40,625 nucleotides of DNA from a bacterium (GTDB lineage Bacteria > Verrucomicrobiota > Verrucomicrobiia > Limisphaerales > JAJXZI01), in assembly GCA_021780115.1 (NCBI GenBank), contig JAJXZI010000105.1:7796-48420 (forward strand), read 5' to 3'. Below are positions 1 to 40,625 of the stretch, in pieces (positions within the stretch are counted from its first letter, which is position 1; the number at the start of each line of letters is the position of its first letter). The translations under genes were made by a program, and so were the position numbers. The notes under the pieces were generated by a model. The model did no database searches, was not told the DNA's origin, and worked only from the letters and a program-made list of their open reading frames with translations.

Positions 1-1
1 C

Positions 2-712
2 AGCGGCGGCACCGTCTGGTATACCCAGATCGGGGGCGATACCATCCGGCCGATGATCACCATCACCGGCCTGCCGCCGGGCTTGGCGCAAGTATATTAC
101 GTTGTCGCCACGGGGCCGGGCGGCTCGTCGGGTTACACCGCGGCCGTGCTCGCCACCACCACCGCACCGCAAGGACCACCCCGTTTGTTTGTGACCGGAT
201 TGACTTCCACTTCCGTCAGTCTCGGTTGGGATGCTGCGCCCGGCCCGGCCCAGAATCCGCTCTATTCTCCCATCACCACCTACACGATCATGGAAAGAAA
301 CACATCCGTCAGTCCGGCGATAAACATCCCGGCCGCCACGAACCTCACCGGGACCAGCGGCACCATTACGGGACTCACGCCCGGCCGCTCGCACCTCTGG
401 TTTGTGTCCGGCGTTGACACGGCTGGAAATGCCTCACCGCTTGCGTTGGTGTATGTCGTTGTCACCAATCCCGTGCCTGTTTCCCCGCGCTTGAGCAACA
501 CTGGGCCGTCCGCGAACGGAGCCGTTCAATTCGCCGTGACCGAAGGCGGCTCCATCCTGCAAACGGTGCTGGTCCAAGCCACCACCAACCCGGCGAATCC
601 CGCCTCCTGGGTGCAAATCGGCTCCATACTTCCGACCGCGAGCCCAATCACCTTCACTGACACCAACGCCGCGCAATACCCGGCGCGTTTCTATCGGCTA
701 CAGGCGCCGTGA
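2..712 (+). CDS. Fibronectin type III domain protein, C-terminal part (5' end outside window)
   Basis: The reading frame is open from the first complete codon at position 2, so the gene begins before the window. It holds the end of one FN3-like domain (...YYVVATGPGGSSGYTAAV), then a complete FN3 domain running from about PRLFVTGLTSTSVSLGW to LVYVVVTNP. A final module of about 75 residues ends in ITFTDTNAAQYPARFYRLQAP-like sequence. FN3 domains are found in secreted and surface proteins and usually act as spacers or binding modules. The terminal module matches the end of the beta-helix protein at 30637-32175, so it may be a lineage-specific sorting or anchoring domain (inference). No catalytic domain is visible in the part present. 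Confidence 0.8.
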   Translation, partial: SGGTVWYTQIGGDTIRPMITITGLPPGLAQVYYVVATGPGGSSGYTAAVLATTTAPQGPPRLFVTGLTSTSVSLGWDAAPGPAQNPLYSPITTYTIMERNTSVSPAINIPAATNLTGTSGTITGLTPGRSHLWFVSGVDTAGNASPLALVYVVVTNPVPVSPRLSNTGPSANGAVQFAVTEGGSILQTVLVQATTNPANPASWVQIGSILPTASPITFTDTNAAQYPARFYRLQAP

Positions 713-807
713 CGCGGATTGGGTGGATAACTGGTGGCGACTTGATGCCGGCGCAGGTCGTCGGGGGGCAGGAAATCGGAGAAACTCGGCGCGTCGAATG
801 GGTCAAT

Positions 808-1593
808 TCAGTTTGCCGTCTCCCACACGATCCGGCGCGAATCAAACACCGGCCCTTCGGTGCAGGTGCGCTGGTATTCCCAACTTTCGCCGACCTTGAC
901 CGGAATCACGCACGTCAGGCAAACGCCGACGCCGCAGCACATATGCTCGTCCATCGAAAGCTCGGCCGGCACGTTGAACTCGTCCGCGAACTGGCCGACG
1001 GCCTTGAGCATCGGCGTCGGGCCGCATGCGAAAAGCTTCCTTCCCACCGTGCCGCGACGCAGTTCGGCCAGCAGCGGCTGCGTCACCAATCCCTTCTCGC
1101 CATGACTTCCGTCCTCGGTGGTCACGCGGATCTCCCAGCCGAGCGCCCGAAATTCCTGTTCGCACAGAATGTCCGCGCGTCGTCGTCCGCCGACGAACAC
1201 GAGGCCTTTCTGCGGTGAGCGCTGGGCCAGCAAATACATCGCGGCCATACCATAGCCGCCCGCGACCAGCAGGGGCGTTTCACCGCCGGGCTTCGGCACG
1301 GTGAATCCGTGGCCCAGCGGGCCGATCACGCTCAGTTCCTCGCCGGGCCGCATCCGCGAGAGCGCGTCGGTCCCTTTGCCCACGGCTTTGTAGAGGATGG
1401 AGAAGGTCTCGCCCGCGACTTGGAAAATGCTGAAAGGCCGGCGCAGCAGCGCGTCCTTCAGCGACAGGATGCGGAGGTGGGCGAACTGGCCCGGTTGCAC
1501 CAGCAGCGCGATTTGCGGGGCGCGGACGACCAGGCGGAAGTAGCGGTCGGTATCGCGCTCGTTGGAAACGATCGGGACGGTTTGCTCAAGCAT
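808..1593 (-). CDS. pyrK: Dihydroorotate dehydrogenase electron transfer subunit (PyrK-like)
   Basis: This 261-residue protein has the ferredoxin-reductase layout of PyrK, the iron-sulfur flavoprotein that passes electrons from PyrD to NAD+ during pyrimidine synthesis. Visible features are the FAD-binding RRPFS motif (residues 51-55), a glycine-rich NAD-binding stretch (VAGGYGMAAM), the ACGPTPML motif, and a C-terminal 2Fe-2S ligand set at Cys220, 225, 228 and 244 (CCGVGVCLTC then TC). The length is normal for the family. No pyrD lies beside it in this window; the upstream neighbour on the same strand is the hopene cyclase, 96 bases away. A related ferredoxin-reductase subunit is possible, but the 2Fe-2S spacing fits PyrK best. 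Confidence 0.88.
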   Translation of the reverse strand: MLEQTVPIVSNERDTDRYFRLVVRAPQIALLVQPGQFAHLRILSLKDALLRRPFSIFQVAGETFSILYKAVGKGTDALSRMRPGEELSVIGPLGHGFTVPKPGGETPLLVAGGYGMAAMYLLAQRSPQKGLVFVGGRRRADILCEQEFRALGWEIRVTTEDGSHGEKGLVTQPLLAELRRGTVGRKLFACGPTPMLKAVGQFADEFNVPAELSMDEHMCCGVGVCLTCVIPVKVGESWEYQRTCTEGPVFDSRRIVWETAN

Positions 1594-1689
1594 CGTCGCT
1601 GGGGAGGATGGTGGGCACGGAACGGGCCGTCAATTCCGCGGGCGCCCGGAGCGACGAGCCGGATTGCAGCCGGCGCGCCACCGGCGGCG

Positions 1690-3870
1690 TCACGGGGATG
1701 CCACCGTCGCCGGGCGCGGCCGGATCAGTTCTTCCGGCAGGCCCAGCGATTTTCCGTCCACCGGGCCGGAGGCGCCGGGTTCCCTGCCTTCGAGAAGTTG
1801 CCGGTACGTGGCCAGCGCGAGCAGCGGCCAGGCGTTCCGATACATGTCGTATTTCAGATAGAAGACTTTGGGAAAGCCGGTCCCGGTGATCTCGTCCTCC
1901 GTCCAGGAACCGTCGGGGTTCTGGGTGCGGATGAGGAACTCGACGCCGCGTTTCAGGCTGGGCCGCTCCGGCTCGTCAAAGGCACACAAGCCCATGACCG
2001 CCCACGCGGTCTGGGACGCCGTGCTGGGTCCCTGGCCTTTGAAAACCGGGTCGTCGTAGGTGTTGCAGCGCTCGCCCCACCCGCCGTCCTCGTGCTGGAC
2101 GCTTTCCAGCCAGTCGCGGGCCTTGAGCAGCCAGGCCTGGCGCATGTCCAGGTGAAAGGCGCGCAGGCCGCGCAGCACCTGCCAGGTGCCGTAGAGGTAG
2201 TTCACGCCCCAGCGCCCGTACCAGGAGCCGTCCGGTTCCTGGTTCTCGCGCAGGTATTCCAGCGCCCGCTGCACCTGCGGATGGTCGAGGCAGTAGCCCT
2301 CGTAGCCGAGCAATTCCAGGATGCGCGCGGTGATGTCGGCGCACTCCGGGTCGAGCATGGCGTTGTGATCGGCGAAGGGGACTTTTTCCAGAATGCCCTT
2401 GGTGCAGTCCTTGTCGAAGGCCGCCCAACCGCCGTCCCGGCACTGGAAGGTGAGCATCCAGTCCCGGCCGCGCTGGAAGGCGGCGGCGCGGCGCGCGGGA
2501 TCGTCGGTCGGCACTTTGCGCAGGGCGAGCAGCACCATCGCTGTGTCGTCCACGTCCGGGTTCCACTGGTTGTTGTATTCAAACACCCAGCCGCTCGGCT
2601 CGACCCGGGCGGGGTTCTTGTACTGCCAGTCGCCGCGGAAACGGATTTCGCGGTCGAGCACCCACTCGGTCGCCCGCTTGAGCGCGGGGTGGTCGGCCGG
2701 CACGCCCGACTCGGCCAGACAGATCGTCACAATCGCCGTGTCCCAGACCGGCGAGAAACACGGTTCGATGCGCACGCCGTGCTCGGTTTCGTGTTCCAGC
2801 TTCTTCAACTCCCGCTCGGCCCGGACGACCTGCGGGTGGTCGTCGGGATAGCCCAGCGCCTTGAGGGCGATGAGCGCGTTGAGCATGGACGGGAAGATCG
2901 CCGCCAAGCCGTCCGAGCCTTCGAAGCGCTCCAGCATCCACCGCTCGGCCTTCCGGAGCGCGCGTTTGCGGAAGGGGTGCAGGTTGTGCTGGGCGAACCA
3001 CTCGGCCAGCTTGTGGACTTGGTCCAGCCACAGGAAAAAGTTGCGCCAGGTCAGCCGGTCCGGATCGGGCGCCAGCGCCAGGTCGCGCTCGTGGAACCCT
3101 TCCGGGTAGAGTTCATCCAGGGTGACGTTCGCCGGCAGCGGGCGGGTGGGCTTGAAGTGGTTGATGATGGAGAGCGGCACGAGCATCGCGCGGCTCCAAC
3201 TGCTCATCTCCCAGAAATTCACGTGAAACCATTTGCCGATGAGCAGCACCTCGCAGGGAATGGTCGGCACGTATTCCCACGGGAACAACCCCAGCAGGGC
3301 CAGGTAAAGCTTGGAGAAGGTGTTCATGCGCGGCACGCCGCCCAGGCTGCGGGCCACTTCCCGCGCCCGGAGCATCCGCGGCGAGGTGGGCGGCACGCCG
3401 GCCAGCTTGAGCGCGAGGTAGGCCTTGATGGTGGCGTTCACTTCGGCCGGCCCGCCGTAGTAAATGTTCCACCCGCCATCCGGCAACTGCATCGCGAGCA
3501 GGTGGTTCACCGCCTTGCGCTGCCACGCCGGATCCACCTTCCCGTTCCAATGGTGATAGGCCACCATGTCCGACACCAGCGTGGAATCCACCATCAACTC
3601 GCCGACCCAGTAGCCTTCGGGCCGCTGCGCACCCAACAAATAGCGTTGCGACCGCCCGATGGCGGCCGCCAAACCCAGCACGGGACCAGACCGTAATGCG
3701 GCTGGTGCGGTCCCTGGAGCTTCGGAGTCCGGTTCTGGTACAGACACGCCGATACTCTGCGATTCGGCGCTGGCGGTGTAAAGGGGAATTCCCCGCGCCC
3801 CGGCATGGCGGACGCTCTCGTTCCGGCCGGCCATCCTGTGCCGCGACGGGCCGCTGAGCGCCTCGGACAA
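1690..3870 (-). CDS. shc: Squalene-hopene cyclase
   Basis: The enzyme cyclises squalene to hopene or hopanol, the first committed step of hopanoid membrane lipid synthesis, and acts as a monotopic inner-membrane protein. The catalytic acid motif DVDDTA is at residues 439-444 in this frame, and several QW-type repeats are present, such as QLPDGGWN, QCRDGGWAAFD, QEPDGSWYGRWG and QHEDGGWGE. The frame opens with a TTG codon at 3870, but residues 1-63 show no family resemblance. Homology begins at VLGLAAAIGRSQRYLL, where a GTG at 3681 would give 663 residues, close to the usual length. The true start is therefore uncertain (3870, ATG 3834 or GTG 3681). pyrK follows 96 bases downstream. Confidence 0.92.
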   Translation of the reverse strand: MSEALSGPSRHRMAGRNESVRHAGARGIPLYTASAESQSIGVSVPEPDSEAPGTAPAALRSGPVLGLAAAIGRSQRYLLGAQRPEGYWVGELMVDSTLVSDMVAYHHWNGKVDPAWQRKAVNHLLAMQLPDGGWNIYYGGPAEVNATIKAYLALKLAGVPPTSPRMLRAREVARSLGGVPRMNTFSKLYLALLGLFPWEYVPTIPCEVLLIGKWFHVNFWEMSSWSRAMLVPLSIINHFKPTRPLPANVTLDELYPEGFHERDLALAPDPDRLTWRNFFLWLDQVHKLAEWFAQHNLHPFRKRALRKAERWMLERFEGSDGLAAIFPSMLNALIALKALGYPDDHPQVVRAERELKKLEHETEHGVRIEPCFSPVWDTAIVTICLAESGVPADHPALKRATEWVLDREIRFRGDWQYKNPARVEPSGWVFEYNNQWNPDVDDTAMVLLALRKVPTDDPARRAAAFQRGRDWMLTFQCRDGGWAAFDKDCTKGILEKVPFADHNAMLDPECADITARILELLGYEGYCLDHPQVQRALEYLRENQEPDGSWYGRWGVNYLYGTWQVLRGLRAFHLDMRQAWLLKARDWLESVQHEDGGWGERCNTYDDPVFKGQGPSTASQTAWAVMGLCAFDEPERPSLKRGVEFLIRTQNPDGSWTEDEITGTGFPKVFYLKYDMYRNAWPLLALATYRQLLEGREPGASGPVDGKSLGLPEELIRPRPATVASP

Positions 3871-4020
3871 GCAGACGCGCGGCGAGATGGGTGACCTCCT
3901 CCGTACGCTCCGCCCCCCCCATTCGCGTCACCATCCTGCCCGGCGCCCGCCATTTCGCGGCAGCGGAGCGGTTGGGCGACCGGGTCATTCTGGTGCGCGA
4001 TGGCCGCGTGCAACCGCAGT
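3858..4020 (+). pseudogene. Possible 3' remnant of an unknown gene
   Basis: A short open frame bounded by a TGA at 3855 reads into [20 protein letters not shown] followed by [12 protein letters not shown] and a TGA at 4018-4020. The end has a protein-like composition and vaguely recalls the tail of a nucleotide-binding protein, but no family can be named. It has no credible start and its 5' end overlaps the doubtful N-terminal extension of the hopene cyclase frame. A C8 run at 3913-3920 lies within it. It could equally be chance. Confidence 0.2.
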
Positions 4021-4161
4021 GAGGCGATGCCGGCGCCGGACCTACTCACGCGAGCGTCCAATCCGGGTCGGCCGCCGAACGGCCAGTTTGGGCTTGCTTT
4101 TTCAGGGTGTTCTGAGACATTACCACCGTTCTTGAAGGGTTCCGAAAGAACTGAGAGACGT

Positions 4162-5073
4162 ATGCTGCGCAAAACTCTTGCCACGCCTTCGGAGAGACAG
4201 GGTGGATATTCGGGTTTCACCCTGATCGAGTTGTTAGTGGTCATCGCGATCATCGCGATCCTGGCCGGCCTCCTCCTGCCCGCCTTGGCCCACGCCAAGC
4301 AGAAGACCCAGGGCATCCAGTGCATGAACAACCATCGCCAGTTGGCGCTGGCGTGGCGCATGTACGCGGAGGACAACCGCGACGTCATCGTTTATGCGAG
4401 CGATGACGGAAGCGGCGCGGCCAATCCCTACAACCAGTATGCATGGACCCAGGCCCACTTGGACTTCAATCCCGCCAACCAGGCCAACTGGAATATTGCC
4501 GCCGACCTGGCCAAGGGTCCCCTCTGGCCCTATTGCAGCCAAAGTGCCGCGATCTTCAAGTGCCCTTCCGACCACTCCTCCATCCGGCTCAGCGGCGGGG
4601 CGATGGCGCCACGGGTGCGGAGCATGTCCATGAATTTGTATGTGGGCGGCTTTGCCGGGAGCCCCAAAACCAGCCCGGCCGGCAACGACGGGAACTGGCC
4701 TTGGGCGGCGCCGTATTTCATCTACAACAAGACTTCCGGCATGAACAATCCGGGGCCGGCGATGCTCTTCGTCTTCCTCGACATGCGCGAAGACCACATC
4801 AACTGGGGCAATTACATGACCTACATGGTGGGCTACCCGAACCAGCCGGCGCAGTATGCTTTCAGCCAGGACATGCCGGGCATCTACCATGATTTAGGGT
4901 GCGGTTTCTCCTTTGCCGACGGCCACTCCGAACTGCACCATTGGCGCGACGGGCGCACCACGCCGCCGATGCTGCCGCCGGGCCAGGCGGTGCCCGATAA
5001 CTTCTTTCTCGCGGTCCCGAACGACGTGGATGTCGCTTGGCTGCAAGACCACGCCACGCGCCCCCACAACTAA
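4162..5073 (+). CDS. Prepilin-like protein with H-X9-DG C-terminal motif
   Basis: This 303-residue protein has a type IV pilin/pseudopilin N-terminus: a short basic leader, the prepilin peptidase site G|FTLIE, and a hydrophobic helix ([19 protein letters not shown]). It carries the [20 protein letters not shown] segment typical of the large verrucomicrobial and planctomycetal prepilin families. The C-terminus has an exact H-X9-DG motif ([12 protein letters not shown]). Such proteins are exported and processed by a type II/IV pilus system; the individual role is unknown. ATG 4162 was chosen because it gives a normal leader with a purine-rich GAGAGAC just upstream, whereas the open frame extends back to 4000 without similarity. 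No secretion-system genes are adjacent. Confidence 0.85.
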
Positions 5074-5134
5074 GCGGGGGCGGCACAGAGAGGGCGGGGC
5101 GGGGCACCGCCCGGGAATCGGCTCACAGCCGGAG

Positions 5135-6223
5135 TTACCGGCCGGGGCGATCTGCGGTGGCGCGTTTGCGGATTTGGCCGATGGCCCAGCCCGCGTGCTC
5201 GGCGATGAGCGGTTCGGGATCGTGGCGCGCGCGTTCCAAGGCGGGCAGGGCCGAGGCGTCGCCTGAATTTCCGAGCGCCACGCAAACGTTCCGCAGCAAA
5301 CCACGCCGCTTGGTCCGCGTTACCGCCGTGCCTGCAAAACGCTGCCGGAAGCCCGCCTCGGTGAGCGAAAGCAAGTCAAGCAAGTCGGGGGTGCCCAGTT
5401 CCGGACGGGCGTGCGGCTTCATCAAGCGGGCTTCCCGCGCGAACCGGTTCCAGGGGCAGGCCGCCAGACAATCGTCGCAGCCGAAGATACGCGTGCCGAT
5501 CTTCGGCCGAAGATCGAGCGGGATGCTGCCTTTCAACTCAATCGTGAGGTAAGAGAGGCAAAGACGCGCGTCGAGTTGGAACGGGGCGATGAGGGCGCCG
5601 GTCGGGCAGGCGGCCAGGCAACGCGCGCAGGCGCCACAGCGGTTTTTCTCCGGCGGGTCCGGCTCCAGGGGCAGCGTGGTGAGGATTTCCGCCAGGAGCA
5701 GCCAGTTGCCCAACTGACGGCTGATGACGTTGGTGTGTTTGCCGACGAAACCCAGGCCGGCACGCTGCGCGAACTCGCGTTCCAACACCGGGCCGGTATC
5801 GACGTACCAAAGCGACCTCGTCTCCGGACCGCCGAGTCGGCCCACAAATCCCGCAAGCTGCTTGAGCCGTTCGCCCATCACAGTGTGGTAATCCTCAAAG
5901 CGGGCGTAGCGTGCGATCGTACCGGGATGGTGGGCGCGAAGCGAAGGACGTGAAGCGAGTCCCGGCGCCGCAACCGCCGTCGGGCGACACTCCTCGCGGG
6001 TCGCGTAACTCGCCGCCACCACGATGACGGTATTCGCTCCGGGCAGCACGAGTTGCGGGTCGATCCGCTTGGTGGCGTTCCGCTCGAGGTAGCCCATTTC
6101 CCCATGGCGCTGATTGTTCAGCCACGTGAGGAACTGCGGTGCGGTGACCGGGGGCGCCGCCGCGGCAAAGCGGCATTCGTCGAACCCCAGCGCGAGGGCT
6201 TGCTCGCGGACGGCCTGCTTCAT
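5135..6223 (-). CDS. queG: Epoxyqueuosine reductase
   Basis: QueG carries out the last step of queuosine synthesis, reducing epoxyqueuosine in tRNA with a cobalamin cofactor and two 4Fe-4S clusters. The 362-residue protein shows the QueG pattern: RYARFEDYH near residue 105, the catalytic Asp in YVDTGPVLER (Asp142), a first ferredoxin motif at Cys196, 199, 202 and 206 (CGACARCLAACP), a second CDDCLAACPWN motif, and a C-terminal HEAT-like segment (RNVCVALGNSGD). Residues around 85-100 form a local insertion in a variable loop. The start overlaps the stop of aroK by 4 bases (ATGA), indicating translational coupling. Confidence 0.93.
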   Translation of the reverse strand: MKQAVREQALALGFDECRFAAAAPPVTAPQFLTWLNNQRHGEMGYLERNATKRIDPQLVLPGANTVIVVAASYATREECRPTAVAAPGLASRPSLRAHHPGTIARYARFEDYHTVMGERLKQLAGFVGRLGGPETRSLWYVDTGPVLEREFAQRAGLGFVGKHTNVISRQLGNWLLLAEILTTLPLEPDPPEKNRCGACARCLAACPTGALIAPFQLDARLCLSYLTIELKGSIPLDLRPKIGTRIFGCDDCLAACPWNRFAREARLMKPHARPELGTPDLLDLLSLTEAGFRQRFAGTAVTRTKRRGLLRNVCVALGNSGDASALPALERARHDPEPLIAEHAGWAIGQIRKRATADRPGR

Positions 6224-6759
6224 CGCTGATCGGACACGGCCAGCCGGAACTGGCTGATCACGTGCTGGGCGACCTCGATCACGGAGCGGCGCTCGGTGTT
6301 CACCAGCACGTCCGCCTGCCGGTAGAACGGGTCCCGCGCGGTCAGCAGCGCCCGGATGCGGGCCAGCGGATCGGGGTCGTGCAACATCGGCCGATGCGCC
6401 TGGAAGCGCACGCGTTCCCAGAGCATCTCCGGCGAAGCCCAGAGATAAACGACCAGCGAGTGCGCCTGCAGGTCCGCCAAGTTCTGCGCGTTGGCCGGCA
6501 GTCCGCCGCCGGTGGCAATGACGGTGCGGGTTCGCTGGCCTAACTGCTGCACGACTTGGCGCTCGCGTTCGCGGAACGCCAGCTCACCCGCCGCGGCGAA
6601 AAGCTCCGTGATCGACTTCCCCGCTTGCGACTCGATGAGTTCATCGGTGTCGAGAAAATCGAATCGCAGCCGATCCGCCACGGCGTGCCCGACGGAGGAT
6701 TTGCCCGCGCCCATGAACCCGATCAGGGCGAGGTTGTGGATTGGCCGAGTCTCGATCAC
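6220..6759 (-). CDS. aroK: Shikimate kinase
   Basis: This 179-residue P-loop kinase phosphorylates shikimate at the 3-hydroxyl in the chorismate pathway. The Walker A motif GFMGAGKSS spans residues 14-22. The shikimate-binding DTD (FLDTDELIE), the FRERE segment and the Walker B-like ATGGG motif follow in the expected order, then the lid region with RPML. Length and order are normal for AroK. It is the first gene of a two-gene minus-strand unit with queG. A near-identical fold occurs in gluconate kinases, but the DTD and FRERE motifs fit shikimate kinase. Confidence 0.93.
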   Translation of the reverse strand: MIETRPIHNLALIGFMGAGKSSVGHAVADRLRFDFLDTDELIESQAGKSITELFAAAGELAFRERERQVVQQLGQRTRTVIATGGGLPANAQNLADLQAHSLVVYLWASPEMLWERVRFQAHRPMLHDPDPLARIRALLTARDPFYRQADVLVNTERRSVIEVAQHVISQFRLAVSDQR

Positions 6760-6840
6760 GACTCTCTTCTACCGCAACCCGTGGGGCTTGACACGCGGTT
6801 TTCCAAAGAATGTCAGCCGGGGGCCGCGGTGGGCGAGGCT

Positions 6841-7302
6841 TCAGATGCTGAAATCGAACGCTTTCAGCGGTTCCTCCTGCAACCGGCGCCAGCGCTCGCA
6901 CAGTTCGGCCACGGTGACGCGTTCCGCGATCTGCACGATTGCCTCGCGGACTTCCTTCATCACACTGCGGATGGGACAGCGTGACTCGTCCGGGCAGGAG
7001 CATTTCTCGTAAAAATGCTGGCTGACGCAACTGACCGGCGCCAGCGCCCCTTCGATGTGCCGCACCACGCTGGCCAGCGTCACCTCCTCGGGGGGACGCG
7101 CCAGACGATAACCGCCGGCAACGCCCCGCTTGCTTTGCACGATACCCGCCGATTTCAGGTCGTTCAGGATCTGCTCCAGGAACCGCTTAGGGATGTTCTG
7201 ATGCCGCGAGATGTTCTGGATGCTCACAACCTTGTCGCCGAAGTTCAGTCCAAGAACCAACATGGCCCGAAGGGCGTATTCGCCGCGGAGGGACAATCTC
7301 AT
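6841..7302 (-). CDS. Rrf2 family transcriptional regulator, probable regulator of the divergent sulfur operon
   Basis: The 153-residue protein begins MRLSLRGEYALRAML and has the Rrf2 winged helix (SIQNISRHQNIPKRFLEQIL, GVAGGYRLARPPEEVTL). In the C-terminal part it has cysteines at 92, 101, 103 and 109, so it may bind an Fe-S cluster or sense thiols. Rrf2 members include IscR, NsrR and the cysteine-metabolism repressor CymR. Transcription is divergent from a sulfate uptake and cysteine synthesis operon, with only 155 AT-rich bases between the two starts, so a CymR-like role is the best inference. The sequence alone cannot separate CymR-like from IscR-like function. Confidence 0.88.
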   Translation of the reverse strand: MRLSLRGEYALRAMLVLGLNFGDKVVSIQNISRHQNIPKRFLEQILNDLKSAGIVQSKRGVAGGYRLARPPEEVTLASVVRHIEGALAPVSCVSQHFYEKCSCPDESRCPIRSVMKEVREAIVQIAERVTVAELCERWRRLQEEPLKAFDFSI

Positions 7303-7308
7303 GACCCG

Positions 7309-7336
7309 AATCTACAATGCGTAGCAACTTGGTCAA
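7309..7336 (-). promoter_or_regulatory. Candidate sigma-70 promoter of the Rrf2 gene
   Basis: Read on the minus strand, TTGACC (7336-7331) and TAGATT (7314-7309) are separated by 16 bases. The -10 box ends 6 bases before the ATG, so transcription would start at or next to the A of the start codon, predicting a leaderless mRNA. No Shine-Dalgarno sequence precedes the ATG, which fits. Confidence 0.45.
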
Positions 7337-7411
7337 GATTGTTTCAAATTGGATTTGCCTGCTCTGAAATAGCCGAGTATTGGGCAAATCGAATAATTTA
7401 CATAATCACAA

Positions 7412-7439
7412 TTGACAAAGTGTAGATTTTTGGTATTGT
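7412..7439 (+). promoter_or_regulatory. Candidate sigma-70 promoter of the sulfur operon
   Basis: A perfect TTGACA (7412-7417) is followed after 16 bases by TATTGT (7434-7439). It lies in the only clearly AT-rich stretch of the region and points toward the DUF2292 gene, whose ATG is 18 bases past the -10 box. The AT-rich sequence just upstream (about 7390-7411) is a plausible place for the Rrf2 regulator to bind, although no strong palindrome could be picked out. Confidence 0.5.
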
Positions 7440-7457
7440 CGCCGCTGTCCGATCGAA

Positions 7458-7655
7458 ATGACGCGAATGAAGACTTTTGAGAACAGGGGAGAAACAGCGC
7501 CGACATGGGAGCGCTTGGTGCAAGCCCACGTCCACTCGCTGCGCTTCGGGACCGTGCAAATTGTCGTTCACGGCGGGCGCGTCGTTCAGGTCGAACGCAC
7601 CGAGAAGGTCCGGCTGGATGACCCGGATCACCGGAGCCAGGAGTCTGGCGGATGA
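7458..7655 (+). CDS. DUF2292 (YezD-like) small protein
   Basis: This 65-residue protein matches the short DUF2292/YezD pattern: an amphipathic start (WERLVQAHVHSLRFGTV), a beta segment QIVVHGGRVVQVERTEKVRL and a polar tail. In many bacteria members of this family sit beside sulfate or cysteine metabolism genes, and here the gene is first in a sulfate uptake operon. Its biochemical role is unknown. The ATG is 18 bases downstream of the predicted -10 box, so the leader is short and has no Shine-Dalgarno sequence. A second Met at codon 4 is an alternative start. Confidence 0.8.
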   Translation: MTRMKTFENRGETAPTWERLVQAHVHSLRFGTVQIVVHGGRVVQVERTEKVRLDDPDHRSQESGG

Positions 7656-7744
7656 TTGGGCTAACCAGTCCACTGGTGGCAGAAAACGGCAGCGGAGCCA
7701 ACTGACCGATCCGTCGGAAGTGAAGCTGGACATGAAAACGACCA

Positions 7745-9163
7745 ATGAAAATCAAGCGATGGCTGCTGGTCGCGGCCATCACCAGTCTTCAAGAAACGGC
7801 CAGCCACGCGTGCGCCGATGACGGCACGGAAGAGAACCGACAGGTGAGAAAGCAGGTTCAAACGTCGGACCCAGGGTTCCGCCTCCTCGGAGGCGGGGCC
7901 GGGCCAACGTTTTCGTTCGGCGCCCGCGGCGTCTCCCTCCGCTCCGCCGACTCGAACTTCGTCGCGCGGCTCCATGGCCACGTTCAACTCGACTCGCGGA
8001 CGTTCTTCGGAGACGGCGGTGTCCGCGGCAGCGACCCGCTTCTGGTCCGGCGGGCGCGGCCGATCCTGGAAGGAACGGCATTCCAGGACTTCGACTTCCT
8101 GTTCACGCCGGACTTCGGCACCGGCGCCAACGGAGGCGCCACCGCGCAGACGCCGCAGATTTTTGATGCCTACCTCAGCTATCGCCCCCAACCCGGACTG
8201 CATTTTCGTGTCGGCAAGTTCAAGTCCCCCGTCGGACTGGAGCAGTTGCAGCCGGATGACTCGGTGCTCTTCAACGAACGCAGCCTGGCGACGGAACTGG
8301 TGCCCACGCGCGAGTTTGGCGTCCAGGTGCTTGGGGAGGGATTCGATGGTCGGCTCAGTTACCGGGCGGGCGTGTTCAACGCGGCGGGAGACTACCGCAA
8401 CGCGAGCGGCCCTGACTTCGGGCGCGACCCCGAAGTCGCGGGCCGGCTGTTCCTGCAGCCGCTCAAAGGCTCGACGTTGGCCGTGGCGCGAGGCGTCGGC
8501 TTGGGCGTGGGAGGAAGTTGCGGCGGCGCGTCAACGGCCAACGCCCTCCCCTCAAAAACCGGCGGCGCCCTGCCCGGCTACGCCACGGACGGACAGCAAC
8601 AATTCTTTGCCTACCATCCGGCGCCGGTGGGCGGAAGCGCGCCGGTCTTGGTCGCGGACGGCACGCACTGGCGGCTTTCGCCGCAGGGTTATGATTACTT
8701 TGGGCCTTTCGGCCTGCTGGGTGAATACGTTATTTCGTCGCAACCGGTCCGGCGCGCCGGCGCGGCCCCGCTGACTTCGGCCCGATTGGAACACGTCGCC
8801 TGGCAAATCACCGGCTCGTGGATGCTCACCGGCGATGCGGCATCCTACCAAGGCGTGAGTCCCGCCCATCCCTTCCATCCCGCGCTGGGCCAATGGGGCG
8901 CCGTGCAACTGGTGGCGCGGTTCGCGCAAATGGACCTCGACCGCGCCGCCTTCCCGCTGTTCTCCGACCCGCGGGCCTCGGCGCGCTCCGCCCGCGCCTG
9001 GTCGGTGGGGCTGAACTGGTGGCTGAACCGGAACGTGCGCCTGGGCGCCAGTTGCTCACATACCGATTTCAGTGGCGGCGGCGGCCCCGGGACATCGGCG
9101 CCGGCCACCGTGACGCGGCAGCCGGAGAATGTGCTGTTCACCCGGGCCCAACTTGTGTTTTAA
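7745..9163 (+). CDS. Outer-membrane porin, OprO/OprP (phosphate-selective porin) family
   Basis: The 472-residue protein has a cleavable N-terminal segment followed by the OprO/P family pattern: [16 protein letters not shown], then [20 protein letters not shown] with an aspartate-rich strand, and [21 protein letters not shown]. It ends in a strand with a terminal phenylalanine (LFTRAQLVF), the usual signature for outer-membrane barrel assembly. Known relatives are anion-selective. Its place between a DUF2292 gene and the sulfate-binding protein gene (4 bases away) suggests it passes sulfate or another sulfur oxyanion (inference). It is exported, and acts in the outer membrane. Confidence 0.82.
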
Positions 9164-9167
9164 GCCC

Positions 9168-10211
9168 ATGCCCGCCGGAAGAATTTCAACGCCCGCCGCG
9201 ATCCCGCTGACACGCCGCCTCGTCGTGCTCGTGGCCGTCCTGGCGGTCGCGCTGGCCGGGGCGTCGGCCAAAGATGTCACTCTGCTCAATGTCTCGTACG
9301 ACTCGACGCGCGAGTTCTACCAGGACTTCAACGCGGCCTTCGCGAAGCACTGGAAGGAGGGAACCGGTGACATGGTGAGGATCGACATGTCGCACGGCGG
9401 CTCCGGCAAGCAAGCCCGCGCCGTGATCGAGGGTTTGCCGGCGGACGTGGTGACGCTGGCGCTGGCCCATGACGTGGACGCGCTTTCGCGACGGGGCCGG
9501 CTGCTTCCGCAGAATTGGCGGCAGCGTCTGCCGGACCAGAGCGCGCCCTACACCTCGGCCATCGTCTTTCTCGTGCGTCACGGAAATCCGAAGGGCATCA
9601 AGGACTGGGACGATCTGGTCCGGCCGGGCATCACCGTCGTCACGCCCAATCCGAAGACCTCCGGCGGCGCGCGCTGGAACTACCTGGCCGCCTACGGCTA
9701 TGCGCTGCGGCACGCCCAAGGCGATCAGGCCAAGGCGCGGGAGTTCGTGGCGAAACTTTACAAAAACGTTCCCGTGCTTGATACCGGCGCGCGCGGCGCC
9801 GCCACCACGTTCATCCAGCGCGCCGTCGGCGACGTGCTGATCGCATGGGAAAATGAGGCGCTGCTCGCAACGCGGACGCCGGGCGCGGGCGGGTGCGAGC
9901 TGGTCGTCCCATCCGCCAGCATCCTCGCCGAGCCGCCGGTGGCCGTCGTGGATCGCGTCGCCGAGCGGCGGGGCACGGCCGTTGTGGCCCGCGCCTACCT
10001 CGAATACCTCTACAGCGAAGCCGGCCAGGAAATCGTCGCCCGCCACGGTTTCCGCCCGCGGTGCGAGGCTGTCCGGAAGCGACATGCGGCCAGCTTTCCG
10101 AATGTGGAGCTTTTCACGGTCGCCGACACTTTCGGCGGTTGGGCCGAGGCGCACCGGGTTCATTTTGCGGAGGGCGGCGTGTTCGACCAGATTTACCAAC
10201 CCAACCGCTGA
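9168..10211 (+). CDS. sbp: Sulfate ABC transporter, substrate-binding protein
   Basis: This is a periplasmic sulfate/thiosulfate-binding protein of 347 residues. A signal peptide covers about residues 1-36 ([19 protein letters not shown]). Mature sequence shows the Sbp/CysP hallmarks: [17 protein letters not shown], the substrate-loop region with [41 protein letters not shown] and a GVFDQIYQP ending. ATG 9168 gives the proper signal peptide and follows the porin stop by 4 bases; an in-frame ATG at 9129 lies inside the porin and is unlikely. It delivers sulfate to the CysTWA transporter encoded downstream. Confidence 0.94.
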
Positions 10212-10373
10212 CCCATTGGGGAGAACCACCTTGCCGCCCATGAACATCGTCCCGCCCCCGCCTGCAAGCGACTTTCCCAGTGCCAGCCCGCGCCGCTGCC
10301 ACCACTCGTCCGGCAGGCGCTCAGGCTGCCCTGGGTGTCCGTGATTTTCGCAACCAACAACCACCACTGACCT

Positions 10374-11348
10374 ATGCCCCGCATCTACAACGACATCACC
10401 GAAACCATCGGCAACACCCCGCTGGTGCGCCTCCACCGCACCGCCACGAAACACGGCGCCCTCGCCGAGGTCCTGCTCAAACTGGAGTTCTTCAATCCGC
10501 TCTCCAGCGTCAAGGACCGCATCGGCGTGGCAATGATCGAGGACGCGCTCCGCTCCGGGCGCATCAACCCGGACACGGTCTTGATCGAGCCAACCAGCGG
10601 CAACACCGGCATCGCGCTGGCGTTCGTCGCCGCCGCGCGCGGCTTGAAGCTCATCCTCACCATGCCGGAGACGATGAGCCTCGAACGCCGCAAGCTGCTC
10701 AAAATCCTTGGCGCGAAACTCATCCTGACGGAAGGCGCCAAAGGCATGAAAGGCGCGATCGCCAAGGCCGAGGAACTCAACCGCCAAATTCCGAACAGCG
10801 CCATTCTCCAGCAGTTCTCCAATCCGGCGAACCCCGCGATCCATCGTCGCACCACCGCGGAGGAAATCTGGCGCGACACCGGCGGCCAGGTGGACTTTGT
10901 CGTGGCCGGCGTCGGCACCGGCGGCACGATCACCGGCGTCGCGGAGGTGCTCAAAGCCCGCAAACCCGGCCTCAAAGCGGTCGCGGTCGAGCCGGCGAAG
11001 TCAGCGGTCATCTCCGGCGGCCCGCCGGGACCGCACAAGCTCCAGGGACTCGGCGCGGGCTTTATTCCCGACAACCTCAACGTGGAGGTCCTCGACGAAA
11101 CCATCACGGTCCAGGAAGAGGATTCCGCTCCGTTGACCAAGGAGATCAACCGCCTTGACGGCATCCCGGTGGGCATTTCCAGCGGCGCGGTGGCCTGGGC
11201 GGCGCTCCAGATCGCCAAGCGCCCGGAGAACCGCGGCAAACTCGTGGTGGCCGTCATGCCGAGTTGCGGCGAACGCTACCTCTCCTCCTGGCTCTTCGCC
11301 GACATCAGCGTCGAGAGCGACTCCATCGAAGACTGGCTCCGGGCATGA
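10374..11348 (+). CDS. cysK: Cysteine synthase A (O-acetylserine sulfhydrylase)
   Basis: The 324-residue PLP enzyme makes cysteine from O-acetylserine and sulfide. The PLP lysine is Lys47 in [15 protein letters not shown]. The substrate loop [10 protein letters not shown], the phosphate-binding [10 protein letters not shown] and the C-terminal GISSGA segment are all present in order. Length fits CysK. A 162-base gap separates it from sbp, and its stop overlaps the start of cysT by 4 bases (ATGA). Placing the sulfide-fixing enzyme inside the transporter operon couples uptake to cysteine synthesis; no sulfate-reduction genes are in the window. Confidence 0.95.
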
Positions 11349-12193
11349 CGGCCCCCTTCACGCTTTCCGTGCGCGAACGAAAATTCAACGCGTTGCCCGG
11401 CTTCAGCCTGACGCTGGGCTACACGCTCTGCTACCTGAGCGCGCTGGTCCTCCTGCCCCTGGCCGGCCTGCTGCTGCGCGTGTCGTCCCTGTCCTGGGCC
11501 GATTTCTGGCGCCTGGCCACGACGGGGCGCGCGCTGGCCGCCTACCGGCTCACGTTCGGCGCGTCGTTTCTGGCGGCGCTGGCCAACGCCGTCTTCGGCA
11601 CCATCCTGGCCTGGGTCCTGGTGCGCTATCGCTTTCCGGGCCGGAGGCTGGTGGACGCGCTGGTGGATTTTCCGTTCGCGCTGCCCACGGCGGTCGCGGG
11701 CCTGACGCTCGCCAGCCTGTTCTCCGCCCACGGCTGGCTGGGGAGGTTCCTTGTGCCGCTCGGCATCCAAGGCGCCTTCACGCCGCTGGGCGTGGTGATC
11801 GCGCTGACGTTCGTGGGGATGCCGTTTGTCGTGCGCTCGCTCCAGCCGGTGCTGGAAAATTTGGAGCGCGACGTCGAGGAGGCGGCCGCGACGCTCGGCG
11901 CCGGCCGGCTGCGCACCTTCCTCCGGGTCATCGGCCCGGTGCTGCTGCCCACGGTCATCACCGGTTTCGCCCAGGCGTTCGCGCGGGCCGTTGGCGAGTA
12001 TGGCTCGGTCATTTTCATCGCCGGCAACAAACCGTACGCCTCGGAGATCGCCCCGCTCCTTCTGGTCATTCGCCTGGAGGAATACGACTACGCCGGCGCG
12101 CTGGCGTTGGCGGTCGTGCTGCTGACGATCTCGTTCGCGCTGCTCATCACCATCCACCTGCTCGAACACTGGGCCGGCCGTTACCAGCCATGA
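11345..12193 (+). CDS. cysT: Sulfate ABC transporter permease CysT (CysU)
   Basis: This inner-membrane permease of 282 residues has about six hydrophobic segments and the cytoplasmic EAA loop ([21 protein letters not shown]). The motif [12 protein letters not shown] is typical of CysT. ATG 11345 overlaps the cysK stop; the open frame extends upstream inside cysK but without similarity. It pairs with CysW to form the sulfate channel energised by CysA. Start and stop overlaps with both neighbours show tight translational coupling. Confidence 0.93.
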
Positions 12194-13125
12194 CCGTGAA
12201 ATCCGCCCCGCAGCCCGCCTCGCGCGAGGCCACCGCCCGGTCCCGCCGCGGCACCGAAGAATCGCCGCTGGTCAAGTGGCTGCTGATCGGCGTGGCCTTG
12301 GTGTTTGTCCTGACGTTTCTGCTGCTGCCGCTCGTCAACGTGTTCGTGCAGGCGCTGGCCAGCGGGGGGTCGGCCTGCGTGAAAGCGCTCCGCCAACCCG
12401 ACACCGTCGCCGCCCTCCGGCTCACGCTCACCGTCGCGGCGATCAGCGTCCCGTTGAACACGATCTTCGGGGTCGCCGCCGCCTGGGCCATCGCCAAGTT
12501 CCACTTCCCCGGCAAAGCGCTGCTCAACGCGCTCATCGACCTGCCCTTCTCCGTTTCGCCCGTCGTCGTGGGGCTGATGCTGTTGCTCCTGTTCGGTCGG
12601 CAAGGTTACGGCGGGGAGTGGTTGGATCGCCACGATCTGCACATCGTTTTTGCCGTTCCGGGCATCGTGCTGGCGACGCTCTTCGTCACCGTCCCGTTCG
12701 TGGCGCGCGAACTGGTGCCGGTGATGCAGGCGACCGGCACCGAGCAGGAACAGGCGGCGCTCACGCTGGGCGCGGGCGGCTGGCGGACGTTCTGGCACGT
12801 CACGCTGCCGTCGGTGAAGTGGGGCCTGCTCTACGGCGTCATCCTCTGCAACGCCCGGGCGATGGGCGAATTCGGCGCGGTCTCGGTGGTCTCCGGCCAC
12901 ATCGCCGGCCGGACCGACACGCTGCCGCTGCGCGTCGAGGAGCTCTACCAGGATTACGACGGCGCGGCGGCGTTCACGGTGGCGGGCCTGCTGGCCCTGG
13001 CCGCGCTGGTGACGCTGGGCCTCAAGACCTGGCTGGAATGGCAACAAGAACGCCAGCAAGGCCGGGCGCGACGGGCCACGCCGGGGCCGCCACATTCAAA
13101 TTGGAAAGCGCCCATCGCCCATTGA
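12190..13125 (+). CDS. cysW: Sulfate ABC transporter permease CysW
   Basis: This is the second membrane subunit of the sulfate importer, 311 residues with about six membrane segments. The family motif LPFSVSPVVVGLM, the EAA loop (EQEQAALTLGAGGWRTFWHVTLP) and GEFGAVSVVSGHIAGRTDTLP are diagnostic. ATG 12190 overlaps the cysT stop by 4 bases. The last 25 or so residues (RQQGRARRATPGPPHSNW...) form a basic, low-complexity tail beyond the final membrane helix. cysA starts 11 bases later. Confidence 0.93.
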   Translation: MTVKSAPQPASREATARSRRGTEESPLVKWLLIGVALVFVLTFLLLPLVNVFVQALASGGSACVKALRQPDTVAALRLTLTVAAISVPLNTIFGVAAAWAIAKFHFPGKALLNALIDLPFSVSPVVVGLMLLLLFGRQGYGGEWLDRHDLHIVFAVPGIVLATLFVTVPFVARELVPVMQATGTEQEQAALTLGAGGWRTFWHVTLPSVKWGLLYGVILCNARAMGEFGAVSVVSGHIAGRTDTLPLRVEELYQDYDGAAAFTVAGLLALAALVTLGLKTWLEWQQERQQGRARRATPGPPHSNWKAPIAH

Positions 13126-13136
13126 CGCAACGCGGC

Positions 13137-14240
13137 ATGAGCATCGAACTGAAAAACGTCACCAAGAAGTTCGGCGAGGTCACCGCCGTCCAGGAGGTCA
13201 GTTTCTCCGTGCGGGACGGCGAATTGATGGGGCTGCTCGGCCCGAGCGGCGGCGGCAAGACCACCGTGCTGCGGATGATCGCCGGCCTCGAAGTGCCGAG
13301 CCAGGGCGACATCTTCATCCGTGGCCGGCGCGTCAACGCCCTCCCGGTGCAGAAGCGCAACATCGGTTTCGTGTTCCAGAACTACGCGCTCTTCCAAAAC
13401 ATGAGCGTCCGCGGGAACATCGCGTTCGGTTTGAACGTCCGGAAGTGGCAGCGCCCGGACATCGAGGTCCGCGTGCGGGAACTGCTGGCGCTCCTCGGCC
13501 TGGAAGGGCTGGAACAACGCTACCCGCATCAGCTTTCCGGCGGCCAGCGCCAGCGCGTGGCCATCGCCCGCGCCCTGGCGCCCCGGCCGGGCGTGCTGCT
13601 GCTCGACGAGCCATTCGGCGCCGTGGACGCCAAGATCCGCCAGGAGTTGCGCGAGTGGCTGGTGCGGCTGCACCACGAGTTGAACGTGACGACGCTCTTT
13701 GTCACCCACGACCAGGAAGAAGCGCTGGAAGTCTCCGACCGCATCGCCATCTTTTCGCGCGGCGGGCTGGAGCAGGTCGGTTCGCCGCGCGAAGTCTATG
13801 AACAGCCGGCCAACGAATTCGTCGCCCGCTTCATCGGCGTCCTGAACGTCCTGGAACTCGAGGTGCGCGACGGCCGGGCGCGGGTGAACGAGCTGGCCTT
13901 TCCCAGCCACGGACGCACCGAGGGCCAGCGGCTCCGGATCGGCTTCCGTCCCTATGCCGTGCCGATCTCGGCGGACGTGCATGCCTACCGCTACCGGGCG
14001 CTGCTGCGGCGCACCTTCTTCCTGGGCGTCATGCTGCGGGTGGAGTTGGAATTGCCCAGCGGGCTGATCATCCGCGCCCGGATGACCAAGGAGGATTACA
14101 CCCGCGAGAATTTGCACGACGGCGCCCCGGTTTCCTTTCAAATCCGCCAATACCGCGTCTTGTCGGGCGACGACGACGCGCTGCGGCCGGAAGTCGCCAC
14201 GGTTCACGATCTGCCGCCGATGGTCGGCGAAGGCATCTGA
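13137..14240 (+). CDS. cysA: Sulfate/thiosulfate ABC transporter ATP-binding protein CysA
   Basis: The 367-residue ATPase powers the CysTW importer. Walker A (GPSGGGKTT, residues 35-43), the Q-loop (FVFQNYALF), the signature LSGGQRQRVAIARAL, Walker B (VLLLDEPFG), the D-loop (AVDAKIR) and the switch His (LFVTHDQEEAL) are all intact. The C-terminal third is the TOBE-type regulatory domain (LRIGFRPYAVPI). ATG 13137 gives the canonical MSIELKNVTKKFG start. It is the last gene of the sulfur operon and converges with the minus-strand gene ending at 14303; no rho-independent terminator is evident in the gap. Confidence 0.95.
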   Translation: MSIELKNVTKKFGEVTAVQEVSFSVRDGELMGLLGPSGGGKTTVLRMIAGLEVPSQGDIFIRGRRVNALPVQKRNIGFVFQNYALFQNMSVRGNIAFGLNVRKWQRPDIEVRVRELLALLGLEGLEQRYPHQLSGGQRQRVAIARALAPRPGVLLLDEPFGAVDAKIRQELREWLVRLHHELNVTTLFVTHDQEEALEVSDRIAIFSRGGLEQVGSPREVYEQPANEFVARFIGVLNVLELEVRDGRARVNELAFPSHGRTEGQRLRIGFRPYAVPISADVHAYRYRALLRRTFFLGVMLRVELELPSGLIIRARMTKEDYTRENLHDGAPVSFQIRQYRVLSGDDDALRPEVATVHDLPPMVGEGI

Positions 14241-14302
14241 GTCGCACGATTCTGCCGCCGGGGCCGGAAGCTCGCCCGCCCGTCTCCGGGAAGATTCCGA
14301 TC

Positions 14303-15673
14303 TCACCGCGCCAGCTTCCTGAGCTGGGCTAGGGTGACGGTGGCGACGTGAGGGACGCGCCAACAGCCCCACCAGGCGCTGAATTCCTCCCGCTCCCGGG
14401 CGACGCGCACCTTCTCGCCGTCGTGCCACAGCACCGCCGCCAGGCCGTGCGAGAAGCGCGTCTCCCACGGCAGGTGGTAGGCGCCGGCGTCGAGCCAGAG
14501 CAGGTGATCGCCGGGCCGGATCGTCCGCGGCAGGAGGCAGCGCGCCAGTTGGTCGAAGGCCATGCAGGTCGGACCGCTGACGGTGGTCAGCGTTCGGGCT
14601 CCGCCCCGCGGGACCAGCGGAATCAGCGCGTGGCGTTCCCAGTTGGCGACGAGCGCGTTTGTGGTGCGCCCGCCGTCACAGATGAAGTGGCGCATCCCCC
14701 GGCGCTCCTTGACGTCGAGGATTTGCACCACCAACACGCCGGAACGCGCGGTGAGCCAGCGGCCGTTCTCCAGCCAGATTTCCCGCACGCCAGGGAAAAG
14801 CCGCCAGGCGCGCTCGTAAACGCGGGCCATTTCGCCGAGGTCGAATGCGGCGTCCACGCGCCGGCCGGCGGGCGACAGAACGTGCGGCGGCGGGAACCCG
14901 CCACCGCAATCGACGAACCTCGGCGCGAACCCGGCGGCACGGCAAATCTCCGCCGCCTCGGCCAGCGCCCGCGCGTAAATGGCCGCGGACCCCACGTTCG
15001 TCCGCAGATGGAAATGCACCGTCTCCAGCCGCACGCCGGCGCCGCGCAGCCGATGCACCGTCAGCCGCGCCTCTTCTTCGGCCATCCCGAACTGCGTCGG
15101 GTGGCCGGGCGATTCGGGATCGACCTCCTGCGGCGTGTGGAGGCGGAGGCCGGCGGTCCAATCGAGCTGGCGCGCCAGGGGCGCGAGGGCCGCGGCCTCG
15201 TGGACCGAGTCGAAGTTCACGCCCAGCCCGCGCGCCGCATGCCGTGGCAACCAGTGGTGCTTGGCCGGGCCGTTGACAAGGATGCGCTCCGGCGGGAAGC
15301 CTTCGTTGAGCGCCGCGAGCAACTCGAACTCGCTCACCACCTCGATGCCGCGCCCCGACTTGCGCCACCACTGCAACAGCGGGCGCAGCGGCTGCGTCTT
15401 GCAGGAAAGCCAGTGGCGCACGGGCAGATGGCCGAAGTGCGCGTCCAACTCCGCGAGCGCGGCGGCCATCGGCGTGACGGAGAAAAGGTAAAACGGGGTC
15501 GGCTGACGGGCCAACTGCGGGCGGACCAGGTCACGCCAGAACTTCAACACCGCGGGCGGATGACCGAAGGCGCGCCGGACGCTCTCCGCCGCCGCGGAGG
15601 CTGCCGCGCCTGGCTGCCGGGCCGCGTCGCCGCGTCGTACTGCGGCTGGGCCGCTGATTTGCGCCTTGCTCAT
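14303..15673 (-). CDS. PLP-dependent decarboxylase, ornithine/diaminopimelate decarboxylase family
   Basis: The 456-residue protein has the fold-III decarboxylase pattern. Lys92 in LSCKTQP is the probable PLP lysine, followed by GIEVVSEFELLAAL, HFHLRTNVGS, a phosphate-binding DCGGGFPP, and the C-terminal active-site segment SGPTCMAFDQLARC with WLDAGAYHLPWETRFSHG. Relatives decarboxylate diaminopimelate, ornithine, lysine or carboxynorspermidine; the usual GPTCDSxD is here GPTCMAFD, so the substrate cannot be assigned. The frame extends upstream to 16162, but that part overlaps the opposite-strand gene; ATG 15673 is preferred. It stands alone and divergent to the FG-GAP gene. Confidence 0.78.
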   Translation of the reverse strand: MSKAQISGPAAVRRGDAARQPGAAASAAAESVRRAFGHPPAVLKFWRDLVRPQLARQPTPFYLFSVTPMAAALAELDAHFGHLPVRHWLSCKTQPLRPLLQWWRKSGRGIEVVSEFELLAALNEGFPPERILVNGPAKHHWLPRHAARGLGVNFDSVHEAAALAPLARQLDWTAGLRLHTPQEVDPESPGHPTQFGMAEEEARLTVHRLRGAGVRLETVHFHLRTNVGSAAIYARALAEAAEICRAAGFAPRFVDCGGGFPPPHVLSPAGRRVDAAFDLGEMARVYERAWRLFPGVREIWLENGRWLTARSGVLVVQILDVKERRGMRHFICDGGRTTNALVANWERHALIPLVPRGGARTLTTVSGPTCMAFDQLARCLLPRTIRPGDHLLWLDAGAYHLPWETRFSHGLAAVLWHDGEKVRVAREREEFSAWWGCWRVPHVATVTLAQLRKLAR

Positions 15674-15941
15674 CGTTCGCCCGATCTTGCCGGCGGCAGA
15701 AATGCGCCCCGAGAAATTCCCCGGCTCGGTCTGTCCGCCAGCACCGTCAGCCACCGACCGGTCTGCCGCCGTCGCAGCGAGGCTGAACTTCGGCGCTTGG
15801 TTCCGCAACTCCTCAGCGCGCCAGCCGCTTGCGCTGGAATCCTCGCGCTCCTCGCCCGGCGTGCCGTTCCCATTTGCGTTTGGATTAAACTGGCCAACCT
15901 TTCCGGCCATTGGCACTTTCGCCCGGCTGAACAAACACGCT

Positions 15942-18257
15942 ATGGCTTTGGGATTCCGACTGGTGTTGGTTGGGTTGGCGCTCGCGCTGGGCCGGCCGGC
16001 CGCGTCCGCCGCTGGGGCGTCCACCAATGAGACTGGCTTCGGGTTCACCGGGCCGGAGATATTCCCGATAGATCCGCTGATCGGCCAGCTGCACGCGGCG
16101 GACCTGAACGGCGACGGCCTGACCGACCTGATCGTGGTCAACAACCTGCGCTCGAAGATCACCTTGCTCTACAACCAGACCGGCCACACCAACGCGCCCG
16201 TCCCGTCCCGCGTCAAGCGCGAGATCAACGAACTGCCGTCCGACGCCCGCTTCCGCCTCGAATCCATCCCGTCCGAGAAACGCATCGCGTCGCTGGTGGT
16301 GGACGACTTGAATGGCGACGGCCGGCCGGACATCGCGTATTACGGTGATCCGAAGGAGTTGATCGTGCTCTACAACGAAGGCACCAACGGCTGGAGCGCG
16401 CCCCGGCGCTGGCCCATCGACGACGGCCAGCTCACCGCCAACGCGCTGATGTCCGGCGACCTCAACGGCGACGGCCTCACCGACCTGCTCCTGCTGTCGG
16501 AGACGTGCATCTACTTTTTCCCGCAGCGGCCGGACCACACCCTGGGCGAGCCGCAGAAAATTCCCGTCGCCAGCCCGGTCCGCTTGGCGCAGGTCATGGA
16601 CTTCAACGGTGATGGCAGGAACGATCTGTTTCTGGTGGACTGGGAAAGCCCCACGCCGCTGCGGTTCCGCTTGCAGGGCAGCGACGGCGGTCTCGGCCCC
16701 GAAATGTATTTCTCTTTGCCGCCCATTCGCGCCTTGTGCGTCGATCACTTGGTCACGCCGAAGGAGACCGAACTGGTCACCATCGCGCAGAATTCCGGCC
16801 GCGCGGCGATCGGCCGTTTCCAGCGCCGGCCAGCCGAGCCGCTGGCCGGGCCGTTTCGTGAAGGCCAGTTCAGCGTTCTGCCGCTGAGCAAGACCGAGAA
16901 GGCCCGCCGCGGCCTGCTCTGGGCGGACATTGACGGCGACGGCCTGCCCGACTTGCTCGTCGCCCAGCCGGAGAGCGGGCAGATCACCGTCTTTCTCCAG
17001 CGGGCCGACGGCACGCTCGGCCCGGCGCGTTCGTTCCCGTCGCTCTCGGGCGTGAGCGATCTGGCGGTGGCCGATTGGGAAGGCGACGGCAAACCGGACA
17101 TTTTCCTGCTCAGCCCCGACGAGCGGCAGGTGGGCGTCACGCGCCTGGATGCCCACGGGCGGTTGCCCTTTCCCACGCTCATCCCGACCGAGGGCAAGCC
17201 GCTGGCGATGGCCGTCGGCCCGCTCCAACCCGGCGCCCCGCCGACGCTGGCGGTGATCGTCGATAATGACGGCAAGCGCTCGCTGGTCACGCGGACGTTC
17301 CGCGGCCGAACCCGGACCCAAAAACTGAGCAGTGATTTCAAATCCAATCCGGCGGCCATGGCCTTCCACGATGTCAACCAGGACGGCTTGGTGGACCTGG
17401 TGGTGCTGGTTCCTTACGAGAAGGTCAAAGTGTTGCTGCAAGTCCCCGGCAAGCCGTTTGACGAAGAGGATGTCGCGCCGCCCGGTGGCGCGCTGGAACA
17501 GCCCTGGATGAGCGCGGCGGACGTGGACGGCGACGGCAAGCCGGAGTTGTTGCTGCCGCAAAAGAATTTCCTCCGGGCCGTCGTGCTGACCCGGGAAAAG
17601 GACACGGACCACAGCAAGCCGGCGTGGGTCTTCACCGTGAAGGAGCAGATCAACGGCGCTTCGCGCGATTCCAAACTCGTCGGCGCGGTCGCGCTGCCCG
17701 ACGGGACCAACGCCGCGCCGTCGCTCTTCCTGCTCGACGCCGAGCGCAAGGCGCTGACGCTGTGCCAGCGCGACGCCGCGGGCGTCTGGCAGGTCGTCCG
17801 CAACGTGGCGCTGCCCGTGGCGGATTTCTCCGGCCTCCAGGCGATCGGCCTCGGCGGGGCGAAGCCGAACGCCATCGCCTTCCTCGGCGCCAATGCGGCG
17901 GCCTACCTGCCGCTGAGCGGCGAGGTCTGGGATTACGCGGAGATGGACAGCTACGAGACGCCGATCAAGGACGGCCAGTTGCAGGACGTGGTCGCCGGCG
18001 ACCTCAACGGCGACGGCCGCAAAGACCTCGTCTTCCTCGAATCGGCGCGGAACTACATCGACCTCGTCCAGTTCGACCAGGCGCACAAGCTGGCGCCGGG
18101 GACGCGCTGGCCGGTGTTCGAGGAGCGCACCTTCCGCAGCCGGCGCAACGATCTGCCCGAGCCGCGCGAAGCCATCGTCGCCGACGTGACCGGCGACGGC
18201 AAAAACGACCTCATCATCCTCGTCCACGACCGCATCCTGGTGTATCCGCAGGAGTGA
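15942..18257 (+). CDS. Exported FG-GAP/VCBS repeat protein
   Basis: The 771-residue protein has a signal peptide (MALGFRLVLVGLALALG...ASA) followed by repeated FG-GAP blades with calcium-binding loops such as DLNGDGLTDLI, DLNGDGRPDIAY, DLNGDGLTDLLLL, DFNGDGRNDLFLV, DIDGDGLPDLLVA, DVDGDGKPELLLP, DLNGDGRKDLVF and DVTGDGKNDLII. These repeats build beta-propellers like the integrin alpha-chain head. Proteins of this type are secreted or surface bound; no catalytic domain is seen. ATG 15942 gives the signal peptide, while the frame upstream (from 15666) has no similarity. The 268 bases between it and the divergent decarboxylase gene must contain both promoters. Confidence 0.85.
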   Translation: MALGFRLVLVGLALALGRPAASAAGASTNETGFGFTGPEIFPIDPLIGQLHAADLNGDGLTDLIVVNNLRSKITLLYNQTGHTNAPVPSRVKREINELPSDARFRLESIPSEKRIASLVVDDLNGDGRPDIAYYGDPKELIVLYNEGTNGWSAPRRWPIDDGQLTANALMSGDLNGDGLTDLLLLSETCIYFFPQRPDHTLGEPQKIPVASPVRLAQVMDFNGDGRNDLFLVDWESPTPLRFRLQGSDGGLGPEMYFSLPPIRALCVDHLVTPKETELVTIAQNSGRAAIGRFQRRPAEPLAGPFREGQFSVLPLSKTEKARRGLLWADIDGDGLPDLLVAQPESGQITVFLQRADGTLGPARSFPSLSGVSDLAVADWEGDGKPDIFLLSPDERQVGVTRLDAHGRLPFPTLIPTEGKPLAMAVGPLQPGAPPTLAVIVDNDGKRSLVTRTFRGRTRTQKLSSDFKSNPAAMAFHDVNQDGLVDLVVLVPYEKVKVLLQVPGKPFDEEDVAPPGGALEQPWMSAADVDGDGKPELLLPQKNFLRAVVLTREKDTDHSKPAWVFTVKEQINGASRDSKLVGAVALPDGTNAAPSLFLLDAERKALTLCQRDAAGVWQVVRNVALPVADFSGLQAIGLGGAKPNAIAFLGANAAAYLPLSGEVWDYAEMDSYETPIKDGQLQDVVAGDLNGDGRKDLVFLESARNYIDLVQFDQAHKLAPGTRWPVFEERTFRSRRNDLPEPREAIVADVTGDGKNDLIILVHDRILVYPQE

Positions 18258-18386
18258 AGGGTGGCGCGGCGGCGCCGCTCCCCCCGCTAGTCCCGCAACG
18301 CGGGTGCAGGCGGGCGGACAGCTCGCTCGGCGAAGGCAAAAGCCGCCCCGGCGCTTGGCGTCGTGTTCGTTTGACGAGGCAAACTT

Positions 18387-18817
18387 TCACCACGTTCCCG
18401 CGAACATCCGTCTGCCAGGCTCTTTGCAATTGCCAGGCTCGTCCTTGGATGCCTTCGTCACCGTGTAGTAACACTGGAACGGCGGGCCATTCTTCGAGGC
18501 GTCCAAGGTGCGTGTGACCGGGTAGGTTTCAGTCTGCGCCTCCGTGGCGCGCCAGTCTCCGCCGCGATGCAAGGTGAGGCCGGGGACGGGCATCTTGCCT
18601 GGTCTCGCCTTTCGTGAAGCCGGGCAACCGCCCTGGCTCCCCCCAACGCGCCTAAAAACTTCACGGCCTCCACGGTCAGCGCGGCCCCCGGCTGGCGCTC
18701 AAATTGTTGAATCATTTCTTGCGGTGACTGGACGCGGCGGCTGGCAAGTGGTGAACGGCGACGGCGGCGGCCCTCAATTGTGTCCAGGCCGTAAGTCTCA
18801 GCCGGCGCGCGTAACAA
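18387..18817 (-). pseudogene. Decayed gene of unknown function
   Basis: Two overlapping minus-strand frames look like successive parts of one coding sequence. The first (18817 to about 18610) reads MIQQFERQPGAALTVEAVKF. The second (18593-18387) reads HRGGDWRATEAQTETYPVTR and then LDASKNGPPFQCYYTVTKAS. Both have natural protein composition, but a frameshift separates them and neither has a good start or a normal end. The surrounding 627-base gap (18258-18884) has no intact gene. The family is not recognised. Confidence 0.4.
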
Positions 18818-18884
18818 ATGCCGGAGCTTGGACCGGCATCTTCGCGCGCTTCAACGCATGGAAGCAGAGGCCACGCCAGGCTGA

Positions 18885-20063
18885 CTATTTCAAGCGCGCG
18901 GTCAGAAGCAAATCCGGTCCCACGCTTCGCCACTTGACATCGGTCAGGCCGAGGATTTCGTCCCAACCAAGAGCACCTTCGCCGGCGACGGCTTTGCGCG
19001 CCTCGCGGCCGCCCAGAATTTTCGGCGCGTAGAAGAAGACGATGCGCCGGGCGAATCCGCCGAACAGAAACGAGGCATTCACTTCGCCCCCGCCCTCAAC
19101 GAGCAGGCTGGTGACATTCTCGGAGCCGAGCTGGCGCAGCAGCCAGCGCAGGTCGAGGCGTGATGCGTGAGCCGTGAGGCGTGATCGGGCGCGGAGCGCG
19201 GGGGCGACGAGCACGTTCACCCGCCTGGCGAGCGCGGCCACCCGCCGCTTTGGCGCAGCCCGGCTGACCACGACGGTCGTCAACGCCGCGTGCTCGTCGC
19301 TGACCACCTTCGCCGTCAACGGTGTGCGCGCCATCGAGTCCAGGATGAGCCGGCGAAGCGGCTTCTGCCCTCCGCCGCCTGACCTCTGACTTCTGGCTTC
19401 TGATTTCCGGCCCCGAAGCGTCAGGCTCGGGTCATCCGCCAGCACCGTGTTGATGCCAACAAGGATGGCGTCGCTGCCCTGCCGCAGTCTCATCGCGAAA
19501 GCGCGCGACCTCTCGCCGGTAATCCATTTCGACGCACCGCCAGCGGTGGCGATCTTGCCGTCGAGCGTCATCGCCGCCTTGACGGTGACGAACGGCGTGC
19601 GGTGGACGATCCAGTGGTTGAAGGTTTCGTTGAGCGCCGCGCACTCGGCGGCCATGACCCCGTGGACGACTTCAATTCCCGCCCGCTCCAGAATCTTGAA
19701 ACCCTTCCCGGCGTGCTTCGGATTCGGGTCGGTTGCGCCGATGACGACGCGCTTGATGCCGGCGGCGATGATCGCGTCGGTGCAGGGCGGCGTGCGGCCA
19801 TGAGTGCAGCACGGCTCCAGTGTCACGTAAAGCGTGGCGGCCTTGACGGAGTGGCCGCGCCGTTCGGCGTCGCGCAACGCCTCGATTTCGGCGTGCGGCT
19901 GCCCGGCGCGGCGATGCCAGCCGCGGCCGATGACCGCGCCGCGTTTCACGAGCACCGCGCCGACCATCGGGTTGGGCGACGTCGCGCCGTAGCCGCGCCG
20001 GGCGAGCCGGAGGGCGAGGCGCAGGAACCCGCCATCCGCAGCCGACGGCGGCGAGGCGTTCAT
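18885..20063 (-). CDS. ribD: Bifunctional riboflavin deaminase/reductase RibD
   Basis: The 392-residue protein catalyses the second and third steps of riboflavin synthesis. The N-terminal deaminase has the zinc site His57-Ala-Glu59 and Cys85/Cys94 (EPCCTHGRTPPC). The C-terminal reductase starts near VTVKAAMTLDGKIA, with ILVGINTVLADDPSLT and SLLVEGGGEVNASF. Two short inserts interrupt otherwise conserved reductase sequence: RGRKSEARSQRSGGGG and LRARSRLTAHASRLD. Each is encoded by 7-bp periodic repeats (see 19380-19407 and 19157-19185). The gene is the last of the nusB-PHP-ftsY-ribD unit and overlaps ftsY by 4 bases. Confidence 0.94.
   Translation of the reverse strand: MNASPPSAADGGFLRLALRLARRGYGATSPNPMVGAVLVKRGAVIGRGWHRRAGQPHAEIEALRDAERRGHSVKAATLYVTLEPCCTHGRTPPCTDAIIAAGIKRVVIGATDPNPKHAGKGFKILERAGIEVVHGVMAAECAALNETFNHWIVHRTPFVTVKAAMTLDGKIATAGGASKWITGERSRAFAMRLRQGSDAILVGINTVLADDPSLTLRGRKSEARSQRSGGGGQKPLRRLILDSMARTPLTAKVVSDEHAALTTVVVSRAAPKRRVAALARRVNVLVAPALRARSRLTAHASRLDLRWLLRQLGSENVTSLLVEGGGEVNASFLFGGFARRIVFFYAPKILGGREARKAVAGEGALGWDEILGLTDVKWRSVGPDLLLTARLK
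19157..19185. repeat. Degenerate short tandem repeat inside ribD (CGTGA-type)
   Basis: The plus strand reads GGCGTGAT, GCGTGA, GCCGTGA, GGCGTGAT in succession, four imperfect copies of a unit of about 7 bases. It encodes the ribD insert containing LTAHASRL, which is not part of the conserved reductase fold. Confidence 0.6.
19380..19407. repeat. Four-unit heptanucleotide repeat inside ribD (TGAYYTC-type)
   Basis: The plus strand reads TGACCTC, TGACTTC, TGGCTTC, TGATTTC, four consecutive 7-mers with one or two changes each. It encodes the KSEARSQRS insert of RibD between SLTLRG and the RRLILDS strand. Confidence 0.7.
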
Positions 20064-20971
20064 TCCTCAAACAACGCCGCGGCAAACTGCTGCGCGTCGA
20101 ACGGCTGCAAGTCTTCCGGCTGCTCGCCCAAGCCGACGAATTTCACCGGCAGGCCCAGTTCCTTTTGGATGGCCACGACCATGCCGCCTTTGCTGGTGCC
20201 GTCGAGCTTGGTGACGACCAGGCCGGTGAGCGTGACCGCCTTGTGGAACTCGCGCGCCTGGTTGAGCGCGTTCATGCCGGTGCTGGCGTCCAGCACCAGG
20301 AGCACTTCGTGCGGCGCGCCGGGCAGTTGGCGCGCCATGACCCGATGCACCTTCTGCAGTTCCTGCATCAAGTTGTGTTTGGTGTGCAACCGGCCCGCCG
20401 TGTCCACGAACAGGTAGTCCGCCTGACGCGCCTGGGCGGCGGACACGGCGTCGTGCGCCACGGCGGCGGCGTCGGCGCCGTACGCGCCCGACACCACCTC
20501 CACCTGGAGGCGCTGGCCCCAGAGCTGGAGTTGCTCGATGGCGGCGGCGCGAAAGGTATCGCACGCCGCGAGCAGGGAACGCTGGCCCCGCTGGGCAACG
20601 AGATGGGCCAGCTTGGCGGCGGTGGTGGTCTTGCCGGTGCCGTTGACGCCCACGATCGACACGACGGTCAAACCCGAGGCGGCTGGGCGCAAACCGGCCG
20701 GGGCGGTGGCCAGGCCCTGCGCGACTTCACGCTGGGCGATCGCGAAAACGTCCAGGCCGCCGCTGCCTTGCGTTTCGTAGGCCCGCTTCACGGCGCCGAC
20801 GATCTGCGCCGTCATGCCCGAGCCGAGGTCCGCTCCGAGGAGGGCGACTTCCAAATCATCGAGCGTCGCCGCGTCGAGCTTGGGCGAGCGGGTGAGCAGG
20901 CGCTTGATCTCGTGCGCCAGCTTGCTGTGGGTCTTCTGCAGTCCGGCCTTGAATCGGTCGAATAATCCCAT
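20060..20971 (-). CDS. ftsY: Signal recognition particle receptor FtsY
   Basis: The 303-residue SRP GTPase docks ribosome-SRP complexes at the membrane. It has a short basic N-terminus without the acidic A domain, an N domain (residues 10-90) and a G domain. Visible motifs are G1 GVNGTGKTT (108-116), DTFRAAAIEQL, the DTAGRLHT motif, TKLDGTSKGG and the closing GLGEQPEDLQPFD, which distinguishes FtsY from Ffh. It overlaps ribD by 4 bases and starts 9 bases after the PHP gene stop, so the genes are probably co-transcribed. Confidence 0.96.
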   Translation of the reverse strand: MGLFDRFKAGLQKTHSKLAHEIKRLLTRSPKLDAATLDDLEVALLGADLGSGMTAQIVGAVKRAYETQGSGGLDVFAIAQREVAQGLATAPAGLRPAASGLTVVSIVGVNGTGKTTTAAKLAHLVAQRGQRSLLAACDTFRAAAIEQLQLWGQRLQVEVVSGAYGADAAAVAHDAVSAAQARQADYLFVDTAGRLHTKHNLMQELQKVHRVMARQLPGAPHEVLLVLDASTGMNALNQAREFHKAVTLTGLVVTKLDGTSKGGMVVAIQKELGLPVKFVGLGEQPEDLQPFDAQQFAAALFEE

Positions 20972-20980
20972 GGAAGACGT

Positions 20981-21847
20981 TCAGGGGGGCGGGCGGGAGC
21001 CGGCCGGCGGGCGCTCCGGGGCCGACGCGGCGCTGGCGGCGACGCGGGCCTTGAGCCGGGCGACGTAATCGTACGGCAGCTTCACCGTGCCGACGAGCGG
21101 TTTGCCTTTGCTGTCGCCGTGGCAATCCGAACCACCCGTGACCAGCAGGCGGTGCTCCTCCGCCAGAGCGAGGTAATGTTCCATCATGGCCGTGGAATGT
21201 TTGCTGTGGAAACATTCCAGGCCGTCCAGCCCCGCCTGGGCCAGGCCGGGGATGACGTCGTCGGTGCGGTTCAATCCAGGGTGCGCCATGACCGCGAGTC
21301 CGCCGGCCGCGTGGACCAGTGCGATGGCGTGCGCGGCCGACATTTTGAATTTGGGCACCCAGGCGGGCCGGTGCTTCTTGAGAAAGCGCTCGAAGGCCTC
21401 GTCGAGGCTGCCGCACAGGCCGGCGTTGACGAGGGCGCGCGCCACGTGCGGCCGGCCCGGCGAGCGGCAATTCGCCAGCGCGAAGACCGTCTCGGCGTCG
21501 AGCGGCACGCGCAGCCGGTTCAGCCGCGCCACCATCTCGCGGACGCGGTTCTGCCGCACGGTCTGGAACTGCGCGATCTCCGCCAGCAGGCGTTCATGGC
21601 GGGTGTCGATGAAGTAGCCCAGCAGGTGGACCTCATGGCCGCCGTGCTCGGCGGTCAACTCGGTGCCCGAAATGAACTCGATGCCGAGAGCGTCGCACGC
21701 CGCCGCCATTCGCGCGCAGCCTTCCACGGTGTCGTGGTCGGTCAGCGCCATGGCGGCCAGGCCCGCGTGCCGGCCGCGGGCGGCCAGTTCCTCCGGCGTG
21801 TAGGTGCCGTCGGAGAAATTCGTGTGCAGATGGAGGTCAGCGAACAC
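20981..21847 (-). CDS. PHP domain phosphoesterase (RNase AM/YciV-like)
   Basis: The 288-residue protein has the PHP metal-binding motifs: DLHLHTNFSDGT (residues 4-15), LTDHDT (36-41), the central HGGHEVHLLGY, VMAHPG and the late GGSDCHGDSKG. Characterised relatives hydrolyse 3',5'-nucleoside bisphosphates or trim 5' ends of small RNAs. The protein is cytoplasmic with no signal peptide. The C-terminal 20 residues are Pro/Ala-rich and not conserved. It sits between nusB and ftsY. The substrate is inferred only from the family. Confidence 0.85.
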   Translation of the reverse strand: MFADLHLHTNFSDGTYTPEELAARGRHAGLAAMALTDHDTVEGCARMAAACDALGIEFISGTELTAEHGGHEVHLLGYFIDTRHERLLAEIAQFQTVRQNRVREMVARLNRLRVPLDAETVFALANCRSPGRPHVARALVNAGLCGSLDEAFERFLKKHRPAWVPKFKMSAAHAIALVHAAGGLAVMAHPGLNRTDDVIPGLAQAGLDGLECFHSKHSTAMMEHYLALAEEHRLLVTGGSDCHGDSKGKPLVGTVKLPYDYVARLKARVAASAASAPERPPAGSRPPP

Positions 21848-21851
21848 GGCG

Positions 21852-21951
21852 GGAAGGCAGAACGCGGAAGGCGGAAGGCAAAATCATTCGGGAACTCCGC
21901 CCACAGGCGTCGGGCGTCCCGGCGTTATTCATTCTGCCTTCTTCCTGCTTC
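21852..21951. repeat. Palindromic heptad-repeat element between nusB and the PHP gene
   Basis: The left arm is four 7-mers (GGAAGGC, AGAACGC, GGAAGGC, GGAAGGC; 21852-21879). The right arm has 7-mers ATTCTGC, CTTCTTC, CTGCTTC (21931-21951). GAAGGCAGAA (21853-21862) is a perfect inverted copy of TTCTGCCTTC (21932-21941), so the unit can fold into a hairpin enclosing about 69 bases. It fills nearly the whole 102-base spacer. Confidence 0.6.
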
Positions 21952-22450
21952 ATTGGACGATCCGGGCCGGGCGCATCAACTCGCCCTTGACCTTGTCGAG
22001 GATGCCGTTGACAAATTTGCCGCTGTCCGGCGTGGAGAATTTCTTGGCGATGTCCACCGCTTCGTTGATGCTCACCACCGGGGGGATGTCCAGGCGGTGC
22101 AGCATCTCGTAGAGCGCCAGCCGGAGAATATTGCGGTCCACGGCGGCGATGCGGTGCAACTCCCAGTTCTTCGCATGGCTCTTGATCAGTCCGTCGATCT
22201 CGTCGCGGTGTTCCAGCGTGCCGCGGATCAGCGGGTCGGCGAACAGGCGCACCTCCCCCTCGGCTGCCGTGGGGGGCGGCAGGGTCACCGGCTGGCCCCA
22301 GTTGGCGGGACCTTTTTCTTCCGCGATGGCCGCCGGGCGCTGCGAATCCCAGAAATGGTCGAGCGCCTCGTCGAGGTTTTCCGACGGGTTCAAATCCTGC
22401 TGAAACAGGAACTGCACGGCGCGCTCGCGCGCCTCACGACGCTTGCCCAT
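21950..22450 (-). CDS. nusB: Transcription antitermination factor NusB
   Basis: The 166-residue RNA-binding protein joins the NusE (S10) complex on boxA RNA during rRNA transcription. The canonical start KRREARERAVQFLFQQDLN and the core VDRNILRLALYEMLHRLDIPP, VSINEAVDIAKKFSTPDSG and FVNGILDKV are present. An insert of about 25 residues (IAEEKGPANWGQPVTLPPPT) lies between helices 2 and 3. ATG 22450 was chosen because it gives the family start, while the frame extends to 22528 without similarity. It is the first gene of the minus-strand nusB-PHP-ftsY-ribD unit. Confidence 0.93.
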   Translation of the reverse strand: MGKRREARERAVQFLFQQDLNPSENLDEALDHFWDSQRPAAIAEEKGPANWGQPVTLPPPTAAEGEVRLFADPLIRGTLEHRDEIDGLIKSHAKNWELHRIAAVDRNILRLALYEMLHRLDIPPVVSINEAVDIAKKFSTPDSGKFVNGILDKVKGELMRPARIVQ

Positions 22451-23037
22451 AACGGCTGAAGATGACGCAAAAGGCGGCGCGGAAGAAATCAAAATTTCGG
22501 CCTCGGTGCTTCCCCCGAGTTGACTCAAGGATAAATGACACCCAAGGATGCTGAGCAGGGCGGGGTGAATGACTCCGGTGTTTCGGAGTCGTTGCAGATT
22601 CTACCGTTGCTGTCAATCGCTGCGGGCGGTGGAGCGGAGCCGCGCGGGCGTAGCCCAACCGGAGGGAAGAACTCGCGGCCGTGGTCGCCGTCCAAGCCCA
22701 GGCACGCAGAGAGCCACCCTGCTTCCACCGCCCGCGGGGCCGCTCGGCCGCCCGCCGCCGACCGAGCGGGGGGCGGGACTGAACCCGCGCCAGAGTTCCC
22801 GCTGCCGAGCGCTGAAGGGGGCCGGGCCGGGAGAAACCCGTCCGCGGGGGGCTCCGTACCGCGTCACCCAGCCGTTTGAGTGCCTACTTGTGTTCCCGCC
22901 GCAGTCCTCGCAAAACGCGTCGAGCCTGCGGGTTTTGCCCGCGCGTTGACGCCGGGCATACCGCTCCGGCAATTGAGGTGGCCGGTTCGCGCACTGCCGG
23001 CTTGCCACCAGCCCGAGGCCGCCGGCAATCTCGCGCC
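22451..23037. other. Gene-free GC-rich region with hairpins between nusB and ribE
   Basis: No convincing gene is visible in these 587 bases. They contain a perfect 7-bp hairpin GACTCCG-GTGTTT-CGGAGTC (22571-22590) and an 8-bp stem CCGCTCGG...CCGAGCGG (22740-22747 with 22762-22769). Both divergent promoters must lie here. The conserved elements of an FMN riboswitch, which might be expected before ribE, and of RNase P RNA were not found. Confidence 0.4.
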
Positions 23038-23649
23038 ATGTTCACCGGCATCGTGGAAGAGACGGGCATCGTGGAGCGCATCCGGCCGACGGCCAGTTCC
23101 ATCGAGTTGACCGTGCGCGCCCACCGCTGCGGGCGCGGATTGAAAGTCGGCGCCAGTCTGGCGGTCAACGGCTGCTGCCTGACGGTGGTGAGCCTCGCGG
23201 CGCGCGGCCCGGCGAAGCTCGTACAGGTCGATCTGCTGCAAGAAACCTGGGCGCGCACCAACCTGCAGTTTGCCGCCGTCGGTGCGCGGGTGAATCTCGA
23301 ACGGTCGCTGCGGGCGAGCGACCGCCTGGGCGGCCATTTCGTCACCGGCCACATCGACGGCGTGGGCAAAATCACCTGCTGGGAACGATCGGGGCAGGAT
23401 TGGGTGCTGGAGGTGCAGGCGCCGCCGACGGTGATGCGCTATCTCGTCTTCAAAGGCTCCGTGGCCGTGGACGGCATCAGTCTCACCGTCGCGGCCGTGC
23501 GGAAAAGGAGTTTTCGCGTCTGGATCATCCCGCACACCTGGGAGGTCACGAACCTGCGCGAACGGCACCTGGGCGAGGCGGTGAACCTGGAGGCCGACCT
23601 GATCGGCAAGTACGTCCGCCAGTTCGTCAGTGCTGGGGCGAAACCTTGA
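23038..23649 (+). CDS. ribE: Riboflavin synthase alpha chain
   Basis: The 203-residue enzyme dismutates two 6,7-dimethyl-8-ribityllumazines to riboflavin. It has the expected two lumazine-binding barrels: MFTGIVEETGIVERI with GASLAVNGCCLTVV, then GGHFVTGHIDGVGKI with VFKGSVAVDGISLTV. The LIGKYVRQF C-terminal helix completes the trimer contact. ATG 23038 gives the canonical MFTGIVE start. It is divergent from the nusB-ribD unit, and its last 23 bases overlap the convergent lipoprotein gene. ribH and ribBA are not in this window. Confidence 0.95.
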   Translation: MFTGIVEETGIVERIRPTASSIELTVRAHRCGRGLKVGASLAVNGCCLTVVSLAARGPAKLVQVDLLQETWARTNLQFAAVGARVNLERSLRASDRLGGHFVTGHIDGVGKITCWERSGQDWVLEVQAPPTVMRYLVFKGSVAVDGISLTVAAVRKRSFRVWIIPHTWEVTNLRERHLGEAVNLEADLIGKYVRQFVSAGAKP

Positions 23650-23890
23650 GCGGTGCGGTCGTGAGCCGTTTGCCCATCGAGGCGGGAGCGATCTCCCGGA
23701 CATTTCCGGCCGGGATGGTGAACTGCCGCCCCGTGGCGTCCTTGCAGACAAAGCAGCCGGTCGCGGGGTCGAGCCGCGGTTTGCCTTTGACCGTCATGGC
23801 GGGGCCGTGGAACGGCGTGACCACGTAGCGGCGGGTGCAACCAGCCAGCCCAAGCACGGCCAACAACAGGAGCAGCGAGGCATTCTTCAT
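23627..23890 (-). CDS. Small YgdI/YgdR-like lipoprotein
   Basis: This 87-residue protein has a lipoprotein signal (MKNASLLLLLAVLGLAGC, Cys18 as lipid anchor) followed by a short SH3-like domain: YVVTPFHGPAMTVKGKPRLD, then TGCFVCKDATGRQFTIPAGNVREI. This matches the YgdI/YgdR pattern of enterobacterial lipoproteins, whose function is unknown. ATG 23890 is chosen for the signal peptide; the frame upstream has no similarity. It is convergent with ribE, overlapping by 23 bases. Confidence 0.75.
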   Translation of the reverse strand: MKNASLLLLLAVLGLAGCTRRYVVTPFHGPAMTVKGKPRLDPATGCFVCKDATGRQFTIPAGNVREIAPASMGKRLTTAPLKVSPQH

Positions 23891-23989
23891 GGCAAGCGGA
23901 TGGTCCGCGTTCCGCGTCCAAATTGCCGGAAACCCCGCCTTCGGCAAGTCAGGAATCGCGCGCCGTTCATCCGGGGCACCGCGGACCGG

Positions 23990-24811
23990 CTACGGCTGGA
24001 ACGCGTAGCGCGCGCGGTCGGCGTCGCTGATGCACCAGAGGTTCAGCGGCCAGACATCGTTGCCGTACTTGAGGAAGCGGGCGCTGCCGTCGGCGAAGCT
24101 GTAGTTGGAACCGCCCGCGCGGGAACGCCGTAGCGTGTCCGAGTGGCAGCCGTGTTCCACGCGCTCCGCGTCGTTGCCGTAGCCTTCGTTCAGATCCATG
24201 AAATAATCCATCGCCTCTTGCTCGCCCTGCTGCTGGAGGTTCTTCTTCTCGCCGAAAGTGATGGTGTCCGCGGGCCGGAGGATGACACTTTCCTTGAGGC
24301 CCGCGGCGGCATAGCGGCCGGCCATGTACAGGCCGAAGTCCCCGGCACTCAGCGCGGCTTGGAAGTAGTCGTTCCACCCGTTGATCAAATAGCTGCGCGG
24401 GGAGCGGTCGGCCAGCGTGACCGAATTGGTGTCGGTCAGCGGCACGCCGCGCTTGGCGTCGGTCGGGCAGATCAGGAGATTCACGTTCAGGTAGTACGGC
24501 TGCAGGAGCGTGGGCCAGCGGAAGGCATTGGTCCGCGGCGGGTAGAATCCGTTGCTGTCGTCGGCGTAGAGCCGCAGGGCAAGCTCCAACTGCTTCATGT
24601 TGTTGAGACACTGGATGCGCTGGGCGGATCCCTTGGCGCTGGCCAGCGCCGGCAGGAGTAATCCCGCCAGCAAGGCGATGATGGCAATGACCACGAGCAG
24701 TTCGATGAGCGTGAAACCGGCGCGGGGGGGCCGGCGGCCGCACGCTGGGGGGGGGATTTCCGAGGTGTCTTTACGACCCGGCTCTGTTGGAAGGTGGCTG
24801 ATCCAATTCAT
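23990..24811 (-). CDS. Prepilin-like protein (second copy, degenerate H-X9-DG)
   Basis: The 273-residue protein has a long leader of about 30 residues, a prepilin cleavage site G|FTLIE, the hydrophobic helix [19 protein letters not shown] and the following [20 protein letters not shown] block. The C-terminal [15 protein letters not shown] corresponds to the DG end of the H-X9-DG motif, but Arg replaces the His. The leader contains a run of nine C on the coding strand (24747-24755 on plus, read as G9) and a second run of seven. ATG 24811 was chosen; the frame extends to 25000. Export by a type II/IV pilus-like system is expected. Confidence 0.82.
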
Positions 24812-24917
24812 GGCAATGACTTCGTTTGTTTCCGCGATCTGTGAATTCCGATCCCGCGCTGTTTCCCGCGGCGTGCTCGAATATTTCCGCCGCGCCAGCG
24901 TCAACCCACTTACATCT

Positions 24918-25382
24918 ATGTCCGGAAAGCAATTGACCTTGATCGCGGTGGCCCTGGTGCTCGCCGGCCTGTGTTTATACGTCAATAGAGACTCGTTCAC
25001 TCCGGAAGGTATTCAAATCTATCACCGCTCCGTCCAGCGCCTGGCCTTCTACCGGCGCGGGCGGCCGGATAACAGCGCCGTCTATCCCGTGTTCTTTGGG
25101 CTCAGCCGCCGGTTCAAGCTTACCGAGGTCAAGGTCATTTCGGTCGCCGAGCTGGCGACCAATAAGTATCCCCACGCGCTCTGGGACCTGGTCTCCGCGT
25201 CAAATTCGGTCCCGACGAAGGGATTTGCGTACGGCACGTATATTCCCGGCATGCAACCCAAAGTGAAAGGCGTCCCGCCCGACCCGCTCGATCCCGGCGT
25301 GCAGTACCGGCTCATCGTCCGGGCCGGTTCGCAGAAGGGCGAACACGATTTCACAGCCACGCCCCGCACTCCGTCGCCGTGA
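24918..25382 (+). CDS. Small membrane-anchored protein of unknown function
   Basis: This 154-residue protein starts [20 protein letters not shown], a single N-terminal membrane segment or uncleaved signal, followed by a soluble domain with [20 protein letters not shown] and a proline-rich region ([20 protein letters not shown]). The family is not recognised. The layout suggests one strand-rich domain facing the periplasm. It is divergent from the prepilin-like gene, 106 bases apart. ATG 24918 was chosen because it begins the hydrophobic segment. Confidence 0.6.
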
Positions 25383-25889
25383 GCGGGGCAGACCCGCGGA
25401 GAAAAACGGGAGTCGCTCTCGTCCGCGTACCTCTTCTGGCCAGGACAAGCTGCCGGAGATTGCGGGCGCGGGCGATCCGCCGCGCAATTTCTTCGCGCGG
25501 TCCAACCTCACGATCAGCGTACGCGCTCCCGACTTGGCGCTGTCGTTCTCATGCCACCCGCCTACGGACGCCCGGCATGGGCGGCTGGTTACACCCGATC
25601 GGGCGATCCGCTTCGCCCCCAATCGGTGGGGGGAACTGGCGGTCCAAGCAAAGCGTCTGGCTAAAATTGGCGGAGGAGGAGATGTACCGCCGGGCTGTGG
25701 CCGGGACGCGGCAGAAGGAGGGATGGCGGCAGCTTCCCGCCGGGGATCAGCCGGCCCGCCCGCCGGAGCCGGACGCCGCTAATGGCGCCGGTTCTGGAAT
25801 CTTCTGGAAAAGGCGCGCTCCAGGAGGTATGGTCAGCGTGTTGGGCGGCGGTTGCTGCCCGGTCGTCCGCCCGGCCAACACGAGACGTT
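25383..25889. other. Stretch without an intact gene; possible decayed coding sequence
   Basis: One plus frame reads RNFFARSNLTISVRAPDLAL around 25490-25560 and then degenerates. Another plus frame reads KQSVWLKLAEEEMYRRAVAG around 25650-25710. Neither has a good start, and together they look like fragments of a damaged gene. No RNA gene or repeat was recognised. Confidence 0.25.
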
Positions 25890-26222
25890 ATGATTAAGGC
25901 TGTCCACCATCCCCAAGGCGGTTGCGCGTCGATTCTGGTTTGCGATGTCTGCGGCAAGCGTATTTGCGAGGCGGGCGACGGGGCTGTGCTTACCGTGATG
26001 CATCCCATTCCCGAAGGCGCGGAATCCAAAGTCCTCCACGTCCACCAGACCAATTGCTACGCGATGGCCGAAAACCAGCTCGGCCACAAGCCCGGCCACG
26101 AGGAAGTGTGGCGCCACTTGCTCTGCCTGCTCTACAGCGTCGGCTTATCGCCGGAGAAGTTGCAGGCGTATTGTCCGGACCGGGCGGAAGCGCCCCCGGT
26201 GGCGATGCGCCAGGCGGCCTGA
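25890..26222 (+). CDS. Small putative zinc-binding protein of unknown function
   Basis: The 110-residue protein has a knuckle-like CDVCGKRIC near residues 18-26 and a second possible ligand set in VLHVHQTNC about 25 residues later, a spacing compatible with one structural zinc site. A helical tail (EVWRHLLCLLYSVGLSPEKLQ) follows. No signal peptide or membrane segment is present, so it is probably cytoplasmic. The family is not recognised. ATG 25890 is chosen because the sequence upstream in frame is of low quality. Confidence 0.6.
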   Translation: MIKAVHHPQGGCASILVCDVCGKRICEAGDGAVLTVMHPIPEGAESKVLHVHQTNCYAMAENQLGHKPGHEEVWRHLLCLLYSVGLSPEKLQAYCPDRAEAPPVAMRQAA

Positions 26223-26383
26223 TCCCGCCGGTTGGGCGGCATCCGGATCGCCCCCCCCGGCTGCGGCACTGCCGCCGGGCCGGCTAACGGCACCAGGGGG
26301 GCCGCCGCGTTGCCACTGGGTGTATCCCTGCCCCCAGCTTCACCCAACGATCCCCGCCGCGTTGTCCCAAAACGGTCGCGGCC

Positions 26384-26411
26384 TTGACAGGTTCCCGCGG
26401 GCTTGTACTTT
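26384..26411 (+). promoter_or_regulatory. Candidate sigma-70 promoter of the TetR-HlyD-ABC operon
   Basis: A perfect TTGACA (26384-26389) and TACTTT (26406-26411) are spaced by 16 bases. Transcription would begin near 26418, about 14 bases before the tetR ATG, leaving no room for a normal Shine-Dalgarno sequence. Confidence 0.55.
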
Positions 26412-26429
26412 GACCATCCGGTTAGTCAA
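26410..26429. promoter_or_regulatory. Candidate TetR-family operator
   Basis: The 20-bp site TTGACCATCC/GGTTAGTCAA is an inverted repeat matching at 8 of 10 positions per arm, centred on CCGG. It covers the end of the -10 box and the predicted transcription start and stops 2 bases before the tetR ATG. That position fits autorepression by the TetR protein encoded immediately downstream. Confidence 0.6.
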
Positions 26430-26431
26430 TC

Positions 26432-27094
26432 ATGCGGAAGCCTTCCAATGTTCCCGCCGTGGCGCCGCGGCCGGCGCGCCGCGCCCAGACTCGCGCGGCG
26501 ATTCTGGCCGCGGCCGGGCGTATTTTTGCCGACTCCGGACTCGCTGGCGCCCGCACCGAAGCCATCGCGGCGGCCGTCGGCGTCAACAAGGCGCTCCTGT
26601 ATTATTATTTCAAGAGCAAGGACCGGCTGTACGCGGCGGTGATTGAGGAGCAATTTCAGGAGTTCAACCGCCGCGCGTTGGAAGTGCTCGCGGCGCCGGG
26701 ACCGGCGCGCGGCGTCCTGCTGCGCTACGTGGAGCTGCACTTCGATTTCCTCAGCTCGCGGCGCCGCTACGCTTCCCTCTACCAGCAGTTGATGATGGCC
26801 GGCGGCAAACCCCTCGAACGGCTGGTGCGCCGGTACATGGTGCCGCGCAGCCAGGCCCTGGGCCGGCTGCTCGAACGCGGGATGCGCGCGGGCGAGTTCC
26901 GCCGCACCGAGCGGCTGCACACCGCTCTCTCGATCGTGGCCCTGATCGTGTTTTACTTCTCCGCCGCGCCGGTGCTGCAACTGCTCGGCCACGCCGACGC
27001 CTACCGCGAGGCGAACCTGAAGCGACGCAAGCAGGAGGTGCTCGACTTCATCCGCCACGGCCTGTTCCTCCAACCGGACGCCCCCTGGGTATGA
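26432..27094 (+). CDS. TetR family transcriptional regulator
   Basis: The 220-residue repressor has an N-terminal TetR helix-turn-helix (TRAAILAAAGRIFADSGLAG, then TEAIAAAVGVNKALLYYYFK, about residues 19-62) and an alpha-helical ligand domain resembling the CecR/YbiH type. It is the first gene of an operon with an HlyD adaptor, an ABC ATPase and an ABC-2 permease, the same order as E. coli cecR-ybhGFSR, so it probably senses a toxic compound and derepresses export. The operator overlaps its own promoter. Its stop overlaps the hlyD start by 4 bases. Confidence 0.9.
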   Translation: MRKPSNVPAVAPRPARRAQTRAAILAAAGRIFADSGLAGARTEAIAAAVGVNKALLYYYFKSKDRLYAAVIEEQFQEFNRRALEVLAAPGPARGVLLRYVELHFDFLSSRRRYASLYQQLMMAGGKPLERLVRRYMVPRSQALGRLLERGMRAGEFRRTERLHTALSIVALIVFYFSAAPVLQLLGHADAYREANLKRRKQEVLDFIRHGLFLQPDAPWV

Positions 27095-28176
27095 AGCGCC
27101 GGCTGCTTTCCTTGCTCGTGGTGCTCGCCGTGATCGGCGTGGGCGTTTACTACGTCTCGACACGCCGCGCGCGCGCCGTCGTGCTCACCGGCATTGTGAC
27201 CACCGATGAAGTGATTGTCGGGCCGGAAATCCAGGGCCGGTTGCAGGAATTGCGGGTCCGGGAGGGCGACACGGTCCAACGCGGCGAGCTGCTGGGGCGG
27301 ATCCAACCCCAGGAGTGGCGGGCCGACATGGCGTTCTTCGTCAGCAGCGAACAGCAGTCCGCGGCGCATGTCGCCGAAGGCGAAGCAGACGTGCGCTACC
27401 AAGAAGCGCAGACGAGCAACCAAATCCGCCAGGCGGAAGCCAACCTCGCCGCGGCGGAAGCCCAGGTGCGCCAAGCGGAGGCGGACCTGGAAAACGCCCG
27501 TTTGAACTCCGGGCGCCTGGCGGGATTGTATCGTCAAGGCGTCGAGTCGGCGCAGGCGAACGACCTGGCGCGCACGGCGTGCGACGCCGCGACGGCGCGC
27601 GTCGAGTCGCTCCGCAAACAGGCGCTGGCGGCCCAGGCGTCGTTGGCGGCGGCCAACTCCAGCGCGGACTTGATCGCCGCGCGCCGGGCGGCCCTGGAGG
27701 GTTACCTGCGCCAGCGCGACGCGGCGGACGCGCAGAAGGAGAAGGCCAAGGTGCGGCTGGATTACACGGAAATCCGCGCCCCGACGGACGGCATCGTGGA
27801 CGTCCGCGCGGCGCTCCCGGGCGAGGTCGTCAATCCGGGGCAAGCCATCCTTACCCTGATCAATCCGGACGATCTGTGGGTCCGCGCGGACGTTGAAGAA
27901 GGCGCCATTGACCGCATCCACCTGGGCGACCGGTTGGTGGTGCGGCTGCCCTCCGGCGCCCAGCGGGAGGGGACGGTTTTCTACCGCGGCGTGGACGCCG
28001 ACTACGCCACGCAACGCGACGTGAGCCGCACCAAACGCGACATCAAGACCTTCGAAATCCGGCTGCGCTGCGACAATTCGGACCGCAGCCTCGCGGTGGG
28101 CATGACGGCCTACGTCGCCCTGCCCCCGGAGCGACGGCCGGAGAAGGCCGAACCGCGCCCGCCGAAATCGGAATGA
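27091..28176 (+). CDS. HlyD/YbhG-like membrane fusion protein
   Basis: This 361-residue periplasmic adaptor has one N-terminal membrane anchor (LLSLLVVLAVIGVGVYYV), a lipoyl-like half motif (GPEIQGRLQELRVREGDTVQRGELLGRI), a long alanine/glutamine-rich coiled-coil hairpin (about residues 95-215), the second lipoyl half (IRAPTDGIVDVRAALPGEVV) and a beta-barrel domain. It links the inner-membrane ABC exporter to an outer-membrane channel, which is not encoded here. The start overlaps tetR by 4 bases. The next gene begins 94 bases later, after a palindromic repeat. Confidence 0.88.
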   Translation: MKRRLLSLLVVLAVIGVGVYYVSTRRARAVVLTGIVTTDEVIVGPEIQGRLQELRVREGDTVQRGELLGRIQPQEWRADMAFFVSSEQQSAAHVAEGEADVRYQEAQTSNQIRQAEANLAAAEAQVRQAEADLENARLNSGRLAGLYRQGVESAQANDLARTACDAATARVESLRKQALAAQASLAAANSSADLIAARRAALEGYLRQRDAADAQKEKAKVRLDYTEIRAPTDGIVDVRAALPGEVVNPGQAILTLINPDDLWVRADVEEGAIDRIHLGDRLVVRLPSGAQREGTVFYRGVDADYATQRDVSRTKRDIKTFEIRLRCDNSDRSLAVGMTAYVALPPERRPEKAEPRPPKSE

Positions 28177-28248
28177 GATCCGAAGCGCGAATGCCGATCC
28201 GAGATTCCGGGAACCGCTCCCCCGTTTTCCATCCCGGATTTCGGATTT
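28175..28248. repeat. Heptad-periodic palindromic element between hlyD and the ABC ATPase gene
   Basis: The left side runs in 7-base units GAGATCC, GAAGCGC, GAATGCC, GATCCGA, GATTCCG (28175-28209). The right side, TCCCGGATTTCGGATTTC near 28232-28249, is an imperfect inverted copy of GATCCGAGATTCCGGGA. The unit occupies most of the 94-base spacer and resembles the element at 21852-21951 in style rather than in exact sequence. Confidence 0.5.
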
Positions 28249-28270
28249 CAACTCCCGGAAGTGGGATTCC

Positions 28271-29257
28271 ATGTTCGACATCGAAGTTGAGAACCTGACC
28301 AAGTGCTTCGGCGATTTTTGCGCCGTGGACCGGCTGAGCTTCACCGTGGAGCACGGCGAGGTGTTCGGCCTGCTCGGGCCCAACGGCGCGGGCAAGTCCA
28401 CCTTGATCCGCATGTTGACCACGCTCGTGCCCCCCACCTCTGGCACGGCGCGCATCCACGGCGACGACATCGTTCGCGCCGCCAACGCGGTCCGCCAGAC
28501 CATCGGCGTCATCCCGCAGGCGATGACCTCGGACCTCGACCTGACCGCGGAGGAGAACATGGGCATCTTCGCCAAGCTTTACGGGATCCCGCGCGAGCAA
28601 CGCCGGCACACCATCAGGGAATTGCTCGCCGCGGTGGACCTGGCCCAATGGGCCAACAAGCCGGTGAAGATGTTCTCGGGCGGCATGCGGCGGCGGCTGG
28701 AGATCGCGCGGGGCCTGGTGCATGAGCCAAAGATCTTCTTCCTCGACGAACCGACGACCGGCCTGGATCCGGTGTCGCGCGTCGCCGTGTGGGAGATGCT
28801 CTCGCGTCTGAAACGGGAACGCGACCTGACGATCCTCGTCACCACCCACTACATGGACGAGGCGGACAAGCTGTGCGACCGCATCGCCATCGTGGACCAC
28901 GGCAAGCTGGTGGCGCTGGATTCGCCGTTGAAGCTCAAGGCCTCCATCCCCGGCAAGAACATCCTGGAAGTCAGTTTCGCCGCGGTGCCCCCGGACTGGC
29001 GGGCGACCCTGCAAGCCCTGCCCGAGGTGGCCGAGGTCAAGGCCGAGGACCACGTCTTCCGCATCTCGTCGAACAACGGGCCGCGCACGACGGTGGAGTT
29101 GATGGACGCGGCGCGCAAGGCCGGCGTCACGGTGGCCTCCCTGTCCGTGCAAAGCACGACGCTCGACGACGTCTTTGTCCATTACACCGGCCACCAACTG
29201 CGCGACGCGTTGCAGGCCCCGGACGCGGCCGCCAGCCCCTTCATGCTGCGCCACTAA
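28271..29257 (+). CDS. ABC transporter ATP-binding protein (multidrug/ABC-2 type)
   Basis: The 328-residue ATPase has an intact Walker A (GPNGAGKST), Q-loop (GVIPQAMTS), signature FSGGMRRRLEIARGL, Walker B (IFFLDEPTTGLDP) and switch His (TTHYMDEAD). A C-terminal domain of about 90 residues is typical of DrrA/YbhF-like drug exporters. It has a single nucleotide-binding domain, unlike E. coli YbhF which has two, so it must dimerise. ATG 28271 gives MFDIEVENLTKCFG. The permease gene starts 15 bases after its stop. Confidence 0.92.
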   Translation: MFDIEVENLTKCFGDFCAVDRLSFTVEHGEVFGLLGPNGAGKSTLIRMLTTLVPPTSGTARIHGDDIVRAANAVRQTIGVIPQAMTSDLDLTAEENMGIFAKLYGIPREQRRHTIRELLAAVDLAQWANKPVKMFSGGMRRRLEIARGLVHEPKIFFLDEPTTGLDPVSRVAVWEMLSRLKRERDLTILVTTHYMDEADKLCDRIAIVDHGKLVALDSPLKLKASIPGKNILEVSFAAVPPDWRATLQALPEVAEVKAEDHVFRISSNNGPRTTVELMDAARKAGVTVASLSVQSTTLDDVFVHYTGHQLRDALQAPDAAASPFMLRH

Positions 29258-29272
29258 GCCGCTCCCGCCGCC

Positions 29273-30385
29273 ATGCACCGCATTCTGGCGATTATCGAGC
29301 GTGACCTGCGCCGCTTCCGGCGCAGCCCGACGCTGATCGTCGTCTCGATGATCATGCCGCTGGTGCAACTGGTCGTCCTGGGCTACGCCTTTGGCGGCAA
29401 GGTCAAGAACCTCCAGGTCGGCGTCGTGGACCAGGACCACGGCGTGCCGGCGGTGAAGCTCAAGGAACTGTGCCAGGCGGTGGCCGCCAACGCCCGCACC
29501 TTCAACACCGTCGCCTACCCCGACGAGGCCGCCGCGCTGCGCGACCTCCGTGAGGGCCGGATCAGCGCCGTGCTCCACATCCCGCCGCAGTTCTCCCGCA
29601 AGGTGCTGGCCGGCGCCAATCCCCGCGTGGCACTGATCGAGGACAACACGGACCAATTCGCCGCCTCCGCCCTCGAAGGCACGATGAGCCAGATGCTCGG
29701 CCCCTACAACCAGAGCGCGCCTCCGCCGCGGATGAGCGCCCACGCGACGCTCTCGGTGGTGGAGGTGTATCCCTACGTGCCCTACATCCAGTACCTGCTG
29801 CCCGGCACCATCGTCCTGGCCATCTTCGTCTCCGCCATGATCGGCGGCGGCATCATCTACATCGACGACAAGGCTCGCGGCCTGCACGAAGGCTATCTGG
29901 TCACGCCCATCCGCAAGTTCGAGTTGATCTTGGGTTTCAATCTCGCCGGTGCCGCCAAGGCCATCCTCGCCGGATTGGTCCTGGTCACCGTCGGCTCGCT
30001 CATCGCCGGCATCCCGGACCCGCTCAACCTGGCCCGCCTGGCGCGGATGCTTGTGCTCGTGGTGGCCACGGCGCTGGCCTTGATCAGCATGATGTTCCTG
30101 CTGATGGTGCGGGTGAGCGATCCGCTGGTGCCGCGCGCCACCTTCGGCGTCCTCAACACCGTGCTGTTCTTCCCCAGCGGCGCCGTCTATCCCATCCAGG
30201 CCTTTCCGACGTGGATGAAAGTCATCACCGCCGTGGACCCGTTCACCTACGCCGTCCACGGGTTCAAGGAACTCGTGCTCAAGAACACGGGCCTGCTGGC
30301 CATCGGTCCGGACCTCGCCTTCCTGGCCGGCTTCACCGTGCTGGCGATGGTCGCCGCCACGCTGCTCTTCCGCCGCACCTTGTGA
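29273..30385 (+). CDS. ABC-2 type permease
   Basis: The 370-residue membrane protein starts with the ABC-2 signature ERDLRRFRRSPTLIVVSMIM (first helix near residues 20-40). A large periplasmic domain (about 50-180) follows, then five C-terminal helices including YLLPGTIVLAIFVSAMIGGG and the conserved ERERG-like turn replaced by KARGLHEGYLVTPI. YbhS/YbhR-type exporters normally have two permeases; only one is encoded here, so it probably forms a homodimer. Substrate unknown. It is the last gene of the TetR-controlled operon. Confidence 0.9.
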   Translation: MHRILAIIERDLRRFRRSPTLIVVSMIMPLVQLVVLGYAFGGKVKNLQVGVVDQDHGVPAVKLKELCQAVAANARTFNTVAYPDEAAALRDLREGRISAVLHIPPQFSRKVLAGANPRVALIEDNTDQFAASALEGTMSQMLGPYNQSAPPPRMSAHATLSVVEVYPYVPYIQYLLPGTIVLAIFVSAMIGGGIIYIDDKARGLHEGYLVTPIRKFELILGFNLAGAAKAILAGLVLVTVGSLIAGIPDPLNLARLARMLVLVVATALALISMMFLLMVRVSDPLVPRATFGVLNTVLFFPSGAVYPIQAFPTWMKVITAVDPFTYAVHGFKELVLKNTGLLAIGPDLAFLAGFTVLAMVAATLLFRRTL

Positions 30386-30394
30386 ACCCGGCCC

Positions 30395-30420
30395 GCCGGC
30401 CGCGCCGGCCGCGCCGGCCC
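30395..30420. repeat. Three-unit 9-bp GC repeat after the permease gene
   Basis: GCCGGCCGC is repeated exactly twice (30395-30412) and a third partial copy follows. The unit is self-complementary and begins 9 bases after the permease stop, so it could stall transcription, but no T run follows. A separate perfect hairpin GCCCGCC-CCGGTC-GGCGGGC lies at 30544-30563. Confidence 0.5.
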
Positions 30421-30636
30421 GCCGCGCCGTCCGACCTTCCGTCTCGCCGGCCTTGGCCGGAGCGTGACGCTCCCGCCAGGGTTGGATTTTACTTGTCTCC
30501 CGGTGGCGCAAGAGTAGCATCACGATTGTCCGCTGGGATCGCAGCCCGCCCCGGTCGGCGGGCCGGTGGCGCGTTGGCGATCTTTGGAAAACAGCGGGGG
30601 CGCGGTCCCAATGTGAATCAACTGGAGAGCAACACC

Positions 30637-32175
30637 ATGAAAACCAAGCTCAACCTCCTGGCGGCGGCGGTCTTCCTGGTGACGGCGGGCAGCGCCGGCG
30701 CCGCCGTGCGCTACGTGGACGGGAACAGCACCAACGCCACGCCGCCCTACACCAACTGGGCCACCGCCGCCGCCACCATCCAGGCCGCCGTGGACGCGGC
30801 CGACGCGGGAGATGAGATCGTGGTGACCAACGGAATCTATGCCACCGGCGGGCGGGCGGTGGTGGGCACCATGACGAATCGCGTGGCGGTGGACAAGCCG
30901 CTGACCGTGCGGAGCGTCAACGGCCCGGCTGTCACGGTGATCCAAGGCTACCAAGTGCCCGGCGCCAGCAACGGCGATGGCGCGGTTCGGTGCGTGTATC
31001 TGACCAACGGCGCCAGCCTCTCCGGGTTCACCTTGATGCAAGGAGCCACCCGGAGCGCCGGAGATTGGCGTGAGCAAAGTGGCGGCGGGTTGTGGTGTGA
31101 AGCAACGAATGTGTTGGTTTCAAACTGTGTACTGGCAGGCAACTCGGCGGCCAGGTGGGGCGGAGGAGCGGGTGAAGGCGCTTTGACCAACTGCGTATTG
31201 ACCGGCAATTGGGCGGGATGGTACGGAGGCGGCGCGGGTTATGGCACCCTGGTCAATTGCACCTTGAGCAATAACTGGGCGGGCAGCGGAGGCGGGGTGT
31301 GCAATAGCACGCTCAACAACTGCACCTTGAGTGGCAATAGGGCCGTTGCATGGGGCGGCGGCGCGGTCGGCGGGGCTGCTGCCTGGAGCAGCACTCTGAG
31401 CAACTGCACATTGACAGGAAACTTCGCCGATTTCGGCGGTGGCGTTGGATCTTACAGCGCGCTCAATAATTGCACCCTGACCGGCAACTACGCTACAAAC
31501 GAGGGCGGAGGAGCGTTCATGGCGATGCTCAACAACTGCATCATCCACTTCAACACTGCTGCTGCGGGACCGAATCACGGGGGCAGTACCTTGAACTACT
31601 GTTGCACGACGCCCGATCCCGGAGGCTTGGGCAACATCACCAACGCGCCGCTGTTCGTGGATTACGCCGGCGGTAATCTGCGGTTGCAATCCAACTCCCC
31701 CTGCATCAACGCCGGCTTCAACGCTTACGCCGCCGGCACAACGGACCTGGACGGCCATCCGCGCATCGTCCACGGCACCGTGGACCTCGGCGCCTACGAG
31801 TTCCAGGGGCCCGGCTCGGCGATTTCCTACGCCTGGCTCCAGCAATATGACCTGGCCACCGACGGCTCGGCGGATTACGCCGACCCCGACGGCGACGGCA
31901 TGAACAACTGGCAGGAGTGGCGCTGCGGCACCGATCCCAGAAACGCGGCCTCGGTGTTGCGCCTGCTGTCGGCGCCGCCCGCCGGCAGCAACGTCACCGT
32001 GACCTGGCAGAGCGTCTCCGGGATGAGCTATTTCCTGGAGCGCAGCACGAACCTGGCGGTGTCTCCGCCCTTCACGATGTTGGCCACCAACCTGCCCGGC
32101 CAGGCCGGCACCACGAGCTTCACGGACACCAACGCCGCCGCGGCCCGGCGCTTCTACCGCGTGGGCGTGCCGTAG
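30637..32175 (+). CDS. Exported beta-helix protein with choice-of-anchor Q domain
   Basis: The 512-residue protein has a signal peptide (MKTKLNLLAAAVFLVTAGSAGA), a YVDGNSTNATPPYTNWATAA start common to right-handed beta-helix proteins, and seven coils of about 21-28 residues built on LNNCTLTGN and GGG. The coil region closes with a choice-of-anchor Q segment (NSPCINAG...DLDGHPRI...VDLGAYEF). A calcium-loop DPDGDGMNNWQEW and a terminal domain ending SFTDTNAAAARRFYRVGVP follow. A clear GGAGA precedes ATG 30637. Surface display or secretion is likely; no enzymatic function can be assigned. Confidence 0.85.
   Translation: MKTKLNLLAAAVFLVTAGSAGAAVRYVDGNSTNATPPYTNWATAAATIQAAVDAADAGDEIVVTNGIYATGGRAVVGTMTNRVAVDKPLTVRSVNGPAVTVIQGYQVPGASNGDGAVRCVYLTNGASLSGFTLMQGATRSAGDWREQSGGGLWCEATNVLVSNCVLAGNSAARWGGGAGEGALTNCVLTGNWAGWYGGGAGYGTLVNCTLSNNWAGSGGGVCNSTLNNCTLSGNRAVAWGGGAVGGAAAWSSTLSNCTLTGNFADFGGGVGSYSALNNCTLTGNYATNEGGGAFMAMLNNCIIHFNTAAAGPNHGGSTLNYCCTTPDPGGLGNITNAPLFVDYAGGNLRLQSNSPCINAGFNAYAAGTTDLDGHPRIVHGTVDLGAYEFQGPGSAISYAWLQQYDLATDGSADYADPDGDGMNNWQEWRCGTDPRNAASVLRLLSAPPAGSNVTVTWQSVSGMSYFLERSTNLAVSPPFTMLATNLPGQAGTTSFTDTNAAAARRFYRVGVP
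31114..31560 (+). repeat. Internal coil repeats of the beta-helix protein
   Basis: Seven related blocks encode N-C-(T/V)-L-(T/S)-G-N followed by a glycine-rich turn. Copies start near 31120, 31187, 31252, 31312, 31396, 31460 and 31528, and several share stretches such as CTCAACAACTGCACCTTGA, so copy-number change by recombination is possible. Confidence 0.6.
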
Positions 32176-32283
32176 CCGCCCGAAGAAAGTCCACCGACCG
32201 GTGGCGCGGCAACAATCCCCCCGGCGCGCGGTGTCCGGGAACCTCCTTGCCCGACCGCCAGCGGCTCGGCATAGTCCGCCGAT

Positions 32284-32841
32284 CTGAAAATCCTCGTGGC
32301 CATCACCGGCGCCAGCGGCGCGCTCTACGCCCAGCGGTTGCTGGACAACCTGGAGCCGCGCCAGCACGAGGTCCACGTCGTGCTGAGCCACTACGCCCCG
32401 CAGGTCATCCGCGCGGAACTACCCGGCGGACTGCGGCTGCCAGCGGGCGTGACGTCGCATGGGGTGAAGAGCATGAACGCCCCGTTCGCCAGCGGCTCGA
32501 ATCCGCCGGACGCGATGGTCGTCATCCCCTGCACGATGGGCACGCTGGGCCGCATCGCGCACGGCACCAGCGAGGACGTGTTGCTGCGCGCCGCCGACGT
32601 GGTGCTCAAGGAAAAGAGGAAGCTGATCCTCGTGCCGCGCGAGACGCCGTTGAATCTGGTCCACGTGAAAAACTTCGAGTTGCTGCTGCTGGCCGGCGCG
32701 ACGATCCTGCCCGCCAATCCGTCGTTTTACACCGGGCCGCAGACCGTCGAGCAGGTGGCGGACACGGTGGTGGCGCGGGTGCTGGATCATCTGGGCGTGG
32801 CGCAGAAGCTGGTGGAGCGGTGGCAAGACGAGAAGGAATGA
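32284..32841 (+). CDS. ubiX: UbiX-type flavin prenyltransferase
   Basis: The enzyme prenylates FMN to make the cofactor of UbiD-type decarboxylases. The sequence has the UbiX start (KILVAITGASGALYAQRLL), the SMNAPFASGS region, VVIPCTMGTLGRIAHGTSED, the LVPRETPLN motif and ATILPANPSFY. The frame has no ATG near its start: a stop at 32272-32274 is followed by CTG at 32284 and GTG at 32296. GTG would remove the first beta strand, so CTG 32284 is favoured, giving 185 residues. With ubiA and mqnE nearby, a role in futalosine-pathway menaquinone synthesis is likely. Confidence 0.88.
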   Translation: MKILVAITGASGALYAQRLLDNLEPRQHEVHVVLSHYAPQVIRAELPGGLRLPAGVTSHGVKSMNAPFASGSNPPDAMVVIPCTMGTLGRIAHGTSEDVLLRAADVVLKEKRKLILVPRETPLNLVHVKNFELLLLAGATILPANPSFYTGPQTVEQVADTVVARVLDHLGVAQKLVERWQDEKE

Positions 32842-32938
32842 AAGCCGTTGCCTCCCGGAGTGGCGCGTTTTAGGTTCGGGGCATGGATTACCACATTTCG
32901 ATGGCCGAGTCGGCGGAGGGCGTCGCCACCGTCTGACC

Positions 32939-33150
32939 ATGCCGCGGCTTCCCAGGTCAATCACTTGCAGGCGGTCCGCGCCCTGGAAAAGGCCGGCTTC
33001 CTCGTCATCCGCCGAGGCAAACCCGTCGTCCTGTCGGACGGACTTCGGACGGTCACGATTCCCCGGCACAATCCGGTGAACGCCCTCACGCTGGGGCAGA
33101 TCGCGCGCCGAGCCGGCTTCAGGCCCGACGAATTTAGAAGAATGCTCTAA
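32939..33150 (+). pseudogene. hicA: HicA-like (YcfA) toxin, frameshifted and probably inactive
   Basis: An ATG at 32939 starts MPRLPR, the usual HicA opening, but the rest of the domain (VNHLQAVRALEKAGFLVIRR, then GKPVVLSDGLRTVTIPRHNP and LTLGQIARRAGFRPDEFRRM) is in the next frame, so a one-base indel lies near 32955. The position of the catalytic His in relatives (GKHVIMSDG) is Pro here (CCC, 33022-33024). Just upstream, 17 codons from 32883 (MDYHISMAESAEGVATV, then stop) may be a HicB-like remnant. HicA cleaves mRNA; this copy should not. Confidence 0.55.
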
Positions 33151-33164
33151 CACCCGCTCCACTC

Positions 33165-34061
33165 GTGCTGGCCGCGATTCGCAATTGGGGAGAATTCGTC
33201 CGGTTTTCCCACACCGTCTTCGCCCTGCCCTTCGCGCTGGCGGCGATGACCGTGGCGGCGCGCGAACACCGCGGCTGGCCCGGTTGGCGGACCTTCGGCC
33301 TGATCCTCGCCGCGATGGTCTGCGCCCGGACCTGCGCCATGAGTTTCAACCGCATCGTGGACCGCCAGTTCGACGCGCTGAATCCGCGCACGGCCAACCG
33401 CCACCTGCCCAGCGGACGGATCACGCTGGTAAGCGCGGTCCTGCTTTGCGCTTTGTCCGCCGCGGGCCTCGTCGGCGCCAGCTACTTCCTCAACCCGCTC
33501 TGCTTCTATCTCTCCCCGGTCGCGCTGGGGGTCGTTTGCTTCTACTCGCTGACCAAGCGGTTCACCGACTACACGCACGTCTTCCTCGGCCTGGCGCTGG
33601 CGCTGGCGCCCATCGGCGCGTGGCTGGCGGTCAAGGGCGCGAACGTCTCCGTGCTGGAGATGCTCCAGATGCTCGTGTTGGCGGGGGCGGTGGTGTTGTG
33701 GCTGGTGGGCTTCGACATCATTTACGCGCTGCAAGACTTTGAGTTCGACCGCCAGCACGGCCTGCGTTCGCTCGTGGTGGCGTGGGGGCCGGCCAACGCG
33801 CTCACCGCGGCGTTCCTGGCGCACATGCTGATGTGCGGACTACTGTTCGCGTTCGGCGTGCTCTGCCGCTTCCGCTTCTGCTATCTGATCGGCTGGCTCG
33901 TCATTGTCGCCTGTCTCTTTCTGGAACACTGGATTGCCCGCCGGCGCAGCCTGCGGTGGATCAACACCGCCTTCTTCCGGCTCAACGCCCTGGTCAGCGC
34001 CGTCTTCCTCGTCGTGACGGCGGCGGAAGTCATCTTCCGCGGCGGTTTCAAATTGCAATAG
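33165..34061 (+). CDS. ubiA: UbiA family prenyltransferase (futalosine-pathway MqnP type)
   Basis: The 298-residue integral membrane enzyme attaches a polyprenyl chain to an aromatic acid. It has the FSHTVFALPFALAAM opening typical of the ubiA_other/MqnP group, the first Asp-rich motif NRIVDRQFD (Asn62, Asp66, Asp70), a second DIIYALQDFEFDRQHG, and about eight membrane helices. The start is GTG 33165, 14 bases after the hicA remnant. With ubiX and mqnE in the same direction, 1,4-dihydroxy-6-naphthoate prenylation is more likely than ubiquinone synthesis (inference). Confidence 0.88.
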   Translation: MLAAIRNWGEFVRFSHTVFALPFALAAMTVAAREHRGWPGWRTFGLILAAMVCARTCAMSFNRIVDRQFDALNPRTANRHLPSGRITLVSAVLLCALSAAGLVGASYFLNPLCFYLSPVALGVVCFYSLTKRFTDYTHVFLGLALALAPIGAWLAVKGANVSVLEMLQMLVLAGAVVLWLVGFDIIYALQDFEFDRQHGLRSLVVAWGPANALTAAFLAHMLMCGLLFAFGVLCRFRFCYLIGWLVIVACLFLEHWIARRRSLRWINTAFFRLNALVSAVFLVVTAAEVIFRGGFKLQ

Positions 34062-34094
34062 TGAGCGTCGCCGCCGATGCTCGCTCCCAACGTT

Positions 34095-35297
34095 ATGCGC
34101 CCCCGCTTTTCCGCCATCGTCGGCGCGGTCCTGCTGGCGGCCGGTCTGGACGCCGCCCTTGGCCAGCCTTCACCTCCATCGAATCCTTATGCCCGCTGGG
34201 AGAATGGGCCGCCGCACGACGACACCTTCTTCCCGATCGCCGTGTGGCTCCAGCCGCCCGGCAAGGCAAAGCCGTATCTCGCCGCCGGCTTTAACACCTA
34301 CGTCGCCCTCTGGAACGGGCCGACGGAGGAACAACTCGCCGAGTTGAAGCGCGCCGGCATGAAACTCATCTGCGACCAAAACGACGTGGGCCGGAAACAC
34401 CTCGCCGATCCGACGATCATCGGCTGGATGCACGGCGACGAACCGGACAACGCCCAGTCGCTCGGCCCCGGCAAGGGTTACGGGCCGCCGGTGGCGCCGG
34501 AGAAAATCGTCCGGGATTACCAGCGCATCCGCGCCGCCGACCCGACGCGGCCGGTGATGCTCAACCTGGGCCAGGGGGTCGCGTACGGCAATTACATCGG
34601 CCGCGGGGTGCGCCGGAATCGGCCCGAGGATTATCCCGAATACGTGCAGGGCTGCGACATCGCGTCGTTCGACATCTATCCGGTCGTCCATGACAAACCG
34701 GAAGTGGCGGGCCAGCTCGGGTTCGTCGCCCGCGGCGTCGCGCGCCTGGTCCAGTGGGCCGGGCCGGAGCGCCTCGTGTGGAACTGCATCGAATGCACGC
34801 GCATCGGCAACCCCACGCGCAAAGCCACTCCGCGCCAGGTCCGGGCCGAAGTCTGGATGTCGCTCATCCACGGCTCGCGCGGGATCATCTACTTCGTCCA
34901 CGAATGGCAGCCGCGCTTCAACGAATCGGCCCTGCTCAGCGATCCGGAAATGCTCACCGCTGTCACCGACCTCAACAAACAAATCACCCGGCTGGCGCCC
35001 GTCCTGAACGGCGCGACAATAACCAACGCCGTCAGCGTGGCATCGGAGAACACGGAGTTACCTATTGCCGTCATGGCGAAACGAAAGGACGGCGCGCTGT
35101 ATGTCTTTGCCGTCGGGATGCGGGACGGCCGTACGACGGCGACGTTCACGCTCACGGGATCCACGGGCGCAGACACCGTGGAAGTGCTCGATGAAAACCG
35201 CACGCTGGCCGCGAAAGACGGCGTCTTCCAAGACCGCTTCGCGCCGTGGGACGCGCATCTTTACCGGCTCAAAGCGGCGCCTGCCACAAGCCGATAG
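34095..35297 (+). CDS. Secreted protein, probable TIM-barrel glycoside-hydrolase-like
   Basis: This 400-residue protein has a signal peptide (MRPRFSAIVGAVLLAAGLDAALG). The mature part reads like a beta/alpha barrel: FFPIAVWLQPP, AAGFNTYVALWNG, MHGDEPDN, CDIASFDIYPVVHDKPE, RLVWNCIEC and GSRGIIYFVHEW. Glu in HGDEPD and in NCIEC are at positions where clan GH-A enzymes keep their acid and nucleophile, but this is only an analogy. A beta-sandwich of about 90 residues follows. ATG 34095 begins the signal peptide; ATG 34077 is an alternative. It lies between ubiA and mqnE but has no evident link to menaquinone. Confidence 0.68.
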   Translation: MRPRFSAIVGAVLLAAGLDAALGQPSPPSNPYARWENGPPHDDTFFPIAVWLQPPGKAKPYLAAGFNTYVALWNGPTEEQLAELKRAGMKLICDQNDVGRKHLADPTIIGWMHGDEPDNAQSLGPGKGYGPPVAPEKIVRDYQRIRAADPTRPVMLNLGQGVAYGNYIGRGVRRNRPEDYPEYVQGCDIASFDIYPVVHDKPEVAGQLGFVARGVARLVQWAGPERLVWNCIECTRIGNPTRKATPRQVRAEVWMSLIHGSRGIIYFVHEWQPRFNESALLSDPEMLTAVTDLNKQITRLAPVLNGATITNAVSVASENTELPIAVMAKRKDGALYVFAVGMRDGRTTATFTLTGSTGADTVEVLDENRTLAAKDGVFQDRFAPWDAHLYRLKAAPATSR

Positions 35298-35426
35298 CCG
35301 GCACGGAGAGATCCGGCGGGTGTTCAACCTTCGAAGTTCGGATTTCCTTCGACCGGCGGACTTCGCCCGCCTTCGGCGCCTGGCATCGGCTTTTGCCAAC
35401 CCCGCCGGTTCTGCTAAACCTGTCCG

Positions 35427-36602
35427 GTGACTTTCTTCGTCCAGCGGAGCCAACTGCGCGACCTTTACGACAAGGTCGCCGCGGGCGAGCGCCTTTCCGA
35501 GGCCGACGCCTTGCGGCTTTTCGAGAGCAAAGACCTCAACGCCATCGGCGCCCTTGCGAATCTCGCCTGCCAGCGCAAGGTCGGCCCCCGCGCCAGTTAC
35601 ATCCTCAACCGCTACGTCAACTACTCGAATTACTGCATCCTCTCCTGCCAGTTCTGCTCGTTTGCGCGCAAGAAGCGCGACGCCGACGGCTTCGAGTTGA
35701 CGGTCGAGCAGATTGTGCGGAAGGCGCGTGAGGCGCTGGCGTTGGGCATCACGGAGCTGCACATCGTCGGCGGACTGCATCCCTCGCTGCCCTTCCGCTA
35801 CTACACGGACATGCTTCAGGCGCTGCGGGCGCTCGACGCGCGGCTCCAGCTCAAATGCTTCACCGCGATTGAAATCCTCCACCTCGCCTGGCTCGCCAAA
35901 AAATCCGTCGAGCAAACCTTGATTGAACTGCGCGACGCCGGCCTCGACTCGCTCACCGGCGGCGGGGCGGAGATTTTCCGGAAGGAAGTGCGTTCGACCA
36001 TCGCCAAAGGCAAGGAGTCGGCGGAGGAATACCTGGACGTGCATCGGACCTGGCATCGCCTGGGCGGACGCAGCACCTGCACGATGCTCTTTGGCCACGT
36101 CGAATCGCTCGCCGACCGCGTGGATCACCTGCGCCGCCTGCGCGAGTTGCAGGACGAGACGCACGGCTTCGTCGGCTTCGTGCCGCTGCCCTATCACCCG
36201 GATAACAACGAGATTCCGGTGCCAACGCCGCCGACCGGTTTCGACACGCTGCGCACCCTCGCCGTAAGCCGGCTCTTCCTCGACAACTTCGACCACCTCA
36301 CCGCCTACTGGGTCGGCATGGGGTTGAAGCTGGCGCAAGTCGCGCTGAGCTACGGCGCGGACGATCTGCACGGCACGATTGTGGAGGAACACATCTTCCA
36401 CATGGCCGGCGCGACCTCGCCGCAGTTGCAGACCGAGGCGGCAATGGTCAAGGCCATCCGCGAGACCGGCCGTGTGCCCGTCCAACGCGACACCTTCTAC
36501 CAGCCGATCAAGGTGTGGGGCGACGCCGCTCCCGCGACTGCCGAGGCCGGCGAAGAAGTCAGCACTGCCGGAGGGGAATCTGTTGGCGGGGTGAGACAGT
36601 GA
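35427..36602 (+). CDS. mqnE: Aminofutalosine synthase MqnE (radical SAM)
   Basis: The enzyme adds S-adenosylmethionine to 3-enolpyruvylbenzoate, an early step of the futalosine route to menaquinone. The radical-SAM cluster is Cys70, Cys74 and Cys77 (CILSCQFCSF). Other hallmarks are ELHIVGGLHPSLPF, KCFTAIEI, the GGGAEIF motif, TMLFGHVES, FVPLPYHPDNN and a late EEHIFHMAGA. The FTAIEI and HMAGA segments favour MqnE over MqnC. The start is GTG 35427. The last 25 residues are non-conserved. Confidence 0.93.
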   Translation: MTFFVQRSQLRDLYDKVAAGERLSEADALRLFESKDLNAIGALANLACQRKVGPRASYILNRYVNYSNYCILSCQFCSFARKKRDADGFELTVEQIVRKAREALALGITELHIVGGLHPSLPFRYYTDMLQALRALDARLQLKCFTAIEILHLAWLAKKSVEQTLIELRDAGLDSLTGGGAEIFRKEVRSTIAKGKESAEEYLDVHRTWHRLGGRSTCTMLFGHVESLADRVDHLRRLRELQDETHGFVGFVPLPYHPDNNEIPVPTPPTGFDTLRTLAVSRLFLDNFDHLTAYWVGMGLKLAQVALSYGADDLHGTIVEEHIFHMAGATSPQLQTEAAMVKAIRETGRVPVQRDTFYQPIKVWGDAAPATAEAGEEVSTAGGESVGGVRQ

Positions 36603-36878
36603 ACGGCGCTACGCCACCCTTGACCTCCCTTGCGAGCCGGTGGAAATCCAAGCCGGACGCCGGAATGCGTTGCGGCCCGTGCCGGCATGGTTAATTTTGG
36701 GCGCGGAAGCTCTCCCGGCGGCGCTGTCACGGCACGGCGTCCGGGGACGGACAGGCCCAATGTCAATCGCAGCGTTTCACAGTCCGCAGCGGACGGTCCA
36801 TCTGGCCGGCCCGGGGACACCAACCGGAGACGCGCCTGGGGCGCGATGCTCCAGGGTCCGCCCGCATCGGGATCAGCC

Positions 36879-37607
36879 ATGACCGCCGGCCCGGTCCCCA
36901 ACCCACCGAAGCCGGGGCACGATTACACCCTCCGCTCCGACCTGGCCAAGCTGTGCCTGCCGCAGACGTTCCGGGATGCGAACAAGAAGCTGGCGTGGGT
37001 GAATTCAATCTGCCTGCTGTTCCTTCTCATCGGCCTGATGGGCCTGAAGCCGCCGCGGATCATCGTGAAGCCGCTGGCCCAGCCCACGGAGATCGTGCCG
37101 GTGGTCTTCACGCCGCCCGAAGATGCGCCGGAAACCCACGCGCAGCCCAAGGCTGAAGACACGGAGCCGCCGCCCCGGGACCAACCCGCCGATCCGCCGC
37201 AGATCGCCACCGTCGTGGCGTCCAGTTCGGCGGCGGTGGCCTTCGCCGTGCCGGTGCAGGGGCCGGTATTGGTGGCGCGGGAGGCGCATTTCGCCAGTCC
37301 GCCACACGCTGGACAGGCGCCGGCGCCGACGCCCAAGCCCACGGCCTTTGACCCGCAGGCCGCGACCGGCGGCCATTACCCCATCCCTTCCTACCCCCGG
37401 GCCGAACGGCTGGCGCGCCACGAGGGCAAGATCCTGCTCTCCGTCGTCGTGGATGCCAGCGGGGCGCCCCGTTCCGTGACCGTGAAGGACAGTTGCGGCT
37501 GGCCCGCGCTGGACCGCTACGCGGCTGATTGGGTGAGGCGCAACTGGCAATGGGTGCCAGGGGGCGTCCGCTATTACCATGTGCCGGTCATCTTCCGGAT
37601 TCAGTGA
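36879..37607 (+). CDS. tonB: TonB-like energy transducer
   Basis: The 242-residue protein has a cytoplasmic start, one membrane helix (WVNSICLLFLLIGLMGL, about residues 44-60), a proline-rich periplasmic linker (about 75-155) and a C-terminal TonB domain (YPIPSYPRAERLARHEGKIL, then VVVDASGAPRSVTVKDSCGW and RRNWQWVPG). It spans the periplasm to energise outer-membrane receptors. ATG 36879 is chosen; the open frame reaches 36630 without similarity. exbB starts 120 bases downstream. Confidence 0.88.
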   Translation: MTAGPVPNPPKPGHDYTLRSDLAKLCLPQTFRDANKKLAWVNSICLLFLLIGLMGLKPPRIIVKPLAQPTEIVPVVFTPPEDAPETHAQPKAEDTEPPPRDQPADPPQIATVVASSSAAVAFAVPVQGPVLVAREAHFASPPHAGQAPAPTPKPTAFDPQAATGGHYPIPSYPRAERLARHEGKILLSVVVDASGAPRSVTVKDSCGWPALDRYAADWVRRNWQWVPGGVRYYHVPVIFRIQ

Positions 37608-37727
37608 CCGCATTGCGCCATCGACAAGCGCGGAAGCGCGTCGCTAGTCTGGGGAGCCGTCACCGCAACCTCCTCCCCGGCGGTGGGCGTTGCGCGGGCG
37701 CAACGTGAGAACACGACGAGAACACCT

Positions 37728-38440
37728 ATGTTGGCGAACATCCTGGCGGATTACTTCGAGAAAGGCGGACCGGTCATGTGGCCCATCCTCCTCACGGCGC
37801 TGGTGGCCGTGGCCGTGGTGGGCGAGCGGACCTTTTGGTGGTGGCGCGAGAGCCTGCGCCGCGACCCGGCGACCCTCGAGAAACTGTTCGCCGCCCTGGA
37901 AAACGGCGACTTCCCGGAGGCGGCCCGGCTGGCGAACAATTCCCCCGACCCGATCCTCCGCATGGTGTATCACGGGCTGAACCACTACCACTCCTCGCTG
38001 CAAGGGGCGTTGCAGGTGGCCGCCGGCGTGGAGCTCCAGCGCGCCGGGCGGTTCCTGGTGGTCATGGACACACTGGTGACGCTGGCCCCGCTGCTGGGCC
38101 TGCTCGGCACCGTGTCCGGCCTGTTCAAGACCTTCCTGTCCATCGGCGGCGAGGAACTGGCCATCAAGAGCGTCACCGGCGGCGTCGGCGAGGCGCTCAT
38201 CGCGACCATGTGCGGGCTGGCGATCGCCATCTTCTCGCTGGTGCCGTTCAACCTGTTCAGCCGCAAGACCGCGCAATTGGAATTCGAGCTGGAGGCGGCG
38301 GCGACCAACGTCGAAATCATGGTCACTGCGGCCAAGCAGCGCGGCATTGAGACCCAGGTCTTGCGGCCGGGAAATCCCGATTCAGGCCCCGCGCCGTCGC
38401 CGCCCGCGGTTCCACGGACGCCGTTCCCAACTGACAAACC

Positions 38441-38444
<4 letters not shown>
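37728..38444 (+). CDS. exbB: ExbB/TolQ/MotA family proton channel
   Basis: The 238-residue inner-membrane protein has three membrane helices: GGPVMWPILLTALVAVAVVG, DTLVTLAPLLGLLGTVSGLF and GEALIATMCGLAIAIFSLVPF. The TLAPLLGLLGTV block and GEALIATMCGLAIAI are ExbB/TolQ signatures. A Pro-rich cytoplasmic tail follows. ATG 37728 gives a compact N-terminus. The stop overlaps exbD by 4 bases, and together with TonB it converts proton flow into outer-membrane transport. Confidence 0.92.

Positions 38445-40625
<2,181 letters not shown>

Follow-up and report, generated by a model that had tools for sequence, protein, structure and literature searches.

Substrates of type IX secretion carry a small C-terminal beta-sandwich that is found on many different exported proteins, and the pilins of chaperone-usher systems lack strand G and are completed by donor strands. 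We know of no secretion tag that uses donor-strand sorting. PEP-CTERM and GlyGly-CTERM proteins, as described in PMC3237569, are characterized by a C-terminal homology region common to otherwise unrelated exported proteins. In PelI and Pel3, loop 3 of the FN3 domain is reported to be a type II secretion signal that contacts GspC and GspD, and further secretion determinants are placed in the catalytic domain (PMC7949064). We analyzed a 40,625-nucleotide stretch of a Limisphaerales genome (assembly GCA_021780115.1, contig JAJXZI010000105.1, positions 7,796 to 48,420; hereafter the window), in which a first-pass annotation had pointed to a C-terminal domain shared by two exported proteins. Judged by its sequence, this tail of ~75 residues belongs to a family of Verrucomicrobiota C-terminal domains absent from the libraries searched, and that the family is real and C-terminal we regard as nearly certain. 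It is ordinary in fold and unusual in use. The family appears to be a variant of the C-terminal beta-sandwich modules present on exported proteins, and a sorting function is plausible.

The first tail-bearing gene (positions 2–712, plus strand, frame 2, stop codon 710–712) encodes the C-terminal part of an exported-type Kelch/FN3 protein that ends ...FTDTNAAQYPARFYRLQAP at 709. Its FN3 domain lies within the window; its Kelch repeats and a signal-like start (judged by eye) lie upstream, and the protein begins in an open reading frame (ORF) at 6367–7851 of locus L118, beyond an N-gap. This run of N in the assembly (L118, about 7777–7788), just upstream of window position 1, breaks the Kelch/FN3 reading frame, so the first ORF of the window looks N-terminally truncated. 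An ordinary FN3 domain precedes the tail (176–472, plus strand) and provides an in-protein comparison: PF00041 matches residues 59–142 (176–427) at E 2.6e-4, below the Pfam cut-off, and the stretch to 472 reads as the remainder of the domain, comprising the FG loop and G-strand sequence (L309). Tail domain 1 follows (485–709, plus strand), ends ARFYRLQAP, and is predicted to be six-stranded and FN3-like, without strand G. The initial annotation had located the shared domain at 480–712; the tail is indeed there, but its reading frame is 479–709, and translation from 480 yields two stops. Near this gene, the product of positions 4000–5073 carries a prepilin-type N-methylation motif and resembles DUF1559 below threshold. 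A squalene-hopene cyclase gene occupies 1690–3870 on the minus strand, and many of the best 80 of its 342 relatives are labelled Verrucomicrobia subdivision 3, Limisphaerales or Pedosphaera.

The second tail belongs to an exported-type beta-helix protein of 512 amino acids (ORF 30637–32175, plus strand), which ends ...FTDTNAAAARRFYRVGVP at 32172, followed by the stop codon at 32173–32175. The protein opens with the signal-peptide-like sequence MKTKLNLLAAAVFLVTAGSAGA (30637–30702, plus strand; judged by eye, not by SignalP) and contains a choice-of-anchor Q domain (31675–31806, plus strand; NF041518, 40.3 bits, cut-off 25). A weak TSP3-like stretch (31882–31941, plus strand; PF18884, E 0.012, below the cut-off) precedes tail domain 2 (31957–32172, plus strand), which is matched by the tail profile and ends ARRFYRVGVP. 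The N-terminal architectures are thus unrelated, as first proposed: Kelch motifs with an FN3 domain on one side, and on the other a beta-helix with a choice-of-anchor Q domain and the TSP3-like stretch. Both proteins also look exported, judging by eye from their signal-like starts.

That the two proteins share one tail held up in sequence comparisons. Aligned with each other (pairwise BLASTP), the two tails are 35% identical over 51 amino acids (E 1e-4). A profile of 76 tails from other genomes, which had themselves been found with profile A2 (the window tails being 2 of its 82 rows), scored the Kelch/FN3 and beta-helix tails at E 1.5e-18 and 3.9e-12, respectively, whereas the next-best score of this profile among the 516 window ORFs and reversed decoys was E 1.1. 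Chance or low-complexity similarity is ruled out by this profile of other species together with the reversed decoys. Pfam and NCBIfam scans of both proteins and of 30 tails returned no family covering the tail, which rules out a known family in these libraries for the sequences scanned. PF00041 itself has no match in the tail regions or in the 30 tails at E ≤ 1, and none of its 10 matches in the window's genome overlaps a tail. Among the literature matches listed (open-licence PMC papers, by title and start of abstract), none describes the tail.

The domain occurs predominantly at the very end of proteins. In the window's genome, 89/98 examined matches end at most 8 residues before the stop codon; this set comprises 98 of the 99 matches at E ≤ 4.8e-6, one contig-edge piece having been dropped and 29 weaker matches left out. 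The others are six internal copies (at least 200 residues follow), one copy at a contig end, one that forms a tandem pair with a terminal copy behind it, and one trailed by 26 extra residues. Strong matches elsewhere are terminal in 40/40 cases within the order (27 genomes) and in 38/40 cases across the phylum (24 genomes of 13 families), the other two being one contig end and one internal copy; these samples consist of the strongest matches among those listed. Profile A2 was built from terminal copies only, and divergent internal forms may therefore be under-counted. Of the 10 PF00041 matches in the window's genome, which served as a control, 1 is terminal and retains its G-strand sequence. 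The expectation that a profile search would return C-terminal hits exclusively was therefore borne out for the great majority of copies, with a few internal ones (6/98 in the window's genome) against it. One protein of this genome (G000:C32:30591–31019, L117) ends in two tail domains in tandem.

The ending is strongly conserved. Exact FYR is present in 124/167 tails, an FYR-like motif lies 4–5 residues before the stop in 125/164, and proline is the last residue in 92/167. Across 138 tails, the most conserved positions are R80 (99%), W51 (97%), Y79 (90%) and F78 (89%), followed by L45 (88%), Y37 (80%) and G34 (80%); the conserved tryptophan marks the start of the fourth predicted strand.

Structure prediction and remote homology searches point to an FN3-type sandwich. 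AlphaFold gave mean pLDDT values of 87.7 for the Kelch/FN3-protein tail (138 sequences) and 81.3 for the beta-helix tail (82 sequences). In the former model, which covers the 84 residues encoded at 458–709, six strands span residues 11–17, 23–28, 37–42, 52–57, 64–68 and 78–82; strand G is absent from both models, and the last strand of the Kelch/FN3 tail ends at residue 82 of 84. A profile search of PDB sequences matched part of the domain to the glucanase/chitosanase chains 2rv9, 4zxe and 4zy9 (E 3e-5 to 5e-5); the match to the FN3-like chain 3mpc_A extends over nearly its full length (E 0.0012; 0.015 with a larger profile). Structural comparison (VIA-align) of the Kelch/FN3 tail ranked PelI 3b8y_A (Z 8.0, rmsd 2.1, 72 aligned) and Pel3 4u49_B (Z 7.7, rmsd 2.2, 72 aligned) ahead of Nir2 and CDO (7.3 each) and Tencon 4lpu_A (Z 7.1, to residue 75 of 93), although Z values within 1 of each other count as ties and the top rank of PelI is such a tie. 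The beta-helix tail aligned best with 5g56 (Z 7.9), 3mpc_A (Z 7.7, rmsd 2.5, 73 residues aligned at 29% identity, ending at residue 77 of 96) and Nir2 (7.7), with PelI at 7.2. Many of the top structural rows are FN3 domains with Z 6–8, consistent with FN3 beta-sandwich topology; the models are predicted, and Z values of this size may reflect a common arrangement. The best Foldseek E value was 0.036, and our fold assignment therefore rests on sequence, topology and the many FN3 rows combined. Alignments to stand-alone FN3 chains stop at residue 73 of 84 (5j7k_A), 77 of 90 (6d0j_C), 75 of 93 (4lpu_A) and 77 of 96 (3mpc_A), so that these chains continue about 11–19 residues past the end of the tail (approximate, by entry numbering). 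Together, the models suggest that the tail is an FN3 sandwich of strands A–F, and that the protein stops where strand G would come.

Tail-bearing proteins are enriched in export signals. By a home-made score rather than SignalP, signal-peptide-like starts were called in 57/72 tail ORFs of the window's genome (those with a length of 200 residues or more whose upstream stop is visible) versus 23/110 control ORFs from the same loci, and in 24/30 and 32/36 tail ORFs of other genomes. Among the 15 signal-negative tail ORFs, reading by eye revealed a signal-like segment missed by the score in nine, the controls having been assessed by score only; five of the remaining six were scanned and comprise a cellulase, an RCC1 protein, a CARDB protein, one with a sub-threshold copper-binding match and one without any match. 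The 48 full-length signal-positive hosts contain 82 Pfam families, none of which occurs in more than 5/48, so that the hosts share little except the tail, in line with the earlier proposal of a homologous module on unrelated proteins. The 25 families listed of the 82 include Ig, NHL, RCC1, laminin G, cytochrome c7, subtilase and M64 peptidase, as well as an AbrB-like regulator model in two hosts. We saw no clear cytoplasmic host among these 48 (from the 25/82 families listed) or among five of the 15 signal-negative hosts; the 48 had been picked for their signal and are uninformative on this point. Enrichment among proteins with signal-peptide-like starts was thus supported, whereas the companion expectation that cytoplasmic hosts would be absent stands only in so far as none was clear in scans of mostly signal-chosen hosts.

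The copy number of the family is high. A single tail used as query found 43 matches at E ≤ 1 in the window's genome (86% complete), and a 30-tail profile found at least 128 at E ≤ 1 and at least 115 at E ≤ 1e-3 (150/243 candidates scored). In the order sample, 57/58 genomes carry the tail at E ≤ 1e-5, 54/58 with at least 10 copies and 11/58 with at least 98. In the phylum sample, with up to 39 candidates scored per genome, it was detected in 54/145 genomes and in 0/15 genomes of one family (f3). Within Verrucomicrobiota, to which the survey was confined, these counts show an expansion in one lineage, in line with the lineage-specific module suggested by the first-pass annotation. One genome within the order (G151, 94% complete) has neither a tail nor an exosortase match. 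A search of a plasmid collection with one tail gave no match, which says nothing about absence elsewhere.

A module at the ends of so many exported proteins invites comparison with established C-terminal signals. Type IX secretion follows the same logic, since its substrates too are diverse exported proteins that end in a small beta-sandwich, yet we consider it highly improbable that the tail is a type IX C-terminal domain: 0/30 tails match TIGR04183 or any other such NCBIfam model at E ≤ 1, and SprA was detected in 0/145 genomes, although no control genome gave a match either. An exosortase (PEP-CTERM-like) substrate signal is scarcely credible, despite exosortase matches in 53/54 tail-bearing versus 51/91 tail-less genomes and a family-level association (25/25 versus 12/19, p 0.001) stronger than that of GspD-like secretins. 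No transmembrane helix or basic end comes after the tail; in terminal copies the stop is at most 10 residues away from the FYR-like motif, and there is no hydrophobic helix of the PEP-CTERM type. PEP-CTERM proteins form a separate set, with 20 matches over the cut-off in the window's genome, and a genome of the order that is 90% complete (G187) carries 65 tails without an exosortase match, which rules out exosortase as a required partner. Five PEP-CTERM matches stand in a row at G000:C331:18462–22017, adjoining a tail-bearing gene.

We hypothesize instead that the tail, as a folded C-terminal domain, serves as a tag for sorting or retention, a reading to which we give about an even chance, because it is the shared ending of many unrelated exported proteins, carries a near-invariant motif and occurs in high copy number. 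The host would leave the cytoplasm by its N-terminal signal peptide and fold in the periplasm, where one shared partner would read the common C-terminal domain through the near-invariant Trp, Phe-Tyr-Arg and Leu positions. This reader would then pass the hosts through the outer membrane or keep them on the cell surface; conjecturally, it is most likely to be either the machinery of type II secretion or a receptor on the surface. A rather doubtful but serious alternative is an accessory domain with no part in sorting, which binds a ligand or partner (a sugar, or another surface protein next to it) or does no more than cap the protein, and which is C-terminal since a sandwich ending at strand F is a naturally terminal unit. 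FN3 is a common accessory module, AlphaFold predicts a confident fold for the tail alone, a few internal copies are followed by further sequence, and propellers as well as lectin-like, Ig and cytochrome proteins are among the hosts. An accessory role nevertheless does not by itself explain the near-invariant ending or the presence of the tail on enzymes, propellers, beta-helices and cytochromes alike. The absence of strand G from both models, together with FN3 chains that run on where the tails stop, would also suit a donor-strand arrangement, in which a receptor, chaperone or neighbouring subunit supplies the missing strand in trans and the exposed edge of strand F could be completed by a receptor strand. 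We regard this as improbable: no donor peptide or chaperone was identified, and the tail model is confident without a donor. The tag reading could accommodate it as the underlying physical mechanism. In its most far-reaching form, a dedicated receptor would supply strand G and thereby sort about a hundred unrelated proteins per genome in a large verrucomicrobial export system, which we think very improbable.

For a reader of the putative tag, type II secretion is the leading candidate because the FN3 domains of PelI and Pel3 rank highest structurally for the Kelch/FN3 tail and GspD-like secretins co-occur with the tail. Even so, we consider this assignment unlikely, since PelI shares its top rank with tied rows and the majority of GspD matches fall below the curated cut-off. 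Most tail-bearing proteins have the N-terminal export signal expected of type II substrates, at the frequencies given above by the home-made score. GspD-like matches at E < 1e-70 occur in 52/54 tail-bearing versus 60/91 tail-less genomes and, at the family level, in 25/25 versus 16/19 (p 0.07). The curated GspD cut-off is exceeded in 37/145 genomes, the window's genome being below it, and all 58 genomes of the order have GspD-like matches, the tail-less G151 included. GspC at E ≤ 0.01 was found in 5/54 tail-bearing and 13/91 tail-less genomes, with none in the window's genome; its two matches over the cut-off are both in tail-less genomes. The partner transport system envisaged at the outset has thus a co-occurring candidate in GspD-like secretins, but one that is not specific to tail-bearing genomes (60/91 tail-less genomes have it too), and the analysis turned up no dedicated receptor. 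Within the order, several GspD matches consist of two neighbouring ORFs, one covering the N-terminal part of the model (~1–336) and the other its C-terminal part (~264–600), perhaps a split secretin (G193:C24:308760–311182, G178:C345:1056–3657, G195:C73:33841–36272 and G181:C1:27505–30793).

Tens of exported proteins per genome end in a domain that the searched libraries lack. The order is represented here largely by metagenome assemblies, according to the genome labels, and 89 terminal copies were confirmed in the window's genome. If the tail is a sorting tag, the secretome of the order would be outlined in one step, and the way in which an exporter recognizes folded cargo could be tested with one transferable domain. 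Should the tail be no more than an accessory domain, a family model would still annotate many C-termini that are now unclassified.

Set beside described systems, the tail combines familiar elements in a different arrangement. With FN3 domains (PF00041; bacterial 3mpc and 5g56) it shares the predicted fold and a weak sequence relation, but it has no PF00041 match, lacks strand G and the FG loop, is mostly C-terminal, and carries the near-invariant FYR and the tryptophan that opens the fourth predicted strand. The type IX C-terminal domain (TIGR04183) resembles it in many-to-one logic and differs in having no sequence match. The same sorting-tag logic applies to PEP-CTERM and GlyGly-CTERM; these, however, combine a short motif with a transmembrane helix and a basic end (PMC3237569), whereas the tail is a folded domain and lacks any membrane segment. 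In PelI and Pel3, as in the beta-helix protein of the window, an FN3 domain is joined to a beta-helix, and theirs takes part in type II recognition (PMC7949064). Their domain is N-terminal and seven-stranded, and the signal is located in variable loops and to some extent in the catalytic domain, whereas the tail is C-terminal, has six predicted strands and is marked by conserved residues.
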